From positions 1-64,000 of the forward strand of contig JASHQI010000034.1 of the NCBI GenBank assembly GCA_030037645.1: 64,000 nucleotides of DNA. Reading direction: 5' to 3'. The position numbers and the translations under genes were made by a program. Below, in pieces: positions 1-64,000 of this stretch. This DNA comes from Xanthobacteraceae bacterium (GTDB lineage: Bacteria > Pseudomonadota > Alphaproteobacteria > Rhizobiales > Xanthobacteraceae). The notes beneath the pieces were generated by a model. It was not told the DNA's origin. It did not search any database and saw only the letters and a program-made list of their open reading frames with translations. How positions within the stretch are numbered: the first letter of the stretch is position 1; every line of letters begins with the position of its first letter.

Positions 1-1452
1 ATCGCGATTGGCACCGTGCAGGCGTTGATCGTGGAACGCACCAACACACCCGGCCGAAAGCTTGCATTTTTCGGGGCGATTATCTCGCTTGGCGTTCCGC
101 ACATTCTTTATGTCGTGGCCTGGCTTCTGCTGCTGGGCCGCTCCGGCCCCATCAACACCGCGATTCAATTTTTGATCGAGCGTAGCCAAACGTTCGACGT
201 CTACTCGATTGGCGGCATGTCGCTGATCGAGGGCGTGGGTTTCGTTCCGCTTACCTTCCTCCTGATGTCCGCAGTTTTGCGCTCGATGGATGCGTCGTTC
301 GAGGAGGCCGCGATCATCGCCGGTGCGAGCCCACTGCGCGCCTTCTGGAGCATAACCTTGCGGATGGGAACGCCCGCGCTCTGTGCATTATTGTTGCTCG
401 CCTTCGCCAGGGCGTTCGAATCCTTCGAGGTTCCGGCGTTAGTTGGGCTCGCCGGCAACATCAACGTACTGACAACGACGATTTTCCAGGCCGTCCATCG
501 CACCGGAATGCCGAGCTATGGCGAAGCGGGCGCATATTCGGTCTGTCTCGTCGGCATCGTCGCGGTTCTGCTGCTTTGGCAGAGTCGGCTGGCGCGTCAA
601 GCGCACAAGTACCAGACGGTCACCGGCAAGGGCTTTCGACCGCGTATCCTCGATCTCGGCGCTTGGCGTCATGCGACTGCGGCGATACTCATGTTGCTGT
701 TTCTCGTCGTCACGATCATTCCAGTGGCGATTCTGGTGTTCACATCGTTCCAACCATTTTATGACGGTGTGACCTGGGGTTCATTGGGCCGGTTTTCGCT
801 CGACAACTACCGTGTGCTGCTCGGGCCGGGCGACTTCCGCGATTCGATCGTCAACACCCTCATTCTTGGCACCGCAACCGCAACAATTGTTGTCCCGTTT
901 ACGGCGTTATGCGCCTGGCTCGTCGTGCGGCGCGTGCCTGGCGCGGCATTGCTCGATCATCTCGCCACGCTCCCGCTCGTCTTTCCAGCTCTCATCCTCA
1001 GTGTCGCCTTCCTCGACGTGTTCGTGAATATGCCGCTGCCGCTTTATGGCACGCTGATCTCGGTCATCATTGCATCGGCGGTCCGCTACATGCCGTTTGG
1101 CATGCGCTATGCTTATACCGGGGCGCTACAGATTCATCCCGATTTGGAGGGAGCGGCCACGATTTCGGGCGCGCCCCGCGCCGCATTGTTCCGGCGCATT
1201 GTCATGCCGCTACTGACGGCTTCGTTGGTGAGTTCATGGCTGGTGATTTTTCTGCTTTCGGTACAGGTCGTCGCCTTGCCATTGTTGCTGGTCGGGCCAG
1301 GCTCCGAGGTGATGGCTGTCACGCTTTTCGATCTGTGGCAGAACGGCCAAGTCACCGAGCTTGCATCGATGGGCGTCGCGTGGATCGCGCTGATGACCGT
1401 GGTGAGCACCGCCTTTCACATGTTGACGCGCCATCAGCAGTTCGCGGCATGA
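1..1452 (+). CDS. ABC transporter permease, Fe(III)/family-1 substrate type, two fused permease domains (5' partial)
   Basis: Inner-membrane permease of a binding-protein-dependent importer. The frame is open back to base 1, so the gene begins upstream and the GTG at 16 is probably not the real start. Two BPD_transp_1 halves are visible, each with a cytoplasmic EAA-type loop (around EEAAIIAGASP in the first half and LEGAATISGAP in the second). This is the fused FbpB/ThiP architecture of iron(III), thiamine and phosphonate importers. Many hydrophobic stretches fit about 10-12 membrane segments. The ATPase is not in the window and is presumably upstream. The matching solute-binding protein is probably the one at 3873, in the same orientation and separated by two enzyme genes. 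The substrate cannot be told from the permease and need not be iron, given the catabolic enzymes in the operon. Confidence 0.9.
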   Translation: MAIGTVQALIVERTNTPGRKLAFFGAIISLGVPHILYVVAWLLLLGRSGPINTAIQFLIERSQTFDVYSIGGMSLIEGVGFVPLTFLLMSAVLRSMDASFEEAAIIAGASPLRAFWSITLRMGTPALCALLLLAFARAFESFEVPALVGLAGNINVLTTTIFQAVHRTGMPSYGEAGAYSVCLVGIVAVLLLWQSRLARQAHKYQTVTGKGFRPRILDLGAWRHATAAILMLLFLVVTIIPVAILVFTSFQPFYDGVTWGSLGRFSLDNYRVLLGPGDFRDSIVNTLILGTATATIVVPFTALCAWLVVRRVPGAALLDHLATLPLVFPALILSVAFLDVFVNMPLPLYGTLISVIIASAVRYMPFGMRYAYTGALQIHPDLEGAATISGAPRAALFRRIVMPLLTASLVSSWLVIFLLSVQVVALPLLLVGPGSEVMAVTLFDLWQNGQVTELASMGVAWIALMTVVSTAFHMLTRHQQFAA

Positions 1453-1573
1453 CCGTGCCGGATGCTAGGACTTTTCGAGCGCACGCAATGAGCATAACCT
1501 GACGCCATGATGATCGGATAAAGGTGGATTGGCCGAACGCGTTTGACGCAAAAAGAGCCAAACGGAGCCGCAG

Positions 1574-2710
1574 ATGGCACGCAACCGAGACGAGACGCGA
1601 ATTTACAACAAGAACAAGTTCAAGTTCGGACTGTTCGGTATGAATTGCTTGGGTGGCTTGAGCCTCACCAAAGCGCCGGAACGCTGGGACGCCTCTTGGG
1701 ACAATAATGTCAAGGCGGCGAAGCTTGCGGACGAAGCCGGCCTCGAATTCCTTCTGCCGATCGGGCGTTGGCACGGTTATCAGGGCGAGAGCGATACCCA
1801 GGGCACGACATTCGAGACGCTGGCCTGGGCATGCGGATTATTGGCTTCGACTCACGACATAACGACGTTCGGCACGCTTCACGTCGCCTTTGTCAATCCT
1901 GTCTTTGCCGCCAAGCAAATGGTAACGGCCGATCACATCGGCCACGGCCGCTTCGGTCTCAACGTCGTCTCCGGCTGGAATCCGATCGAGTTCGGAATGA
2001 TGGGCGTCGCGCTTGGCGACCACGACGGCCGCTACGACTACGCCGAAGAATGGCTGGAGATCGTCAATCGCATCTGGTCCGAAAGCCAGCCGTTCGACTT
2101 CGACGGCCACCACTACAAGCTCAAGGCCGTACTCGGCAAACCAAAGCCGTGGTGGGGCACTAGGCCGATCCTGGTGAGCGCGGGAAATTCCGAAACCGGG
2201 CGCGAATTCGCGGCGCGCAATGCCGATTGTCTGTTCACGACCGTGCCACCAAAAGACGAAGATTTACGCGAAAAGCTCAATTTCTTTCGCGCCGCCGCCC
2301 CGCCCGGACAATTGCGCAACATTTTCGGGAGCTGCCACCTCATGGTTCGGCGTACCCGCAAGGAAGCGGAGGAATATCACCGCTACATCGTCTACGAGAA
2401 GGGCGATTGGGAGTCGGCCGAGTACGCGCTGAAACTGCGCGGCTCGCGAATCAATACCTGGCTCCAGGCCGACGAAGAGAGATTGAAGGCGCGCCTGATC
2501 AGCGGCGCCGGCTTTCCTTGTGTCGGCAGTTACGATGATGCGGTGGAAACTTTCCAGCGTCTGAGCAGTGCTGGGCTCGATGGACTGGCGCTCGGAATGA
2601 TCAACTATGTCAGCGATTTTCCTCATATCCGAGATGAATTGCTGCCGCGCATGGAGCGCGCAGGCCTGCGCCAGCGGCAAATTGGATCAGCCATTCACGC
2701 CGCGGAATGA
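1574..2710 (+). CDS. LLM-class flavin-dependent oxidoreductase (luciferase-like monooxygenase)
   Basis: 378-residue TIM-barrel monooxygenase of the bacterial luciferase/SsuD/RutA family. These enzymes use reduced flavin from a partner reductase to oxygenate alkanesulfonates, pyrimidines and other small organics. The family pattern is clear: an N-terminal beta strand (FKFGLFGMN), the central segment with GRFGLNVVSGWNP and the EW(L)EIVNRIW helix, and the later ILVSAGNSETGREFA strand/loop. Length fits the family. The gene lies between the permease and an enolase-superfamily gene in one orientation, with gaps of 121 and 60 bases, so co-transcription is likely. A role in breaking down the imported compound is inference. 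No dedicated flavin reductase is seen in the window. Substrate unknown. Confidence 0.9.
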   Translation: MARNRDETRIYNKNKFKFGLFGMNCLGGLSLTKAPERWDASWDNNVKAAKLADEAGLEFLLPIGRWHGYQGESDTQGTTFETLAWACGLLASTHDITTFGTLHVAFVNPVFAAKQMVTADHIGHGRFGLNVVSGWNPIEFGMMGVALGDHDGRYDYAEEWLEIVNRIWSESQPFDFDGHHYKLKAVLGKPKPWWGTRPILVSAGNSETGREFAARNADCLFTTVPPKDEDLREKLNFFRAAAPPGQLRNIFGSCHLMVRRTRKEAEEYHRYIVYEKGDWESAEYALKLRGSRINTWLQADEERLKARLISGAGFPCVGSYDDAVETFQRLSSAGLDGLALGMINYVSDFPHIRDELLPRMERAGLRQRQIGSAIHAAE

Positions 2711-2770
2711 ATGAGGCGACAGGTAGTAACCGGAGCGGTGCCGGTATAATCACGATCGGGAGCAAAACAG

Positions 2771-3871
2771 ATGAAAATCGTTGATGTGCGCGTCGAGGAA
2801 TCGATTTTGCCGAAAAAGGACAAAGACTGGAAATTCGCGCTCGCGGCAAACCCGAAGACGGAAGGGTGGATCGTCGGCATCCGCGGCGAGGACGGAACAA
2901 TCGGCTACGGGTACGCCTCAACGATGAATCATTATGGCGCCCCGCACGCGGCCGTGAAAGGTGCGCTCGACCAGCTCTGCAAGCGTCTCATCGGATGTGA
3001 CTCGCGCCAGATCGCAAGCATTATGGACGATCTCGATCACGCCATGCATGGCAATAACCAGGCCAAGTCCGGCATCGATTGCGCCCTGCACGACCTGATG
3101 GCACGCAGTCTCGGCGTGCCGATCTGCGATCTGTTCGGCGGGCCGGCGGTTCGCGAATTTGCGACACTGCGTATCCTGCCCATTAAATCGCCGGCTGACA
3201 TGGCGAAGAATGCGCGAATGCTGGCCGACAAAGGTGTCCGGCATTTCAAGATCAAAGTTCACGGCGATGTGGAGGAGGACGTGGAGAGGGTGGCGGCGAT
3301 CCGTGCTGAAGTCGGCCCGGACGCCCACCTAACCATTGACGCCAATCAATCCTATGCGCCGAAAGATGCGATCCGAGCGCTCACAATGATGGCGCCATAT
3401 CGCATCGATCTCGCCGAGCAGCCGGTGAATGCAGAGGATCTGTTAGGCCTCAAAGCCGTGACGCAGGCAGTGCCGATCACGGTCGAGGCCGATGAGGCGG
3501 CTTATTCGCTCGATCGGGTCATGACGCTCGTGCGCGAGCGCATCGTCGATGCGATCAGCCTGAAGATCACTAAGCTCGGTGGTTTGCGAAAATCATACGC
3601 CGCCGCGCAGATCTGCGAGGCCGGCGGCGTGAAATACCGGCTGGGCGCCCATGTCGGCCCAATGCTGCTTGCCGCCCATGCCTTGCAGCTCGCCGCAGCC
3701 TTACCCGGAATCTGGTACGCCTCGGAGCTCACCGAATTCGACGGACTGGCGGAGGACCGCTGGGAAGGACTGAAGCTGGTCGACGGCGTGTTGCATCACT
3801 CCGACGCGGCCGGCTGTGGTGTCACGCCTACCGTCAAGGCCGCGCTCGAAGGCCATCGCAAGAGCGCCTGA
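2771..3871 (+). CDS. enolase-superfamily enzyme, muconate-lactonizing/dipeptide-epimerase subgroup
   Basis: 366 residues with an N-terminal capping domain and C-terminal (beta/alpha)7-beta barrel of the mandelate racemase/muconate lactonizing enzyme family. Visible active-site pattern: a KxK motif (KIKVHG, about K160/K162), metal ligands Asp in TIDANQSY (about 190), Glu in LAEQPV (about 216) and an acidic cluster VEADEA (239-242), then a Lys in SLKITKLGG (about 265). Lysines on both sides of the barrel fit the MLE subgroup (cycloisomerases, racemases/epimerases) rather than the mandelate racemase or dehydratase subgroups. The gene sits in the uptake/oxygenase operon and ends one base before the ATG of the solute-binding protein, which suggests tight coupling. 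The exact reaction cannot be assigned from sequence alone. Confidence 0.9.
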   Translation: MKIVDVRVEESILPKKDKDWKFALAANPKTEGWIVGIRGEDGTIGYGYASTMNHYGAPHAAVKGALDQLCKRLIGCDSRQIASIMDDLDHAMHGNNQAKSGIDCALHDLMARSLGVPICDLFGGPAVREFATLRILPIKSPADMAKNARMLADKGVRHFKIKVHGDVEEDVERVAAIRAEVGPDAHLTIDANQSYAPKDAIRALTMMAPYRIDLAEQPVNAEDLLGLKAVTQAVPITVEADEAAYSLDRVMTLVRERIVDAISLKITKLGGLRKSYAAAQICEAGGVKYRLGAHVGPMLLAAHALQLAAALPGIWYASELTEFDGLAEDRWEGLKLVDGVLHHSDAAGCGVTPTVKAALEGHRKSA

Positions 3872-3872
3872 C

Positions 3873-5003
3873 ATGCGCGTGTTGCCGGCCGGCCACGATC
3901 GGACGTGCGCTGCCCGGATGGCAGCTCCTGTCGGTCTGATGCTGAGTCTCGCGGCGGCCTTGGCCGTGGCATACGTGCTGCCGGCCGCTGCGCAAAGCCC
4001 CGACGAAAGCATCCTCACCTATCAGGGGCCGGATCGCACGCAAAGGCTGATCGAAGGCGCAAAAAAGGAGGGCGAGCTCACCTATTACTCCGCCCTGATC
4101 GTCAACCAGGCGCTGCGTCCGCTCACCGCGGCCTTCCACGCCAAATACCCATTCATCCGGATAACCTATTGGCGCGCCGATTCCGAAGATATCGAAACAA
4201 AGGTTGCCGCCGAGATGCGCGCGAACAATCTTGTTGGCGATATCATCGAGGGCACCGGTTTGGCAGAGCTTGCGGTACGGGCCGGCTTGGCGCAGCCGAT
4301 CTGGTCCCCGCAGCTCGTCGGCATTCCTGAAAGGCTGCACGATCCGGACCATCTGTGGGTGCCGACCCGGATGAGCTATTTCGGTATTGCCTACAATACG
4401 AAGCTCGTGCCGCCCGGCACCCAACCGATATCCTACGATGATCTGCTCGATCCGAAATGGAAGGGCAAGATGGCATGGCCGCTATTGTCCGCAATTGGTT
4501 CGTCGCTGTTCGTCACCAATCTTCGCGTGGCCTGGGGCGACGACAAGGCTATGGCGTATTTGCAGCGACTCAGGACCCAGAACATCGTCAATTTCGGCGC
4601 CGGCAATCCGCGCACTTTGGTCGATCGGGTGATTGCCGGCGAATATCCGATCGCGCTGCAAATCTTCGCCCATCATCCGCTCATCAGCGCGGCCAAAGGC
4701 GCACCCGTGGGCGCGCAGCTCCTGCCGCCGGTTGCCAGTTCCGCGGGCACGCTCCTTGTTCCCAAGGACTCGCGACATCCCTATGCGGCCGCGTTGTTGA
4801 TGGATTTCCTACTATCCAAGGAAGGTCAACAAATTCTCGCATCAGCCGAATATCTTCCGGTTCGCACCGACGTCGAGCCCTTGGCGACAATCGCTGCTAT
4901 TGTGCCGTCACGAGTTGGCGTTGAAGAGAATTTCATCAGCCCGCAGAAGTTGAACGCGTACACCGAAAGCTCGGCTAAGATAGTCGAGGATCTGTTTCGG
5001 TGA
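3873..5003 (+). CDS. ABC transporter solute-binding protein, family 1 (Fe(III)-type)
   Basis: 376-residue periplasmic binding protein. The ORF track starts at 3816 inside the previous gene. The ATG at 3873, one base after that gene's stop, is a better start and gives a signal peptide with a long Leu/Ala/Val core ending at AAAQS. An in-frame ATG 15 codons later (MAAPVG) is an alternative. The mature part has the SBP family-1 pattern (EGAKKEGELTYYSA near the N terminus, YPFIRITYWRADSEDIETKV, and the YDDLLDPKWKGKMAWP segment), as in FbpA/AfuA-like receptors. It probably serves the permease at 1-1452. Family members bind iron, thiamine, phosphonates or small organics, so the ligand is open. Confidence 0.9.
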   Translation: MRVLPAGHDRTCAARMAAPVGLMLSLAAALAVAYVLPAAAQSPDESILTYQGPDRTQRLIEGAKKEGELTYYSALIVNQALRPLTAAFHAKYPFIRITYWRADSEDIETKVAAEMRANNLVGDIIEGTGLAELAVRAGLAQPIWSPQLVGIPERLHDPDHLWVPTRMSYFGIAYNTKLVPPGTQPISYDDLLDPKWKGKMAWPLLSAIGSSLFVTNLRVAWGDDKAMAYLQRLRTQNIVNFGAGNPRTLVDRVIAGEYPIALQIFAHHPLISAAKGAPVGAQLLPPVASSAGTLLVPKDSRHPYAAALLMDFLLSKEGQQILASAEYLPVRTDVEPLATIAAIVPSRVGVEENFISPQKLNAYTESSAKIVEDLFR

Positions 5004-5150
5004 TTGTTTCCGTCGAACGCCGCAGCCGCGGCGGAGCTACATTCGCCGGCCACTTGCTCCCGGAGCGCTTACGAACTCCCTCTGAAGGGGAACCTGACCG
5101 AATCGCCGGCGCACCTCCGGAAGTTCATGATCGAGAAAGAAACTGCGTAC

Positions 5151-5315
5151 TCATCCGGCAAGAGCCGAATCGGCGGCCGGAAGCGGCACCGGCGTAGACC
5201 CACCACGCCGCGCCATGTCGCGTTGTCGCGTCTCGTGCACGCCCCCGAAGATCCAAATCAAAGCCACAACGGGTAGCGGTACGCCAAGCCGCCACAGCAG
5301 AACATAACGTCCCAT
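5151..5315 (-). CDS. small membrane protein, 54 aa, EcfG-type promoter
   Basis: Short gene hidden in the longer minus-strand ORF 5151-5477. The ATG at 5315 is chosen because GGAGAA sits just upstream and a perfect GGAAC-N16-CGTT promoter ends 34 bases before it. The product starts MGRYVLLWRLGVPLPV, continues as one hydrophobic segment to about residue 25 (LIWIFGGVH), and has a polar Arg/Pro/Ala-rich tail. I recall similar short single-span proteins of unknown function being common in Hyphomicrobiales. It is likely made under general stress together with the two neighbouring small genes. The function is unknown. Confidence 0.72.
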   Translation of the reverse strand: MGRYVLLWRLGVPLPVVALIWIFGGVHETRQRDMARRGGSTPVPLPAADSALAG

Positions 5316-5348
5316 AAAAAAAGTTCTCCGTATTATCTCAATAGGGAG

Positions 5349-5373
5349 AACGGCTGTGACAAGTTCGAGTTCC
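5349..5373 (-). promoter_or_regulatory. EcfG (general stress sigma) promoter for the 54-aa membrane protein
   Basis: On the minus strand GGAAC (5373-5369) is followed after exactly 16 bases by CGTT (5352-5349). This matches the alphaproteobacterial EcfG consensus GGAAC-N16/17-CGTT without mismatch. It leaves about 25-30 bases of leader before the RBS and ATG at 5315, a normal distance. No other promoter-like element was needed to explain the gene. Confidence 0.75.
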
Positions 5374-5386
5374 CGTTTGCGACGTT

Positions 5387-5674
5387 CTAGCCGCGGCGGT
5401 TGAAGTCCTCCGCATGCGTTAGCCTCGCTCGCGGCCGGGCCAGCTTGTCGGGGTGGCCATCCCGACCATAGACCCACTCGGTCACAAAACGCTCGTCCTC
5501 ATGCCTGACCAGCACTTCGACCTCATGGCCTTCATTGCCATCCTTTTCGGCAAATTCGATCGCCGCACACAGTGCCTGCGTTTTGCTGGCATAGGAGCCG
5601 GAAAAATGACGGCCAGCTTGCTTGATCTGCCAGTCGCCTTCCTGATTGACAACAACGTATCGCGGCCTGTGCAT
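5387..5674 (-). CDS. DUF2188-like small protein
   Basis: 95 residues from the ATG at 5674, which is preceded by AGGAGA at good spacing. The ORF track's longer start at 5758 has no such site. The product begins MHRPRYVVVNQEGDWQI, followed by a segment with TQALCAAIEFAEKDG. This is the layout of DUF2188 proteins, which keep a short beta-strand pair, a helix that counts residues A-I-x-x-A, and a final strand (here VEVLVRHEDERFVTEWVYG). No catalytic residues are known for the family and its function is unknown. Its position between two genes with EcfG promoters, and its own near-consensus motif upstream, suggest a stress-induced gene. Confidence 0.72.
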   Translation of the reverse strand: MHRPRYVVVNQEGDWQIKQAGRHFSGSYASKTQALCAAIEFAEKDGNEGHEVEVLVRHEDERFVTEWVYGRDGHPDKLARPRARLTHAEDFNRRG

Positions 5675-5763
5675 CTTGCGTCTCCTAGTCTGAAGGGGTT
5701 GCACGGCGCATCTTCTCGAACGGTCACCAAGACCGCACGCTGCGTCCGTCGTGCACATTCCCT

Positions 5764-5788
5764 AACTCGGTGCACGCATCCGTGTTCC
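5764..5788 (-). promoter_or_regulatory. possible EcfG-type promoter for the DUF2188-like gene
   Basis: Minus-strand GGAAC (5788-5784) followed after 16 bases by AGTT (5767-5764). This is one mismatch from the CGTT of the consensus. It lies about 90 bases upstream of the ATG at 5674. The context, between two perfect EcfG motifs, raises its credibility, but the mismatch keeps it tentative. Confidence 0.4.
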
Positions 5789-5837
5789 AACGATACGCGG
5801 GATTCGCATGAGAAACTCAGTGGGCGTCAGGGACGGC

Positions 5838-5862
5838 GGAACCGTCGCGCGGTCGCCACGTT
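5838..5862 (+). promoter_or_regulatory. EcfG (general stress sigma) promoter for the CsbD-like gene
   Basis: GGAAC at 5838-5842 and CGTT at 5859-5862 with exactly 16 bases between them, a perfect alphaproteobacterial general-stress promoter. The ATG at 5889 follows after 26 bases with a strong GGAGGAG ribosome site between. CsbD-like genes are classic members of the general stress regulon, which supports the call. Confidence 0.82.
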
Positions 5863-5888
5863 ATCCTCACGACTGTATGGAGGAGTCG

Positions 5889-6098
5889 ATGGACTGGAAC
5901 CGCATTGAAGGCAATTGGAAGCAGACCAAGGGAAAAGTAAGGGAGAAGTGGGGTCAACTCACCGACGACGATCTCGCGCAAATCAACGGAAAGCGCGAGC
6001 AACTGGAAGGCAAGATTCAGCAGCGTTATGGACTTGCCAAGGACATGGCGCGCAAGGACGTTGACGACTGGTTGAAGGCGCAGGACCAGTTACAATAG
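5889..6098 (+). CDS. CsbD-family stress-response protein
   Basis: 69 residues starting MDWNRIEGNWKQTKGKVREK, the hallmark start of CsbD-like proteins (one pass of the W-x-x-x-x-G-K-V-K-E-x-x-G motif followed by a charged helical region). The ATG at 5889 is picked over the ORF-track start at 5808 because of the strong upstream GGAGGAG and the family N-terminus. The earlier start would also read through the promoter. CsbD proteins are small, soluble, highly charged and strongly induced under stress, and their biochemical role is unresolved. A perfect EcfG promoter lies directly upstream and an intrinsic terminator directly downstream, so this is a monocistronic stress gene. Confidence 0.93.
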   Translation: MDWNRIEGNWKQTKGKVREKWGQLTDDDLAQINGKREQLEGKIQQRYGLAKDMARKDVDDWLKAQDQLQ

Positions 6099-6118
6099 AT
6101 TATCACGACTGCGCATTC

Positions 6119-6160
6119 AGGCGCGGAGACAGACGCCAGTCATGTCTGCGCGCCTTGTTT
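6119..6160 (+). terminator. probable intrinsic terminator of the CsbD-like gene
   Basis: AGGCGCG and CGCGCCT form the outer 7-bp stem, and CAGAC/GTCTG continue it inside after a 4-base bulge. The hairpin is followed by TGTTTATTCT. It begins 20 bases after the CsbD stop codon. Confidence 0.55.
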
Positions 6161-6569
6161 ATTCTCTTCGTTGTGAGAGCACTCGAAACGCCAGCCATCA
6201 GAAAAGTCCTCCGATCGGGGCTTGAACGCCGAACGCGCATTGGATTGGCATCTTTGTCCTCGGACATAGTCTCTCGACAATCGTCAGTTCGCGCGACAAC
6301 AGGCGCTGTTGGACCTCCAGGCTAACGGCGCTCGACAAGGGGAGTCCGGCAACAATTCACTTTGCCAGGCCGCGGCGAACCAGCGCGCTTCACGTACGCT
6401 TCCGGAAGAATTGGAACCGCTTTGTAGCTCCGCGCGCTGGAGCCGCTGCGGCCCAGCCGCAACCGTTGAACTCTCGAAATCGGCGGTCAGATCAGAGGTT
6501 TCGGCCACACCAGCGCTGCTTGTCCGCGACGACGGCGTGCGATAGTTTTTTGGCCATCGAAGTGATCGG
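6161..6569. other. intergenic region without a supported gene
   Basis: About 400 bases between the CsbD terminator and the dioxygenase. Two overlapping ORFs of 74-78 codons on opposite strands lack a recognisable ribosome site or family features and look like chance frames. The promoter of the aromatic cluster presumably lies here, but I see no clear -35/-10 pair and no regulator gene. Confidence 0.5.
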
Positions 6570-7916
6570 GTGTGTCACCGCATGATGGAAGATCTATCGC
6601 AATATGTTCAACCCGGCCGCGTCCATCGGCACATCTATACTGATCCGGCCATTTTCGAGCTCGAGCTGGAGCGCATATTTGGCGTTGCCTGGACCTATAT
6701 CGGCCACGAAAGCCAGGTGAAGAAACCCGGCGACTATTTCCGCACTTTCATTGGCCGCAGGCCGGTCGTGCTGGTTCGCGACGACGAGGGTGAAATTCGC
6801 GTCATCCACAATCAGTGCGCCCACCGCGGCTCGCTGGTTGTCGCCAACGACAAGGGCAACGCCAGTGAATTCCAATGCTGCTATCACGGCTGGACCTATC
6901 ATCTTGACGGCCGGCTCAAGGCGGTGCCACTGCAGCACGGCTACCCGCGCGACTTCGATATCAACAATCCGAAAACCGCGATGGTGCACGTCCCGCGCGT
7001 GCAAAGCTATCGTGGCTTCGTCTTCGCGAGTGAAGCGCGGGACGGTCCCGGGCTTGAGGACTTCCTCGGCTATATGACGACCTCGCTCGACGATTTGGTC
7101 GACCGCGCTCCGGACGGCGAGGTAGAAGTTGCTGGCGGCGTGTTCAAGCACGCCTATGACGGCAACTGGAAGCTTTATCTGGAAAACCTTTGCGACGCGG
7201 CGCACCCACTGTTCACCCATCGCTCTTCGATCGACGCCGCGCAACAGCAGTCCGATGAGGTCTATTCCGACGGCTCTGGCGAGATCGCGCTTCGGCAAAT
7301 GCGCCAGAACGGCGCGCCGTATAGTTTCTGGGAATCCCAGGTCGGCATCTGGACCTATCCGAACGGCCACTCGTATCTTGGCGACTATCATGACGATACG
7401 AAGCTGGTCGCCGCGCTCCAAGAGCCCGCCTTTCGCGACTACATTACGGCAATGGAAAGCAAGAAGGGTAAGGCGGAAACGCGCAGGGTGCTGGAAGTGC
7501 GCCGCTGGAACAGCAACGTCTATCCGAGCCTGTCGTTCATGAGTCAGTTTCAGCAGTTGCGCGTCGTGCATCCGATTGCGGTCAACCGTACGGTTGTCCA
7601 CACTTATAATTTTCGCCTCAAGGGCGCGCCGGAAAAGATGTTCCGCAACACGATCAGCTTCGCCAACACGGTCAATGGAACCGGTTCATTGGTGCTTACC
7701 GACGACCTTGAAATCTACAATCGCATTGGCATGGGATTGTCGAGCGCGGGCGCTGAGTGGATCGAAATCGGACGCGGCCTACGAACCGACCTCCCTGACG
7801 CTCATGGCGGCAAACGTGGGCACAACTCGACCAGCGAGATTTATATCCGCAATATGCTCGACGCTTGGCTCAATTACATGACGAATGATCACGACGCCAT
7901 CCGCCCGGTCTCGTGA
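6570..7916 (+). CDS. aromatic-ring-hydroxylating dioxygenase, large (alpha) Rieske subunit
   Basis: 448 residues. It has an N-terminal Rieske [2Fe-2S] domain with CAH (about residue 84) and, 17 residues on, the second pair in CCYH. The C-terminal catalytic domain carries the mononuclear-iron motif N-W-K-x-x-x-E-N-x-x-D-A-A-H-x-x-x-x-H (about residue 200). This is the terminal oxygenase component that cis-dihydroxylates or O-demethylates aromatic acids. The beta subunit follows 10 bases after the stop. No ferredoxin or reductase gene is nearby, so electrons must come from elsewhere. The listed start is GTG. ATGs at 6582 and 6585 are equally plausible and would shorten the protein by 4-5 residues. 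Substrate unknown. Confidence 0.95.
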   Translation: MCHRMMEDLSQYVQPGRVHRHIYTDPAIFELELERIFGVAWTYIGHESQVKKPGDYFRTFIGRRPVVLVRDDEGEIRVIHNQCAHRGSLVVANDKGNASEFQCCYHGWTYHLDGRLKAVPLQHGYPRDFDINNPKTAMVHVPRVQSYRGFVFASEARDGPGLEDFLGYMTTSLDDLVDRAPDGEVEVAGGVFKHAYDGNWKLYLENLCDAAHPLFTHRSSIDAAQQQSDEVYSDGSGEIALRQMRQNGAPYSFWESQVGIWTYPNGHSYLGDYHDDTKLVAALQEPAFRDYITAMESKKGKAETRRVLEVRRWNSNVYPSLSFMSQFQQLRVVHPIAVNRTVVHTYNFRLKGAPEKMFRNTISFANTVNGTGSLVLTDDLEIYNRIGMGLSSAGAEWIEIGRGLRTDLPDAHGGKRGHNSTSEIYIRNMLDAWLNYMTNDHDAIRPVS

Positions 7917-7925
7917 CGTCGCGTC

Positions 7926-8495
7926 ATGGCAAGAAAACCGAAAGTCGTCTCAAAGGCTACGTCGACGCGATCACGGCGACCAATCGGATCGCGCGGCAGG
8001 ACGGCGCGCGCTCCGGCCCGAGATTCACTCGACATTCATCACTGCGAGCAATTTCTGCTCCATGAGGCACGGCTACTCGACGAAGGCAAATTCGACGATT
8101 GGCTCGCTTTATTCACCCTCGATGCCTGGTATTGGGTGCCAAGCGAGCCCGATCAGGCCGATCCGATCGAAACCGTCTCGCTGATCTACGACGATCGCCG
8201 CCTCCTGGAGACACGCGTGCGGCGTCTCGCCAGCCCACGCATGTACTCGCAGGAGCCGCGTTCGCGCACGAGCCGCATTGTTGGCAATATCACGATCGAG
8301 GAGAGCGCGAGAAATCACTGCACCGTGCGCTCAAAATTCATGATGATCGAATATCGCCGCGAGCAGCAGCGCATTTTCGGCGGCACCGCCATTCACCGCC
8401 TGATCCTCGCGGGCAGTCGCATCAGGATTGCCTGGAAACGCGTCAACCTCGTCAACTGCGACGCGCCGCTCGATGGCATCACTATTCCGTTTTGA
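7926..8495 (+). CDS. aromatic-ring-hydroxylating dioxygenase, small (beta) subunit
   Basis: 189 residues of the SnoaL/NTF2-like beta-subunit family that packs with the Rieske alpha subunit in an alpha3beta3 oxygenase. Recognisable segments are EQFLLHEARLLDEGKFDDW near residue 40, then FTLDAWYWVP and the ETRVRRLAS segment. The first 35 residues are basic and low in complexity, so a later start is possible, though no good alternative start codon with a ribosome site was seen. The gene is directly downstream of alpha in the same orientation and clearly one operon with it. It is structural and carries no metal site of its own. Confidence 0.92.
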   Translation: MARKPKVVSKATSTRSRRPIGSRGRTARAPARDSLDIHHCEQFLLHEARLLDEGKFDDWLALFTLDAWYWVPSEPDQADPIETVSLIYDDRRLLETRVRRLASPRMYSQEPRSRTSRIVGNITIEESARNHCTVRSKFMMIEYRREQQRIFGGTAIHRLILAGSRIRIAWKRVNLVNCDAPLDGITIPF

Positions 8496-8535
8496 GATTT
8501 TTCCCCGCTAAGGCGCATTGTGCAACAAATTCGGC

Positions 8536-9657
8536 TTACGTTCCCGTCGGGCGATGCAGCGCGGTGCGCGTCCGCTGCCGTACCAGCCATTGCGAGCGGC
8601 CAGCGATGCCGAGCGCGGCGGCGCGTAACGCTGGCGGCCACGTCGTCGGCAAACCGAGAATGTAAGAGATGCGCTGGGCGCGCTCTGTGGTCGGACGCTC
8701 CTTATGCTCCCAAGCTTTGAGCGCTGTCGCAACGTCGCTTTCGCGTCCGAGATAGACTGCAAGCGACAGGGCGTTCATCATTGCACAGCCGCCGCCTTGG
8801 CCGATGTTCGGCGGCAAGGCGTGAGCAGCATCGCCGACGATGGCGACACGGCCGGCCGACCAGCGTTTCAGCTTGATCAACTCGAAGCGGTCGTAGCGAC
8901 CTTGTCCACCGATGCGATCGATCAACGCCCCAAGATGTGGAAATGCGCGCTTCCACTCGTCTTTGCGTATCGGCACAGCCTTGGCAATCGCGTCGCTATC
9001 GAGCATCGTTAGCGCGATGTAGATGTCGGTCTCGCTGCACGGCGTGTATAACAGACGTCGCGTGCCCGACCAGTATTCGATGGTCTTGGTGCCGTCCGCT
9101 GCAACGCGCTCCTCCGCCGTCTTGTCCATGAGCAGCCGAGTACAGCCGTCGACGAGATATTTTCGCTTCGAAACAAGGCCGAGCGAATCGCGCAGCTGCG
9201 AATTACAGCCGTCGGCACCGATGACAAGGTCAGCTTTAGCACTCCGACCATCGCCGAGAGTGAGCTCGCCATCGGGCGTGGCGGCCATGCCCGCGGAATT
9301 GGTCGCGATCTCAACGCCCGCGCGCTCTGCGGCGGCGGCGAGTGCGTTAATGACGTTTTGACGAACAATGCTGAACACGCGACTTGCCGCCCATCGATGC
9401 ACCGAGATCAACCGATTCCGGCCGTCGCGAACCTCGCGCGTATGCGCGAACGGCGCGCCCTTCACCGCGGCATCATAAGCGCCGACTGCTTCGAGCACGC
9501 GCAAGCCATTCTCGTAAATGTAAATGCCGGCGCCAGTGGTGCGCAGCCGCTCGGCGCGTTCGTGCACACGCACGGTCCAGCCGCGTTGCGCCAAGGCGCA
9601 AGCCGCGGTAAGGCCGGCAAATCCGGCCCCGACAATTTCCGCGTGTCGCCGTCCCAT
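8536..9657 (-). CDS. FAD-dependent aromatic hydroxylase (salicylate/3-hydroxybenzoate hydroxylase type)
   Basis: 373-residue class A flavoprotein monooxygenase. The N-terminal dinucleotide fold has GAGFAG, the DG motif is present as VIGADGCNSQLRDSLG (about residue 160), and the GD motif binding the ribityl chain is GDAAHALPPNIGQGG (about residue 275). Such enzymes use NAD(P)H and O2 to hydroxylate phenolic acids. The gene is convergent with the dioxygenase beta gene (41 bases apart) and probably co-transcribed with the solute-binding-protein gene upstream of it. It fits a pathway in which the ring product is hydroxylated again, but the substrate is not determined. Confidence 0.92.
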   Translation of the reverse strand: MGRRHAEIVGAGFAGLTAACALAQRGWTVRVHERAERLRTTGAGIYIYENGLRVLEAVGAYDAAVKGAPFAHTREVRDGRNRLISVHRWAASRVFSIVRQNVINALAAAAERAGVEIATNSAGMAATPDGELTLGDGRSAKADLVIGADGCNSQLRDSLGLVSKRKYLVDGCTRLLMDKTAEERVAADGTKTIEYWSGTRRLLYTPCSETDIYIALTMLDSDAIAKAVPIRKDEWKRAFPHLGALIDRIGGQGRYDRFELIKLKRWSAGRVAIVGDAAHALPPNIGQGGGCAMMNALSLAVYLGRESDVATALKAWEHKERPTTERAQRISYILGLPTTWPPALRAAALGIAGRSQWLVRQRTRTALHRPTGT

Positions 9658-9688
9658 TGCTACTCGGCGTCACTGGAATGACGCACCA

Positions 9689-10696
9689 CTACATCACAAA
9701 CTGATTGGTATAGAGCTCGTCAACCGGCGTCTTTTTTTGAATGATGCCCTTGGCGAAGTAAAAGTCTTGCAGCTTGGCCAGCCGGTCAGCATTGACCTCG
9801 CCGAGCACCTTTTGTCCCGGATAGACCAGCTTGTCGTAATATTCGAACGCTTCTTTGACTTGGCCCTCCTTGCCCGTCCATGCCGGTACGAATTTCACGA
9901 AGTCCATCGCCGCCTTGGCGGGATCGTCGATGATGTCTTTCATACCGTGTAGGGCCGCCTGGACGAAGGCGCGTACGATTTCAGGCTTATCCTTGATGAT
10001 CTCATCGGACGCACCGATCGCCTGAGCCATGTGCGGGAAAAATTCATCGGTGGGCAGCACCCGCACCGCCACGCCAGCGGCTTCAACCGGAGGAATCCAG
10101 TCCGGCACGCCGGCCATGCCGGCTGATTTGCCGGCAGCCACCATCTGCCACACGCCGACCGGACCTGCAGCCTGAATATTGACGTCGTCTTGAGTGAGCC
10201 CGGCGCTCGCCAGCAATCCCAGCAGCGCGTAAAAGGTCGTGTCCTGGTACGACATCACCGTGATGGTCTTGCCCTTGAGATCGGCCGGTTTCTCGATCCG
10301 CGAATCCTTGCGCACGACGAGCTGCATAAACCCCTTACCGCCGAACACCGCGACGATCTTGATGGGCACTCCGTTCTGCCGGACCATGATCGGACCGTCT
10401 GCCACGATGCCGCCGAGCGGCGCGTTGCCGGCTCCAACTTGTTTAGCCACGTCAACACCGCCACGGCCAACCGCAAAGCTCACCTCGAGACCGGCCTGGG
10501 AGAAATAGCCTTTTCCTTTGGCAAGCTGAATCGGTCCAAACGCCGGCAATAGCGGCGGCGCCGGAAACAGATAGGTGATCTTCTGATTCGCCCACGCCAG
10601 CGACGTGACGTTTCCGAGGCCGATACCAGACGCCACTGCCGCTGCATTCCGTAGCACTTGGCGACGCGACAGCACGACACTCACGCGGAAGACCAT
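9689..10696 (-). CDS. ABC transporter solute-binding protein, SsuA/NMT1 type, Tat signal
   Basis: 335 residues. The N-terminus has a twin-arginine motif (SRRQVLRN) and a hydrophobic stretch ending near AWA, so export by Tat is likely. The mature part is of the NMT1/SsuA/TauA family that binds alkanesulfonates, taurine, thiamine precursors or aromatic acids (YLFPAPPLLPAFGPIQLAKGKGYF, then the PADLKGKTITV segment). The gene is divergent from the ATPase/permease pair at 10853-12468, with 156 bases between, so the transporter is split over two transcripts sharing one control region. The aromatic genes around it suggest an aromatic acid as ligand (inference). Confidence 0.92.
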   Translation of the reverse strand: MVFRVSVVLSRRQVLRNAAAVASGIGLGNVTSLAWANQKITYLFPAPPLLPAFGPIQLAKGKGYFSQAGLEVSFAVGRGGVDVAKQVGAGNAPLGGIVADGPIMVRQNGVPIKIVAVFGGKGFMQLVVRKDSRIEKPADLKGKTITVMSYQDTTFYALLGLLASAGLTQDDVNIQAAGPVGVWQMVAAGKSAGMAGVPDWIPPVEAAGVAVRVLPTDEFFPHMAQAIGASDEIIKDKPEIVRAFVQAALHGMKDIIDDPAKAAMDFVKFVPAWTGKEGQVKEAFEYYDKLVYPGQKVLGEVNADRLAKLQDFYFAKGIIQKKTPVDELYTNQFVM

Positions 10697-10852
10697 GCGT
10701 TGGCTCCTTCATGCGGAAGGCCCCGGCAGTGAATAGTTGCCGCAACCCCTGCCCCCTCGGCGATCCCGGTATTTGCCACTATACTCGACATATCTGGGCG
10801 GCGATACGCACGCAATCGGCCCAAACAGACAGCATTTGCGTTCGATCTGCCT

Positions 10853-11680
10853 ATGTCCGGGTCCCCAATCTCCGACGTCCGACGCCTCGAATACCGCAAC
10901 GTAACGATGCGTTTTGCGCCAACGCGCGGGCGCGATGTCCTCACGGCGGTTCGCGGCGTGAGCTTCTCCGTTCGTGATGGCGAAGTCGTTTCCCTGATCG
11001 GGCCGAGCGGCTGCGGCAAGAGCACGCTCTTGAGCATCGGCTCGGGGCTAACCGCGCCGAGCGAAGGGGAAGCATGTGTTGACGGCGCGCGCCTTGAAGG
11101 CCCCAATGCCGAAGTGGCGCTCATGCTGCAGAAGGATTTGCTGCTGCCGTGGCGCACTGTCGCCGAAAATGTCATGCTCGGTGTCGAAATCCAGGGCATG
11201 CCCCTGCCGGAACGCAAGCAGCGTGCACAAGAGCTGCTGTCCAATTTCAACCTCGCCGAATTCTCCAATCATTATCCGCATCAACTGTCGGGCGGCATGC
11301 GCCAGCGCGTGGCGTTGGCTCGCACGCTTGCCGTCGATCCCCACGTTCTTTTGCTTGACGAGCCATTTTCCGCCGTTGACGCGCAGACCCGCATCGTCCT
11401 GCAACGCGAACTTGCGCAAACATTGCAACGCGCAGGCAAGACCGCACTGCTCATTACCCACGATCTGGCGGAAGCTGTTACACTGTCAGATCGCGTCCTC
11501 GTCATGAGCCGGCGTCCTGGCACGATTATCGACGAAATCACCATTGATATGCCGCAACGCGATAACCCGATTGCCCGACGCCATGACCCCAAAGTCAATG
11601 ATTACGTGGCCCGGCTGATGGATCGCCTCGACATCGCGCATGCTTCGCTTGATCAGGTGCCGGCGGGAGATGCCGCATGA
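10853..11680 (+). CDS. ABC transporter ATP-binding protein, SsuB/TauB type
   Basis: 275-residue importer ATPase. Walker A is GPSGCGKST (about residue 50), the signature is LSGGMRQRVALAR, Walker B is VLLLDEPFSAVD and the switch His is in LITHD. The C-terminal extension fits the SsuB/TauB subfamily. It overlaps the permease gene by four bases (ATGA), a sign of translational coupling. With the permease and the divergent Tat-exported binding protein it forms a complete importer. Confidence 0.95.
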   Translation: MSGSPISDVRRLEYRNVTMRFAPTRGRDVLTAVRGVSFSVRDGEVVSLIGPSGCGKSTLLSIGSGLTAPSEGEACVDGARLEGPNAEVALMLQKDLLLPWRTVAENVMLGVEIQGMPLPERKQRAQELLSNFNLAEFSNHYPHQLSGGMRQRVALARTLAVDPHVLLLDEPFSAVDAQTRIVLQRELAQTLQRAGKTALLITHDLAEAVTLSDRVLVMSRRPGTIIDEITIDMPQRDNPIARRHDPKVNDYVARLMDRLDIAHASLDQVPAGDAA

Positions 11681-12468
11681 ATGGTCGCTCCGTCGTTATG
11701 CGTAGGGGGCTCGCTGCAAGCGTCGCCCTGCTCCTCATTTTTCTGGCGGCGTGGCAATGGGGACCCGGTCTGCTCGGCGTACCCTCCTTCATCGTGCCGT
11801 CGTTATCCATGGTTGCCGTCGAATTCGTTCATGCCTGGCAGGTCAACCATTTGCTGTTTCACACCAGCGTCACCATTGCCGAGGTTATGGCCGGCTTTGC
11901 GCTGGGAAGTCTGCTCGGCGCCGTTGTCGGCTATCTGCTCGGCATGTCTCCCACCGCAGAGTTTGCGCTATCGCCCTATATTCTTGCGCTGCAAATCGCG
12001 CCGAAGGTCGCATTCGCGCCCCTATTCATCCTTTGGATGGGCTTTACCGTGTACCCGAAAATACTTGTCGCCATTTTGATCGTGTTCTTTCCAGTCATGG
12101 TCAATGTGCTGACCGCAGTGCGCAACGTCGACCCCGATCTCATCAACTTGGCACGCTCCTTTAAGGCGACCCGCGCGCAAATCTTCTGGAAGATCGAGTT
12201 TCCAACCTCGATGCCGCCGATGTTCGCCGGCTTGCGGATCGGCTCGACGCTCGCCGTCATTGGCGTCGTCGTCGGCGAGCTTGTCGGCGGCAATATGGGC
12301 CTCGGCTACCTGCTAACCTTCGGCGAAGGCCAGGCCAACACACCGATGGTATTCGTTTCGATCGTGATGCTGACCGCGGTCGGCGGCCTCGCTTATCTTG
12401 CCGTCATCATCGTCGAGCGGCACATACTGCATTATTTGCCGGCGCGGGGAGTTCGAGGTGATTTCTGA
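11677..12468 (+). CDS. ABC transporter permease, SsuC/TauC type
   Basis: 263-residue inner-membrane permease with about six hydrophobic segments. The EAA-type cytoplasmic loop is around INLARSFKATRAQIFWKIEFPTSMP (residues about 150-175). It starts within the stop codon region of the ATPase (ATGA overlap). As a homodimer with two ATPases it would complete the importer for the ligand captured by the divergent binding protein. Confidence 0.94.
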   Translation: MNGRSVVMRRGLAASVALLLIFLAAWQWGPGLLGVPSFIVPSLSMVAVEFVHAWQVNHLLFHTSVTIAEVMAGFALGSLLGAVVGYLLGMSPTAEFALSPYILALQIAPKVAFAPLFILWMGFTVYPKILVAILIVFFPVMVNVLTAVRNVDPDLINLARSFKATRAQIFWKIEFPTSMPPMFAGLRIGSTLAVIGVVVGELVGGNMGLGYLLTFGEGQANTPMVFVSIVMLTAVGGLAYLAVIIVERHILHYLPARGVRGDF

Positions 12469-12500
12469 ATACGTCCCGCTTTCAGGCAGAGGAGAAATGA

Positions 12501-14162
12501 TCACGAAGGAAAATGCTCGGCATGCCAATCGGCCTCAAGATTGGGATTGATTTTGCCATCGAGGACAAACACGCCCGAAGCGCCATCCGCGACCCACGCC
12601 TTTAGCGGCTCCAGATCGCTGAGCGCGCGTACCGTCGTGCCACGCGCACCATAGCCGCGAGCAATGGCCGCAAAATCCGTGTCCGGAAACTGTACGATGT
12701 CGGTCGAAAAGCCCTGACGACGGAAATAATGCACCTCCGCCGCATAGGAACTGTCATTGTAGATGAGGATGCACAATCGCAGCCCGAGCCGGATGGCGGT
12801 CTCCAAATCCGCGATCGACATCAAAAATCCACCGTCTCCGGTGCCGAGCACCGCGAGTTTGCCCGGATTGGCAATAGCAAGACCGATCGCCGAGGCAAGG
12901 CCGAGACCAACCGATTGGAATGAGTGACTAAGGCACGAGGCGCGCGCATTCGGCACGCGCAAATAACGTGGCACCCAGCCGCAGAAATGCCCCGAGTCTG
13001 AAGCAACCACCCGGTCCGCCGGCAGGATCGCATCAACGGCCTTGCTCAGTGTTCGTGGATCGATGAATTGTGCGTTCGATTCGTCCGGGTGGGGAGCATG
13101 ATGGTTATCGCCCAAGCGAATGCGCTCGCGCATCGCCTCGCTGCGCCGACCATCCCTTTCCTTTATCCCGCGACGATCAAGCTCCGCCAGCAAAGCGTCG
13201 GCGGTCGCTTTCGCATCGCCATGCACCGCGAGCTGGACCGGCATCTGATAGCCGAGCTTGGACGTGTCTACATCGACCTGCGCGACCACCGCAACAGGAG
13301 CAATCAACTTGCCTTTCTTGGTCGTCCATGACGTCAGGCTCGCACCGAACGCGAGAATAAAGTCGCTCTCGGAAATGAGCTGATCGGCGCCCGGCGAAGA
13401 AAAGCCGCCGCTGATGCCGACCGACCACGGATTTTGCGAAAACAGGCCGTGACCACAAACCGAGGTCGCCAGTAACGCGCCCACGCGATCAGCAAGCGCG
13501 ACCAAGGCAAATTCGGCATCGGCTATTGCAGCGCCTCGGCCAGCGAGCACAAGGGGCCGCTTCGCCTGTACCAGCGCATCGGCCAGGCTTGCGACCGCAT
13601 CCGGATCCGGATGCGGCCGGCCAGGCACCGGTGGTAATTCGAGTGGCGCTATGTTCGAAGCAAGCGGCGCATTCTGCACATCGAGCGGCATGCTGAGCAC
13701 CACTGTCTGACGGTCGCGCAACGCGCGAGTGACGGCACGCAGTGTGTCGTCACGCGCGGAGCTTGGCGTATGCAACCGCTCCGGTACCGCGCCAACCGCA
13801 CGCACCATTTCGCCTTGCTCGATGTAGAAGTTGTTCTTCACTGCACCGATCGGCACGTCGCCCGCCAAGACCACAAGCGGGGTACGACTCTTTGCTGCCT
13901 CGCCGATGCCCGTCAGGGCATTGGTCAGCCCGGGTCCGGAATGCACGCTCACGAGCGTCAATTCACCGGTCGCCTTGGCATAGGCGTCGGCCATCGTGGC
14001 CGCGTTGCACTCGTGACGAGCGCAAATGAGCTCGACGCCGTTCTCGACCAGCGCGTGCGAAATTCTGAAGTTTGCGGTGCCGAGAAGACCGAAGCAGCGA
14101 CGCGCGCCATAAGCGGCAAGGTCACCGGCGACCACGTCTGCAACGGCTTGACTAGCGGTCAT
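12501..14162 (-). CDS. thiamine-diphosphate-dependent enzyme of the acetolactate synthase/benzoylformate decarboxylase family
   Basis: 553 residues with the three-domain layout of the family: an N-terminal pyrimidine-binding domain with the catalytic Glu in ICARHECNAATMADAY (about residue 50), a central domain, and a C-terminal pyrophosphate domain with GDGGFLMS and, about 26 residues on, the Asn in YNDSSY. It lacks features that would mark it as biosynthetic IlvB, and no small subunit is adjacent. It may decarboxylate a 2-keto acid or join aldehydes in the aromatic pathway around it, for example a benzoylformate-like intermediate, which is inference. It is convergent with the transporter permease gene (32 bases apart). 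Confidence 0.9.
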   Translation of the reverse strand: MTASQAVADVVAGDLAAYGARRCFGLLGTANFRISHALVENGVELICARHECNAATMADAYAKATGELTLVSVHSGPGLTNALTGIGEAAKSRTPLVVLAGDVPIGAVKNNFYIEQGEMVRAVGAVPERLHTPSSARDDTLRAVTRALRDRQTVVLSMPLDVQNAPLASNIAPLELPPVPGRPHPDPDAVASLADALVQAKRPLVLAGRGAAIADAEFALVALADRVGALLATSVCGHGLFSQNPWSVGISGGFSSPGADQLISESDFILAFGASLTSWTTKKGKLIAPVAVVAQVDVDTSKLGYQMPVQLAVHGDAKATADALLAELDRRGIKERDGRRSEAMRERIRLGDNHHAPHPDESNAQFIDPRTLSKAVDAILPADRVVASDSGHFCGWVPRYLRVPNARASCLSHSFQSVGLGLASAIGLAIANPGKLAVLGTGDGGFLMSIADLETAIRLGLRLCILIYNDSSYAAEVHYFRRQGFSTDIVQFPDTDFAAIARGYGARGTTVRALSDLEPLKAWVADGASGVFVLDGKINPNLEADWHAEHFPS

Positions 14163-14369
14163 TGGACCTCCCTCTTGGGGCTTTTCGTGCGCAAATTCAG
14201 GTCATATACGATCGCATCTGGACGTGCTTGACGCTCTCGACGGCGCGGCTCTGCATGGTCCATCATGGATTGGGCTTCCCCTCGTGCGGCGCCTGAATTC
14301 GAAATCGTATTCGCCTCTAACGCAGTGTCGCACTGATCCCTCAACAAGAGCAATCAACCGGAGTAGCGT

Positions 14370-15452
14370 ATGTGGGACAGAGGTAAGCCGGCGCACATCC
14401 TCGAGATTGGAGAATTCAGCCTTTTCAAAAGGAGCATTCCAAAGGAAACGACCTATATTTATACGGGCAACAATCCCCATGGTGCGAACGATCTGGAGCA
14501 CACGTCGTTTGCGCCGGCGCGGCTCCCCGGTTTATTGCAGTCCCTGAAAAGGGGTGAATGGGACATTATCATCTGCTATCCACCAGCCCGACCGCTGGTC
14601 GATTGCCGCCGCGCCATGGGAGGCTTGCCGGCGGCCGTGGCCAGAATTCTTTTTCGGTTTCGCACATTGGGAACTTACGTTACGCGAATCCGCGCGCCGA
14701 TTCCGTTGGTGGTGCTCGATTTCAACGAGATGTTGACCGTGCCTCGCCCGGCGCTAAAGCTCCTTGACAAATCGATCGTGTATTTCAAGCGCGAGTTGCC
14801 TTTAGATCCGGCGAAGGCATTATTCGATGTCGTGCCACAATTCCGCACACCCAAGCGGGTGCTGTCCTCAAAGTATTACTCGCGCAATGTCGACAAGTTG
14901 CGGCCAATCTCTATCGCTATCGCCGAAGAAACCGCCCGCTTGGCGCTCGCAACCCGGCCGGAGAAGTCAGTCGACATATTCTTTGCCGGGTCTGTAAGCA
15001 ATTCAACGATTCGGCAGCGTGGATTCGCCCAATTACAGAAACTCGCCGAACTCGACTACTCGATCGACATTTGCGAGGGCGGTTTGCCGCGGGCCGAATA
15101 TCTCGAGCGTTGCGCGAGGGCATGGCTGACGTGGTCACCGGAAGGTTTTGGTTGGGAGTGCTTCAGACATTACGAAGCAAGCTTGTGCCGCTCCGTACCC
15201 GTCATCAGTCCGCCCAATATTTTGCGCTATCAACCGCTCCTCGACGGCGTCCATGCCTTGACATATCCAGTGGAAGGCGACGGATTGACTGCGGTCGTCA
15301 CAAAAGCTCTCCAGGACAAATCAAAGTTGACGGCGATGGCGCAGCAGGCTCGAGAGCATGTCATCCGCCATCACACTCACGATCGAATCTGCGAATACAT
15401 TCTCGATTGCGCCAGAAATTGCCTCCCGCACAAAGAGCCGGCGCATGACTAG
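14370..15452 (+). CDS. glycosyltransferase-like protein (exostosin/GT1-like C-terminal domain)
   Basis: 360 residues. A GGAG element seven bases before the ATG supports the start. The C-terminal half looks like the nucleotide-sugar side of a GT-B enzyme: VDIFFAGSVSNSTIRQRGF opens a Rossmann-like unit, and AWLTWSPEGFGWECFRHYEASLCRSVPVI resembles the acidic EGFG...E motif. The N-terminal half is unlike a standard family and I do not recognise it. The gene overlaps the next glycosyltransferase by eight bases, so the two are translationally coupled. It is presumably part of a surface-glycan operon. The donor and acceptor are unknown. Confidence 0.72.
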   Translation: MWDRGKPAHILEIGEFSLFKRSIPKETTYIYTGNNPHGANDLEHTSFAPARLPGLLQSLKRGEWDIIICYPPARPLVDCRRAMGGLPAAVARILFRFRTLGTYVTRIRAPIPLVVLDFNEMLTVPRPALKLLDKSIVYFKRELPLDPAKALFDVVPQFRTPKRVLSSKYYSRNVDKLRPISIAIAEETARLALATRPEKSVDIFFAGSVSNSTIRQRGFAQLQKLAELDYSIDICEGGLPRAEYLERCARAWLTWSPEGFGWECFRHYEASLCRSVPVISPPNILRYQPLLDGVHALTYPVEGDGLTAVVTKALQDKSKLTAMAQQAREHVIRHHTHDRICEYILDCARNCLPHKEPAHD

Positions 15453-16824
15453 AAAGCCCGGATTGCTTTGGATCGATGTCACGGAGCTGTTCGACCACTT
15501 TCGATTTGCGCGGCATCCGACTGGCATTGGGCGGGTTATCGTGCATCTTGCCGACGCACTCAGGGCTGATTCCGGAGATGTCTTTGAGAGCGCACGCATT
15601 CTGCTCTGGGATCCGGTTGGCCGATGTGCACTCACCACCGAAGATCCACGGCTACAGCCCCTTTCGACATTTTTACCGCAACTCATGGCATCTTATGAGG
15701 CTGCGGGCTTGCGTCAGAACCGCCCTTCTTCGCGAGCGATGAAGGCGCTTCGCACTTCTATTCCGCGTCGATGGCGATATCGAATATTCCCGTCGGATAA
15801 TGGCGTTGCGATGCTTAAACACTTGGCGGTGCGAGACGGCATTCGTCTTGCGGAAGTATGTTTTTCCCCAGGCGACTGCCTCTTTGTTCCGGGATCATTT
15901 TGGCTGGGAAAATACGCACCACTCATCGCCGCGAGCGCCAACGCCCGCAGCGTTCCTGTGACGGCATTCGTCCATGATGTCGTGCTACTATCGCACCCCG
16001 AATGGTTGCCGGGACCGCATAGCGAACAGTTCCGCCGCGGTTGCGACGCCTTCCTGCCCTTCTGCACGGCGATCATCTGCAATTCGTCGCACACACGAGA
16101 TGAACTGCGGCGTCTGGTGTCGTTGCCCGCCGATCTGCCCGTGGCCATGTGTCGGCTCGGCGATCGGCCGTTCGGAAGGCGATCACAGCCGATTTCGGCT
16201 TCGATTTCCGCGCTGCTTGGTCAACGGTACGTGTTGTTTGTGTCGACGATTAGGCCGAGAAAGAATCACAAATTGCTGGTCGAAGCCTGGTGTCGCCTTT
16301 GGCGAGAGCTCGGCCCCCTCACTCCCCATTTGCTGTTCGTCGGCGGCGGAACACCGGATGCAGGTCTGTCGCAGATGTTGGAGAGCGAAAGGACCGACGG
16401 CGGCCGCGTCATACGGCTTGCTGACGTTGACGATAGCGGACTAGAAGCGCTCTACGAGCACGCATGGATGACCGCCTACCCAAGTCTTGCAGAAGGCTAT
16501 GGTATCCCAGTTGCGGAGGCATTGAGCCACGGCAAGATCTGCTTGGCGACGCCGAGCGGCGGTATTCGCGAAATTTCCGACAAACTTATCGACTTCATCG
16601 ATCCTCTGGATCCAGAAAGTGTCATTACGAAGGTGAAGGCCTATTTGACCGACCCCACGCTACACGCCAATCGCGAGACCGAGATCAGAACTAACTATCA
16701 GCAGACGGATTGGTCTCAGACCGCAAGCGCGGTGCGGTCTGTTTTGGAAGGCACGGTCATGCGTGTTCAAGGCGCCAGTGCCGCCATGTCTGCTGCACGT
16801 GCTTACACTCGATCGGCGCAATAG
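15445..16824 (+). CDS. glycosyltransferase family 4
   Basis: 459 residues from the ATG at 15445, which lies in ATGACTAG and overlaps the previous stop. The earlier ORF-track start at 15358 would run inside that gene. It is a GT-B fold enzyme: the N-terminal unit opens GLLWIDVTELFDHF, the second Rossmann unit starts at YVLFVSTIRPRKNH, and the donor-binding E-x7-E motif is EGYGIPVAE. The opening 'WxDVT' and the middle segments resemble the protein at 19006-20313, so the two are probably paralogues. The role is likely adding a sugar to a cell-surface polysaccharide or lipopolysaccharide. Confidence 0.9.
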   Translation: MTRKPGLLWIDVTELFDHFRFARHPTGIGRVIVHLADALRADSGDVFESARILLWDPVGRCALTTEDPRLQPLSTFLPQLMASYEAAGLRQNRPSSRAMKALRTSIPRRWRYRIFPSDNGVAMLKHLAVRDGIRLAEVCFSPGDCLFVPGSFWLGKYAPLIAASANARSVPVTAFVHDVVLLSHPEWLPGPHSEQFRRGCDAFLPFCTAIICNSSHTRDELRRLVSLPADLPVAMCRLGDRPFGRRSQPISASISALLGQRYVLFVSTIRPRKNHKLLVEAWCRLWRELGPLTPHLLFVGGGTPDAGLSQMLESERTDGGRVIRLADVDDSGLEALYEHAWMTAYPSLAEGYGIPVAEALSHGKICLATPSGGIREISDKLIDFIDPLDPESVITKVKAYLTDPTLHANRETEIRTNYQQTDWSQTASAVRSVLEGTVMRVQGASAAMSAARAYTRSAQ

Positions 16825-16842
16825 AAAATTCTGCAGATCGCA

Positions 16843-17892
16843 ATGGCAAGTATCATAATTGCCGATAGTACGAGCCGTTACGACGGCAGAGACTTGGAAA
16901 CTCGTCCATTGGGCGGCACCGAGACGAGTGTCATTCGCTGCGCCCGCGAGCTCGGCGGCCGCGGACACCAAGTGACGGTCTATACGCGTTGCGCGGCTCC
17001 AATCGAACATGAGGGCATCTCGTGGATGCCGTTAAATTCCGCCCCACCGAATAAATGCGACGTCTATGTGGCCGTGCAACAGCCGAAGCTTCTGGGCTTT
17101 GTTCGTAACCCAAAGCAAAGAGCCATCTGGGTGATTTGGCCGGTCAGTCAACTCAAACATTACAAGAAAATCTGGCGGATGTGGCTTTATCGCCCAATTC
17201 CGGTTCTGGTCAGCCAATATCAGCTTGAAACCTATTCGCGGTTTCTCCCCGGACAGTCGTCCCGAATAGTCATTCCCCTTGCCGTGCCGGATGACATCAG
17301 AAGTCAGGAAGTACAGGTCACGCCGCCTGCTCGCCGCGCAATCTTTGCCTCAAATCCACAGCGGAATTTGCGGCGGTTGGTTGAAATATGGGTAGCATCG
17401 ATCCTGCCACGCGTGCCCGATGCGATACTTGATGTCTATGGCGTCAACGCTCTGCGTCCCGGCGAGAACGCCTGGAAATCGTGGGAAGGATCAGTGCTGC
17501 CGCCAAACATGCCGGATCATGTCAAAAATTCGGTTTGCGTGCACTCGGCTGTCGACCGCCGAACGCTTATTGACGCGATGCGGCGCTCCAGAGTCATGCT
17601 TTATCTCGGACACAAGGCCGAAGCATTTTGCTTGTCGTTAGCCGAGGCCCAGGCACTGGGCGTGCCCGCCGTGATCGCGCCGGTAGCCGTTTTGCCTGAA
17701 CGTGTGATCGACGGAGTCACCGGCTTTCACCGTGCCGATCCAGAGCGCTTTGCGGACGCGGCGGTTTCGCTGCTAACAGATGACGACCTGTGGCGACGCC
17801 AGCACGAAGCGGCGCTTCGCCTTCAACAGGGCATCAGTTGGGCGGAACACGCGGCGCGTTTTGAAACCGCGCTGTTGGGAAATCAATTTTGA
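16843..17892 (+). CDS. glycosyltransferase family 4-like
   Basis: 349 residues. The N-terminus has the acceptor-side GG loop (PLGGTETSVIRCARELGGRGH), typical of GT4 enzymes. The C-terminal domain carries the donor-binding acidic motif in KAEAFCLSLAEAQALGVPAV and ends in a helical tail. It follows the previous transferase by 18 bases and ends overlapping, tail to tail by ten bases, with a GT2 gene on the other strand. It acts in the cytoplasm on a lipid-linked or LPS acceptor (family knowledge). The specific sugar is unknown. Confidence 0.87.
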   Translation: MASIIIADSTSRYDGRDLETRPLGGTETSVIRCARELGGRGHQVTVYTRCAAPIEHEGISWMPLNSAPPNKCDVYVAVQQPKLLGFVRNPKQRAIWVIWPVSQLKHYKKIWRMWLYRPIPVLVSQYQLETYSRFLPGQSSRIVIPLAVPDDIRSQEVQVTPPARRAIFASNPQRNLRRLVEIWVASILPRVPDAILDVYGVNALRPGENAWKSWEGSVLPPNMPDHVKNSVCVHSAVDRRTLIDAMRRSRVMLYLGHKAEAFCLSLAEAQALGVPAVIAPVAVLPERVIDGVTGFHRADPERFADAAVSLLTDDDLWRRQHEAALRLQQGISWAEHAARFETALLGNQF

Positions 17893-18983
17893 TTGTCGTA
17901 AGCCGTCGGAAGTGAGCGCGAAAGGTTGATCCGGAAATTTTTGGGTGCCACTGATTGAACTAGTGCCCGACCGACCAGCAAGATTGCCAGCGCGGCTGTT
18001 ATCTTACTGACCGACAGTATGACCGGTCGATTGCGCTCCATCAGCAAATTGACGAGGCTCCGACGCGCGAGAAGCTTTTCGGCGTGGGAAAATTCGAATA
18101 TCTGCCGCGGGCTTGGCAGCCGAATGTCGTCCGTCTGGTGCGTTGCGATCGCACTGCGGTCGGACAGATCGAGAAACCGGCAGATGTGCGCCGCTTCAGC
18201 GTAGAATTCCTGTTCAGCTTCGCGAGCCCACCAATCGGGCGGACCGGACAACCGTGCTGCCGGATCGACTCCCAAACTCCTACGGCCCGCTGCAGCGGAG
18301 CGCGCGAGCCGCGCTGAGAAGCATTGGCGCACGCCAAAACGCTGACTGACGTTACCGCCGTGTATCCTGTAGCGCACCAGGGCGTGCGGCAGATTAGCCG
18401 CGATGCCGTGCTCAGACAGGCGCAGCCAGAGGTCGGCATCTTCGGCGCCTAGAAACGCATCGCGATAGCCGCCGATCTTTTGTGCCAGCGCCGTGCGCAT
18501 CATCACCGAGGAATGCACAAACGGATTGCTCCATTGCACCATCTCCGCCAATCGCTCCGGATTCGTCTCCGGCCGGCTATAGCCAATGCGGCGACCGCCC
18601 TCGTCTATTCGTTCGGCCCATGAGCCGAGGAGTACGAGGCCGGATTGCTCATTGAAGCACCGCACCTGCCTAGCCAAACGCTCGGGCAGCGCGACGTCGT
18701 CGGCATCAAGTCTCGCCAACAGCGGAGCCCGCGCCAAGCCGAGTGCCTTGTTGAGCGCGCTGACCAAACCTTCCGGCTGCGGCTGGCGAACAGGACGAAT
18801 GCGGCTGTCGCGCCTGCTCAGCGCCGCAATGATTTCGGGCGAGGCATCGGTCGAGCCGTCGTCGACGACGATAAGTTCAAAGTCCGCCAAAGTCTGAACG
18901 AAAACGCTTTCGACAGCCTGCGCCAACCAGGCCTCGGCGTTACGCACCGGCATCACCACGGAGACTATGGGATGGGCGCTCAT
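17883..18983 (-). CDS. glycosyltransferase family 2
   Basis: 366 residues, GT-A fold. The N-terminus PIVSVVMPVRNAEAWLAQAVESV, the nucleotide-sugar site VDDGSTDAS and the metal-binding DxD in ARLDADDVALP (about residue 95) are all present. A hydrophobic segment near the C terminus (ITAALAILLVGRALV) may anchor it to the membrane. It is the downstream gene of a minus-strand pair with the GT4 gene at 19006. Likely a step in cell-surface polysaccharide assembly. Confidence 0.93.
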   Translation of the reverse strand: MSAHPIVSVVMPVRNAEAWLAQAVESVFVQTLADFELIVVDDGSTDASPEIIAALSRRDSRIRPVRQPQPEGLVSALNKALGLARAPLLARLDADDVALPERLARQVRCFNEQSGLVLLGSWAERIDEGGRRIGYSRPETNPERLAEMVQWSNPFVHSSVMMRTALAQKIGGYRDAFLGAEDADLWLRLSEHGIAANLPHALVRYRIHGGNVSQRFGVRQCFSARLARSAAAGRRSLGVDPAARLSGPPDWWAREAEQEFYAEAAHICRFLDLSDRSAIATHQTDDIRLPSPRQIFEFSHAEKLLARRSLVNLLMERNRPVILSVSKITAALAILLVGRALVQSVAPKNFRINLSRSLPTAYDNQN

Positions 18984-19005
18984 CGGCGATTTCGATTGCG
19001 TTCTT

Positions 19006-20313
19006 TCACGATCGCGCCTCGCACAGTGGCCGCAGCAGCTCTGCCAAACGCTGTGCGGATTGGTGCCAGGTCACGGGACGATATCGCTCTTTGATCCGGC
19101 GTTCAGCTTCCACCACTTTTCCCGGAGCGTGCACCAGTTCGAGGATGGTATCGCGCCAGGCAACAAAATCGAGTGGGTCGATATGTTTTGCAAGTCCTTG
19201 GCCAGCCTCTTCGAGCGCGGGTGCATTCGAAGCGATGCAGAATTTTCCGTATGCAAGACTTTCGGAAACCGGCAATCCGAAGCCCTCATAAAACGACGGA
19301 TAAAGCGTAAACATGCAATGGCGATACAGCCAGGCCAAGTCCGTATCCGAGACCGCGTGATTGACAATGATGCAATCGCGAACTGCCGGGTCATGCGCGA
19401 TCTGCCACAGCAAATCCTTGCTGCCAAATCCGCGCCGGCCGACAATGACGAGTTTTGGCAGATTGGCCACATTCTCATCGCACATACGTCGCCATAGGTG
19501 ATAGAGCAAATCGAAATTCTTGCGCGACTGAATCGTGCTGACGCTGAGGACAAACTGTCCCGCCTTGATATCGCCGACAGTCATCGATTCGTCTGCGGAC
19601 GCCCTTGCGCCGACATCGTGACCAAGTCTGATGGTGTGAACAGTTCCACTCAAGCGGCCACTCGCGTAATGCAAAATATCCTTCTTGGTTTGATCAGAAA
19701 TTGCTATCACGAGATCAACGTCATTGACCAAAAAGTCGACGTAGCGCGCAAAACGCTCGGCAAAGCCGTCGGCTTCAAAAAATTGCGGATACTTGACGGG
19801 GATCAAATCCTGACAGATTGCCGCAATCCGCATTCGACAGCGTTGGCGAACTGCGCGCAATACCGAGAAATCGTAACGGCTCCAGTTTTCTCCAGTGAGC
19901 AGCAGGATGTCCCCAGCCCGGCCTCCCACAAACGGGATCTGGCCGCCGCGCAAGTCGTCTATCCAACGAAAGGCATTTTCCGCTGCGGATCGGCGCCAGA
20001 TCCTAACGGCGCGCTCGATTTTGCGGCCGATATGAGGCGCGCGGCCGCTGTCGGCACCAACGGGCTCGTCGCGTCCCCGCGCCACCTCGCCTGAGCGCGT
20101 AGGCCTGGGCAGCGTCGCGACGGGAATAAACCGCCTGCGGGTTGTATGGTAGCGACACAGCCGCAGAGTCTTCGGCATGATGTCGGCAAGCGCCGCCGCG
20201 TAGCTCTGCTCGACCCGCAAAGTGCCGTTCATCGCACCGCCACGGCTTCGCCAGCTTGTGGTGACGTCCATCCATACAGTATTCGGCCGCAGGCGATTGT
20301 GGGCGTCTTCCAT
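19006..20313 (-). CDS. glycosyltransferase family 4, paralogue of the 15445 gene
   Basis: 435 residues from the ATG at 20313. The ORF-track start at 20328 is a TTG, and the ATG five codons later has an AAGAG element in front. The N-terminus reads NTVWMDVTTSWRS. The second half has the GT-B pattern FVLSVSTIQSRKNFDLL, and the donor motif is EGFGLPVSE. The shared opening and similar segment order mark it as a likely paralogue of the plus-strand transferase at 15445. It precedes the GT2 gene by 22 bases in the same orientation. Confidence 0.9.
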   Translation of the reverse strand: MEDAHNRLRPNTVWMDVTTSWRSRGGAMNGTLRVEQSYAAALADIMPKTLRLCRYHTTRRRFIPVATLPRPTRSGEVARGRDEPVGADSGRAPHIGRKIERAVRIWRRSAAENAFRWIDDLRGGQIPFVGGRAGDILLLTGENWSRYDFSVLRAVRQRCRMRIAAICQDLIPVKYPQFFEADGFAERFARYVDFLVNDVDLVIAISDQTKKDILHYASGRLSGTVHTIRLGHDVGARASADESMTVGDIKAGQFVLSVSTIQSRKNFDLLYHLWRRMCDENVANLPKLVIVGRRGFGSKDLLWQIAHDPAVRDCIIVNHAVSDTDLAWLYRHCMFTLYPSFYEGFGLPVSESLAYGKFCIASNAPALEEAGQGLAKHIDPLDFVAWRDTILELVHAPGKVVEAERRIKERYRPVTWHQSAQRLAELLRPLCEARS

Positions 20314-20395
20314 GGATTGGCTCTTCAATCACCGACGTTCCGGTCGATCAGGTAACAGAGATTATCAATTGGGCAACGAGGCGACAAAGCTCGCG

Positions 20396-21310
20396 CTAGG
20401 CGGTGACACAAGCTCCGTGCTGGACCGCCGCAAGGTGCGGTGCAAGGATGCCGCACACGACTTGCCGACGTTCGCGCCGGAGTTCAGGTTTAACCATGTG
20501 GCCGACCTCGTGCAGCCAAGTCCCAACCCATTGCAAGGGTCCACTGGTCACTTCCACGCCCGCCTTATACGGCTCGAAAATCGTGTGCGCTTCCTTGAGC
20601 GTTGGCCGGTCAAGATGGCGGTACAATACATGCCAGTTGCCGCCACCGGTATCGAGACCGTTGAACCAATCCTGGCCGAAATCGAGCGGCATTCCGCGAA
20701 CGCGATCGAAGCGGAACATGCAGTAGCCAGCCCACAGAAACCATCGTTGTCCCACGTTGCGAACGACACCGAAACAATCCTGCGACGACAGCGCCGTGAA
20801 AGGATCGTCAAGCGCGGTCGGAAAAAGATCGTGGTCAAGAAAGCCGAATACCTCTGGCTTGGCCGGCGCGATGAGATTGTGCCACACCCAATTGAGCGCA
20901 ATGCCGTGAGAGCGGCTCGGCTCGCGCCACGGATTTGACGGCAAACGAAGATATGGAATATCGCGAGCGCTACAGACAGCGGCAATCCGCGCGGCCAGGG
21001 ATTGTTCAAGGGAATTATCAGCGACCACGTGCAGGGTCGCAGGGACGTAATGCCTGACCAGCCGAACCTGCCAATCAATCACTTCGGCATCGCCGAAAGC
21101 GATTGTCACCAGGATTCTCTTGCCCGCCATGCTTCGGATCAGCGCGGATACATCGCCGACCGGTGCCGTGCGACGCACATATCGCTGTTTGACAAGACGA
21201 TATCGCGCCGTCTTCAAGGCATGGGTCAGCGGCCGTAGCCGGCGCCAGTCCGCGAAGTCATAGTCTGACAGGGATCGAACCATTTCAGGCCTGCGCAGAT
21301 GCCAAAGCAT
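20396..21310 (-). CDS. GT-A-like putative glycosyltransferase
   Basis: 304 residues. I do not recognise a named family. VTIAFGDAEVIDWQVRLVRHY followed by TLHVVADNS resembles the start of a GT-A Rossmann-like fold, and FGFLDHDLFPT provides a DxD-like LDHD motif in the right place (about residue 145). Later segments are rich in Trp and aromatics (GQRWFLWAGYCMFRF). The neighbouring transferases make a glycan role likely. The start is uncertain: an ATG nine codons later (21283) follows an AGG at better spacing. Confidence 0.65.
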   Translation of the reverse strand: MLWHLRRPEMVRSLSDYDFADWRRLRPLTHALKTARYRLVKQRYVRRTAPVGDVSALIRSMAGKRILVTIAFGDAEVIDWQVRLVRHYVPATLHVVADNSLEQSLAARIAAVCSARDIPYLRLPSNPWREPSRSHGIALNWVWHNLIAPAKPEVFGFLDHDLFPTALDDPFTALSSQDCFGVVRNVGQRWFLWAGYCMFRFDRVRGMPLDFGQDWFNGLDTGGGNWHVLYRHLDRPTLKEAHTIFEPYKAGVEVTSGPLQWVGTWLHEVGHMVKPELRRERRQVVCGILAPHLAAVQHGACVTA

Positions 21311-21523
21311 ACGCCGACAAGGCTTGCAAGTTCCGGTCCCAGCGCCAGAGAAAATTACGACAGCACAATCCTTTGCTTATGACCGCTCATTCAAGCGGGC
21401 AAAGTCGGTCGCGCGCTTTACCGCGCTGCACAGTTGGGTTATGGCTGTCGGCGAGATCGGGATGCTCACGAACCGGACGAATCATGGGCTTCGCGGCCAC
21501 CGGCGGTTATATTGATCCTCATC

Positions 21524-23353
21524 ATGCTTGACCGACTCAAGCGTTTAATCCTGGCAAATCGCGAAGGCGATATAGGCCTGATAATTCGGGTCCTGACAGA
21601 GCAAGGTCGCGGGCATTGGAAGGAGCTTGCGGTCATCGTGGCGCTCATGGGAGCGGGCGCTGCGTCAACGGCCACTTTTGCGTACTTGTTCGCACACGTC
21701 ATCAACGACGTTTTTTACAGGCGCAGATTCCTGGACGTGGTAGCGGTGGCTGTCGTTATCATGATCCTGTTCATCGTCAGGGGACTTGCAACTTACGGCC
21801 AGGCCGTCATGTTGGCGCGAGTGGGCAATCGGATAACGGCGCAAAACCAGCAGCGCATGTACAACAAGCTGGTCCAGGAAGGGATGGAATATTTCGCCGA
21901 CAGACACTCCTCACATTTCACTGCAAGCTTCTTGCAGGGCACAACCGCCATGACGAACGTGCTCAGCGTCGTGCTGTTGGCGCTCGGTCGAGATTTGATG
22001 TCGTTGATCGGACTGATTGTCGTCATGATCGTCCAAAATCCGATCATGTCCATGGTCGGCGTTGTCGTCATGCCGCCAGCCGTCTTCGGCGTTCGCAAGC
22101 TGATGTCGCGGGTCAGAAGCATAGCCCTCGCGCAGTTTACCAGGGGTGCGAATATTCTACAGGTGATGCAGGAGACGGTGCAGGGATTTCGGGTGGTCAA
22201 GGCATTCAACCTTGAAGATGCTATGCGGCAACGCATCAGTGAAGATATCAAGGGTATTGAAGCGGCTGCCAACAAAATCGCGAAGGTGTCAAACCGCAGC
22301 GCCCCGATTATGGAAGCTCTCGGCGGCATCGCTATCGCGCTCGTTTTTCTTTATGGGGGTTTTCTTGTTCTTGAGAAGGGAGCACCTCCTGGACAATTCG
22401 TCTCCTTCATTGGCGCTTTCCTGTTGGCCTATGAGCCCGCAAAGCGCATCGCGCGCATGAATATCGATCTCACCACAACAACGGTTGGCTTGCGCGTCCT
22501 GTTCAATGTGCTCGACTCGCCGCCGGCTGAAGGGGACGATAGCGACAAGCCGCCGCTGACGGTCAGCGAGGGCCGCGTCGAGTTCATCAATATCAATTTC
22601 TCGTATCGTGCCGGGCACCCCGTCTTGCGCAATACCTGCTTTCTAGCCGAGCCCGGAAAGGTGACCGCTCTCGTCGGACCGTCAGGTGGAGGCAAATCGA
22701 CGATCTTCAGTTTGTTGCTTGATTTCTACCGCCCGCAGAGCGGAGCGATCGAGATTGATGGCTATCAACTGGGCGACGTCACCCGGAAATCGGTACGAGG
22801 GAACATCTCCTATGTCGGGCAGGAGCCGTTTCTGTTTCGCGGTTCGATCCGCGAGAACATCTTGTGCGGCAGACCAGAGGCGACTGAAGCGCAGCTTATC
22901 GCCGCAGCAAAAGCCGCTCATGCCCACGATTTCATCACGAGCATGCCGCTTGGCTACAATTCCCCGGTCGGCGAATCCGGCTCGCACCTTTCATTGGGCC
23001 AGCGCCAACGCGTCTCTGTGGCGAGAGCGCTGATCAAAAATGCACCGATTGTGTTGCTGGACGAGCCGACTGCGGCGCTCGACAGCGAGTCCGAGCATAC
23101 GGTTCAAGAGGCGCTGCGGCGGCTGTGCGCCGGCAAGACGACGCTCGTCATAGCCCATCGGCTCAACACCATCGTAGACGCCGACTGCATTCATGTCGTC
23201 GAAAATGGCCAGGTCGTAGAGTCGGGTCGACACGGCGATTTGCTGCGAAAGGATGGCCGCTATGCCACGTTCTTCCGGCTGCAGTTTCCTGATAATCAAG
23301 AGCAATTGCCTGTTAGCACAGAAGATCGCTTGCTTGATCCGGCCCTGACTTGA
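21524..23353 (+). CDS. ABC exporter, fused membrane and ATPase domains (MsbA/HlyB type)
   Basis: 609 residues from the ATG at 21524. The ORF-track start at 21434 adds a non-conserved leader. The first about 330 residues hold six hydrophobic segments of the type IV exporter fold. The C-terminal ATPase has Walker A GPSGGGKST, an LSLGQ signature in place of LSGGQ, Walker B IVLLDEP and the switch His in VIAHRL. It most resembles MsbA-like lipid flippases and oligosaccharide exporters, which act as homodimers in the inner membrane. Its place among glycosyltransferases suggests it flips a lipid-linked glycan or lipid A-core (inference). Confidence 0.92.
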   Translation: MLDRLKRLILANREGDIGLIIRVLTEQGRGHWKELAVIVALMGAGAASTATFAYLFAHVINDVFYRRRFLDVVAVAVVIMILFIVRGLATYGQAVMLARVGNRITAQNQQRMYNKLVQEGMEYFADRHSSHFTASFLQGTTAMTNVLSVVLLALGRDLMSLIGLIVVMIVQNPIMSMVGVVVMPPAVFGVRKLMSRVRSIALAQFTRGANILQVMQETVQGFRVVKAFNLEDAMRQRISEDIKGIEAAANKIAKVSNRSAPIMEALGGIAIALVFLYGGFLVLEKGAPPGQFVSFIGAFLLAYEPAKRIARMNIDLTTTTVGLRVLFNVLDSPPAEGDDSDKPPLTVSEGRVEFININFSYRAGHPVLRNTCFLAEPGKVTALVGPSGGGKSTIFSLLLDFYRPQSGAIEIDGYQLGDVTRKSVRGNISYVGQEPFLFRGSIRENILCGRPEATEAQLIAAAKAAHAHDFITSMPLGYNSPVGESGSHLSLGQRQRVSVARALIKNAPIVLLDEPTAALDSESEHTVQEALRRLCAGKTTLVIAHRLNTIVDADCIHVVENGQVVESGRHGDLLRKDGRYATFFRLQFPDNQEQLPVSTEDRLLDPALT

Positions 23354-23361
23354 CATCGAAG

Positions 23362-23445
23362 TGCGCGATCATCGCGCTGCATCGAAATTTTGCGGCATGC
23401 GAAGTTGCGCGTAAGCATGACGGTCACGGCAACGATGATCGCGCA
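23362..23445. repeat. perfect 13-bp inverted repeat between convergent genes
   Basis: TGCGCGATCATCG (23362-23374) and its exact reverse complement CGATGATCGCGCA (23433-23445), 58 bases apart. It starts nine bases after the exporter stop, and the second arm lies inside the 3' end of the opposing transferase gene. It could fold in the transcripts of both genes as a long-loop terminator-like structure. No T-run follows. Confidence 0.5.
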
Positions 23446-24605
23446 TTCTCGTTTGGCGAGCCCTGCCGTGACGCCGAGGCAACCTGATCCAACACAGTCG
23501 CTGCGGATTGTCCTTCGATAATGTTCGCCGCCGACTCCAATCCGGCGCTCGAAAGGCGATGCATTCCATAATCGATTCCATTTCGCGAAAACGACGCCGA
23601 TCGAACGGGATTTGACGCAAGGCAAAGCGCTTCCTCGAATTCCAGGGCCACAAAGGGCTCGCGGATAAGGACACCCGCGTCGGCATCGCGCACATATTCA
23701 GCGAAGCCGCATAGCTCCGATGTCACCACCGGCAAGCCATTCACCAGGGCCTCCAGGACAACTTGACCCGTGACGTCCATCCGCGTCGGATGGACAAGAA
23801 GGTCGGCTGCCGCCATCACGTCTGGAACGTCATCGCGGTAGCCGAGAAATCGTACCCTATCGCTTACGCCCGCACGGACGCTCTGCGGCCACACCCTGCG
23901 ACCCTCTGGCGAGGCAGCTTCTACACCGAGCACGACCAGAACGCTGCCGGGAAAGTGTGGCAAGGCGGCGATGACGCGATCCAAGCCCTTCGTATGTGGC
24001 TTGGTGCCGACCCAGAGCCATATCGCCTGATCGAGAGGAAGTCCGAACGCGGTCCGAACGGACTCGCGGTGCTCGGCGGTCCGTATATACGGACGGCGGC
24101 GGCTTGGATTCATAACGGGCGGCAGCACTGTAACCCGCTCTGCCGGCGTGTCCCAGTGCCGACGATAGCTGTCGGCCGAAGCTTGCGAAAGCATCAACAA
24201 GCGAGTCCGGCTTTCGGGCGCGAAACTGGCCTCTTCCAGCCGCGTTTGGACGAGATGCCGCGGCGTTATTCGGCCCCACCACTTGCGCTTCTTGTCACGG
24301 ATCGAAGGGTCGGCACAGTATAGATAGTCAAGATCAAACAGCTTATTGAAGCCAACCACCCGATCAAACCGACCTTGAACCGCCGCTCTAAATTTTTTGG
24401 CGAAGGCCAAATCACGTCCGTGGTTTGATAGCACGTGTACCGGCAGTACAGCGACTTCGACTGATTGCATGGGAGGCTGCGACGGCCGCGAGCAAAAAAT
24501 CGTGACGCTATGACCACGATTGTGCAATATCTCTGCAATGGCGAGACAATCGCGCTGTAGCCCGCCGAGGGGCGTCAAAGAAACAATCCCAAACGCTATT
24601 CTCAC
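23424..24605 (-). CDS. WaaG/RfaG-like LPS core glycosyltransferase (GT4)
   Basis: 393 residues from a GTG at 24605 with GGGGGA in front. The ORF-track start at 24641 adds 12 residues that do not look conserved. The start VRIAFGIVSLTPLGGLQRD matches the N-terminus of WaaG (glucosyltransferase I), and the middle DKKRKWWGRITPRH and LHPTRMDVTGQVVLEALVNGLPV (donor site) parts agree with the WaaG pattern. WaaG adds the first outer-core hexose to the inner-core heptose of lipopolysaccharide on the cytoplasmic face. The exact sugar may differ here. The gene is convergent with the MsbA-like exporter, which fits an LPS core locus. Confidence 0.85.
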   Translation of the reverse strand: MRIAFGIVSLTPLGGLQRDCLAIAEILHNRGHSVTIFCSRPSQPPMQSVEVAVLPVHVLSNHGRDLAFAKKFRAAVQGRFDRVVGFNKLFDLDYLYCADPSIRDKKRKWWGRITPRHLVQTRLEEASFAPESRTRLLMLSQASADSYRRHWDTPAERVTVLPPVMNPSRRRPYIRTAEHRESVRTAFGLPLDQAIWLWVGTKPHTKGLDRVIAALPHFPGSVLVVLGVEAASPEGRRVWPQSVRAGVSDRVRFLGYRDDVPDVMAAADLLVHPTRMDVTGQVVLEALVNGLPVVTSELCGFAEYVRDADAGVLIREPFVALEFEEALCLASNPVRSASFSRNGIDYGMHRLSSAGLESAANIIEGQSAATVLDQVASASRQGSPNENARSSLP

Positions 24606-24987
24606 GCAAATCCCCCAGCAGCTTGTCTTCCGCACCGGCAATGCGCGTGAAATTCATGACGCAAAAAAGCTATTCACGAGCTTTCACCGACACTTGTCGA
24701 GCATCCGGTCGCCCCAGTATCCGCAAATCGTGACAAAATTGTCAGTATAAGTAGCTGTTGTATCGCATGGTCGCAGCACTGCCAAGCGTTCTAACTAAAT
24801 GAGCCAACAGAGGAATTTCCGCCGAATTGGCGTTTCAAAGCGACGGCAGGGCGCTTTAATCTGGCAAAGTCTCCGGCCAAGACCTGCCATCGCCGCGCAT
24901 GAAATATTCTGCATGACAGTTAGCAACCACGGCGCGCACCAAACCAAGTCGACGTATGAGAAGACGATCTCCGCTGTCCAACGGTGT
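24606..24987. other. intergenic region upstream of the WaaG-like gene
   Basis: About 380 bases, relatively AT-rich, between two minus-strand genes. No ORF has a convincing start or composition. It must hold the promoter of the WaaG-like gene and contains the short inverted repeat listed separately. No terminator with a T-run was seen for the upstream decarboxylase gene. Confidence 0.5.
24731..24744. promoter_or_regulatory. possible operator: TGACAA-AA-TTGTCA
   Basis: Six-base perfect inverted arms with a two-base spacer, about 125 bases upstream of the WaaG-like start codon. Size and symmetry fit a dimeric repressor site, but no regulator gene is adjacent and the motif is short enough to arise by chance. 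Confidence 0.25.
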
Positions 24988-25971
24988 TCAAGCCGGAATT
25001 GCCAACAGCGCCGCACGGATGTCCTGCTCGCCTAAGAGTTGATCGAAATAGCGTATGGTGCGCCCGAGCCCCTCGTTAAGCGCTATGGATGGTCTCCAGT
25101 CGAGCAATTCCTGCGCGCGGGATATATCAGGCCGTCGTTGCCGCGGATCGTCCTGCGGTAACTTCTGGTGAACAATTCGCGAGCGCGACCCGGTCAAATC
25201 AATGATGGTTTCGGCCAGTTCTTTTATTGTGAATTCGGTCGGATTGCCGAGATTGATGGGACCGGTGATTTCATCCGGTGTCTTCATCAAGCTCACCAAA
25301 CCACTGACCAAATCGTCAACGTAACAAAATGAGCGCGTCTGCAGCCCATCGCCATAGACGGTGACATCACGCCCGAGCAGTGCTTGAACAATGAAATTGG
25401 AGACTACCCGACCGTCATTGGGATGCATCCGCGGCCCATAGGTATTGAATATCCGCGCCACCTTGATCGACAGCAGATTTTGACGGCGATAGTCGAAAAA
25501 CAAAGTCTCCGCACAGCGCTTGCCTTCGTCGTAGCACGAGCGCGGGCCAATCGGATTGACGCGACCCCAATAATCCTCGGTTTGGGGGTGGATGTCGGGA
25601 TCGCCATAGACCTCGGACGTCGAAGCTTGCAGGATTCGTGCGCGCAGGCGCTTTGCCAAGCCCAGCATGTTAATAGCGCCGTGCACACTGGTCTTGGTCG
25701 TTTGCACTGGATCTCGCTGATAGTGAATAGGCGAAGCCGGGCAAGCCAAATTGTAAATTTGATCGACTTGAACATAGAGCGGGAAGGTGACGTCGTGGCG
25801 AAGGATCTCGAATCTCTTATGATCGAGCAGATGCTCGACGTTGCGCCTGGTTCCTGTGAAAAAATTGTCGACGCACAGAACCTCTGTGCCTTCCGTCAAC
25901 AGACGCTCCGCCAAATGCGAACCGATGAAGCCGGCACCGCCCGTAATCAATACACGCAATTCAAGTTGCAT
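24988..25971 (-). CDS. UDP-glucuronate decarboxylase (UDP-xylose synthase), extended SDR
   Basis: 327 residues from the ATG at 25971, preceded by GGAG nine bases upstream. The ORF-track start at 25995 is a GTG eight codons earlier. The NAD-binding GGAGFIGSH is at the N-terminus, the catalytic Ser region is [13 protein letters not shown], and the Tyr-x3-Lys pair is in [11 protein letters not shown]. The segment [22 protein letters not shown] is characteristic of UDP-xylose synthases. The reaction is oxidation of UDP-glucuronate at C4, decarboxylation and reduction to UDP-xylose, using bound NAD. It presumably supplies a pentose donor to the nearby transferases. Confidence 0.92.
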
Positions 25972-26314
25972 CGAAGTCGGCTCCACGTCCAACACTGCCT
26001 ATCAAAATACTTTTAATTGCCAAGGCCCATGCCGACGAGCCCCGAAGTCGGTTCGCCCAAGAGTCTAGTCAGACGCAGCTTAATTTCCAACCCTTGCTTC
26101 GACCGTTCCTCGCGCCGATAGATTGTCAACACCCTTGGTAATCCTTGTCTGCTGGCAACCTTCTATCACGCGGGCCTCCTGCAGGCTAAGCGTGAGGGCT
26201 ACAACGCGCGGTGCTACTCGGCACTCTCGACCTCGGAGTCGGCGACGTTCGTTCGCTGGTCGACCCCCGATCGATCGCACGCATCCAAACCCTAGCGACT
26301 CCTGCGAAGCAGGC
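25972..26314. other. intergenic region without a supported gene
   Basis: About 340 bases between two minus-strand genes. Several short frames exist on both strands but none has a recognisable ribosome site or family pattern. It must contain the promoter of the UDP-xylose synthase gene. No strong hairpin or repeat was noticed. Confidence 0.45.
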
Positions 26315-27727
26315 TTACGGCGCCTTCGCGCTCGTCAACGCGTGCGTCAGTCCAGCGCAGGAGGGGCTGAGGTCAAGGCTCAATGCCGCGTCGATGATGC
26401 GCGATCGCGAGGCGGCATCGAGATGCGACGCCGTGATGGCGTTGAACTTGCGGGTCACCGCCGCCTCGTCGAGACCGCGCCGCGAGAAGCCGGGAGGATC
26501 TAGCACCTCGACCACAATCTCGCGACCCGTATTGTCGCGAGCGGTCATCACGCAGGGGAAACTGCCGGGCGAGCGGCGATTGAGCTCGGGATCGACCGCG
26601 ATCTCAAGCTTGGCCATTACAGCCCTTACCTTTGGATCGTTCCAGCGCTCGTTGTCGTACTGGGTGAGGCCGAAATCCCCGTCGATGAGCGACACCGCGG
26701 CGAGGAAGTTGAAGCTGTGATCGGCCGCTTCGCGCGAGGTCGGATTGATGCGGCCGGCATCGTCCTTTTGCCGACGCAAGAAGGGCATATCCGCCATCGC
26801 GACACGGATGCGTAGCAGCCGCTCAACCTCGCCCCCGATCTTCGCGTGGAGCGCAATGCCGGCCGCCACGATTGCCTGACCGGTGGCGAGGCAGGGATAG
26901 GCCTTGATGTTGGCCCGCATGATGTAGCTCTCCGCTGGCAGCGGTGCAGCCAGCATGGCGAGCGGCCCGCTTAGAGAGAACACTGGCGCCAACCCGACCG
27001 GATTTTCGAACAGATCGAGCGGCCCGGTCACGCCGTGACGCGCCAACAGCGTCGCCTGCATGCCGTTTTGGGCGACGAGCGCATTGGCAAACGATTTTGC
27101 CGCCGAGATGGCGCCATGGCGCACTGCCAGCGGAGTCGGAGAGCGCGCGGCACTCAGCGCCAGCGCGTTGGCGACCTGCGCCGCCTCGAGCCCCATCAGC
27201 CGGCCCGCCATCGCAGGAGCCACAAGGCCCGAGACGGTGACACCGTCCCAGCCGGAATCGCGCGCCATCAGATCGTTGACACGGCCGAAGATCTCGTAGC
27301 CGAGTACGATCGCGGCTATGACCTCACGGCCCGAGACGCCCGAAGCCTCGCCGGCCGCGACTGCGACCGGAATGTTGTCGCTCGGATGCCCTCCGATTTC
27401 ACCCTTGATATTGTTGACGTAGTCGTTGAGGTCGAGAATGCGAACGAGCGCACCGTTCACCAGCACGGCATTGGGCGCGCCGGTCTTTCGCGCCGAGCCG
27501 ATCACGCTGCAGGTCGGCGCCCCGCCCACTTCGGCGTATGTCGCCAGCACCGCCTTGGCGCTGACTTCATCGAGCGCCGCATAACCGCAGCCGATCGTAT
27601 CGAGCAGCAGGAGTTTGGCTTGCTGCATCGCCGAAGTTGGAATCTCCTCCGCGCGCGGCGCCATCGCCCATTGGGCGAGTTTCTCGATAGTACCGGGCTC
27701 ACCATGCGTCGTATGACGCTTTACCAT
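26315..27727 (-). CDS. MmgE/PrpD family protein
   Basis: 470 residues of the 2-methylcitrate dehydratase/cis-aconitate decarboxylase fold family. Typical segments are the N-terminal helix pair ending LLLLDTIGCGYAAL, NGALVRILDLNDYV with the conserved Asp-rich turn, GGHPSDNIPVAVAAGEASG, and the AYPCLATGQAIVAA segment of the second domain. The MmgE/PrpD family is broad and members next to dehydrogenase or transporter genes often have unknown substrates. No other 2-methylcitrate-cycle gene (prpB, prpC) is in the window, so a propionate role is unsupported. Confidence 0.92.
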   Translation of the reverse strand: MVKRHTTHGEPGTIEKLAQWAMAPRAEEIPTSAMQQAKLLLLDTIGCGYAALDEVSAKAVLATYAEVGGAPTCSVIGSARKTGAPNAVLVNGALVRILDLNDYVNNIKGEIGGHPSDNIPVAVAAGEASGVSGREVIAAIVLGYEIFGRVNDLMARDSGWDGVTVSGLVAPAMAGRLMGLEAAQVANALALSAARSPTPLAVRHGAISAAKSFANALVAQNGMQATLLARHGVTGPLDLFENPVGLAPVFSLSGPLAMLAAPLPAESYIMRANIKAYPCLATGQAIVAAGIALHAKIGGEVERLLRIRVAMADMPFLRRQKDDAGRINPTSREAADHSFNFLAAVSLIDGDFGLTQYDNERWNDPKVRAVMAKLEIAVDPELNRRSPGSFPCVMTARDNTGREIVVEVLDPPGFSRRGLDEAAVTRKFNAITASHLDAASRSRIIDAALSLDLSPSCAGLTHALTSAKAP

Positions 27728-28153
27728 CTTCCCAATCCTCCCAACTCCTCCGCATCAACGTTTGCTGGAAAATGAACACAGAACAAATCGCTCTAAGATA
27801 ATCCACGATGCCGACACATCAAAACACCGAGCAATGCGACGTCCGAAATCGGGTCGCTGGTGTAAGCGGATATTCGCGACACCAACGTCCGCTTTGCATC
27901 GAACTGCGGCCACAGGCCAGTCTCGATGCCCCGCGAAAATCCAGCCAGTATCGGCGCGTTCGAACCGAGTCCATTCAATTTGAAATTGGTTGTTGAAATT
28001 TCGAGCCGGAGACTCCGCGTAAAAATTCACCAACAACGACTTGGTCTGCGCATAGTTGCCAATGCAACGGCCGATAACAGCCATGTTAAGATTGCGGATT
28101 CATTGCAGGTTTTTTTGGGTGTCCCGGAAACGCGGCACAGAGACGCAACTGGT
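27728..28153. other. intergenic region between the MmgE/PrpD gene and tRNA-Gln
   Basis: About 425 bases. Minus-strand frames of 61 and 109 codons cross it but have no ribosome site and no recognisable family, so I do not call them genes. It should hold the promoter of the MmgE/PrpD gene and the 3' processing region of the tRNA. Confidence 0.45.
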
Positions 28154-28228
28154 TGGCTGGGGCGGGAGGATTCGAACCTCCGAATGGCGGAATCAAAATC
28201 CGCTGCCTTACCACTTGGCTACGCCCCA
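28154..28228 (-). tRNA. tRNA-Gln, anticodon UUG (CCA encoded)
   Basis: On the minus strand a full cloverleaf is seen: acceptor stem TGGGGCG/CGCCCCA, discriminator G and encoded CCA. The anticodon stem GCGGA/TCCGC carries the loop TTTTGAT (anticodon TTG), and the T arm is GGAGG-TTCGAAT-CCTCC. The 75 bases include CCA. The call reads glutamine codon CAA, with wobble to CAG. The D arm GCC-AAGTGGTAA-GGC is short, as is usual for tRNA-Gln. Confidence 0.96.
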
Positions 28229-28487
28229 CTATGCCGCCGGATTTCCGTCGGCCGCCGGCCTGTGAGCATTGGCTGGCGGAACATAGCGAGACGCCCTTGG
28301 AGGATCAATGATCGCAGAGCGCCGCGCGCGGCTTTGAATGCTCGAACTCCACCATAATAATCCGCAAGACCCTCCGCGACGTTTCGTGCCGCCGCGCCAA
28401 ACTTCGCGCACAACCGCGCCGTGCCTTGCCAATCGATACCTGAACCGCTGAATATGGCAACGTGGCCCCTTGGGGGTGAGGTCGAGG

Positions 28488-29330
28488 ATGTCGCTTGCTG
28501 GAAAGACGCTGTTCATCACCGGCGCTTCGCGCGGCATCGGCCTTGCGATCGCGCTCCGCGCCGCCCGCGATGGGGCCAATATTGCGATCGCGGCAAAGAC
28601 GGCGACGCCGCATCCGAAGTTGACTGGGACCATTTTTACGGCTGCCGACGAGATCGAGCGCGCCGGCGGCAGGGCGCTGCCGATCATTGTCGATGTCCGC
28701 GACGAGGTAGTGGTGAAAGAATCGCTCGCCAAGACGGCGGCGCGGTTCGGCGGTATCGATATCGTCGTCAACAATGCGAGCGCAATACAACTCACCGGCG
28801 TAATCGACACCGAGATGAAGCGATTCGACCTCATGCATCAGGTCAACGCGCGCGCCACATTCGCCGTTTCGAAATGGGCCATTCCCTATTTGGAGCGGGC
28901 GGCCAATCCACATATTCTCATGATCTCGCCGCCGCTCGACATGAAAGAGAAGTGGTTCGCTCCGCACACCGCCTATTCCATGGCCAAGTTCGGCATGAGC
29001 CTCGTCGTGCTTGGGCTTGCAGGGGAACTGCGCCCGAAAGGCATTGCCGTCAACGCGCTCTGGCCCCGCACAATCATCGCCACCGCCGCGGTGCAAAACC
29101 TGCTCGGCGGTGACTCGATGATGCGCAAGGCACGCAAACCGGCGATCATGGCCGATGCGGCCTATGCACTATTCGCCCACCCCTCCCGCGAAATGACCGG
29201 ACAGTTTCTCATCGACGATAGTTTCTTGGCTCAAAACGGCGTCAAAGACTTCGATCCCTACCGGGTCGATCCGACGCAAGAGCTGTCACCGGACTTTTTC
29301 GTTCCGGACAACATGCCGCCGCCGCACTAG
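28488..29330 (+). CDS. short-chain dehydrogenase/reductase (HSDL2-like)
   Basis: 280 residues from the ATG at 28488 (MSLAGKTLFITG). The ORF-track start at 28470 adds six residues with no better ribosome site. The TGASRGIG cofactor motif and the NNAS motif are present. The catalytic Tyr and Lys are in AYSMAKFG, while the usual Ser region reads ILMISPP. The C-terminal segment QFLIDDSFLAQNGVKDFDPYRVDP is typical of the HSDL2-like subgroup, which is often annotated simply as an SDR. It stands alone between the tRNA and a glycosyltransferase. Its substrate is unknown. Confidence 0.9.
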   Translation: MSLAGKTLFITGASRGIGLAIALRAARDGANIAIAAKTATPHPKLTGTIFTAADEIERAGGRALPIIVDVRDEVVVKESLAKTAARFGGIDIVVNNASAIQLTGVIDTEMKRFDLMHQVNARATFAVSKWAIPYLERAANPHILMISPPLDMKEKWFAPHTAYSMAKFGMSLVVLGLAGELRPKGIAVNALWPRTIIATAAVQNLLGGDSMMRKARKPAIMADAAYALFAHPSREMTGQFLIDDSFLAQNGVKDFDPYRVDPTQELSPDFFVPDNMPPPH

Positions 29331-29510
29331 CAATGCCATCGGCGCTGATGAAAACCGCGTGCGATCTATAAGCCGTTCTTGATAATATCGGCTTCGCAGG
29401 CTGTGCATGCGCCAGGACATATTGCAGACCAATGAAATCTCAAATCGGCACTCGCGATATGATCAAACCGGAATGTGACGCCTTCGGTCTTGACGTTGAA
29501 ACGAAGCTCC

Positions 29511-30467
29511 ATGGAATCCGCAAAGGTTGAAGAGTTGGAGAAGCAAGTGCCGCGTGAGCGTCATCCAGAGGTGCAATCGAGCCCGCCCCAGTCCGGCGAC
29601 GGTGCATCGACGGCCTCGCCGCGTCGTCCCGCACGAACAAGCGATACGCTCATTTTTGTTCCAACCTACAATGAACGAGATTCCATCGAATCACTGATCG
29701 ACCAGATTCTATCGCTGCCGGTGCGTTGTGATTTGCTTTTCGTCGACGACAATTCGAAAGACAGCACTCTCGAGATTTTGACGGCTCGCGCCAGCGCCGA
29801 ACCACGCATCACACTTGTTGTCCGGCGAAAGCCGCTCGGCGTTGGTTCGGCGCATCAGCTCGCATGGCTGCACGCCCGTAGATTCGGCTATGCGCGCTTG
29901 GTGTCGCTGGATGCCGATCTTTCCCACGATCCGGCCGATATACCGCGATTGCTTGCGGCACTGGACGCCGGTGCCGATGTCGCGATCGGGTCGCGATTTA
30001 TCCGTGGCGGCCAACTGGATTACCGCGGCTGGCGACGTCTCTTAAGCGTCGCGGCAAACAATCTGGCCCCGCTGTTGCTTTCTCTGCCGCTGACAGAACT
30101 CACGACCTCGTTTCGCGCCGCGAAGCTCAGTCGCGTTCCGGCAGGCCTGATTGAGACGATCAAAACGCCCGGCTACGGCTTCTTCCTGGTCGGCGCAACG
30201 CGGCTTGCGCGGCAGCGCTTGGTTATCAGCGAAATACCGATTCACTTTCGTGATCGGTCCGGCGGCCGATCGAAAATGCCGCGTCTTGAAATCTTGCGAG
30301 GTACGGTCAATCTTCTGCGCCTGATGATTCGGCGCGGCCGCGTCGTACCGCCAAGCTTGCCGCAGGAAGCCGATAGCGAATGCCGATCATGCGGGCAGCC
30401 GTATCGTGTCGCGACCGTGGACGGCGAAATAGTTTGCCTTGCCTGCTATGATCGAAGCCCTCTGTAA
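29511..30467 (+). CDS. polyprenol-phosphate mannosyltransferase-like GT2 with C-terminal zinc ribbon
   Basis: 318 residues from the ATG at 29511. A GTG at 29475 is the longer alternative. About residues 40-275 form a GT2 domain of the dolichol-phosphate mannose synthase type: FVPTYNERDSIESLI, FVDDNSKDST (DxD-like), SLDADLSHDP (catalytic metal site) and IGSRFIRGG. The last 40 residues hold a separate small module with C-x2-C-x14-C-x2-C (CRSCG ... CLACY), which looks like a zinc ribbon and is not part of the usual enzyme. No membrane anchor is evident. It may make a polyprenyl-phosphate sugar for the glycan genes of the region. The role of the zinc module is unknown. Confidence 0.87.
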   Translation: MESAKVEELEKQVPRERHPEVQSSPPQSGDGASTASPRRPARTSDTLIFVPTYNERDSIESLIDQILSLPVRCDLLFVDDNSKDSTLEILTARASAEPRITLVVRRKPLGVGSAHQLAWLHARRFGYARLVSLDADLSHDPADIPRLLAALDAGADVAIGSRFIRGGQLDYRGWRRLLSVAANNLAPLLLSLPLTELTTSFRAAKLSRVPAGLIETIKTPGYGFFLVGATRLARQRLVISEIPIHFRDRSGGRSKMPRLEILRGTVNLLRLMIRRGRVVPPSLPQEADSECRSCGQPYRVATVDGEIVCLACYDRSPL

Positions 30468-30542
30468 GACCTTCCAACGGAGCTAAGCTCTTGCTTCGCC
30501 GACAATGACCGCCGATCCAACAGCACGCGCCGACAAACAATC

Positions 30543-32318
30543 GTGACTTATCGCGCTCCTCTCGCCGACATCGGTTCCGCGCTCAAGCACGGTGCCGCGC
30601 TTTCGTCTGCGATCGAGGAGGGATTGTTCGGCGATCTTACCATGGATGTAGTCGATGCCGTGCTGGTGGAGGCGGGACGCATTGCCGGGGAGGTGATCGC
30701 TCCGCTCAATCGCGTCGGCGACACATACGGCACGCCGTTCAAGGACGGCACCGTTACCACGCCTCCCGGCTGGAAGGAGGCCTACCACGCCTGGCGGACA
30801 GGCGGCTGGAACGGCCTATCAGCACCCACAGAATGGGGCGGCCAAGCCTTGCCGCATGTCGTCAATGCCGCTTGCACCGAAATGTGGCAGGCCGCATCCA
30901 TGGCCTTCGCGGACGGCCCGATGTTGACAATGGGCGCGGTCGACGCGCTCAGCGCGCACGGCAACGAGCAGCTCAAGCGCACATACCTGCAAAAGCTCGT
31001 GTCTGGGGAGTGGATGGGCACGATGCAGCTCACTGAACCCCAGGCTGGGTCCGATGTCGGTGCGCTGCGCACACGGGCCGAGCGTGTCGACGACGGCTCC
31101 TATCGGATCAAGGGACAAAAAATATTCATTACCTATGGCGAGCACGATCTCACTCCGAACATCATTCATTTTGTGCTAGCGCGACTGCCCGACGCGCCGC
31201 CAGGCACCCGCGGCATTTCGCTGTTTCTGGTGCCGAAATTCTTAGTCAATGACGACGGCTCGCTTGGCGCCCGCAACGACGTGCGCGCGCACTCGGTCGA
31301 ACACAAGCTCGGCATCCACGGTTCGCCGACCTGCACAATGATTTTCGGCGACGCCGGCGGCGCGACGGGCTTTTTGGTCGGCGAAGAAAATGCCGGCATG
31401 GCGTGCATGTTCACGATGATGAACCAAGCGCGGCTTGCGGTCGGCCTGCAAGGCGTCGGCATCGCCGAACGTGCCACGCAATTGGCGCTCGCCTATGCGC
31501 GCGAACGACGACAGGGGCGAGTCGCGACAATGCCGGCGTCGCAATCGGCGACGATCATCGCCCACCCGGATGTCAAGCGCATGCTGCTCACGATGCGCGC
31601 GCTAACGCACGCCGCGCGTGCGATCTGCTACGCGACCGCGATGGCGCTCGACCGCTCTGAGCGCAGCGCGGACGCGGCAATCCGAAAAACGGCGCTCGCG
31701 CACGCTTCGCTGCTCACGCCGGTGGCCAAGGCATTTTCCACCGACATCGGCATTGAGGTCGCCTCGCTCGGCGTACAGGTGCATGGCGGCATGGGCTATA
31801 TCGAGGAAGCCGGTGCGGCGCAGATTTTCCGCGATGCGCGCATCGCTGCGATCTATGAAGGCACCAACGGTATCCAGGCAATCGACTTGGTGACTCGCAA
31901 GCTGCCGCTCGACGGCGGCACTGCAGTCGCGTCGCATATCCGCGAACTGCGCGACATCGTCGCGACGGTGAATGCAGGCAATGATCCGACACTCGGCTGG
32001 ACGCCGGTGCGGTTCGGCGATGCAGTCGAGAGCTTGGCGCGCGCCACCGAATGGCTGCTCGGCCACCTCGACAAAGACGCCGACGCGGCGCTCGCCGGCG
32101 CCACCCCCTATTTGCGGCTGTTCGGGATGGCCACCGGCGGCTGCTATCTGGCACGGCAGGCGCTTGCCGCGCATCGCCTCGGCGAAGAGGCGGGGGCGCG
32201 CCTCGCCCTGTCACGGTTCTTTGCCGAGAATCTTGCGGTTCAGGCCGGCGGCCTCGAACGCACCATCGTCGAAGGCGCGCCGAGCCTGATGAGCGCCGAC
32301 GCGGCACTTGCGGATTAA
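30543..32318 (+). CDS. acyl-CoA dehydrogenase (long form, DmdC-like)
   Basis: 591 residues, longer than the ~380 of short acyl-CoA dehydrogenases, and matching the form with an extra C-terminal domain often annotated as 3-methylmercaptopropionyl-CoA dehydrogenase. The FAD-binding segment is LTEPQAGSDVGALRT. The catalytic-base Glu is in AAIYEGTNGIQAIDL (about residue 440). The start codon is GTG at 30543. It removes two hydrogens from an acyl-CoA and passes electrons to ETF. The substrate chain cannot be told here. No DMSP-pathway genes (dmdA, dmdB, dmdD) are present, so that specific role is not supported. Confidence 0.92.
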   Translation: MTYRAPLADIGSALKHGAALSSAIEEGLFGDLTMDVVDAVLVEAGRIAGEVIAPLNRVGDTYGTPFKDGTVTTPPGWKEAYHAWRTGGWNGLSAPTEWGGQALPHVVNAACTEMWQAASMAFADGPMLTMGAVDALSAHGNEQLKRTYLQKLVSGEWMGTMQLTEPQAGSDVGALRTRAERVDDGSYRIKGQKIFITYGEHDLTPNIIHFVLARLPDAPPGTRGISLFLVPKFLVNDDGSLGARNDVRAHSVEHKLGIHGSPTCTMIFGDAGGATGFLVGEENAGMACMFTMMNQARLAVGLQGVGIAERATQLALAYARERRQGRVATMPASQSATIIAHPDVKRMLLTMRALTHAARAICYATAMALDRSERSADAAIRKTALAHASLLTPVAKAFSTDIGIEVASLGVQVHGGMGYIEEAGAAQIFRDARIAAIYEGTNGIQAIDLVTRKLPLDGGTAVASHIRELRDIVATVNAGNDPTLGWTPVRFGDAVESLARATEWLLGHLDKDADAALAGATPYLRLFGMATGGCYLARQALAAHRLGEEAGARLALSRFFAENLAVQAGGLERTIVEGAPSLMSADAALAD

Positions 32319-32402
32319 GGAAATCTCGCCAAACCACCTTTTCCGATCGGCTCCAGCCGCTTAAGTGTTGAATACGCCAGCGATCGATCGAGCTGCATTG
32401 AT

Positions 32403-33332
32403 ATGTCCACCCTCTTGATTTCCCACCCGGCTTGCCTCGATCACTTGACGCCGCTTGGCCATCCTGAGCGTCCTGACCGGTTGCGCGCCATCGAGCACGC
32501 ACTCGAAGCGGAAAAGTTCCAAACGCTGACGCGCGCGCATGCGCCGTCGGCATCGCTCGAGATTATCGCGCTCTGCCATCCAATGGACTACGTCACGCAG
32601 ATTCGCGACGCGACGCCGAAAGAGGGAATGGTGCGGCTCGACGCTGACACGTCCATGTCTACCGGCAGTTTCGAAGCGGCGATACGCGCCGCGGGCGGCG
32701 CGACCTTTGCGGTCGACGAAGTTTTGGCACAAAAGGCCCAAAACGCGTTCGTCGCGACGCGCCCGCCAGGGCACCATGCCGAGACGGCGCGGCCGATGGG
32801 TTTCTGTTTCTTCGACAACGCTGCCATCGCCGCCCGCTATGCGCAGGACCGACACGGCATCGGCCGCGTCGCGATCGTGGATTTCGACGTGCATCACGGC
32901 AATGGCTCGCAGGAAATTTTTTGGGCTGATAAGTCGGTGATGTACTGCTCGACCCATCAAATGCCGTTGTTTCCCGGCACGGGTGCGGTCATCGAAAGCG
33001 GCGAGCACAACACCATCGTGAATGCGCCGCTTCGTCCCGGCGATGGCCGCGATGCGTTTCGCGCTGCCTTCGAAACCAGGATTCTGCCGCGGCTGCGGGA
33101 TTTCGAACCCGAACTCATCGTTATCTCCGCCGGCTTCGACGCCCACATGCGCGATCCGCTCGCCAACATCAATCTCGACGAGAGCGATTTCACCTGGGTC
33201 ACGCAAAAAATCATGGACGTCGCCGATCGATGCGCTGGCGGCCGCGTCGTATCGCTCTTGGAGGGCGGCTACGACCTCGAAGCGCTCGGCAAGTCCGTCG
33301 CCGCTCACGTTATGACGCTGATGCGGGGATAA
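32403..33332 (+). CDS. histone deacetylase family protein (AcuC/acetylpolyamine amidohydrolase type)
   Basis: 309 residues of the arginase-deacetylase fold. The active-site signatures are present: the His pair in RPPGHHAE (about residue 125), zinc ligands Asp and His in VDFDVHHGNGS (about residue 160) and the third ligand Asp in SAGFDAHMRDP (about residue 245). Bacterial members deacetylate acetyl-polyamines or protein lysines using zinc. The gene is directly upstream of xseB in the same orientation, an arrangement I recall from Hyphomicrobiales genomes. No partner acetyltransferase gene is in the window. Confidence 0.93.
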   Translation: MSTLLISHPACLDHLTPLGHPERPDRLRAIEHALEAEKFQTLTRAHAPSASLEIIALCHPMDYVTQIRDATPKEGMVRLDADTSMSTGSFEAAIRAAGGATFAVDEVLAQKAQNAFVATRPPGHHAETARPMGFCFFDNAAIAARYAQDRHGIGRVAIVDFDVHHGNGSQEIFWADKSVMYCSTHQMPLFPGTGAVIESGEHNTIVNAPLRPGDGRDAFRAAFETRILPRLRDFEPELIVISAGFDAHMRDPLANINLDESDFTWVTQKIMDVADRCAGGRVVSLLEGGYDLEALGKSVAAHVMTLMRG

Positions 33333-33388
33333 ATTGAACTCGGATTGAGCGGAGCAAAATCTTGGATTAGGTAAGACAATTGCACACG

Positions 33389-33413
33389 CCGGATTGCGCA
33401 AGCCGTAATCCGG
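33389..33413. repeat. dispersed palindromic element (CCGGATT...AATCCGG)
   Basis: CCGGATT (33389-33395) and AATCCGG (33407-33413), 11-base loop, followed by GCTACGG. Palindromes of this sequence type, with the same downstream bases, are common between genes in Bradyrhizobium-like genomes (recollection, not a search). It sits in the gap just before xseB. Confidence 0.45.
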
Positions 33414-33420
33414 GCTACGG

Positions 33421-33684
33421 ATGGGGCCGACGATGGCGCAGAAAGGCAACAACGACGTCGCGCAACTGTCCTTCGAGCGCGCGATCGAGGAGCTTGAATC
33501 GATCGTCAAGCGCCTCGAAGAGGGCAAGGTTCCACTTGAAGAATCGGTGACCATTTACGAGCGCGGTGAAGCGCTCAAACGGCGCTGCGAGGATTTGTTG
33601 CGCCAGGCCGAAGCACGCGTGGAGAAGATCGCGCTCGATACCAGTGGCAAGCCGACCGGCACCGAGCCGCTCGACATTGAATAA
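33421..33684 (+). CDS. xseB: exodeoxyribonuclease VII small subunit
   Basis: 87 residues matching the XseB pattern: [45 protein letters not shown], a two-helix coiled hairpin. Exonuclease VII cleaves single-stranded DNA in both directions, and the small subunits wrap the XseA catalytic chain. xseA is usually elsewhere and is not in the window. The start may be the ATG at 33433 (MAQKGNND), which agrees better with family N-termini. The listed start at 33421 adds four residues. The gene follows the deacetylase by about 90 bases, across a palindromic element. Confidence 0.95.
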
Positions 33685-33833
33685 TCATTGGCCGCTCGCG
33701 CTCACGACCCGTCTCGGCGCAAGCGCGAGAGATCAAAAATGGGGCTGTCGTAAATGCCTACGGCAAGATTTCGATTGACTATTGAGAACAAAAAGGGAAC
33801 AATTGTCGGTTCGAGTCGACGGTGGAGGCGACG

Positions 33834-34091
33834 ATGGACCCGGACAAGAGGAACGCATGGCTACGCCAGCTCGATGAGGAATGCCCGTATCAGGTGGTGC
33901 TGCCGCGGCGACAGCTTTCCGATGACAGCGAGATTTTGGATTTCCTTATCGCCTATGCCGGCAAGTTCGATATGTATGTCGAGGACGACTATGCGGCATT
34001 CGTGCGTTACTGCTTCGAGGATCCGCTCGATGCAGAAATTTTTCGCGCGCGATTCGAGCCCAAGGCGGAGCGATTCAAGTTGGCGGGTTAG
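33834..34091 (+). CDS. small acidic conserved-looking hypothetical protein
   Basis: 85 residues from the ATG at 33834, chosen because GGAGG lies five bases upstream. The ORF-track start at 33822 lies over that site. The product (MDPDKRNAWLRQLDEECPYQ...) is acidic, helical and without membrane or signal features. The run FDMYVEDDYAAFVRYCFEDPLDAEIFRARF looks like a folded domain and the codon use is like the neighbours, so I consider it a real gene. I do not recognise a family. Its stop overlaps the stop of ligD by four bases, tail to tail. Confidence 0.7.
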   Translation: MDPDKRNAWLRQLDEECPYQVVLPRRQLSDDSEILDFLIAYAGKFDMYVEDDYAAFVRYCFEDPLDAEIFRARFEPKAERFKLAG

Positions 34092-36853
34092 CTCCGCCGT
34101 GGCGGGCGAAGATTCTCTTTTGCCGGCAACCTCTGCCGCACCTTGCCGATCTCGGCCCAGGGGTCATGCCGGAAGTGCCTTTTCAGGTCGAGCACGGTGA
34201 ACGCGGCGGCGCTCGCGGCGCGGCCGAGTTGCTCCCACGATAACGGCGCTGAAACGGCCGCGCCTGGGCGCGCACGAGTCGAATAGGGCGCCACCGAGGT
34301 CGCCTCGCGCGAATTGCGGAAATAATCGATGAAGATTTTGCCCTTGCGGAGGGACTTCGTCATCTTGCCGACGTACCGCTGCGGGCTATCGGCCGCCATG
34401 GCAAGCGCGATCCGTGCCGTGAAGGCTTTCGTCGTCTCCCAGTCGGCGCCCTCGATCGGCAACACGACGTGAATGCCTTTGCCGCCGGAGAGCTTGCAGA
34501 AGCTTTCCAGCTTCAGCTCGTTGAGCCACTCGCGCGTCTCGCGCGCCGCAGCCACGATCTGCGTCCAGGTCACACCTTCCCCCGGATCCAGGTCAAACAC
34601 GACGCGGTCGCATAGTTCAAGCGATTCGACGCGCGAACCGCGGCTGTGAATTTCCAGCGCCCCGGACTGCACCAACGCGATCAGATCCTCGAGCTTTTCC
34701 ACAGCGATGACATCGTGTTCTTTGCCGTCGACGAGGTGGCGCAATGGCGAGTCCTTGACGTTGGCGGCGATGTGTTTCTGGAAAAAACACTCGCCTTTGG
34801 TGCCGTCCGGGCAGCGCACCAAAGCGAGCGGCCGGCCGATAATGTGCGGCGCAATCCAATCCCAAACATCGACGTAATATTCGGCCAGTTGCTCTTTCGT
34901 CACCCCGACATCGACCCAATAGACACGATCCGGATGAGTCAGCCGGATATTGGCGACGTCGCCTGACTTTTCCGCGGTCTGTCTGGTGCGCGTTGACTTG
35001 GCCTTCGCCGCGCTTCTTGCCGATTTCCGCACCGCTTCGCGTCGTGCCATCGCCACGGGTGTCGGCATCTCGCGCACGACCTGACGCGCCGACTTGTCTT
35101 CCCGCAATCCCTTGTATGAGGCTTGCCGTAGCAGGTTGCCGTGGGTGACGCCGCGATATTCGGCCTCCACAACAAGCTGCGGCTTCACCCAGACGACGTC
35201 CTTGCGCCGCTCGTCCTTCGGCAGCGCGATCGGCGGCCGATCGGTCTTTAATGGCTTGAGCCGCCGCAACAGATCGCGCGCCGTCTTGCGGGTATAACCG
35301 GTGCCGATGCGTCCGGCATAACGCAGCGCACCGTTGTCATGAACGGCAACTGTGAGCGCGCCTACGGCGCCGTGCTGCACCGTCGAAGGGCTATAGCCGG
35401 CGACGACGAATTCCTGCGCATTGTGACACTTGCTTTTGATGAAATTCTCACTGCGCCCGGAGCGATAGGGCGCGTCACGGCGCTTCGAGACGACTCCCTC
35501 AAGTTCCATATCACAGGCGTGCGCGAGCACGGTAGGACCGTCCTCATCGAAATGGCCGGTATAGCGGATGCGGCCGTTCTTGCGCGCCGTCTGGAGCAGC
35601 AGTTCGAGCGCCGCCTTGCGCGCCGTCAGCGGCTGCTCTGTGAGATCGCGCCCGTCGAGATGCAGGAGGTCGAAGACGTAATAGATGAAACGATCGAGGC
35701 GGCCGTCTTTTAAGTCGGCCTGCAATAACGAAAAACTGGAGATGCCTTTGTCGTCCTGCACGACCAGCTCACCGTCGAGCAAAGCAGTTTCAGCGGAAAG
35801 CGCGGATACCGCATTCGCGATCGACTTGAAGCGATGCGTCCAGTCCTGCCGATTGCGCGTGAGTAATTGCACTTTACCGTGATCGAGCCGCGCCTCGATA
35901 CGGTAACCGTCGAACTTGATTTCATGCAGCCAATTCGCGCCGGTCGGCGCCTCGCTGTGCAACGTGGCGAGACTTGGCGGTACGAACGCGGGCAGGCGCG
36001 CGCGATTGCCACTGACTGTAGGCAGTCGATCGCTTCTCTTCCGTTCGACCGCGGTCGATGCGGACCTCGCTTTGGCCTTGCGCCTTTCAGGCCGCAGCTT
36101 TGCCGGCTCGGCCGTCGCCCTGGTTCGCGCTTTGGCGTTCAGGGTCTTCTGGGCGTTTGACTGCGTCTTGAGCTCTTCCTTGAAAGTGCGCTGGGACTGC
36201 GAGCGCTGTTTGCGAACCTGCCCTGCACGCATGGGAAAGAGCGAGGAGGACGACTTGCGGTTACTGCGCCAAACTCCTTTTTTGCCGCGGCCTGCGGCAA
36301 TCTCCTCGATCGAGCGGCCGGTGATGACCGAGTTTGGCCGTTCTTCAAGGATATCCTTGTCGCACGATGTGCGTGCTTCGTCGTCCTTGCTCTTGATCAG
36401 CAGCCAGTTTTCGTGACGGCCACGATCGCGCCCACGCATGCGCACCAGATGCCAGCCGCCATGCAGCTTTTCGCCGTCGAGCCTGAAATCAAGATGACCC
36501 TTGGCATAGCCCTTCCGCGGATCGCCGTCTGCAACCCAGCGACCGCGATCCCAAATCATCACGGTGCCACCGCCGTACTCGCCCTGCGGAATAGTGCCCT
36601 CGAAGCTGTTGTATTCGATGGGATGATCCTCGACATGAACGGCGAGGCGCTTCTCGCCGGGGTCGAGGCTAGGCCCTCGCGTGATGGCCCAGCTTTTCAT
36701 CACGCCGTCAAGTTCGAGCCGTAAATCATAATGCAGCCGGCGCGCGGCGTGCTTTTGAATGACGTAGCGATCACCGCTGCGGCGGCCCTTGCGGCCGCGC
36801 GGTTCCGAGGTGACGCCGAACTTTCGTTTCTTGCGGTAAATTTCGAGCGCCAC
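34088..36853 (-). CDS. ligD: DNA ligase D (phosphoesterase-ligase-polymerase)
   Basis: 921 residues with all three LigD modules. The N-terminal 3'-phosphoesterase (about 10-165) shows HAARRLHYDLRLELDG. The ATP-dependent ligase domain (about 285-590) has the adenylated lysine in EIKFDGYR (about residue 313). The C-terminal AEP-type polymerase (about 633-905) has RLTHPDRVYW and the catalytic-metal Asp pair in VFDLDPGEG. The order PE-Lig-Pol is the common proteobacterial one. A basic Ala/Lys/Arg-rich linker (about 195-285) and a second one near 620 join them. LigD with Ku carries out bacterial non-homologous end joining. No ku gene is in the window. It lies on the strand opposite to the surrounding xseB-dxs genes. 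Confidence 0.96.
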   Translation of the reverse strand: MALEIYRKKRKFGVTSEPRGRKGRRSGDRYVIQKHAARRLHYDLRLELDGVMKSWAITRGPSLDPGEKRLAVHVEDHPIEYNSFEGTIPQGEYGGGTVMIWDRGRWVADGDPRKGYAKGHLDFRLDGEKLHGGWHLVRMRGRDRGRHENWLLIKSKDDEARTSCDKDILEERPNSVITGRSIEEIAAGRGKKGVWRSNRKSSSSLFPMRAGQVRKQRSQSQRTFKEELKTQSNAQKTLNAKARTRATAEPAKLRPERRKAKARSASTAVERKRSDRLPTVSGNRARLPAFVPPSLATLHSEAPTGANWLHEIKFDGYRIEARLDHGKVQLLTRNRQDWTHRFKSIANAVSALSAETALLDGELVVQDDKGISSFSLLQADLKDGRLDRFIYYVFDLLHLDGRDLTEQPLTARKAALELLLQTARKNGRIRYTGHFDEDGPTVLAHACDMELEGVVSKRRDAPYRSGRSENFIKSKCHNAQEFVVAGYSPSTVQHGAVGALTVAVHDNGALRYAGRIGTGYTRKTARDLLRRLKPLKTDRPPIALPKDERRKDVVWVKPQLVVEAEYRGVTHGNLLRQASYKGLREDKSARQVVREMPTPVAMARREAVRKSARSAAKAKSTRTRQTAEKSGDVANIRLTHPDRVYWVDVGVTKEQLAEYYVDVWDWIAPHIIGRPLALVRCPDGTKGECFFQKHIAANVKDSPLRHLVDGKEHDVIAVEKLEDLIALVQSGALEIHSRGSRVESLELCDRVVFDLDPGEGVTWTQIVAAARETREWLNELKLESFCKLSGGKGIHVVLPIEGADWETTKAFTARIALAMAADSPQRYVGKMTKSLRKGKIFIDYFRNSREATSVAPYSTRARPGAAVSAPLSWEQLGRAASAAAFTVLDLKRHFRHDPWAEIGKVRQRLPAKENLRPPRRS

Positions 36854-37234
36854 TTTGTCTCAGCCACCCTCGCGGATGCCCTCCCCCGCGTCGACGTCGA
36901 TGCGACGGCACATGCCTCGACGAGAGGTAAACCCCTTGAAACCGAAGCGAATGAGCCCGGCATTTGGCATGGCTGGGTCCCGCACACTGCAGGGGGACCC
37001 GAACGGTCGTTTGAAAAAGGTTCCGCCGTCGGCCTGGGGTGCCATGGCAAAACTCCAGAGGCAAACCTATCATATAAGACCAGACCATGCCCGGCAGTTC
37101 CCCCTTGGAACGGCCGCACAAATTGCGTGTTCAGTTCGAAATGGTGTAAAATCAGCGGAATTTGCGTGTGCCGGTGGATGGGCGCGCATTAGACCCCAAT
37201 AATGGCCGTTAGGCCGGATAATACGGAGCGTGGC
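36854..37234. promoter_or_regulatory. divergent control region of ligD and dxs
   Basis: About 380 bases with no supported gene. On the plus strand GGAAC at about 37109 is followed after 16 bases by TGTT, one mismatch from the EcfG consensus and about 100 bases before the dxs start, so a stress-linked promoter for dxs is possible but weak. On the minus strand, ahead of ligD, a GGAAC and a CGTT occur with only 14 bases between, which is too short for that sigma factor. Confidence 0.35.
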
Positions 37235-39166
37235 GTGACCGTTTCGTCCAAGACCCCATTGCTTGACGGCATTCAGACCCCAGAAGACCTCAGGCACCTC
37301 GAACCCCGTCAGTTACGCCAGCTCGCCGACGAGCTGCGGCAGGAGACGATCGACGCCGTTGCCGTCACCGGCGGCCATCTTGGAGCCGGTCTTGGCGTCA
37401 TCGAGTTGACGGTCGCATTGCACTACGTATTCGACACGCCGAACGACCGGCTCATCTGGGACGTCGGCCACCAGGCCTACCCGCACAAGATCCTCACTAG
37501 CCGCCGGGCGCGCATCCGTACGCTGCGCCAGGGCGGTGGCCTATCCGGCTTCACCAAGCGCGCCGAAAGCGAATACGACCCGTTCGGCGCCGCGCATTCT
37601 TCGACTTCCATTTCAGCCGCGCTCGGCATGGCGGTGGCGCGCGACCTTCAACACAAGCAAAACAACGTTATCGCAGTCATCGGCGACGGCGCCATGTCGG
37701 CCGGCATGGCCTATGAAGCCATGAACAACGCCGGCTCTATGGATTCGCGCCTCATCGTCGTGCTCAACGACAACGACATGTCGATCGCGCCCCCGGTCGG
37801 GGCACTGTCGGCCTATCTTGCCCGCCGTGTCTCGGGACGCGGCTATCGCCGTATCCGCAATCTGTTTCGGCAGGTCGCCAAGCGCCTGCCGTCGAAGATG
37901 CTTACGCAGCGCGCGCTGGCAATGGAGCAGTATGCGCGCGGCCTCGTCACCGGCGGCACGCTGTTCGATGAACTCGGTTTTTTCTATGTAGGCCCCATCG
38001 ACGGCCACAATATCGACCACCTGTTGCCCGTGCTGAAGAATGTGCGCGACATGAAGAACGGACCGATCCTCGTGCATGTCGTCACGCAGAAGGGCAAGGG
38101 TTACGAACCGGCGGAAAAATCCGCCGACAAATATCATGGCGTCGTCAAGTTCGACGTGGCGACCGGCGCACAAGTGAAATCGAAGCCAGCGGCGCCCGCC
38201 TACACCAAAGTCTATGCCGAAAGTTTGATCAAGGAAGCCCGCAAGGACCCCAAGATCGTCGCGGTGACTGCGGCAATGCCGTCGGGCACCGGCCTCGATC
38301 TGTTTCAGAAGGAATTTCCGACGCGCTGCTTCGATGTCGGCATCGCCGAGCAGCACGGCGTCACGTTCTGCGCCGGGCTTGCGACGGAAGGCTTCAAGCC
38401 GTTCGCAACCATCTATTCGACGTTCCTGCAGCGCGCCTATGACCAGGTCGTGCACGATGTCGCCATCCAGCGCCTGCCAGTGCGTTTTGCCATGGACCGC
38501 GCTGGCTTGGTCGGCGCCGACGGCCCCACGCACGCTGGCGCGTTTGACATCGCCTATCTGGGCTGTCTACCGGGCTTTGTGGTGATGGCGGCGGCCGACG
38601 AGGCCGAGCTCATGCATATGGTGGCCACCGCTGTCGCGATCGACGACCGGCCCTCTGCGCTGCGCTATCCGCGCGGCGAAGGCATCGGCGTGAAAATGCC
38701 GGAGGAAGGCAAGCCGCTAGAGATCGGCAAAGGCCGCATTCTGCGCGAAGGCAACAAAATCGCGCTATTTTCGTTCGGCGCGCGGCTCGGCGAATGCCTC
38801 AAAGCCGCCGACGAGCTCGCAACTTACGGGCTTTCGACGACGGTCGCCGATGCACGGTTTGCAAAGCCGCTCGACGTCCAGATGCTGTTGCGACTCGCCC
38901 GCGAGCACGAGGTGTTACTCACCGTCGAAGAGGGGTCCATCGGCGGCTTCGGCGCCTACGTGATGCAGACGCTGGCTGAGCACGGCGTGCTCGACCGCGG
39001 CCTGAGGGTCCGCTCTATGGTGCTACCCGACATTTTCATCGATCAGGACTCGCCAAACGCGATGTATGCGAAAGCGGGTCTCGATGCCAAGGGCATCGTT
39101 GCCAAGGCATTCGAGGCGCTCGGACAGAATCTGCGCGGCGAGACGGTGAAGCTGGTCCGGCAGTAA
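37235..39166 (+). CDS. dxs: 1-deoxy-D-xylulose-5-phosphate synthase
   Basis: 643 residues from the GTG at 37235, which has GGAG six bases upstream and gives the family-like start [20 protein letters not shown]. The ORF-track ATG at 37202 adds 11 unusual residues. It condenses pyruvate and glyceraldehyde-3-phosphate with thiamine diphosphate, the first step of the MEP isoprenoid pathway. Visible marks: [11 protein letters not shown] with the His/Gly region, the ThDP motif [18 protein letters not shown], and the second-domain [18 protein letters not shown] with the catalytic Glu. The gene is followed by tlyA, a common alphaproteobacterial order. Confidence 0.97.
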
Positions 39167-39191
39167 ATTCTCGCGGTGACACGGAGCGCTC

Positions 39192-39274
39192 ATGCCCGGC
39201 CTTGTGCCGGGCATCCACGTTCTTAGGCTGACCACGAAGTCGAACATGTGGATGGTCGGGACAATCCCGGCCAT
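39192..39274. repeat. composite palindromic (REP/BIME-like) element between dxs and tlyA
   Basis: Two palindromes in tandem: ATGCCCGGC-cttgt-GCCGGGCAT (39192-39214) and ATGGTCGGGA-caa-TCCCGGCCAT (39252-39274, one G-T pair). The sequence between them has CCACGTTC near one side and GAACATGTGG near the other, so the whole is roughly symmetrical. Its translation gives the 'WMPGTRPGM' phrase I remember from spurious ORFs in Hyphomicrobiales, the sign of a highly repeated element. Confidence 0.6.
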
Positions 39275-39297
39275 GACGCGCATATGATCAACCCGCC

Positions 39298-40029
39298 ATG
39301 ACCGCTCGCCAACGTGCCGATCGCCTTCTGGTCGCGCGCGGCCTGTTTGCGAGCCGTGCGCGCGCCCAGGCTGCCATCGCTGCCGGTCGGGTGACCGCCG
39401 ACGGTATTGTGGTGCACAAAGCGTCGGAGGGAATTTCCGGAGCGGCGATCATCGCAGCCGAATCCGAGCATCCCTTTGTCTCGCGAGGCGGCGTCAAACT
39501 CGCCGCGGCACTCGATGATTTCCATCTCAACGTCACCGGTCGTGTCTGTCTTGATGTCGGCGCCTCGACCGGCGGATTCACAGAGGTGCTGCTCGGGCGT
39601 GGCGCCAGTATGATTTATGCAGTCGACGTTGGCCACGATCAGCTTCATTTCAGCTTGCGCGACCGCGACAAGATTATCTCAATGGAAGCGACCGACATCC
39701 GCGCCGTCGAAGCGTCGCGTCTTTCCGAGCAACCGGATTTTGCAACGATCGATGTCAGCTTCATCTCGCTCAAGCTCGTCTTGCCAGCGGTTGCAAAAAT
39801 TCTCAAAGAGAGCGCAACCCTCCTTGCGCTGATCAAGCCGCAATTCGAGGCCAATCGCCGCTACATCAAGAAGGGCATCGTGCGCGATCCGTCCGTCCAC
39901 GCTGCGATATGCGATGACATCGTCGCGCTTTTGACTGAGCTCGGCTGGCGCGTCGACGCGCTTGCGCCGTCCGTCATCCCCGGCGGCGACGGCAACCGCG
40001 AATTCTTTGTCGAGGCGCAGCGTGACTGA
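39298..40029 (+). CDS. tlyA: TlyA-family rRNA methyltransferase (S4 domain plus FtsJ-like domain)
   Basis: 243 residues. The N-terminal S4 RNA-binding domain (about 4-64: [22 protein letters not shown]) is followed by a Rossmann methyltransferase with SAM motif [19 protein letters not shown] (about residue 85), and [10 protein letters not shown] near residue 180. TlyA enzymes 2'-O-methylate cytidines in 16S and 23S rRNA, and some were first described as haemolysins. It overlaps the next methyltransferase gene by eight bases (GTGACTGA), so the two are translationally coupled. Both act on RNA. Confidence 0.94.
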
Positions 40030-41260
40030 GCGGCTGTTGATCGACCGGCTCGGTCACCGCGGCGATGGCGTCGCCGTCGGCCCGGACGGACCGATCTACG
40101 TTGCGGGTACGCTGCCAGGCGAGACCGTCGAAGTTGAAAATGTGGCCGGGCATCCCGATCGTCGCCTTCTGCGCAGCATCGAAAGATCGAGCGCCGATCG
40201 CGTCGCGCCAACGTGCCCCCATTTCGGGGTATGCGGTGGCTGCGCTCTGCAGCATTGGAGCAGTGCACGCTATCGTGCTTGGAAACGCGATCTCGTTGTC
40301 GGCGCCCTGCAACAGGCCGAGCTTGATGCTGCCGTTGCCGACCTCATCGATGCGCATGGCGAGGGACGTCGACGCGTCGTGTTTCACGCCAGACGCCTCG
40401 CGCAGGACGTCCTCGAACTCGGCTTCTCAGCCGCCCGCTCGCATCACATTGTCGCGATCGATCGGTGCCCGGTCTTGGCCAAAGGCCTCGATGGTGCACT
40501 GCAGGCCGCCTGGGCCATTGCCGACGCGCTTGGGCCCATGCGCAAGCCGCTCGATATCCAGGTTACGGCAACGGATAGCGGTCTCGATGTCGATATACGC
40601 GGTTCCGGCCCGTTGACGGCTTCGGGCGCGGCGACGCTGGCGCATGTTGCCGTCGCGGGGGGCCTGGCGCGGCTCACGCGCCACGGCGAACTCATTGCGC
40701 AGCAGCGGACGCCAACTTTGCGCATGGGCAAAGCTATTGTGCCGTTGCCGCCGGCCGCATTTTTGCAGGCGACAGAAGAAGGCGAAAAAGCCTTGGCAAG
40801 GCTCGTCGTCGCCTGCTGCGACGGCGCAAAAGCGATCGTCGATTTATTTGCTGGCGTCGGCCCGTTCGCATTGCGGCTCGCCGAACAGACACGCGTGGTC
40901 GCAATCGACGACGACGAAGCCGCCATTGTCGCGCTCGATCACGCAGCCGCGACCACTGCGGGGCTTAAGCCAGTCGAAATCGAACGCCGCGATTTGTTCC
41001 GCAATCCCGTTCTCGCAGCGGACCTCAACCGATTTGATGCCGTCGTGTTCGATCCGCCGCGCCAGGGCGCGCAGGCGCAATCGCGCGAGATTGCAGCCAG
41101 TCGTGTCCCTCTCGTCGTCGCGGTATCGTGCAATCCGGCAACGCTTGCCCGCGACATGCGCCTGCTCATCGACGGCGGCTATCGGCTCGTCACAGTGACG
41201 CCGGTCGATCAGTTTCGTTATTCTCCGCACGTTGAGATCGTCGCACGACTGGAGAGATGA
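40022..41260 (+). CDS. class I SAM-dependent RNA methyltransferase (RlmD/TrmA type)
   Basis: 412 residues from the GTG at 40022, which overlaps the tlyA stop. The ORF-track start at 39962 lies inside tlyA. The N-terminal TRAM domain ([20 protein letters not shown]) is followed by an iron-sulfur site with [10 protein letters not shown]. The C-terminal methyltransferase has [14 protein letters not shown] (SAM), [10 protein letters not shown] (DPPR) and the catalytic Cys in [11 protein letters not shown]. Such enzymes form 5-methyluridine in rRNA or tRNA. The TRAM plus Fe-S arrangement is closest to RlmD/RlmC. Pairing with tlyA suggests rRNA as target (inference). Confidence 0.94.
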
Positions 41261-41384
41261 ACGTGCGGAGGCAAGCTTGATCGCGAGCAACGATGCAAAA
41301 GGCCTGTATGACCGCAGATGAAACTGGCCCCGAACCATCTTAGTACGAGCGAAGCGCCAACCAAACTTGCGAGGGGAGAGTGTG

Positions 41385-42110
41385 ATGGCCGAGAAGAGAG
41401 TGCCGTATCAGTTCGATGGCAGGCAGTTCGAAGGCATGATCGTCTATGACGACGGCATGACGGGCAAACGGCCGGCGATTTTCATGCAGCCTGACTGGAA
41501 GGGCGTCTGTGCCGACACGATTGGCCAAGCGCGCACCGTCGCCGGCCGAGATTATGTCGTGCTAATGGCGGACATGTTCGGCGTTGGCTATGGGCAGAGA
41601 CTGAAGACGCAGGAGCAACTGAGGGCCGGCATGCTCGCCGTGCACAAGGACCTGCCTTTCACCATCGCTTGCGGCAGCACCGCCAACGACGCGCTTCTTG
41701 CCGAGGCGCAAAAACTCGGCCTCATCGATGCCAGATGGATAGCAGCGATCGGCTATTGCGCCGGCGGCGGTTTTGCACTCGAGCAAGCGCGCACCGGGGC
41801 GGATTTCAAGGCGGTCGTAGTGTTTCACGTCACCAATCCCAATCCGGTCAAGGCTGGCGCGCCCTGCAACATCAAGGGGCGTGTGCTGGCGATCCACGGC
41901 TCGGCCGATCCCGTCACGCCGAAACCGATGATGGATGCGCTCGAGGAGGAGCTCACCAAAGCCAGGGTCGATTGGCAGGTAATGATGTTTGGCGCCGCAG
42001 TACATTCGTTTTGCGATCCGACCGCCAATGCCGGACCGACACGCTACGACGAAAAACTCTGCCGGAAATCCTATATGTTGATGCGCGACTTTTTCGCCGA
42101 AACTTTGTGA
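41385..42110 (+). CDS. dienelactone hydrolase family protein
   Basis: 241 residues from the ATG at 41385, with AGGGGAGAG in front. The ORF-track start at 41367 lies over that ribosome site. It is an alpha/beta hydrolase with a Cys nucleophile in IGYCAGG (about residue 127), the Asp in HGSADPVTP (about residue 175) and the His in AAVHSFCDP (about residue 208). Dienelactone hydrolases open the lactone ring in chlorocatechol pathways, but many family members have other esters as substrates. The gene begins a three-gene plus-strand set with a transport receptor and an amidohydrolase, so it probably belongs to a small catabolic pathway. Confidence 0.92.
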   Translation: MAEKRVPYQFDGRQFEGMIVYDDGMTGKRPAIFMQPDWKGVCADTIGQARTVAGRDYVVLMADMFGVGYGQRLKTQEQLRAGMLAVHKDLPFTIACGSTANDALLAEAQKLGLIDARWIAAIGYCAGGGFALEQARTGADFKAVVVFHVTNPNPVKAGAPCNIKGRVLAIHGSADPVTPKPMMDALEEELTKARVDWQVMMFGAAVHSFCDPTANAGPTRYDEKLCRKSYMLMRDFFAETL

Positions 42111-42119
42111 GGACGCTAA

Positions 42120-43109
42120 ATGACAATCGGTATCGCACGACGGCATTTCATCGCCGGGCTAGGCGCCACCGCGGCGTGGCCGCTCGCCGCCCCGGCACGC
42201 GGCGCCGAATCCTGGCCCAGCCGCCCGGTGACGATCATCTGCCCATTCTCGGCCGGCCTCTCCACGGACATTCTGACCCGCTTGGTGGCATCCGATCTCG
42301 GCGATCATCTGGGCCAAAATTTTATCGTCGAGAACCGCCCGGGCGCGAATGGCAATATCGGCGCCGAAGCAGCGGCGAGGGCGCAGCCCGACGGTTACAC
42401 GCTCCTGGTGGCAACGGTCGGCCCGCTGGTCAACAACAAGTTCATGTACAAGAACATGGGCTTCGACCCCGATCGGGACTTTGCGCCGATTGTGCTCCTG
42501 GCTTACTCGCCGCTGATCATCGTCGGCAGCCCGAAGATTCCGCCGACGAATTTCAAAGAACTTATCAGCTATGCCAAAACCCATCCCGGCCGGCTCAACG
42601 CCGGAAGCGTCGGCATCGGATCGCAGGCTCAAATCATGGTCGAACTGATCAATAAGCTGGCCGGGATATCCATCGGCCACGTCCCCTATCGGATAACCAA
42701 TGAGGAACTGCCCGACCTGATTGCCGGCGATCTCCAAATCGGCGTCCAGTATATCCCGACGTTCGTTCCGGCCGTGCAGTCGGGAATGATCAGAGGGCTT
42801 GCGGTCACCAGCCTCAAGCGTTTGCCGAACTTGCCCAATGTGCCAACTGTGGACGAATCGGGTTTGCCGGGCTTCGAGGCCACCGGGTGGGCCGCGCTGC
42901 TGGCTCCGGCCGGCACGCCGCACGCGATCATCGACAGCATCAATACCACTGTGAACACTTATTTGACGAGCGCCGCAGGCAAGCAGCAACTCGACAAGAT
43001 ATGGATGACGCCGATGGGGGGCACGCCGGACCAGCTCAAAGCCTACCTCGCGAGCGAAAATGCCAAATGGGGGCCGATCGTCAAGCAAGCTGGTATCAAG
43101 CTGGAATAG
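42120..43109 (+). CDS. tripartite tricarboxylate transporter receptor (Bug family), Tat-exported
   Basis: 329 residues. The N-terminus has a twin-arginine-like motif (ARRHFIAGLG) and a hydrophobic stretch ending ARGAES. The mature part has the Bug pattern: WPSRPVTIICPFSAG, VENRPGANGNIGAEAAARAQPDGYTLL, and the PNVPTVDESGLPGFEATGW segment. Bug receptors bind carboxylates and aromatic acids for TctAB-type transporters. No tctA or tctB gene is nearby, so it is an orphan receptor, as many are. The ATG follows the hydrolase stop by nine bases with AGGAC at good spacing. Confidence 0.94.
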   Translation: MTIGIARRHFIAGLGATAAWPLAAPARGAESWPSRPVTIICPFSAGLSTDILTRLVASDLGDHLGQNFIVENRPGANGNIGAEAAARAQPDGYTLLVATVGPLVNNKFMYKNMGFDPDRDFAPIVLLAYSPLIIVGSPKIPPTNFKELISYAKTHPGRLNAGSVGIGSQAQIMVELINKLAGISIGHVPYRITNEELPDLIAGDLQIGVQYIPTFVPAVQSGMIRGLAVTSLKRLPNLPNVPTVDESGLPGFEATGWAALLAPAGTPHAIIDSINTTVNTYLTSAAGKQQLDKIWMTPMGGTPDQLKAYLASENAKWGPIVKQAGIKLE

Positions 43110-43256
43110 TCGACTTTCCCCGACGCGCGTGCATCAAGATCCAGGTTCTGCGGCATCTCACTTCATGCTTCGCCGCGCTGGCGACCGGCTTTCAGCAAAC
43201 GTGATAAGGATTCATCTCAGTCTACATCACGCTATTCAATCAAGAGCAATCGCGCC

Positions 43257-44123
43257 ATGCCTGAACGTTTGCCGAGCAACACCTGCGATACCCACTTGCA
43301 CATCTTTGGCGATGCCAGGACCTATCCGGCCGGAAATCCGCACGCGCTTTATCAGCCACCGCAGGACTGCACCTTCGAAACCGTGAAGGCATTGCACGAC
43401 GCGATGGGCGTCGATCGTGCAGTGTTCGTGCAACCCACCATCTACGGCAACGATCACAGTCTGCTATACGACGTCCTCAAAGCCGCGCCGAAGACGAAAT
43501 ATCGTGGTGTCGCCATCATCGACGACAGCGTCAGCGACGCGGAATTGGAACGGCTTAACAGCGTCGGCGTACGCGGGGCGCGTTTCAACTTTGGTGGCCG
43601 CTTCAAGCTTGCACCGAGCGTTGCGGGTTTCCGCCGCGGTCTCGCGCGCGTCCGCGAGATCGGCTGGTTCATCAAGATCTTCGGCTTCGAAGATGACTTC
43701 CTTGCCGTTGAGAGCGAACTGCGTAATCTTGAGTGTTCCGCCATCATCGACCACATGGGCGGACCCGATTACCGGCGCGGCGCCTCGCAGCCCGCCATTC
43801 GCCTGATCCTCGATCTCCTCAGAAACGACAATTGGTGGGTTGGGCTTTCAAACGGCGACCTGCGTTCCCACGTCGGATATCCATGGGATGACGCGGTGGA
43901 GTTCGGCCGCCTGCTCTATCAAGCGGCGCCGGAGCGTTGCCTATGGGGAACCGACTGGCCGCACGTCCATCGTTTTATTCGGCCGGACAAGGACGGGCAC
44001 TCCGATTACGGCGCCGAGCACGAGTTCAAGCGCTTGGCGCTCTTGGAGCGATACGTTCCCGATCGTCGGGCGCGCGACCGCATATTGGTCGACAATCCGG
44101 CAAGATTCTTCGGCTTCAATTAG
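43257..44123 (+). CDS. amidohydrolase family, LigI-like (2-pyrone-4,6-dicarboxylate hydrolase type)
   Basis: 288 residues with a TIM-barrel metal-hydrolase fold. HxH in CDTHLHIFGD (about residue 14), His in IDHMGGPDY (about residue 165) and Asp/His in WGTDWPHVH (about residue 243) match the LigI/ACMSD-like group. LigI hydrolyses the lactone of 2-pyrone-4,6-dicarboxylate in protocatechuate 4,5-cleavage. No ligABC genes are in the window, so that particular pathway is not shown. With the dienelactone hydrolase and the orphan receptor it suggests uptake and hydrolysis of a lactone-like or dicarboxylate compound. Confidence 0.88.
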   Translation: MPERLPSNTCDTHLHIFGDARTYPAGNPHALYQPPQDCTFETVKALHDAMGVDRAVFVQPTIYGNDHSLLYDVLKAAPKTKYRGVAIIDDSVSDAELERLNSVGVRGARFNFGGRFKLAPSVAGFRRGLARVREIGWFIKIFGFEDDFLAVESELRNLECSAIIDHMGGPDYRRGASQPAIRLILDLLRNDNWWVGLSNGDLRSHVGYPWDDAVEFGRLLYQAAPERCLWGTDWPHVHRFIRPDKDGHSDYGAEHEFKRLALLERYVPDRRARDRILVDNPARFFGFN

Positions 44124-44144
44124 GCGGCACGTGCGGCCGATGCA

Positions 44145-45263
44145 TCAAATGCGCAGCGCATGATCGGCATGCGTGTACGGCAACTTCAGCGCATCGGCGA
44201 CGGCGCGATAGGTGATGTGGCCGTCGTGTACGTTGAGCCCATCGCGCAAATGCGCGTCATCGCTAAGCGCCCGGCGCCAGCCTTTGTCGGCAAGTGCGAG
44301 CACGAAGGAGGTCGTCATATTGCTCAACGCGAACGTCGAGGTGCGCGCGACCGCACCCGGCATGTTGGTCACGCAATAGTGCACGACGTCATCGACCACG
44401 TAAGTCGGATGCGAATGGGTTGTCGGCCGCGAGGTCTCGGCGCAGCCGCCCTGGTCGATGGCGACATCGACGATCACCGAGCCGGCCTTCATCGCTCTGA
44501 CCGTTTGCGCGGAGATCAATTTCGGCGCTTTTGCGCCCGGCACCAGCACCGTTGCGATCACAAGATCCGCGCGCCGGCAAAACAGCTCCACCACGTCCCG
44601 GGTGGAGAACAGCGTGCGCACGCGGCTGCCGAGCTGCGCGGCGACGCGGCGCAGCGCCTCCGGATTGCGGTCGAGCACCGCGACATCGGCACCCATTCCG
44701 GATGCGATCAGCGCCGCATTGGTCCCGGCAACGCCGCCGCCGAGAATCACGACGCTCGCCGGCGAAACGCCGGGCACGCCGGACAGTAACACACCGCGCC
44801 CGCTATTCTCCTTTTCAAGGCAGCGCGCGCCGACATGAGGCGCCATGCGGCCGGCGACCTCCGACATCGGCGTGAGCAGGGGTAACGAGCGCTCCGGGCC
44901 CGTCACCGTCTCGTAGGCGATTGCAGTGACGCCCGAGGCCATCAGATCTTCGGTCTGCTCGCGGTCGGGCGCGAGGTGCAAATAGGCGAACAGCACCTGC
45001 CCGCGGCGAAGCTTTTTGCGTTCGCCCGCGAGTGGCTCTTTCACTTTGACAATCAGCTCGGCGCGACCAAACAGAGCGTCGGCGTTTTGCACGATTTCGG
45101 CGCCTGCGGCCTGGTAATCGCCGTCTGGCAAGCCCGCTCCGGATCCGGCGCCGGTCTCGATCATGACCTGATGGCCCTTCTCGGTCAGCTCGCGTATCGT
45201 CGACGGCACGATGCCGACGCGGTATTCGTTGTCCTTGATTTCTTTCGGCACGCCGACCAGCAT
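44145..45263 (-). CDS. ald: alanine dehydrogenase
   Basis: 372 residues from the ATG at 45263. The ORF-track start at 45422 extends into the upstream ribB gene. The family N-terminus MLVGVPKEIKDNEYRVGI, active-site Lys in IVKVKEP (about 75) and His in YLHLAPD (about 96), and the NAD fold motif ILGGGVAGTNAAL (about 170) are all present. It interconverts L-alanine and pyruvate plus ammonia with NAD. It is the last gene of the aroC-ribB-ald minus-strand run, 11 bases after ribB, and is convergent with the LigI-like gene. Confidence 0.95.
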   Translation of the reverse strand: MLVGVPKEIKDNEYRVGIVPSTIRELTEKGHQVMIETGAGSGAGLPDGDYQAAGAEIVQNADALFGRAELIVKVKEPLAGERKKLRRGQVLFAYLHLAPDREQTEDLMASGVTAIAYETVTGPERSLPLLTPMSEVAGRMAPHVGARCLEKENSGRGVLLSGVPGVSPASVVILGGGVAGTNAALIASGMGADVAVLDRNPEALRRVAAQLGSRVRTLFSTRDVVELFCRRADLVIATVLVPGAKAPKLISAQTVRAMKAGSVIVDVAIDQGGCAETSRPTTHSHPTYVVDDVVHYCVTNMPGAVARTSTFALSNMTTSFVLALADKGWRRALSDDAHLRDGLNVHDGHITYRAVADALKLPYTHADHALRI

Positions 45264-45274
45264 GGCGATTTGCC

Positions 45275-46369
45275 TCAGCCCTGGACCGGCTCCGTACCCA
45301 CGATCTCGATGCCGAAGCCGGAAAGCCCAACATAGGTCAGGCGGCGCGAGGACGTTAGCAGCCGGATCGAGTTGACACCGAGATCCTTGAGAATCTGTGC
45401 GCCAAGGCCGACCGCACGCCATTGCCGCGTGCGCGCCTCCTCCGATGCGGTGTCGCTGGATTTCGGGATGGAAATTACCGGCACGCCGGCCGTGCCGTCG
45501 CGGAGCAGCACCAGCACTCCCCTGCCCTCGGCCTTGAAGCGCGCGAGTGCCTGATGGATCGGCTTCGCGCCGCCGAACACGTCGGAGATGATGTTGGCAC
45601 GGTGCAACCGCGTCAACACGTTCTTGCCGTCACCGATGCGGCCGTGGACGAACGCCATGTGATGGACAGGATCGAACGGCGTGATGAAGGCATACCCGGT
45701 CAGCGTACCGATCTCGGATTCCACTGGGAACTCGCCGACCCGCTCGATCAACTTGTCGCGCGCCTGCCGATAGGCGATCAGCTCTGCGATCGAGAGGCGC
45801 TGCAACTTATGGTGCTGCGCAAATGCGGCAAGCTCGGTCCCCCTCATCACCGTGCCGTCGTCATTCATCAATTCTGCGAGCACGCCGACCGGCGGCAAGC
45901 CGGCGAGACGACAAAAGTCGACACAGGCTTCGGTATGGCCGGAACGCATCAGCACGCCGCCCTCCTTCGCCACCAGCGGAAACACATGGCCGGGCCGCAC
46001 AAAGTCGGACGCACCACTATTGCCGTTGGCGAGAGCGCGCACGGTATTGCTACGTTCTTCCGCGGAAATCCCGGTGGTGAGCCCATGACGGACATCGACG
46101 GAGACGGTGAATGCGGTACCAAGGGGCGCGTCGTTGAACGCCACCATCGGATCGAGATGGAGCCGCCGCGCCTCCTCCGGCGCAAGCGGCGCGCACACGA
46201 TGCCCGACGTGTTGCGGATGATGAACGCCATCTTTTCAGGCGTGCATAAGCTCGCCGCGACAAACAGGTCGCCTTCGTTCTCGCGGTCATCGTCATCGGC
46301 AACGATAATGATCTCGCCGCGCGCGAACGCTGCTACGGCGGCCCGAATTCGTTGGTGAGCATCGTCCAT
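45275..46369 (-). CDS. ribB: 3,4-dihydroxy-2-butanone-4-phosphate synthase fused to a degenerate GTP cyclohydrolase II domain
   Basis: 364 residues. The first about 200 are an intact RibB domain: the metal/acid-base motif DDDDRENEGDLFVA, then RPGHVFPL and SGHTEACVD. It converts ribulose-5-phosphate to the 4-carbon riboflavin precursor. The second half aligns by layout with GTP cyclohydrolase II (PFDPVHHMAFVHG, LTRLHRANIISDVFGG), but the zinc Cys motif (normally C-x10-C-x-C) is missing and the catalytic R-x-E-G-R-G-I stretch reads LRDGTAGVP. It therefore should not have cyclohydrolase activity, and a separate RibA must exist. The gene lies between aroC and ald. Confidence 0.93.
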   Translation of the reverse strand: MDDAHQRIRAAVAAFARGEIIIVADDDDRENEGDLFVAASLCTPEKMAFIIRNTSGIVCAPLAPEEARRLHLDPMVAFNDAPLGTAFTVSVDVRHGLTTGISAEERSNTVRALANGNSGASDFVRPGHVFPLVAKEGGVLMRSGHTEACVDFCRLAGLPPVGVLAELMNDDGTVMRGTELAAFAQHHKLQRLSIAELIAYRQARDKLIERVGEFPVESEIGTLTGYAFITPFDPVHHMAFVHGRIGDGKNVLTRLHRANIISDVFGGAKPIHQALARFKAEGRGVLVLLRDGTAGVPVISIPKSSDTASEEARTRQWRAVGLGAQILKDLGVNSIRLLTSSRRLTYVGLSGFGIEIVGTEPVQG

Positions 46370-46405
46370 GTTGGTTTTTTCAATCTCGTCGGTACGCTGC
46401 CGTGA

Positions 46406-47533
46406 TCAGGGCGCCCGGGGCGGCGAAAACGGCCACGATGGTGTTTCCCCCACCTGTCCGCGCTGACGCAGATAATGATCGGCAATCACGCATGCCACCA
46501 TAGCCTCGCCGATCGGTACCGCGCGAATGCCAACGCAAGGATCGTGGCGCCCGGTCGTCGAGATTTCGGTCTCATGACCGTAACGGTCGACGGTGCGGCG
46601 CGGAATGAGAATCGAGGAGGTAGGCTTGACCGCAAAACGCGCCACCACAGGCTGGCCGGTCGAAATGCCGCCAAGAATCCCCCCGGCATTGTTGGACAAA
46701 AAGACTGGCTTGCCATCGTTGCCCATGCGTATTTCGTCGCCATTCTGTTCGCCGCTGAGCTCGGCTGCACCGAAGCCGGCACCGATCTCGACGCCTTTCA
46801 CAGCATTGATGCCCATGAGTGCCGCGGCAAGATCGCCGTCGAGCTTGCCGTATATCGGCGAACCGAGGCCGGCCGGCACACCATCGGCTACAACCTCGAT
46901 CACCGCGCCAATCGAAGAGCCACGTTTACGGACGCCGTCCAGATATTCGGCAAAAAACTTGGCCTTGTCGGCATCCGGACAGAAGAAGGCATTGCGGTCG
47001 ACCTCGGCCCAATCCCAGCGTGTCCGATCAATTCGATGCGGCCCCATCTGCACGAGTGCGCCGCGGACCGCAAGGCCAGGAACCACCTTGCGCGCGATGG
47101 CGCCGGCAGCGACACGCATCGCCGTTTCGCGAGCCGACTGACGGCCGCCGCCGCGGTAGTCGCGCAAGCCGTATTTGACGTCGTAAGTATAATCGGCATG
47201 GCCGGGACGATATTTGTCCTTGATGTCGGAGTAATCCTTCGCGCGCTGATCGACATTATCGATGATCAGCGCGATCGGCGTACCGGTGGTCACTTGCATC
47301 CCGGCTGCCTCGTCAAGAAACACGCCCGAAAGGATTTTGACCGCGTCCGGCTCCTGCCGCTGCGTGGTGAAGCGCGATTGGCCGGGCCGCCGCCGATCGA
47401 GGTAGGGCTGGATATCGCGCTCGCTGAGCGGTATCCGCGGCGGGCAGCCGTCCACCACGCAGCCGATCGCAGGACCGTGGCTTTCGCCGAAGGTCGTGAC
47501 GCGAAACAAATGTCCGAATGTATTGAACGACAT
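46406..47533 (-). CDS. aroC: chorismate synthase
   Basis: 375 residues from the ATG at 47533 ([20 protein letters not shown]). The ORF-track start at 47566 adds 11 residues that are not family-like. It converts 5-enolpyruvylshikimate-3-phosphate to chorismate with reduced FMN, the last common step of aromatic amino acid synthesis. The three family signatures are visible: [32 protein letters not shown] with [10 protein letters not shown], and the C-terminal region [10 protein letters not shown] / [12 protein letters not shown]. It is the first gene of a minus-strand run with ribB (36 bases on) and ald. Confidence 0.97.
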
Positions 47534-47982
47534 GGCTGGACATGCTGGCGCGATAACGACGCGCAACGACGCGCAATGGCTTTCAGGCGCGTTAGGCTTG
47601 GTTAGCCCGCGCCTAGCATCGGGTCAAATACTGCGGCCACCCAATGTCCGGCGACCTTTACCGCCGTTCTCGCGCTGCAACAGAATTCCGCGGACGGCTC
47701 TGAATGCAGCGATAATCGTCCAATCAATTGAACAGGCGTGGACGTGCCTGACCGCCTGCCGTTCATGCCACATTCATCTCGCTGAACAATGGTTAATAAA
47801 AACGTGAATATCCGTTAACATACGGAAAAATAAAGGTTATTTTCGCTTTTTTCGTTGCGGCATACGCCGTTCTGTGCCATCGTTGACAACGGTAAGGGGG
47901 GCGAAAGCCCAGGGAACGCAACAATTCGCGGAGCTAGAACTCAACCCTACCGTCGTTTCAACACCGAACAAGGACGCAAGCC
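47534..47982. other. AT-rich intergenic region with leader of a short transcript
   Basis: About 450 bases ahead of the 14-codon ORF. 47780-47860 is unusually AT-rich for this genome (stretches such as TTAATAAAAA and GGAAAAATAAAGG), a typical promoter setting. A TTGACA occurs at 47883-47888, though no good -10 follows at 17 bases. The stretch 47895-47935 (GGGGGGCGAAAGCCC with flanks) can form a compact GC hairpin with a GAAA loop, suggesting a structured leader or small RNA. Confidence 0.35.
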
Positions 47983-48027
47983 ATGGCGAAGAAGCCGAAG
48001 AAGAAGATGAATAAGAAATCGAAGTAA
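47983..48027 (+). CDS. 14-residue lysine-rich micro-ORF
   Basis: ATG at 47983, stop TAA at 48025. The product is MAKKPKKKMNKKSK, nine Lys of 14 residues. AAGGAC nine bases upstream is a plausible ribosome site. It is too short for the ORF track. It may be a tiny nucleic-acid-binding peptide, or a leader peptide in a regulatory RNA in which lysine codons matter. All eight AAG/one AAA codons are Lys, which is unusual by chance in this GC-rich genome. Two intrinsic terminators follow downstream, so it forms its own transcription unit. Confidence 0.5.
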   Translation: MAKKPKKKMNKKSK

Positions 48028-48108
48028 CTGACGGTTGCGCACGCTTCATACTGAGGCAGCGCCGTCAACTTCGGATTTTGCGAGGTGCCTGCAGTGGTGC
48101 CTCGAGGG

Positions 48109-48144
48109 AACGGCCGGACCGATGTCCGGTCGTTTCCATTTTTT
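48109..48144 (+). terminator. strong intrinsic terminator
   Basis: 11-bp stem AACGGCCGGAC / GTCCGGTCGTT (one G-T pair) with a CGAT loop, followed by TCCATTTTTT. It lies about 80 bases after the stop of the micro-ORF. Confidence 0.8.
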
Positions 48145-48161
48145 GCGACAAAGCCATTCGG

Positions 48162-48192
48162 CGGCCGAACGCAAGTTGGGCCGTTTTTGTTT
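48162..48192 (+). terminator. second intrinsic terminator in tandem
   Basis: CGGCCGAAC / GTTGGGCCG (one mismatch) with a GCAA loop, followed by TTTTTGTTT. It lies 18 bases beyond the first terminator and would catch read-through. Confidence 0.7.
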
Positions 48193-48316
48193 GGCGAAGT
48201 TGTCGCGGACATGCTTGATTGTTAATTCACTTGGGCACGTTCAATATTCCGCACGGGCGACTTTGCGGCCAGGCTGAGCGGCGGGAGCGATCGCCGGGAC
48301 CTCCAGCGTAGGGGGA

Positions 48317-50338
48317 ATGGTTACGGTCATGCCGGACGAATCGGGAGACGCGCCACTATCAGTACAATCCGGTGATCACCTCGAATACGCTCGACTGCTC
48401 CGCCAAGTCGATCTGTTCTCCGGCCTCGATCGCGTCACACTGGCCAAGCTCTCGGCCCATCTACAACCGCGGTCCTACGCGGCGCACGCTGTCATTTTCC
48501 GTCAAGGGGACGCAGGCGACGCCTTTTATTTGGTGGCGAGCGGGTCGGTCGGCGTGTACGCCATCGATCGGACCGGCGCCATCGAGACACGGGTGAAGGT
48601 ACTTCATTCAGGCGAGCCGTTCGGCGAAATGGCTCTGCTCAGCAACATCCCACGGACTGCCAGCATCAAGGTCGAGACCGACTGCGAGGTGCTGCGCCTC
48701 GATCGCAACAGCTTCATCGAACTGGTCCGTCAAGAACCGAGCGTGGCGCTGGCGATTGCGGCGACACTCAGCGGTCGTCTCGCGGCCATGCTTGATCAGC
48801 CTCGCGGCACGTCTGCCGACACCCTGGATGACGCGCAGCCTTCACAACCGAGCCCCGTCCGCGACGGCAGCCCGACCACCGACCAAGGCAAAGCAGCGGC
48901 AGCCGCGGCTGTAACCGCGGTCGCCCGGCGGCAATGGCCGCCCGGCCGCACCGTCATCGCACTTGCCGCCGCCGTTGCTATCTTTGCACTCGGCTGGACG
49001 GTGTCTCCGCCACATGGGCTGACCTCGGTCGCGTGGCACGGGCTCGTGGCACTTTTGGCGATTCTGCCGGCGTTGGTGCTCGACGCGCTGCTTGAAGGCA
49101 TCCTGGGGCTCCTGCTCGCCTGCGCATGGGTACTCTCCGGGGTGACCAGTGCCAGCGAAGCGCTTTCCGGCTTTGCCACCGCCAGCTGGGTCCTGGTTGT
49201 CTGCGTCCTCATTATCGGTGCGGCGATCACGCAGACCGGCGTGCTCTACCGGCTGGCGTTGGAAACCATCACCCATATGCGCGGTGGATTCGTCGGCGAG
49301 GCGACCGCCTTGGCCTGCGCCGGGCAAATCTTGGGCCCAGCGGTGCCGAACGCTACCAGCCGCATCATCATCATTGCGCCAATGCTGCGCGAACTCGTCG
49401 ATGCCTTGGGCTATGCGCCGAAATCCAAGGGTGCGGCAGGCCTCGCGATGGCGGTATTGATCGGCTTCGGCCAGATGGCCGCGACGACGCTGACCAGCGC
49501 CACCACATCCGTCCTCGTCGCCGCGGTGCTACCGGCGCAAGTGCGCGGCAGCATCAATTGGATCACCTGGACGATCTATGGCGCGCCGTTCAATCTCATC
49601 TTGTTCGTCGGCACCATGGGCACGATCCTATGGTGCTACCGCCCACCCTCCGGCCGGAGCCAGCCATCGAGCGAGCGAGCCAAATCGCTGGAGTTGCAGC
49701 GCGCGTTGCTCGGACCGATGTCGAGGGAGGAGAAAGTCGCGTTGTGGGTGGGCGTTGGGCTTCTGACTGGCTTCGTCACGCAGCCGCTGCACGGTATTAA
49801 TCCGGGGTGGGTGGCCGCAATCGCGGTGGGGGTGCTTTCTGCGACCCGCGTCATAACCGCCAACACGCTACGCGCGGTCAATTGGAATTTTGCCCTGTTG
49901 TTCGGCATCCTCATTAGCCTGGCAACGGTATTCGGGCATAGTGGGCTCGATCGCTGGGTTGCGGGTCGCGTAGCCGGTGTCATGGGTGATTTAGCATCGT
50001 CGCGGGTCGCCTTCGTCGTGGTCCTGGCGCTGTTCTGCTTCGCCGTGAGTTTCGTTGTGCGCTGGCAAGCGGCTGCACCCCTCGTCACCATTGCGCTGGC
50101 GCCGGTCGCCTCGGCGTCGGGCATCCATCCTTTTATCGTCGGCCTAATCGCCGTGATTGCCTGCAACGGTTTCTTCCTGCCCTATCAAAGCACGACTTAT
50201 CTGGCGCTCGACGCCGGCACCGGTCGAGCGCTATTCACCCATGCGCAGGCGACGGCCACCGCAATCGCGTTTGCCGTGTGGACCGTCATCGCGGCGGCGC
50301 TGAGCGTCCCGGTCTGGCACTTGATGGGGTTGATGTAG
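48317..50338 (+). CDS. cyclic-nucleotide-binding domain fused to SLC13/DASS-type anion transporter
   Basis: 673 residues. About 20-155 is a Crp-type cyclic-nucleotide-binding (cNMP) domain: LFSGLDRVTLAKLSAHLQPR, GDAGDAFYLVASGSVGVY, and the phosphate-binding cassette FGEMALLSNIPRTASIK, which keeps the Gly-Glu and Arg needed for ligand contact. After a low-complexity linker, about 205-673 form many hydrophobic segments of the divalent anion symporter/citrate-type (ArsB/SLC13) fold, with the ATALACAGQILGPAVPNATSRIIIIAP and VRWQAAAPLV regions as the two re-entrant loops. It should be an inner-membrane carboxylate or sulfate carrier whose activity is tuned by a nucleotide. The start could also be the ATG at 48329. 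Confidence 0.87.
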   Translation: MVTVMPDESGDAPLSVQSGDHLEYARLLRQVDLFSGLDRVTLAKLSAHLQPRSYAAHAVIFRQGDAGDAFYLVASGSVGVYAIDRTGAIETRVKVLHSGEPFGEMALLSNIPRTASIKVETDCEVLRLDRNSFIELVRQEPSVALAIAATLSGRLAAMLDQPRGTSADTLDDAQPSQPSPVRDGSPTTDQGKAAAAAAVTAVARRQWPPGRTVIALAAAVAIFALGWTVSPPHGLTSVAWHGLVALLAILPALVLDALLEGILGLLLACAWVLSGVTSASEALSGFATASWVLVVCVLIIGAAITQTGVLYRLALETITHMRGGFVGEATALACAGQILGPAVPNATSRIIIIAPMLRELVDALGYAPKSKGAAGLAMAVLIGFGQMAATTLTSATTSVLVAAVLPAQVRGSINWITWTIYGAPFNLILFVGTMGTILWCYRPPSGRSQPSSERAKSLELQRALLGPMSREEKVALWVGVGLLTGFVTQPLHGINPGWVAAIAVGVLSATRVITANTLRAVNWNFALLFGILISLATVFGHSGLDRWVAGRVAGVMGDLASSRVAFVVVLALFCFAVSFVVRWQAAAPLVTIALAPVASASGIHPFIVGLIAVIACNGFFLPYQSTTYLALDAGTGRALFTHAQATATAIAFAVWTVIAAALSVPVWHLMGLM

Positions 50339-50344
50339 ACCAAG

Positions 50345-50938
50345 CTACGAATAGCGCGCCAGCGTGCCGCCGGAGAACACATAGACGACGCCGTGCAAAA
50401 TATCGGCATGCACAGCTTGCTCCTCGGACACGATATGAAAATTTGCCATCAGTGACCGTACGATACCGCCGTGTGCAACCACAACACTGTCGCGCGTGAG
50501 CGCAGCGTACCAGGCGCCAACGCGCTCGGCGACGTCGCGATAGGATTCGCCGCCAGGCGGCTCAAATCCCCATTTGTCGCGTTCGCGCCGCACCAGCGCC
50601 TCCGGGTCGCGGGCCTCGATCTCCGGCAGCGTCGAACCTTCCCATTCTCCATAGGAAATTTCCATCAGTCTGTTGTCGATCGCGTAGCCGAGCGGATCGA
50701 GACCAAGTGCCGCGCGTACCAATTCCATGGTTTCCCGTGCCCGTTTCAGCGGGCTCGACACATAGGCGAGATCGTCGGCACGGTGGCCCTCGCGCACAAA
50801 CAAGTCGTTCAGCACGGTGGCGCAATCTCTCGCCTGTTCGCGGCCGCGCGCGTTGAGCATCGTTTCGTAACGGCCCTGCAGGCGTTGCGCGACGTTAAAG
50901 TCGGTCTCGCCGTGCCTGATCAAATAGATAACCGGCAT
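50345..50938 (-). CDS. histidine phosphatase family protein
   Basis: 197 residues from the ATG at 50938. The ORF-track start at 50992 adds 18 non-conserved residues. The phosphohistidine motif LIRHGETDFN is at the N-terminus, the ADDLAYVSSPLKRARET segment gives the second Arg, and VVVAHGGIVRSL carries the second catalytic His. Substrates vary in the family (phosphoglycerate mutase-like, alpha-ribazole phosphatase-like and others). It lies between the cNMP-transporter (convergent, six bases apart) and fabI in the same orientation as fabI. Confidence 0.93.
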   Translation of the reverse strand: MPVIYLIRHGETDFNVAQRLQGRYETMLNARGREQARDCATVLNDLFVREGHRADDLAYVSSPLKRARETMELVRAALGLDPLGYAIDNRLMEISYGEWEGSTLPEIEARDPEALVRRERDKWGFEPPGGESYRDVAERVGAWYAALTRDSVVVAHGGIVRSLMANFHIVSEEQAVHADILHGVVYVFSGGTLARYS

Positions 50939-51035
50939 CCGATTCGAATTTCCGCTCGCCCACGCGATCCAGCTTTCCTTCACCGCACGCAATACTGAAT
51001 TGCTGCTGTCGAGAACAAGCTCAGATTAGCCCAGC

Positions 51036-51854
51036 TCACTCCTTGCGAACGACGATGTCCGGCGCGTCCGGATGCTTCATACCAACAATGTGGTAGCCGG
51101 CATCGACGTGATGCACCTCACCGGTCACGCCGCGCGACATGTCGGAAAGCAGGTACACCCCGGCCTCGCCCACTTCCTCGATGGTGACGCTGCGCCGTAA
51201 CGGCGCGTTATGCTCGTTCCATTTGAGAATGTAACGGAAATCACCGATACCGGAGGCGGCGAGCGTTTTGATCGGCCCCGACGAGATTGCGTTGACGCGA
51301 ATGTTCTTCACGCCGAGATCAGCGGCGAGGTATCGCACGGATGCCTCGAGCGCGGATTTGGCCACGCCCATGACGTTGTAATGCGGCATCCACTTCTCCG
51401 AGCCGTAATAGGTCAGCGTGAGCATGGCGCCGCCGGTCGCCATCAACTTCTCGGCGCGCTGGGCAATTGCCGTAAACGAATAGCAACTCACCAACATGGT
51501 CTTGGTAAAATTATCCTGCGTGGTATCGACATAACGGCCGTCGAGCTGATCGCGGTCGGAGAACGCGATGGCGTGGACCAGGAAGTCAATCCCTCCCCAA
51601 GCCGACTGCACGGCCGCGAACGCGGCATCGATGTTCGCTGGCACCGTCACGTCGCAATCGCCGACCACGAGCCCGCAAACCTCTTGAGCCAGCGGTTCAA
51701 CGCGCTTTTTGAGCGCATCACCTTGATAGGTGAATGCGAGTTCAGCGCCGTGCGCCCGACACGCCTTGGCAATCCCCCAGGCCAGCGAACGATTGTTGGC
51801 GACCCCCATGATGAGGCCGCGCTTGCCGTGCAAGAGGCCCGAGATGCCCGACAT
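51036..51854 (-). CDS. fabI: enoyl-[acyl-carrier-protein] reductase (NADH), FabI type
   Basis: 272 residues from the ATG at 51854, which has GAGGTCGGGAGA in front. The ORF-track start at 51875 adds seven residues. It reduces the trans-2 double bond of acyl-ACP in each fatty acid elongation round. FabI marks are GVANNRSLAWGIAKACRAHGAE at the cofactor end and the catalytic Tyr-x6-Lys (YNVMGVAK). This is the target family of triclosan and isoniazid-like inhibitors (family knowledge). Many Hyphomicrobiales carry two fabI genes. This one is near the histidine phosphatase, in a conserved alphaproteobacterial setting. Confidence 0.96.
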   Translation of the reverse strand: MSGISGLLHGKRGLIMGVANNRSLAWGIAKACRAHGAELAFTYQGDALKKRVEPLAQEVCGLVVGDCDVTVPANIDAAFAAVQSAWGGIDFLVHAIAFSDRDQLDGRYVDTTQDNFTKTMLVSCYSFTAIAQRAEKLMATGGAMLTLTYYGSEKWMPHYNVMGVAKSALEASVRYLAADLGVKNIRVNAISSGPIKTLAASGIGDFRYILKWNEHNAPLRRSVTIEEVGEAGVYLLSDMSRGVTGEVHHVDAGYHIVGMKHPDAPDIVVRKE

Positions 51855-52024
51855 TCTCCCGACCTCACACAGCAACTTCCACCCCTGGCCATCCTATGGC
51901 ATAGGCCCGTAGGGTGCAGCAAGCGCGTGGCCCGCGCCGAATCCCCGCCAAAGTAGGGAATAGTCCGCGGGTGGTGGTGTTGGTCTGACCGAAAAGTCCC
52001 GCAAGACTCGAGCGGAGTGGCCGC

Positions 52025-52513
52025 TTGAACGAGTTTCGGCAGCGGATCGAGGCGGCTATTCCGGCGCTGCGGCGCTACGCGCGGGCGCTTACCCGCGATA
52101 CGGAGATCGCCGACGATATCGTGCAAGACACAGTGGTGCGGGCGCTACGCTCCGAGCACTTGTTTCACGGTGGAGACGTGCGCGCATGGCTTTACACCAT
52201 CTTGACCAACCTCAATCGCAATCGGCTACGGACGTTGTCGCGCCGTCCGGCGCTGACCTCGATCAAGGACAGCGACGTTATCACCAACGGACCGGAGTCC
52301 GGCAACCGTGATATCGGCCGAGCGCTCGACGACCTGGCCGAGGACCAACGCGCCACATTGCTGCTGGTCGTGCTAGAGGGCCTCACCTACCGCGAGGTCG
52401 CTGAGGTGCAGGGCGTGCCGATCGGCACGGTGATGTCCAGACTCGCGCGGGCCCGCATGCAGATTAAGGCCTATCTCGACGGCGAGCGTCCGTCACTGCG
52501 CCGCGTGAAGTGA
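52025..52513 (+). CDS. ECF-type RNA polymerase sigma factor
   Basis: 162 residues. Start codon is TTG at 52025, preceded by GGAG. Region 2 (about 10-75) reads RRYARALTRDTEIADDIVQDTVVRAL with the family -10-binding helix, and region 4 (about 105-155) reads DLAEDQRATLLLVVLEGLTYREVAEVQGVPIGTVMSRLARAR, binding the -35. It has no region 1.1 or 3, so it is an ECF sigma. The anti-sigma gene follows by 13 bases. Upstream, GGAAT and TGTT 16 bases apart (51957-51981) resemble an EcfG-like promoter and could be autoregulatory, but they deviate at two positions. Confidence 0.93.
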   Translation: MNEFRQRIEAAIPALRRYARALTRDTEIADDIVQDTVVRALRSEHLFHGGDVRAWLYTILTNLNRNRLRTLSRRPALTSIKDSDVITNGPESGNRDIGRALDDLAEDQRATLLLVVLEGLTYREVAEVQGVPIGTVMSRLARARMQIKAYLDGERPSLRRVK

Positions 52514-52526
52514 CAGAGAGACTACG

Positions 52527-53315
52527 ATGACCGATCAAGACCAGACTATAACCGAAGACGAACTCCACGCCTATGTCGACGACGAATTGCCTGCCGAACG
52601 CCGCGCCGCGGTCGAAGCATGGCTCGCGGCGCATCTGGAGGATGCCGCCAAAGTCGCCGCCTGGCGTAACCACGCAGAGTTGCTGAGGGCGCGTTATGGC
52701 GGAGTGGCACGAGAGATACCACCTGAGCGGCTCAATGTCGCGCGACTGGCATGCCGGCGCCGCAATGGATGGATTGCCGTCGCTTCAGCAGCCGCGCTCG
52801 CGGCATTTGTAATCGGCGGTTTCATCGGTTGGACCGTGCGCGGCGTCGAGTCGTCGTCACCCTCTGACCTCACGCGCTTTACCGCCGACGCGCTCGAAGC
52901 GTACCGGCTCTATGTGGTCGAGGTCCGCCATCCGGTCGAGGTGCCTGGCGACCAGCGGCCGCATCTGGTGGAGTGGCTGTCAAAACGGCTCGGTTCGCCA
53001 TTGCGCGCGCCCCAACTCGAGCGGTTGGGATTGAAGCTCGTCGGCGGCCGACTGCTGCCCGGCCCTACCGGGGCCACAGCATTCTTCATGTATGAAGCGC
53101 CGTCGGGCGAGCGGTTTACGCTGTACTGCGGACACACCAGCGCGCACGAGACAGCGCTGCGTTACACTGCAGGCGCGCAGAACGCGGCCTATTATTGGGT
53201 TGACCAAAATCTGGCTTACGTGCTGAGCGGCCCGGCGGAACGCGACACGCTCCTTAAGATCGCGCAAGCCGCCTACGATCAGATCGATCTGCGCTCTCCG
53301 CGACAGGGGGGGTGA
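52527..53315 (+). CDS. anti-sigma factor, single membrane span
   Basis: 262 residues. The cytoplasmic N-terminal about 70 residues (ITEDELHAYVDDELPAERRAAVEAW) have the helical layout of an anti-sigma domain but lack the usual H-x3-C-x2-C zinc motif. A membrane span follows at about residues 85-106 (IAVASAAALAAFVIGGFIGW), and a periplasmic part of about 155 residues contains no obvious known domain. It should hold the adjacent ECF sigma inactive at the membrane until a signal arrives. The gap of 13 bases supports an operon. Confidence 0.88.
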   Translation: MTDQDQTITEDELHAYVDDELPAERRAAVEAWLAAHLEDAAKVAAWRNHAELLRARYGGVAREIPPERLNVARLACRRRNGWIAVASAAALAAFVIGGFIGWTVRGVESSSPSDLTRFTADALEAYRLYVVEVRHPVEVPGDQRPHLVEWLSKRLGSPLRAPQLERLGLKLVGGRLLPGPTGATAFFMYEAPSGERFTLYCGHTSAHETALRYTAGAQNAAYYWVDQNLAYVLSGPAERDTLLKIAQAAYDQIDLRSPRQGG

Positions 53316-53360
53316 GGAATTGTCGTTCCCCGGCCAAGCGCCGCGAGCGGCCCGCAATTT

Positions 53361-53394
53361 TAAGGCCTACACATCGATAAGGCCTACATATCCT
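53361..53394. repeat. 17-bp tandem duplication at the end of the J-domain gene
   Basis: TAAGGCCTACACATCGA is followed directly by TAAGGCCTACATATCCT; the first 12 of 17 bases are identical. The second copy contains the stop codon of the J-domain gene. It is probably a replication-slippage product and has no evident function. Confidence 0.4.
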
Positions 53395-54382
53395 TGCGCG
53401 GATCGTAGCGCTTGTCCCCCTGCCACTTCTTCATCAGTGCTTCGAGCTCGGCATCGCCGCGCTCCGGCAGCATGATGCGAATCGTGGCGAGAAGATCGCC
53501 ACGTCCAGCTTTGGCGGGAAAGCCCTTGCCCTTAAGGCGGAAAGTGCGGCCGCTATTGGTCCACGGCGGGATCGTAAGCTCGACCGGCTTATCGAGTGTT
53601 GGCACGCGCACCTTGGCCCCGAGCGCAGCCTCGTAGAGCGTGATTGGTAAATCGACCCGCACGTCGGCGCCTTCGAGCGTAAAGATCGGATGAGGAGCAA
53701 TGTTGACGGTAATCAGCAAGTCGCCGGCTCCGCCCTGCCCTGCCATACCCTGGCCCTTAAGCCGGATGTGTTGACCGTCGGATATTCCGGCCGGGACCTT
53801 GACGTCGACATCCTTGCCGTTAGGCAGATGCAAGCGCTGAGTGGATCCATTGGCTGCGTCCAGCAGCGATACCGACATTTCAGCCTGGACATCGGCTCCG
53901 ACCCCAAAATCTTCGGGCTCGAATGTCGAGCTGCTACCGCGGCCGCCGCGCGCCCCGGTGCCTGCACCGCCGAAGGCTTGGCGCAAAATATCCTCGAAGC
54001 CGCTGCCGCCGAAATTGCCACCGCGGCCACCGCCACCTCGCCGCGTGGTGCGCGTAAAGCCTTCCGGGCCGAAGCTGAAGCTTTCGAAATGCGCGTCAGG
54101 GCCAAAGCCAGCGCCTGGCCTCGCGCCGCCGCTGAATCCCTCATAACCGTGGAAGCGCGGCTTGCCCTCGGCATCGATCTCGCCGCGATCGTAGGCCTTA
54201 CGCTTGTCTTCTTCGGCCAGAATCTCATGGGCGGCGTTGAGCTCGGCAAAACGCGCCGCCGCCTTGGGATCGTTCTTGTTGGCGTCCGGATGCAGTTTTT
54301 TGGCAAGACGCCGGTAGGCGCTTTTGATGTCGGCTGCACCCGCTTTGCGATCGAGACCAAGGACCTCATAGGGGTCGCGCAT
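53384..54382 (-). CDS. J-domain co-chaperone, CbpA-like (DnaJ C-terminal domain, no zinc finger)
   Basis: 332 residues from the ATG at 54382. The ORF-track start at 54496 adds 38 unrelated residues. GGAG lies nine bases upstream. The J domain is at 1-65 (MRDPYEVLGLDRKA, HPD at about 31), then a Gly/Phe-rich linker (about 70-130), then the two beta-barrel substrate domains (about 130-320, GVGADVQAEMSVSLLDAANG, NIAPHPIFTLEGADVRVDLPITLYEAALGAKV). The Cys-rich zinc domain of DnaJ is absent, so it is CbpA-like. It stimulates the ATPase of DnaK and brings substrates to it. The 3' end carries a small tandem duplication. Confidence 0.93.
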   Translation of the reverse strand: MRDPYEVLGLDRKAGAADIKSAYRRLAKKLHPDANKNDPKAAARFAELNAAHEILAEEDKRKAYDRGEIDAEGKPRFHGYEGFSGGARPGAGFGPDAHFESFSFGPEGFTRTTRRGGGGRGGNFGGSGFEDILRQAFGGAGTGARGGRGSSSTFEPEDFGVGADVQAEMSVSLLDAANGSTQRLHLPNGKDVDVKVPAGISDGQHIRLKGQGMAGQGGAGDLLITVNIAPHPIFTLEGADVRVDLPITLYEAALGAKVRVPTLDKPVELTIPPWTNSGRTFRLKGKGFPAKAGRGDLLATIRIMLPERGDAELEALMKKWQGDKRYDPRKDM

Positions 54383-54514
54383 CCCCAGGAACTCCGCTCT
54401 ACGTTTTTCCGGCCGGCCCGCCGCCCACAGTCCAAATTGACAACGCTTAATGTGGGATGAAAGCGGCATCCCCGCAATGCAACGCCGAATCGGCACATCG
54501 CGATGATAGCCCGG

Positions 54515-54958
54515 TCAGGATTGGCTGAGTGGCTTTAGCTGCTTGACTTCCCATTTGCCGCCAGTGGTACGGCAGGCGGCGCCCTGAAGCCAATCTTGCG
54601 ATGCGCCGTGCATATAGCTCGCCAAGAAACCACGGCACGGCAAGCCCGCTTCCGTATAGGACGTGGCGAGCGGAGTAATGTTGCCACTGGCGCCGGTCTG
54701 CGGATTCTGCCATGGCACGCTGTTGTCCTTACCGCCATGCGCCAAGGCATCTGCAGCGGCGGCCCGTGCATAGGCAAGGTCGCCCTCGGACGGCACCGAG
54801 GCATCGGCTGCATCGGCGCCGCGGTCAGTCGGCGTCGTAAAAGAGCCGGTCTCCACAATGTTGGTATCGTCCTTGGAATATAGCGACGATAGCGGGAAGG
54901 AGCAGCCGCCTGCGGTGAATCCCCACACCAGGGCCACCAGGGCGGTCGAGCACCGCAA
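54515..54958 (-). CDS. RT0821/Lpp0805-like surface lipoprotein
   Basis: About 147 residues. I place the start at a TTG (54958) because the ORF-track start at 55225 runs through the pdxH gene on the other strand. A short hydrophobic leader ending in a lipobox-like TAGGC follows ([15 protein letters not shown]), so it is probably a lipoprotein. The C-terminus has the features I recall from the RT0821/Lpp0805 group: [28 protein letters not shown], and [15 protein letters not shown]. The function is unknown; the group is envelope-located. The start codon is not certain. It lies between the J-domain gene (same strand) and divergent pdxH. Confidence 0.75.
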
Positions 54959-55043
54959 TAGGCGCAGCGCCCCTGTTCCACTATATAAGGACCGGCAGGT
55001 CGCGTACCGGGCACCCGGGGCGAGCACTTGGGTTATCCGCACA

Positions 55044-55685
55044 ATGTCCGACACAGCGCCGATAGAACACCCGGCCTGGTTAACGGGCGGTGACTTCACC
55101 GAGGCTGATGAGCCGCTGCGCCTGTTCGCAGCCTGGTTTGCCGAGGCCCGGCGCACCGAAGCGGTTAATCCCGATGCCATGGCGCTCGCCACCGTCGATC
55201 GTGACGGGCTGCCCAACGCACGCATGGTGCTGTTGAAAGCCTTCGATGATCAGGGCTTCGTGTTCTATACCAACCTGGATAGTGTGAAGGGTCGCGAGCT
55301 CGCTGATGCACCGAAAGCTGCGCTGACGTTTTATTGGAAATCGCTGCAACGCCAAGTGCGCGCACGCGGCAGCGTCGAGCCGGTATCGAAGGAAGAAGCC
55401 GACGCCTATTTCGCTACGCGTTCGCGCATGGCACGGATCGGCGCCTGGGCCAGCAAACAATCGGCAGCCTTGGAAAGCCGTTTGGCTTTCGAGAAAGCGG
55501 TCGCGGTCCACGCCGCAAAATTCGCGATCGGCGACGTGCCGCGGCCGCCAAATTGGTCCGGTTACCGGGTAGTGCCGCAGGAAATCGAGTTTTGGCAGGA
55601 ACGGCCGTTTCGATTGCACGACCGTATCGCTTTCACGCGGTCCACGGTAGGAGCGCCATGGCGCAAGACGCGCCTCTACCCTTGA
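55044..55685 (+). CDS. pdxH: pyridoxamine 5'-phosphate oxidase
   Basis: 213 residues from the ATG at 55044. The ORF-track start at 54858 runs back through the divergent lipoprotein gene. FMN-dependent enzyme oxidising pyridoxine- and pyridoxamine-5'-phosphate to pyridoxal phosphate, the last step of vitamin B6 synthesis and salvage. The FMN/substrate sites are clear: [48 protein letters not shown] and the C-terminal [14 protein letters not shown] with the final W-x-K-x-R-L-Y-P. It is followed 14 bases later by an SDR gene. Confidence 0.96.
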
Positions 55686-55699
55686 GTTAGAGATATATC

Positions 55700-56443
55700 A
55701 TGGCAACGACCAACCAGCCGCGCCGCACGCTCCTGCTCACCGGAGCCAGCCGCGGCATCGGCCATGCTACGGTCAAGCGATTCTCGGCCGCGGGATGGCG
55801 CGTTATCACCTGCTCACGGCATCCGTTTCCAGAAAACTGCCCGTGGGAAGCCGGACCGGAAGACCATATTCAGGTTGATCTGGCCAACCCCGAAAACACC
55901 GAGGAGGCGATCGCGGAAACCAGGCGCCGCGTGCACGGCGAACTGCACGCGCTGGTCAACAATGCCGCGATCTCGCCAAAAACCGATGGCGGCAAGCGAC
56001 TCGGCTCGATCGAGACCTCGCGCGACGATTGGCATCACATTTTTCAGGTGAATTTTTTCGCACCGATCATGTTGGCGCGCGGGCTGCTCGACGAATTGAA
56101 AGCCGCCAAAGGCTCCGTCGTCAACGTCACCTCGATCGCCGGATCGCGCGTGCACCCCTTCGCCGGCGCCGCCTATGCGACATCGAAGGCGGCGCTGGCC
56201 GCGTTGACGCGCGAGATGGCGGCCGACTTCGGTCCGCTCGGCATCCGCGTCAACGCCATTGCGCCGGGAGAGATCGACACGGCGATGCTATCGCCTGGAA
56301 CAGATAAGATCGTCGAGCACATTCCGATGCACCGCCTCGGGACGCCCGACGAGGTGGCGAAGATCATTTACGTGTTGTGCACCGAGACCTCTTCCTACGT
56401 CAACGGCGCCGAAATCCACATCAACGGCGGCCAGCACGTGTGA
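55700..56443 (+). CDS. short-chain dehydrogenase/reductase, classical
   Basis: 247 residues. TGASRGIGHA binds the cofactor, NNAA follows at about residue 90, the catalytic Ser is in VNVTSIAGS and the Tyr/Lys in YATSKAAL. The proline after the active site is in IAPGEIDTAM. Classical SDRs of this size reduce a keto group or oxidise an alcohol with NAD(P). The gene follows pdxH by 14 bases in the same orientation, but the families are unrelated in function, so this is only genomic neighbourhood. Substrate unknown. Confidence 0.93.
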   Translation: MATTNQPRRTLLLTGASRGIGHATVKRFSAAGWRVITCSRHPFPENCPWEAGPEDHIQVDLANPENTEEAIAETRRRVHGELHALVNNAAISPKTDGGKRLGSIETSRDDWHHIFQVNFFAPIMLARGLLDELKAAKGSVVNVTSIAGSRVHPFAGAAYATSKAALAALTREMAADFGPLGIRVNAIAPGEIDTAMLSPGTDKIVEHIPMHRLGTPDEVAKIIYVLCTETSSYVNGAEIHINGGQHV

Positions 56444-56459
56444 GGCGACAATCTCCGGG

Positions 56460-57671
56460 CTAACTGTGCAAGAAATCCAGCACCGCGGTTTCGGCGAGCA
56501 CCGCTTCGGGAACGCTATGGCGCGCCGAGCGGGCGCGTTCCACCGCAGTCTGCGTCGCCTGCAGATAGGCGCCGAGGTGGCGCGCCCGCTCGATGATTTT
56601 CCGGTTTTCCGGCAGGCGTTGCGCCTCGAAGCGACGTAGTCCCGCCTCGACGTTGTCGCCGTCAAGGGCTTCAGCAAGTGCCGCCGCATCGTCGGCCGCC
56701 TTGGAAACGCCGGCGGCGACATGCGGCCGCGCCACGAAGGCCGCATCGCCGATAATGGCGACGCGGCCGAAGGCGAGGCGCGGGCTCTCGAGATCATAGA
56801 TCGGCTGCAGGATGGGCTCGTCGATCAGCCGCACGATGGCGCGAAACTGCGGCGCCAACAGACGCTCGGCCGCATCGCGCATGGCGGCGATAGCCTCGCG
56901 GCGGATCAGAGGGGGCGGTATCGAGATGGAATGGGTGACGCCGCTCTCGTCGGTGAGCAGCCACGGCAACTCCGTATTCTCATCCGCCGGGCGGTACCAG
57001 ACCACGTTGTAGCGGCGCTGCCCGACGCGCAGCTCGTTGTCGGGTCCAGCGACCGGATAGCCGAGGCATTGCTCCCCTGGCGGCAGGCAAAACGTCATCA
57101 GCTCGAAAAGCTCGTCGTGGATGGGCCCTGGGATTGAGCTTTCCGGCAACAGCGCCCGCCAAGCCGAATAGCCGGCATAGAGCGGGACAACATCGGGCAG
57201 GCATTGCTGGCGCACGGTCGAGCGCAAGCCGTCGGCGCCGACCAATACATCGGTTTGCACCGCGCTACCGTCGCGCAAATGCGCGACCACGCGCCGGCCG
57301 GTTTGTTCGAATGCCGTCACGCTGCAGCCGCGATGATAGCGCTGGGACGGGAACGCATCGCGCAACACACGGTAGACCCGTTCCCACGACGTGAGCACTT
57401 GCGGGCATTCAATGGTAGCTGCCGTGCGACCTGTCGCGTCGAGAATCTTTCGCGTCGTCATCGCCACCCCGAGATCGCGCGTATCGAGCCCGAGCGCATC
57501 GAGCCACGCGATCAGCTCAGCCTGGGCCACGATGCCGGCGCCGCGATCGGCAAGCTCGGTTTGCACGCGCTCGAAAATCTCGACATCCCAGCCGCGCCGC
57601 GTCAGCATGATGCCGGCCAGGAGCCCGCTCATCGAGCCACCGACGACCAGCGCCCGGCGTTGCCCCAGCAT
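56460..57671 (-). CDS. FAD-dependent monooxygenase (2,6-dihydroxypyridine 3-monooxygenase type)
   Basis: 403 residues from the ATG at 57671. The ORF-track start at 57683 is a GTG four codons earlier. Class A flavoprotein hydroxylase: VVGGSMSGLLAGIML at the N-terminus, the DG motif in VLVGADGLRSTVRQQC (about residue 150), and GDAAFVARPHVAAGVSKAADDA as the GD motif (about residue 300). The overall segment order resembles 2,6-dihydroxypyridine 3-hydroxylase from nicotinate breakdown. It is divergent from the cupin gene at 57753, with about 80 bases between. An N-heterocycle or phenol substrate is possible but unproven. Confidence 0.9.
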   Translation of the reverse strand: MLGQRRALVVGGSMSGLLAGIMLTRRGWDVEIFERVQTELADRGAGIVAQAELIAWLDALGLDTRDLGVAMTTRKILDATGRTAATIECPQVLTSWERVYRVLRDAFPSQRYHRGCSVTAFEQTGRRVVAHLRDGSAVQTDVLVGADGLRSTVRQQCLPDVVPLYAGYSAWRALLPESSIPGPIHDELFELMTFCLPPGEQCLGYPVAGPDNELRVGQRRYNVVWYRPADENTELPWLLTDESGVTHSISIPPPLIRREAIAAMRDAAERLLAPQFRAIVRLIDEPILQPIYDLESPRLAFGRVAIIGDAAFVARPHVAAGVSKAADDAAALAEALDGDNVEAGLRRFEAQRLPENRKIIERARHLGAYLQATQTAVERARSARHSVPEAVLAETAVLDFLHS

Positions 57672-57752
57672 GCGAAATCCCACTATTTTCCGAGCTATTT
57701 GCCAGCCCGCGATGGTTTTCTATATTGTGCCAATAAACAGAGGAGGAATGCC

Positions 57753-58196
57753 ATGGCTCTCACAATGCTCGATAAGACAACCGACCGCAGCGACAGCTCG
57801 GCTTGGCCAAGCGCCGTCGCGGCGGAATTCGAGCGCGAGCGCCAAAACAACAACGGTTGCGTGGGCACGACGCTGCTTTCGGAGAACGAGAAGGTGCGGG
57901 CGTGGATCATCCGTCTGGCGCCCGGCGAGCGGATCGGTTTTCACCGTCACGTGCTCGATTACTTCTGGACCTCGGTCTCGGGCGGCCACGGACGCCAACA
58001 CGTCCACGACGGCACCACCGTTGAATACACCTACCGGCCCGGCGAGACCCGACATGAGACCTATGGGCCGGGCCAGTACAAGGTCCACGACCTCGAAAAT
58101 ATCGGCGACAAGGACATGGTCTTCATGACCATCGAATTCGTGAACAGCGCCAATAAGCCGCTGGCCATTCCCGATAAAGTGCGCGCCGCGGCGTAG
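57753..58196 (+). CDS. small cupin-domain protein
   Basis: 147 residues from the ATG at 57753, which has GAGGAGG just upstream. The ORF-track start at 57204 runs through the divergent monooxygenase. A single small beta-barrel cupin: the metal-binding region is ERIGFHRHVLDYFWT (His-x-His, about residue 70), and the second motif region includes the His of TYGPGQYKVHDLE. It has no catalytic tag and could be a metal-bound isomerase, a dioxygenase or a binding protein. It probably shares a control region with the divergent monooxygenase and precedes the Liv transporter operon by about 180 bases. Confidence 0.85.
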   Translation: MALTMLDKTTDRSDSSAWPSAVAAEFERERQNNNGCVGTTLLSENEKVRAWIIRLAPGERIGFHRHVLDYFWTSVSGGHGRQHVHDGTTVEYTYRPGETRHETYGPGQYKVHDLENIGDKDMVFMTIEFVNSANKPLAIPDKVRAAA

Positions 58197-58220
58197 TGTC
58201 CCGGCCGCCATTTCCCTCTG

Positions 58221-58250
58221 TCATACCCCGCAAAAGCAGGGCATCCAGTA
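58221..58250. repeat. dispersed palindromic element (TACCCCGC...GCAGGG...ATCCAGTA)
   Basis: ACCCCGC and GCAGGG(C) form a short stem around AAAA, followed by ATCCAGTA. The same pattern, with ATCCAGTA after the second arm, is common between genes in Hyphomicrobiales (recollection, not a search). It lies between the cupin and the Liv operon. Confidence 0.45.
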
Positions 58251-58375
58251 TTCCCAGTCTCGGAAGAAGTTGTCGCTGCAACGATTACCGATCATTCGCC
58301 TCTGCGGAGGATGACACTGTCGAAATCGTCTAGCCAAGCCGCAAGGCTTCCTGCACACTCGGGCAGGGCTGTTGA

Positions 58376-59251
58376 ATGATCTTTTCCTTCGATCTCATCA
58401 TCAATGCCATCGTATCGGGCATTTTGATCGGCGGATTCTACGCAGCAGTGACATGCGGCGTGTCGCTGGCGTTCGGCATCCTCGACATCGTCAATATCGC
58501 TCATCCCGCCTTTATCATCCTCGGCTCTTACGTCGCCTATATCGCCAACGTCGATCTCGGCTTGGATCCGGTCGTCACCGCCATCATCATGCTGCCGGCG
58601 TTCTACGCACTCGGCGTCGCCATCTATCAAATCTACTATGTCTCGTTCGAGAGGCGCGGCCAGGAATCGTTGCGCGGCCTCGCCTTCTTCTTCGGCCTCT
58701 TATTCATTACCGAAGTGACGCTGGTGCTGACTTTCGGCGTCGACTACCGCTACGTCAATGCGTCCTATATCGGTCCGACTTGGCATCTAGGCGACGTGGA
58801 TATGCCGCTTCGGCTGTTCGTACCCTGCGTGATTTCGCTTGCCCTGATCGCGGTCCTGCAACTCCTCCTCACACGCACATTCATCGGACGCGCCATCATG
58901 GCAGTGGCGCAGGATCAGCTTGCGTTGCGCCTCATGGCGGTCGATCCGATCCGCATCAAGCGCATCGCGTTCGGTATTTCGATTGCGACGGCATCGCTGG
59001 CCGGCGCTTTCCTTATCATCATCCAGCCGGTGGAGCCCTCGGTTGGGCGTGAATATATCGGCCGTGTCTTCGCCATTTGCGTACTCGGTGGCATGGGCAG
59101 CCTGCCAGGCACCATAATCGCCGCGATTCTGATCGGTATCGTAGAAAGCTTCACGTCGACCTTCTACGGTCCGTCGTGGGCGCCCGCGGTATCGTTTGGA
59201 TTTTTGCTGCTGACGCTCGCGGTGCGGCCAGCTGGCCTATTGGGGCGGTGA
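58376..59251 (+). CDS. branched-chain amino acid-type ABC permease, LivH-like
   Basis: 291 residues with about eight hydrophobic segments of the LivH family. The conserved loop is GRAIMAVAQDQLALRLMAVD (about residues 175-195), and IGRVFAICVLGGMGSLPGTIIAAILIGIVE (about 225-255) is the typical second signature. LivHM permeases import branched-chain amino acids, but in this order of bacteria many serve aromatic or other organic compounds. First gene of a four-gene operon (HMGF) that lacks a receptor gene in the window. A hairpin-like repeat lies upstream. Confidence 0.94.
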   Translation: MIFSFDLIINAIVSGILIGGFYAAVTCGVSLAFGILDIVNIAHPAFIILGSYVAYIANVDLGLDPVVTAIIMLPAFYALGVAIYQIYYVSFERRGQESLRGLAFFFGLLFITEVTLVLTFGVDYRYVNASYIGPTWHLGDVDMPLRLFVPCVISLALIAVLQLLLTRTFIGRAIMAVAQDQLALRLMAVDPIRIKRIAFGISIATASLAGAFLIIIQPVEPSVGREYIGRVFAICVLGGMGSLPGTIIAAILIGIVESFTSTFYGPSWAPAVSFGFLLLTLAVRPAGLLGR

Positions 59252-59254
59252 GCT

Positions 59255-60304
59255 GTGCGCACGCCCATTTTTCTCCTCATCAGCCTCCTCATCGCCGCTG
59301 CGGTGTTCGGCGCCGCAATCGCCGCCGGCAACGATTACATCTTCTTTGCCGGCTATGTTGTGATGCAATATGTTGTGCTCGCAACCGCCTGGAACATCCT
59401 CGGCGGCTATTGCGGTTACGTCAATTTCGGCACGGCGGCGTTTTTCGCGCTCGGCGCCTACTCGACCGTGGCAATCTACAAGTACACGACGAACAACGAT
59501 ACCTTTCCGATACCAATACCGGTTCTGATGCTGATCGGCGGCGTGGTATCGGGCATCGTCGGCTTCGGCATGGGATATTTGACGCTGCGGCTGCGTGGCG
59601 CATTCTTCGCCATCGCGACGCTAGCGCTCGCCGTCGTGCTGGAAACGCTGGTGGTCAATTGGGAGTACGTCGGCGGCTCGCGTGGCGCCTACATCCTGCG
59701 CCCCGAGACAGTCCCGATAGTAGGCAACTATGTCAGATATTTATTCCTCATCATGCTGCTGCTCGCCGTGGCCGCGCTGACCGTTGCACGGTTGATCGAG
59801 CATTCTCGCCTCGGCTATGGCCTAGCCACCATTCGCGACGATGAACTTGCAGCGGAGGCATCCGGCGTGCCGACGCTGCGATTGAAACTGATCGCAACTA
59901 CGATTTCCGGCGCGCTGATGGGAATGGCAGGCGCGCCATTCCCCTACTACATCAGCTATCTGCAACCGGACTCGACGTTCGGATTCGATTACGCCGTGAA
60001 CTCGATCGCGATGGCATTGATCGGAGGTACGACGAACTGGATCGGTCCGCTGATCGGCGCGGTCGTGCTGGGCACGCTGCAGCAGATCGCCACCGTCACG
60101 ATCTCATCCGCGGTCAATCTCTTGATCGTCGGGCTTCTCCTGGTCTTCTTCGTCATCGTCGCGCCAAATGGTATTCTCGGTTTGGTGCACAAATATTTGC
60201 GGCGCAAGCCGGACGACTTCGTCGGTCGCCGCCGCATCGGGATCGATGCGCCGGAAGCCGCACCGCAATCAGTGCCGGGCACCGCGCCGGGACCTTCGCT
60301 ATGA
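59255..60304 (+). CDS. branched-chain amino acid-type ABC permease, LivM-like
   Basis: 349 residues with about nine hydrophobic segments. The pattern AWNILGGYCGYVNFGTAAFFALGAYS (about 45-70) and GLATIRDDELAAEASGVPTLRLKLIA (about 190-215) are LivM signatures. The last 35 residues are polar and Pro/Ala-rich. It is 3 bases after LivH and overlaps LivG by four bases (ATGA). Together with LivH it forms the membrane channel of the importer. Confidence 0.94.
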   Translation: MRTPIFLLISLLIAAAVFGAAIAAGNDYIFFAGYVVMQYVVLATAWNILGGYCGYVNFGTAAFFALGAYSTVAIYKYTTNNDTFPIPIPVLMLIGGVVSGIVGFGMGYLTLRLRGAFFAIATLALAVVLETLVVNWEYVGGSRGAYILRPETVPIVGNYVRYLFLIMLLLAVAALTVARLIEHSRLGYGLATIRDDELAAEASGVPTLRLKLIATTISGALMGMAGAPFPYYISYLQPDSTFGFDYAVNSIAMALIGGTTNWIGPLIGAVVLGTLQQIATVTISSAVNLLIVGLLLVFFVIVAPNGILGLVHKYLRRKPDDFVGRRRIGIDAPEAAPQSVPGTAPGPSL

Positions 60305-61032
60305 GCGACCTGCTCGCGGTTGACAATCTCGGCAAACGCTTCGGCGGTTTCGTTGCGCTGGAAGACATTTCGCTTTCGATTGCGGCGGGCGAACGACTGG
60401 GCCTGATCGGCCCAAACGGCTCGGGCAAGAGCACGCTGGTCAATTGCATCTGCGGCACGCTGCGCAACGAGCGGGGCTCCGTGCGGTTTGCCGGCCAGGC
60501 GATTGACCGCCTTGCCGCACATCAGCGAACACACCTCGGGCTGGCCCGCAGCTTCCAATTACCCCGGCCGTTCGTGAGCCTCACGCTGCTCGACAATATC
60601 CGCATCCCGCTCCTTTATACGGTGGAGGCCCGCGGCACCCGCCATTCCGCGCAATCCGTCGTGGCGCGATCCGAGCAGTTGTTGAGCGAGGTCGGACTGC
60701 AGGACAAGGCACACAAGCTGCCGCGCGACCTGACCCAAGTCGAGATGCGCAAGCTCGAATTGGCGCGCGCCATGGCGGCGGAGCCAAAACTCCTGATCGC
60801 CGATGAATCGATGGCGGGACTGACCCATTCGGAGGTCGAGGATATCCTGACTCTTCTGGTGCGGCTGAACGAGCAAGGCGTTTCGATCATCCTCATCGAG
60901 CACATCATGCGCGCCGTGATGAGTTTCTCGCGACGCCTGGTCGTGCTGGTGTCGGGACGAAAAATCGCCGATGGCGAGCCCAACGAAGTCATGCGCGATC
61001 CCGAAGTGGAAAGGGCTTACCTTGGCCAGTAG
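60301..61032 (+). CDS. branched-chain amino acid-type ABC ATPase, LivG-like
   Basis: 243 residues. Walker A is GPNGSGKSTL, the Q-loop region is GLARSFQLPRP, and Walker B is LLIADESMAGL with the catalytic Glu. The ABC signature is unusual: LTQVEMRKLELARAM instead of LSGGQ-like, as in a subset of LivG proteins. The catalytic residues are otherwise intact. ATGA overlap with LivM and an 11-base overlap with LivF point to coupled translation. Confidence 0.94.
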   Translation: MSDLLAVDNLGKRFGGFVALEDISLSIAAGERLGLIGPNGSGKSTLVNCICGTLRNERGSVRFAGQAIDRLAAHQRTHLGLARSFQLPRPFVSLTLLDNIRIPLLYTVEARGTRHSAQSVVARSEQLLSEVGLQDKAHKLPRDLTQVEMRKLELARAMAAEPKLLIADESMAGLTHSEVEDILTLLVRLNEQGVSIILIEHIMRAVMSFSRRLVVLVSGRKIADGEPNEVMRDPEVERAYLGQ

Positions 61033-61753
61033 CCTCACGATTGCCGGCATCCATGCCGCCTACGGCGCAGTGCGCGTGATCGATGATGTTTCGCTGAAGG
61101 TCGGCTCTGGCGAAACAGTGGTGTTGCTGGGCACCAACGGCAACGGTAAATCGACGCTGATGAAGTGCATTATGGGCATGGTGCGGCCGAGCGAAGGGAC
61201 GATCGTCGCTGAAATCGAAGGCATCCATCACGATCTCATCGGTCGCACCACCCAAGAGATTGTCGATCTGGGTATCGCCTTGGTGCCCGAGGGCCGCCGG
61301 CTGTTCCCGAAGCTCACAGTGGAAGAAAATCTCCTGCTCGGCGCGTTCCGCCGCGCGGCGCGGGCCGAGCTTGCGCGCAATCTCGAGGTTTGCTTTGCGA
61401 CCTTCCCGCGCCTTGCCGAACGCCGTGCGCAATTTGCCGGCAGTCTGTCGGGCGGCGAGCAACAGATGCTCGCGCTCGGCCGTGCCCTGATGCTGGCCCC
61501 CAAGATCCTGCTCGTCGACGAGCCCTCGGTGGGCTTGGCCCCGATCCTGGTCAGCCGCACCATCGAAGCGATCAACGAAATGAAGCAGCGCTATCAACTC
61601 ACCGTGCTGATGGCCGAACAAAACTTTACCCAGGCGATCCGCATCGCCGATCGCGGCTACGTCATAGTTCACGGCAAAATCGCGTTCGAGGGCCGCTCGG
61701 CCGACGAGCTCAACAACAATGATCTGATCAAAAAGTTTTATCTGGGGCTGTGA
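61022..61753 (+). CDS. branched-chain amino acid-type ABC ATPase, LivF-like
   Basis: 243 residues from the TTG at 61022, which overlaps the LivG stop. The ORF-track ATG at 60971 is inside LivG. The N-terminus SLTIAGIHAAYGAVRVIDDVSL, Walker A GTNGNGKSTL, signature LSGGEQQML and Walker B ILLVDEPSVGLAP are all standard for LivF. It pairs with LivG as the second ATPase of the importer and ends the operon. A GC hairpin without a T-run follows. Confidence 0.93.
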   Translation: MASSLTIAGIHAAYGAVRVIDDVSLKVGSGETVVLLGTNGNGKSTLMKCIMGMVRPSEGTIVAEIEGIHHDLIGRTTQEIVDLGIALVPEGRRLFPKLTVEENLLLGAFRRAARAELARNLEVCFATFPRLAERRAQFAGSLSGGEQQMLALGRALMLAPKILLVDEPSVGLAPILVSRTIEAINEMKQRYQLTVLMAEQNFTQAIRIADRGYVIVHGKIAFEGRSADELNNNDLIKKFYLGL

Positions 61754-61756
61754 AAC

Positions 61757-61782
61757 CCTGCCCTTCCCTTTTCCGGGGCAGG
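61757..61782. terminator. hairpin after the Liv operon (possible terminator)
   Basis: CCTGCCC and GGGCAGG, 7-bp perfect stem with a 12-base loop, four bases after the LivF stop and 13 bases from the convergent dipeptidase stop. The run after it lacks a clear T-tract, so efficiency is uncertain. Confidence 0.4.
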
Positions 61783-61795
61783 AATTGACGGACGA

Positions 61796-62467
61796 TCACT
61801 TCACCGGAAAATTGAAGTAAGTGCCCGGAAACGGCTCGCCCCGCAACGTGAAGTGCCACCATTCCCGGTCATAACCGCGAAAGCCGCGTCGGCGCATCGC
61901 CGCAGTCAGCAACATGCGGTTGGCATGGGCCGTGGCGGACACCTTCGGGCTGGCGGTCCAAGATTTCGGGCTGAAGAAGTCGAAATGAGTGCCCATGTCG
62001 AGCTCGGTGCCGTCGGCCTGCGCCAGCGTCAGATCGAGCGTCGAGCCGCGGGAATGGCCGGAATACGAGGCGATATAGCCGTCGCGGAACAAGGCACGCT
62101 TGTCGACATCTGGATAGAACTCGGCTTTACCGGCAGTGTCATTAAGGTTGCGCGCCCAGCGTACGAAATTAGCCACTGCGCGTGTCGGGCGATAGCAGTC
62201 GAACACCTTGATATGCAGGCCGCGCTGAGCAAGATCGCGCGCCACGGCGGCAAGCGCATTGGCCGCCGCCCGCGTCAGCAAGCAGTGCGGTGCCTCATAG
62301 CCATCGATCGACCGGCCGACGAAATTATGCGAGCCGGCATAGCGCATCTCGACGATTAGCCCCGGCACGACCGTTGCAGCATCGACGAATGCGGCAGGCC
62401 GCTCTTGCGCCAGCGCAGCAGTTGTGCCGCACACAACCATCAGCGCAAGGAAAAGTCTCGGCATCAT
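61796..62467 (-). CDS. D-alanyl-D-alanine dipeptidase, VanX-like (M15D)
   Basis: 223 residues. A signal peptide (LFLALMVVCGTTAALAQ) directs it to the periplasm. The zinc-peptidase marks are SGHSRGSTLDLTL (SxHxxGxAxD form) at about 140 and the catalytic Glu/His in DREWWHF (about 200). These enzymes split D-Ala-D-Ala or related dipeptides. Outside vancomycin-resistance clusters, as here with no vanH/vanA, they probably recycle peptidoglycan dipeptides. It is convergent with the Liv operon and stands alone upstream of the TIR gene. Confidence 0.92.
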   Translation of the reverse strand: MMPRLFLALMVVCGTTAALAQERPAAFVDAATVVPGLIVEMRYAGSHNFVGRSIDGYEAPHCLLTRAAANALAAVARDLAQRGLHIKVFDCYRPTRAVANFVRWARNLNDTAGKAEFYPDVDKRALFRDGYIASYSGHSRGSTLDLTLAQADGTELDMGTHFDFFSPKSWTASPKVSATAHANRMLLTAAMRRRGFRGYDREWWHFTLRGEPFPGTYFNFPVK

Positions 62468-62515
62468 TCATCTCGCTTCGCATCATTCGAGACGTTTGGC
62501 AGTGTCGATGTGCTC

Positions 62516-63535
62516 TCACCGTCGCCAAACATTGGCGCAAGCGATCCGCAGTTTCTCCACATCGGCTTCCCGGCAGTCCGAATAGTTGATCATTTTCATA
62601 TAGGTCGGCAATGCCGCGGTTCGCAGATAGATCGGGAACAGGACGTTTGCATCGCTTTCTCTTGCGCGGAATAGCGCGATGTTAAACTCCTCCTTGCACA
62701 CCTTGGATTCCAGATAGTCGGGCGAGATCAAAGGTATGATCCGCGCCGAGGCATCAAGTACGTCATAGATCGCCTGCTGCCACGACTCTCCGGGATTGAG
62801 CGCCAGCTCGTCAACAAAGATCCGAGCGTGTCCGTTGTCTTGACGAAGCACGTTCGCGACAAAGCGCGCGTGCTCGCGATCCTTCCGCGAATAGCTGATG
62901 AATGCGTCGTAGCGGATGGCCGACTGCGATGCCAATAGATCGCGGTGCGTCTGAAACTCGGAACCGCCGAAGACATTACGCAATCTTTCGACTTTATCGG
63001 GCATGCATTCGACGATCTTGAGACACTTCAGTGGCAAACCTTGCGAAAGCCAATGCACCGCGGCTCGCAATATTTGCAGCAGCATATCCTCGCCCTGCCA
63101 ATTCTGCTCGCCGCTTGCAACAATCGGCATAGCGACCGTCGCCTCCGGATATTCGCCGAGGAGAAACGGGGCGAGGCAGCGGAAGATATCGCCGACGACT
63201 TCCGGAGGCTTGCCGCGAACCGCAGGCTCAAAGCACAAAATGCGCTTGAATCTGATGTCCGCGGACACGTCCGTCAGATCCGACGACAGCCAGCACGAGA
63301 ATGTACTACGCAGATCGAACCGCTTGCTCTTCGCAAGTTCGGCGACCGAGATGCCGTTGCGGTGCAGCGCGCCGACCAATGATGCAGGAGTTGGATCATA
63401 GGAATCCGGGAATGCGGAGACGATGAGAATGTCGATCTGTTCGGATTGTTGCAAGTGAGCGAGATCGCCCCGGCAAAGCTCAATTCGACGCTTCTTGTCG
63501 CCATGCAGCACAGTAAGGTTGTCGATCACTTCCAT
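62516..63535 (-). CDS. macro-like domain plus TIR domain protein, putative NAD-based defence gene
   Basis: 339 residues from the ATG at 63535, where the conserved-looking sequence begins. ATG at 63574 and 63685 are longer alternatives, and no strong ribosome site distinguishes them. About 1-185 resembles a divergent macro domain: RIELCRGDLAHL near the N-terminus, IDILIVSAFPDSYDPTP in place of the usual DAIVNAAN, and VAMPIVASGEQ for the ISTG-like loop. About 209-325 is a TIR domain: RYDAFISYSRKD, FVDELALNPGESW, IIPLISPDYLESKVCKEEF with the conserved catalytic Glu (about 283). TIR domains cleave NAD or make ADP-ribose signals; macro domains bind ADP-ribose. Divergent from the SIR2-family gene at 63784. 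Confidence 0.82.
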   Translation of the reverse strand: MEVIDNLTVLHGDKKRRIELCRGDLAHLQQSEQIDILIVSAFPDSYDPTPASLVGALHRNGISVAELAKSKRFDLRSTFSCWLSSDLTDVSADIRFKRILCFEPAVRGKPPEVVGDIFRCLAPFLLGEYPEATVAMPIVASGEQNWQGEDMLLQILRAAVHWLSQGLPLKCLKIVECMPDKVERLRNVFGGSEFQTHRDLLASQSAIRYDAFISYSRKDREHARFVANVLRQDNGHARIFVDELALNPGESWQQAIYDVLDASARIIPLISPDYLESKVCKEEFNIALFRARESDANVLFPIYLRTAALPTYMKMINYSDCREADVEKLRIACANVWRR

Positions 63536-63783
63536 GGTTCGAGACCCCAGCCCGCCGACACGGCTTTCCGTCATCAAACAACAGTGCACCGGCGCAGTAC
63601 GCTCTGCAAGAGTGCGAACGCGCAATAAGCTATTGCTATCGCGCTTCGACCCGGACACAATTGCCATGCTGGGTGGCGAAGACATTCCAATTTTTCAGCC
63701 TGTTGTTCGGGGGGCCGACCGATGATTGCTTCCGCGTCAATATTGCTGTCGATCGACGGCGATTCAAAACCGCCTCGGTAACC

Positions 63784-64000
63784 ATGCTGACCACGCAGCA
63801 GTGGCAAAACTTGGCAGCCAGCATCCGTGCCGGCGCCTGCACGCCGTTTCTCGGCGCCGGCGCCTGCGCTCCGACGCTGCCGACGGGTACCGAGCTGGCG
63901 CGCATGCTTGCCCGCGATTTTGATTATCCGCTGGACAACAGCACCGATCTTGCGCACGTCACGCAATTCCTCGCCATCAAGTCGCGCGACAGCATTCATC
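63784..64000 (+). CDS. SIR2-family protein (3' partial)
   Basis: 72 residues to the window end; the frame is open and no stop is seen, which is why it is absent from the ORF track. The start MLTTQQWQNLAASIRAGAC leads to TPFLGAGACAPTLPTGTELARMLA, the GAGxS-like NAD-binding turn and following helix of SIR2-like domains (here GAGAC rather than GAGIS). These domains hydrolyse NAD+ in several antiphage systems (DSR, Thoeris ThsA, pAgo-linked). What follows it, such as a TPR or helical effector region, cannot be seen. The gene is divergent from the TIR gene with 249 bases between. Confidence 0.8.
   Translation, partial: MLTTQQWQNLAASIRAGACTPFLGAGACAPTLPTGTELARMLARDFDYPLDNSTDLAHVTQFLAIKSRDSIH

Follow-up and report, generated by a model that had tools for sequence, protein, structure and literature searches.

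Layout of the gap next to aroC

The window, a 64,000-nt stretch of DNA from a bacterium of the Xanthobacteraceae, carries aroC on its minus strand and, separated from it by 783 bp, a plus-strand ORF (48317–50338) coding for a cyclic-nucleotide-binding domain fused to a sodium:sulfate/DASS transporter (CRP-DASS). An earlier note on this DNA had described the interval 47780–48192 as a free-standing short transcript, together with an AT-rich stretch, in a gap of about 780 bases. The interval does lie inside the 783-bp gap, and the AT-rich stretch is present. The features recognised are the following (window coordinates, strand in brackets).

46406–47533 (−): aroC (chorismate synthase), divergent neighbour; Pfam PF01264, 433 bits; start codon at about 47533
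47762–47819 (+): direct-repeat array TTCAT-N6-TTCAT-N5-TGAAC-N5-TTAAT-N7-TGAAT-N5-TTAAC, from alignments and a pattern scan
47820–47854 (+): A/T-tract spacer, judged from its sequence a possible UP element or curved DNA
47855–47883 (+): predicted core promoter, −35 TTGCGG, 17-nt spacer, −10 CATCGT, from comparison
47890–47952 (+): 5′ leader stem-loop CGGUA-GGG...CCC-UACCG, which contains the GGGCGAAAGCCC hairpin, from folding and comparison
47970–47974 (+): Shine-Dalgarno sequence AAGGA, 8 nt before the ATG
47983–48027 (+): micro-ORF, MAKKPKKKMNKKSK, 14 aa, side-chain charge +8, from sequence and comparison
48029–48104 (+): 3′ UTR with two hairpins (48029–48067 and 48081–48104), from the consensus fold
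48106–48144 (+): intrinsic terminator 1, hairpin 48106–48137 and T-run to 48144, from folding and consensus
48160–48188 (+): second terminator-like hairpin (terminator 2; 48160–48183) with T-run to 48188, a back-up terminator, from folding

A DNA search of 61 relatives matched this region in many members of the genus, and in an alignment of 11 loci the promoter region, the leader, the ORF start and the terminator were all conserved. Comparison thus supports a short gene with its own promoter, structured leader, lysine-rich ORF and terminator, and on these comparative grounds the micro-gene at 47983–48027 is real and independent.

The promoter of the micro-ORF loci has the form TTGCGG-17-CATNNT, and most micro-ORF relatives keep a spacer of 17 or 18 nt together with CATNNT or AATNNT. 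Another candidate, TTAACA-17-TATTTT (47815–47843), was discarded: it overlaps the direct-repeat array, and TTGCGG-17-CATNNT is better conserved. Transcription is predicted to start near 47890, a position that coincides with the 5′ stem of the leader, and the array lies about 70–128 bp before this predicted start.

Alignments of the upstream element took in 22 micro-ORF loci, 10 loci with a repeat protein and 6 with a Pls-type synthetase (see below). Common to all of them is TGAAC-N5-TTAAT-N7-TGAAT-N5-TTAAG, usually preceded by TTCA repeats and followed by A/T tracts, the spacer keeping ACGGAAA.AT...TTTTT. By its layout the array looks like direct repeats of the OmpR-family type, and it is probably the site of a regulator. 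Sites of the OmpR-family protein CenR of Rhodobacter sphaeroides are TGA-N8-TGA direct repeats (PMC9275681). Like them, the array consists of direct repeats that lie ahead of the −35 box at intervals of about one helical turn, whereas its half-sites and spacing (TGAAC-N5-TTAAT) are different. One exact copy of the element is found in the source genome. A second array, with 2 mismatches, is located at G000:C268:174-209 (L132); its downstream side reaches the contig end, and no lysine-rich gene was seen near it.

The lysine-rich frame and the RNA that carries it

The ORF has the 14 codons that the earlier note gave it, but eight lysines in MAKKPKKKMNKKSK rather than nine. A lysine-rich ORF stands behind the region in every genus relative that has the region (e.g., MATKKKKAKKKSK, MASKPKKKKKMKK and MAATKKKSKKKKMPKK); frame, start and ribosome site are kept in the relatives, with an AGGA-type site ahead of nearly all homologous ORFs. 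Across Xanthobacteraceae relatives its length ranges from 9 to 22 codons. Upon scanning 41 element-defined regions for ATG ORFs of 9–25 codons with at least 40% Lys, 23 were found to contain one, 144–218 nt past the start of the element, the background in dinucleotide shuffles being about zero. Lysine occupies 185 of the 311 codons of 22 such micropeptides (94% of them AAG), and 20 of the 22 have a side-chain charge between +8 and +10 while differing in sequence. Their pooled pN/pS of 0.60 is supportive of constraint, which is only modest. As far as these sequences tell, charge is conserved more than sequence.

Tandem copies provide, from the sequences compared, the best evidence that the ORF is the conserved thing. 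Some genomes have two or four copies of it. At locus L043 (1681–2190), four MAKKKSKKK ORFs, with Ser written as AGC or TCC, share one promoter and one terminator; at L077 (3500–3750), MAKKMKKKAKKKK occurs twice in one operon with different flanks; at L055 (6800–7480), the complete unit is duplicated, including element and promoter, ORF and terminator. The micropeptide has no signal peptide, and the best reading of MAKKPKKKMNKKSK is that of a putative cytosolic micropeptide.

Size, charge and cytosolic location would also fit a micro-protein that associates with ribosomes or nucleic acid through a specific binding site, in the manner of bTHX and bS22, which are very small basic ribosomal proteins. 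We consider this unlikely: it is the charge that is conserved and not the sequence, many genera of the same family do not have the gene, and elsewhere the same promoter drives exported proteins.

The leader folds at −23.7 kcal/mol (z −2.7), and in the 11-sequence genus alignment (A1) 94% of the cells of its stem are paired. The earlier note had singled out the GGGCGAAAGCCC hairpin, which is indeed present at 47899–47910 but is not conserved in itself; it forms the inner arm of the larger 5′ stem. Taken as a conserved GGGC-GAAA-GCCC tetraloop hairpin, it has only 77% of its cells paired and was rejected as such. Covariation in the leader stem was absent from the genus alignment, but the same stem with altered, still paired bases occurs in the distant loci L029, L036 and L075. 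Past the ORF, the 3′ UTR hairpins can be recognised in many genus relatives and are weak alone (z −1.1 for 48029–48100). Both of the tandem terminators that had been proposed exist as hairpins with T-runs, but only the first is generally conserved. Terminator 1 is strong (−25.9 kcal/mol, z −5.2), stands behind the stop codon in almost every relative and, in the consensus fold, has several stem pairs changed on both sides in a compensatory way. Terminator 2 folds at −16.7 kcal/mol (z −3.2), and most relatives have none at that place; a second similar terminator is also found in L008 and L014.

The choice between small RNA and micro-gene, which the earlier note had left open, falls on the micro-gene. 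That the functional product is a structured sRNA (about 255 nt), the micro-ORF being incidental or serving the control of the RNA, would be in line with a predicted transcript whose fold is much more stable than those of shuffled sequences (z −4.5) and with the conserved 5′ stem and 3′ hairpins. Rfam 15 covariance models gave no match at gathering score in the interval, and a permissive search only a chance one (E 3.2), although a new sRNA would give none either. Nevertheless, the surrounding RNA diverges, whereas the lysine-rich frame is retained along with its start and its ribosome site. Furthermore, the four ORFs of L043 use synonymous Ser codons ahead of a single terminator, and in other genera the same promoter precedes long coding genes. 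We therefore regard an RNA-only product as quite improbable.

Neither did a role as leader peptide of a regulatory RNA, also suggested earlier, hold up. A lysine-rich short ORF followed by a terminator does recall attenuators such as trpL, with their short ORF rich in one residue. Attenuation through the lysine codons would act on a downstream gene, but the relatives offer no co-directional target: the next genes there, gpmB and fabI, lie on the strand opposite to the micro-gene, and a plus-strand CRP-DASS gene follows it in the source genome only among the loci compared. In addition, the unit is ended by its own strong terminator, and an ORF duplicated serially is not attenuator anatomy. On these grounds, the leader-peptide role is not supported, and we give it very little credence. 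In the source genome, the fusion ORF separates the micro-gene from gpmB and fabI.

As an independent micro-gene, the locus can be compared to rreB of the Bradyrhizobiaceae, reportedly described by Hahn and co-workers in 2017 as a small mRNA for 14 amino acids with GTG as its start codon and a Shine-Dalgarno sequence of 17 nt. Both would be free-standing alphaproteobacterial small mRNAs encoding 14 residues, but 47983–48027 has an ATG and a plain AAGGA instead of the GTG and extended Shine-Dalgarno sequence that rreB is said to have. Searches of open-access literature found no description of the locus, of lysine-rich small proteins in Rhizobiales or of Pls in this group, and a paper on Bradyrhizobium sORFs makes no mention of lysine or aroC.

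Genes behind the element

A 37-base pattern of the element, searched for exactly in 257 Gb, had 33 matches, 31 of them in Xanthobacteraceae. The two others (L057 and L076, titled Crocinitomicaceae and Paceibacterota) look, from their sequences, like chance matches, and there is no lysine-rich micro-ORF at either. All 31 family matches adjoin aroC and diverge from it. Assigned from ORF composition on MAG contigs, the products behind them are a micro-ORF in 18 cases, an exported lysine-repeat protein in 5 and a Pls-type enzyme with adenylation domain in 4, the remaining 4 being cut by contig ends; one of these contig-end cases (L070) was resolved as a repeat protein by means of L041. By this assignment, every family element that can be resolved drives a polycation gene, of one of three product classes.

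R1, a sequence model built on the upstream part, gave matches in 36 of 200 genomes of the family, distributed over 15 of 46 genera. In a 298-genome sample of the order it matched, under strict filters, the source genome only, the family members listed for this sample being ones that do not have the element. Among 289 genomes of the class there was one match, in G776, apparently at the same place as L076. This match (L137, G776:C134:5839-5875), a perfect one in a distant alphaproteobacterium, is built from an internal repeat, TGAACCTCGGTTAA; the same place being titled Paceibacterota in another collection, a mislabelled or contaminated assembly is suggested.

The repeat proteins appear to start with a signal peptide (recognised by eye), contain repeats such as DLSAAKKKAKKSKAKAKKASEL and have, in five examples, net charges of +19 to +43; neither Pfam nor NCBIfam gave a match for them. 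As to the synthetases, the element-linked enzyme of L066 has 1400 aa and matches TIGR02353 over residues 673–1367 with 694 bits (cut-off 423). Its domain matches are AMP-binding, PP-binding and hexapeptide only, without condensation or thioesterase domain, and hydrophobic segments lie near 712–739, 898–929, 945–979, 1161–1187 and 1191–1220. By family match, domains and membrane segments, it is a synthetase of the Pls/PosA family. The specificity region aligned best to a dimodular NRPS (8g95/8g97) and to the epsilon-poly-L-lysine synthase 7wew (104 bits), others scoring about 60 or less. Characterised members of the Pls/PosA family make cationic homopolymers (PMC8117764, PMC9606270), and by analogy the element-linked enzymes would make a cationic product. 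What the micro-gene has in common with such synthetases is the promoter, which in Pseudorhodoplanes and further genera precedes the gene of a TIGR02353 enzyme; the micro-gene differs from them in that its product would be made by ribosomes and measures 14 aa.

Mapping product type on an AroC tree showed the micro-ORF form to be clustered (4 changes, against a mean of 16.5 when shuffled) and the Pls form to occur in two separate places. In a supported Pseudorhodoplanes clade, one genome with a repeat protein is sister to two with Pls. The sister relationship, together with the pattern on the tree, indicates that one and the same promoter has come to drive different types of product. The types are not strictly exclusive, because the source genome also has an unlinked Pls/PosA-type gene (G000:C296:9237-11159; L098, L131; 559 bits), and no element was found in the 3.7 kb upstream of it.

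The position of all 31 family matches beside aroC could mean that the element is simply the aroC promoter, the adjoining lysine-rich genes being coincidental. Against this, aroC has a promoter-like site of its own near 47602–47627 (TTGACC-N16-CTAACC, seen by eye in the sequence), and in L055 a second copy of the element precedes the second micro-ORF. About half of the sampled genera have no element at aroC, and there the lysine-rich gene is absent too. When 30 regions upstream of aroC were taken from across the family, 13 had the element and all 13 were followed by a lysine-rich ORF or Pls; among the 17 element-free regions, a lysine-rich ORF was found only in L113, which has half an element. 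Finally, in G069 the element lies with a Pls gene at 1.91 Mb of contig C1, far from aroC at 0.93 Mb. Because product types switch within Pseudorhodoplanes and the element of G069 accompanies Pls away from aroC, we conclude that the element belongs to the polycation gene; a mere aroC promoter seems to us hardly credible.

Interpretation of the locus

The reading that we favour, and consider rather probable, is that of an independent micro-gene whose lysine-rich peptide acts by its charge and which is one variant of a Xanthobacteraceae polycation locus defined by its promoter. A putative regulator probably binds the direct repeats at 47762–47819, and transcription, probably beginning near 47890, would yield an mRNA of about 255 nt made up of a 5′-terminal stem-loop, the AAGGA site, the 14-codon ORF and the strong terminator. 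It is by its charge of +8, and not by its sequence, that the micropeptide would act, serving as counter-ion to an anionic polymer; such a polymer could be RNA (or ribosomes), DNA, polyphosphate or the envelope on its inner side. Sister lineages use this promoter for exported lysine-repeat proteins or a Pls/PosA-type synthetase instead.

Three unrelated routes thus lead to a polycation. This suggests that what the locus provides is positive charge as such, and it is for this reason that we read the micro-gene as a regulated source of such charge. A stronger form of this reading, that one orthologous promoter has had its product exchanged among micropeptide, lysine-repeat protein and cationic homopolymer while the output, charge, serves one shared physiological role, is more tentative, and we would put it at somewhat under an even chance. 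Its main weakness is a possible difference of compartments: a signal peptide is present in the repeat proteins but absent from the micropeptide, and the Pls enzymes are of membrane type, so that the products may act in different places and do not have to serve a common function.

The locus is of wider interest than a single-sequence view could show, the swap of products across genera being visible only upon comparison. No earlier link between Pls and micropeptides was found. The biological role of polycationic homopolymers such as epsilon-poly-lysine in bacteria has been stated to be unclear (PMC9606270), and a promoter that keeps a polycation as output while swapping the route to it would be a direct genetic handle on that role. 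Candidate functional equivalents without protein homology can be found by comparing promoters instead of proteins, and evolutionary evidence can make the case for micro-genes of 9–22 codons that annotation misses. Within the exported class, a variant of the repeat protein (L052:3001-3600, and L030, reverse strand, about 1700–2080) carries two Cys per repeat, as in AAKKKPTAAACKKNPKLKGCAKM, the others being plain Lys/Ala.
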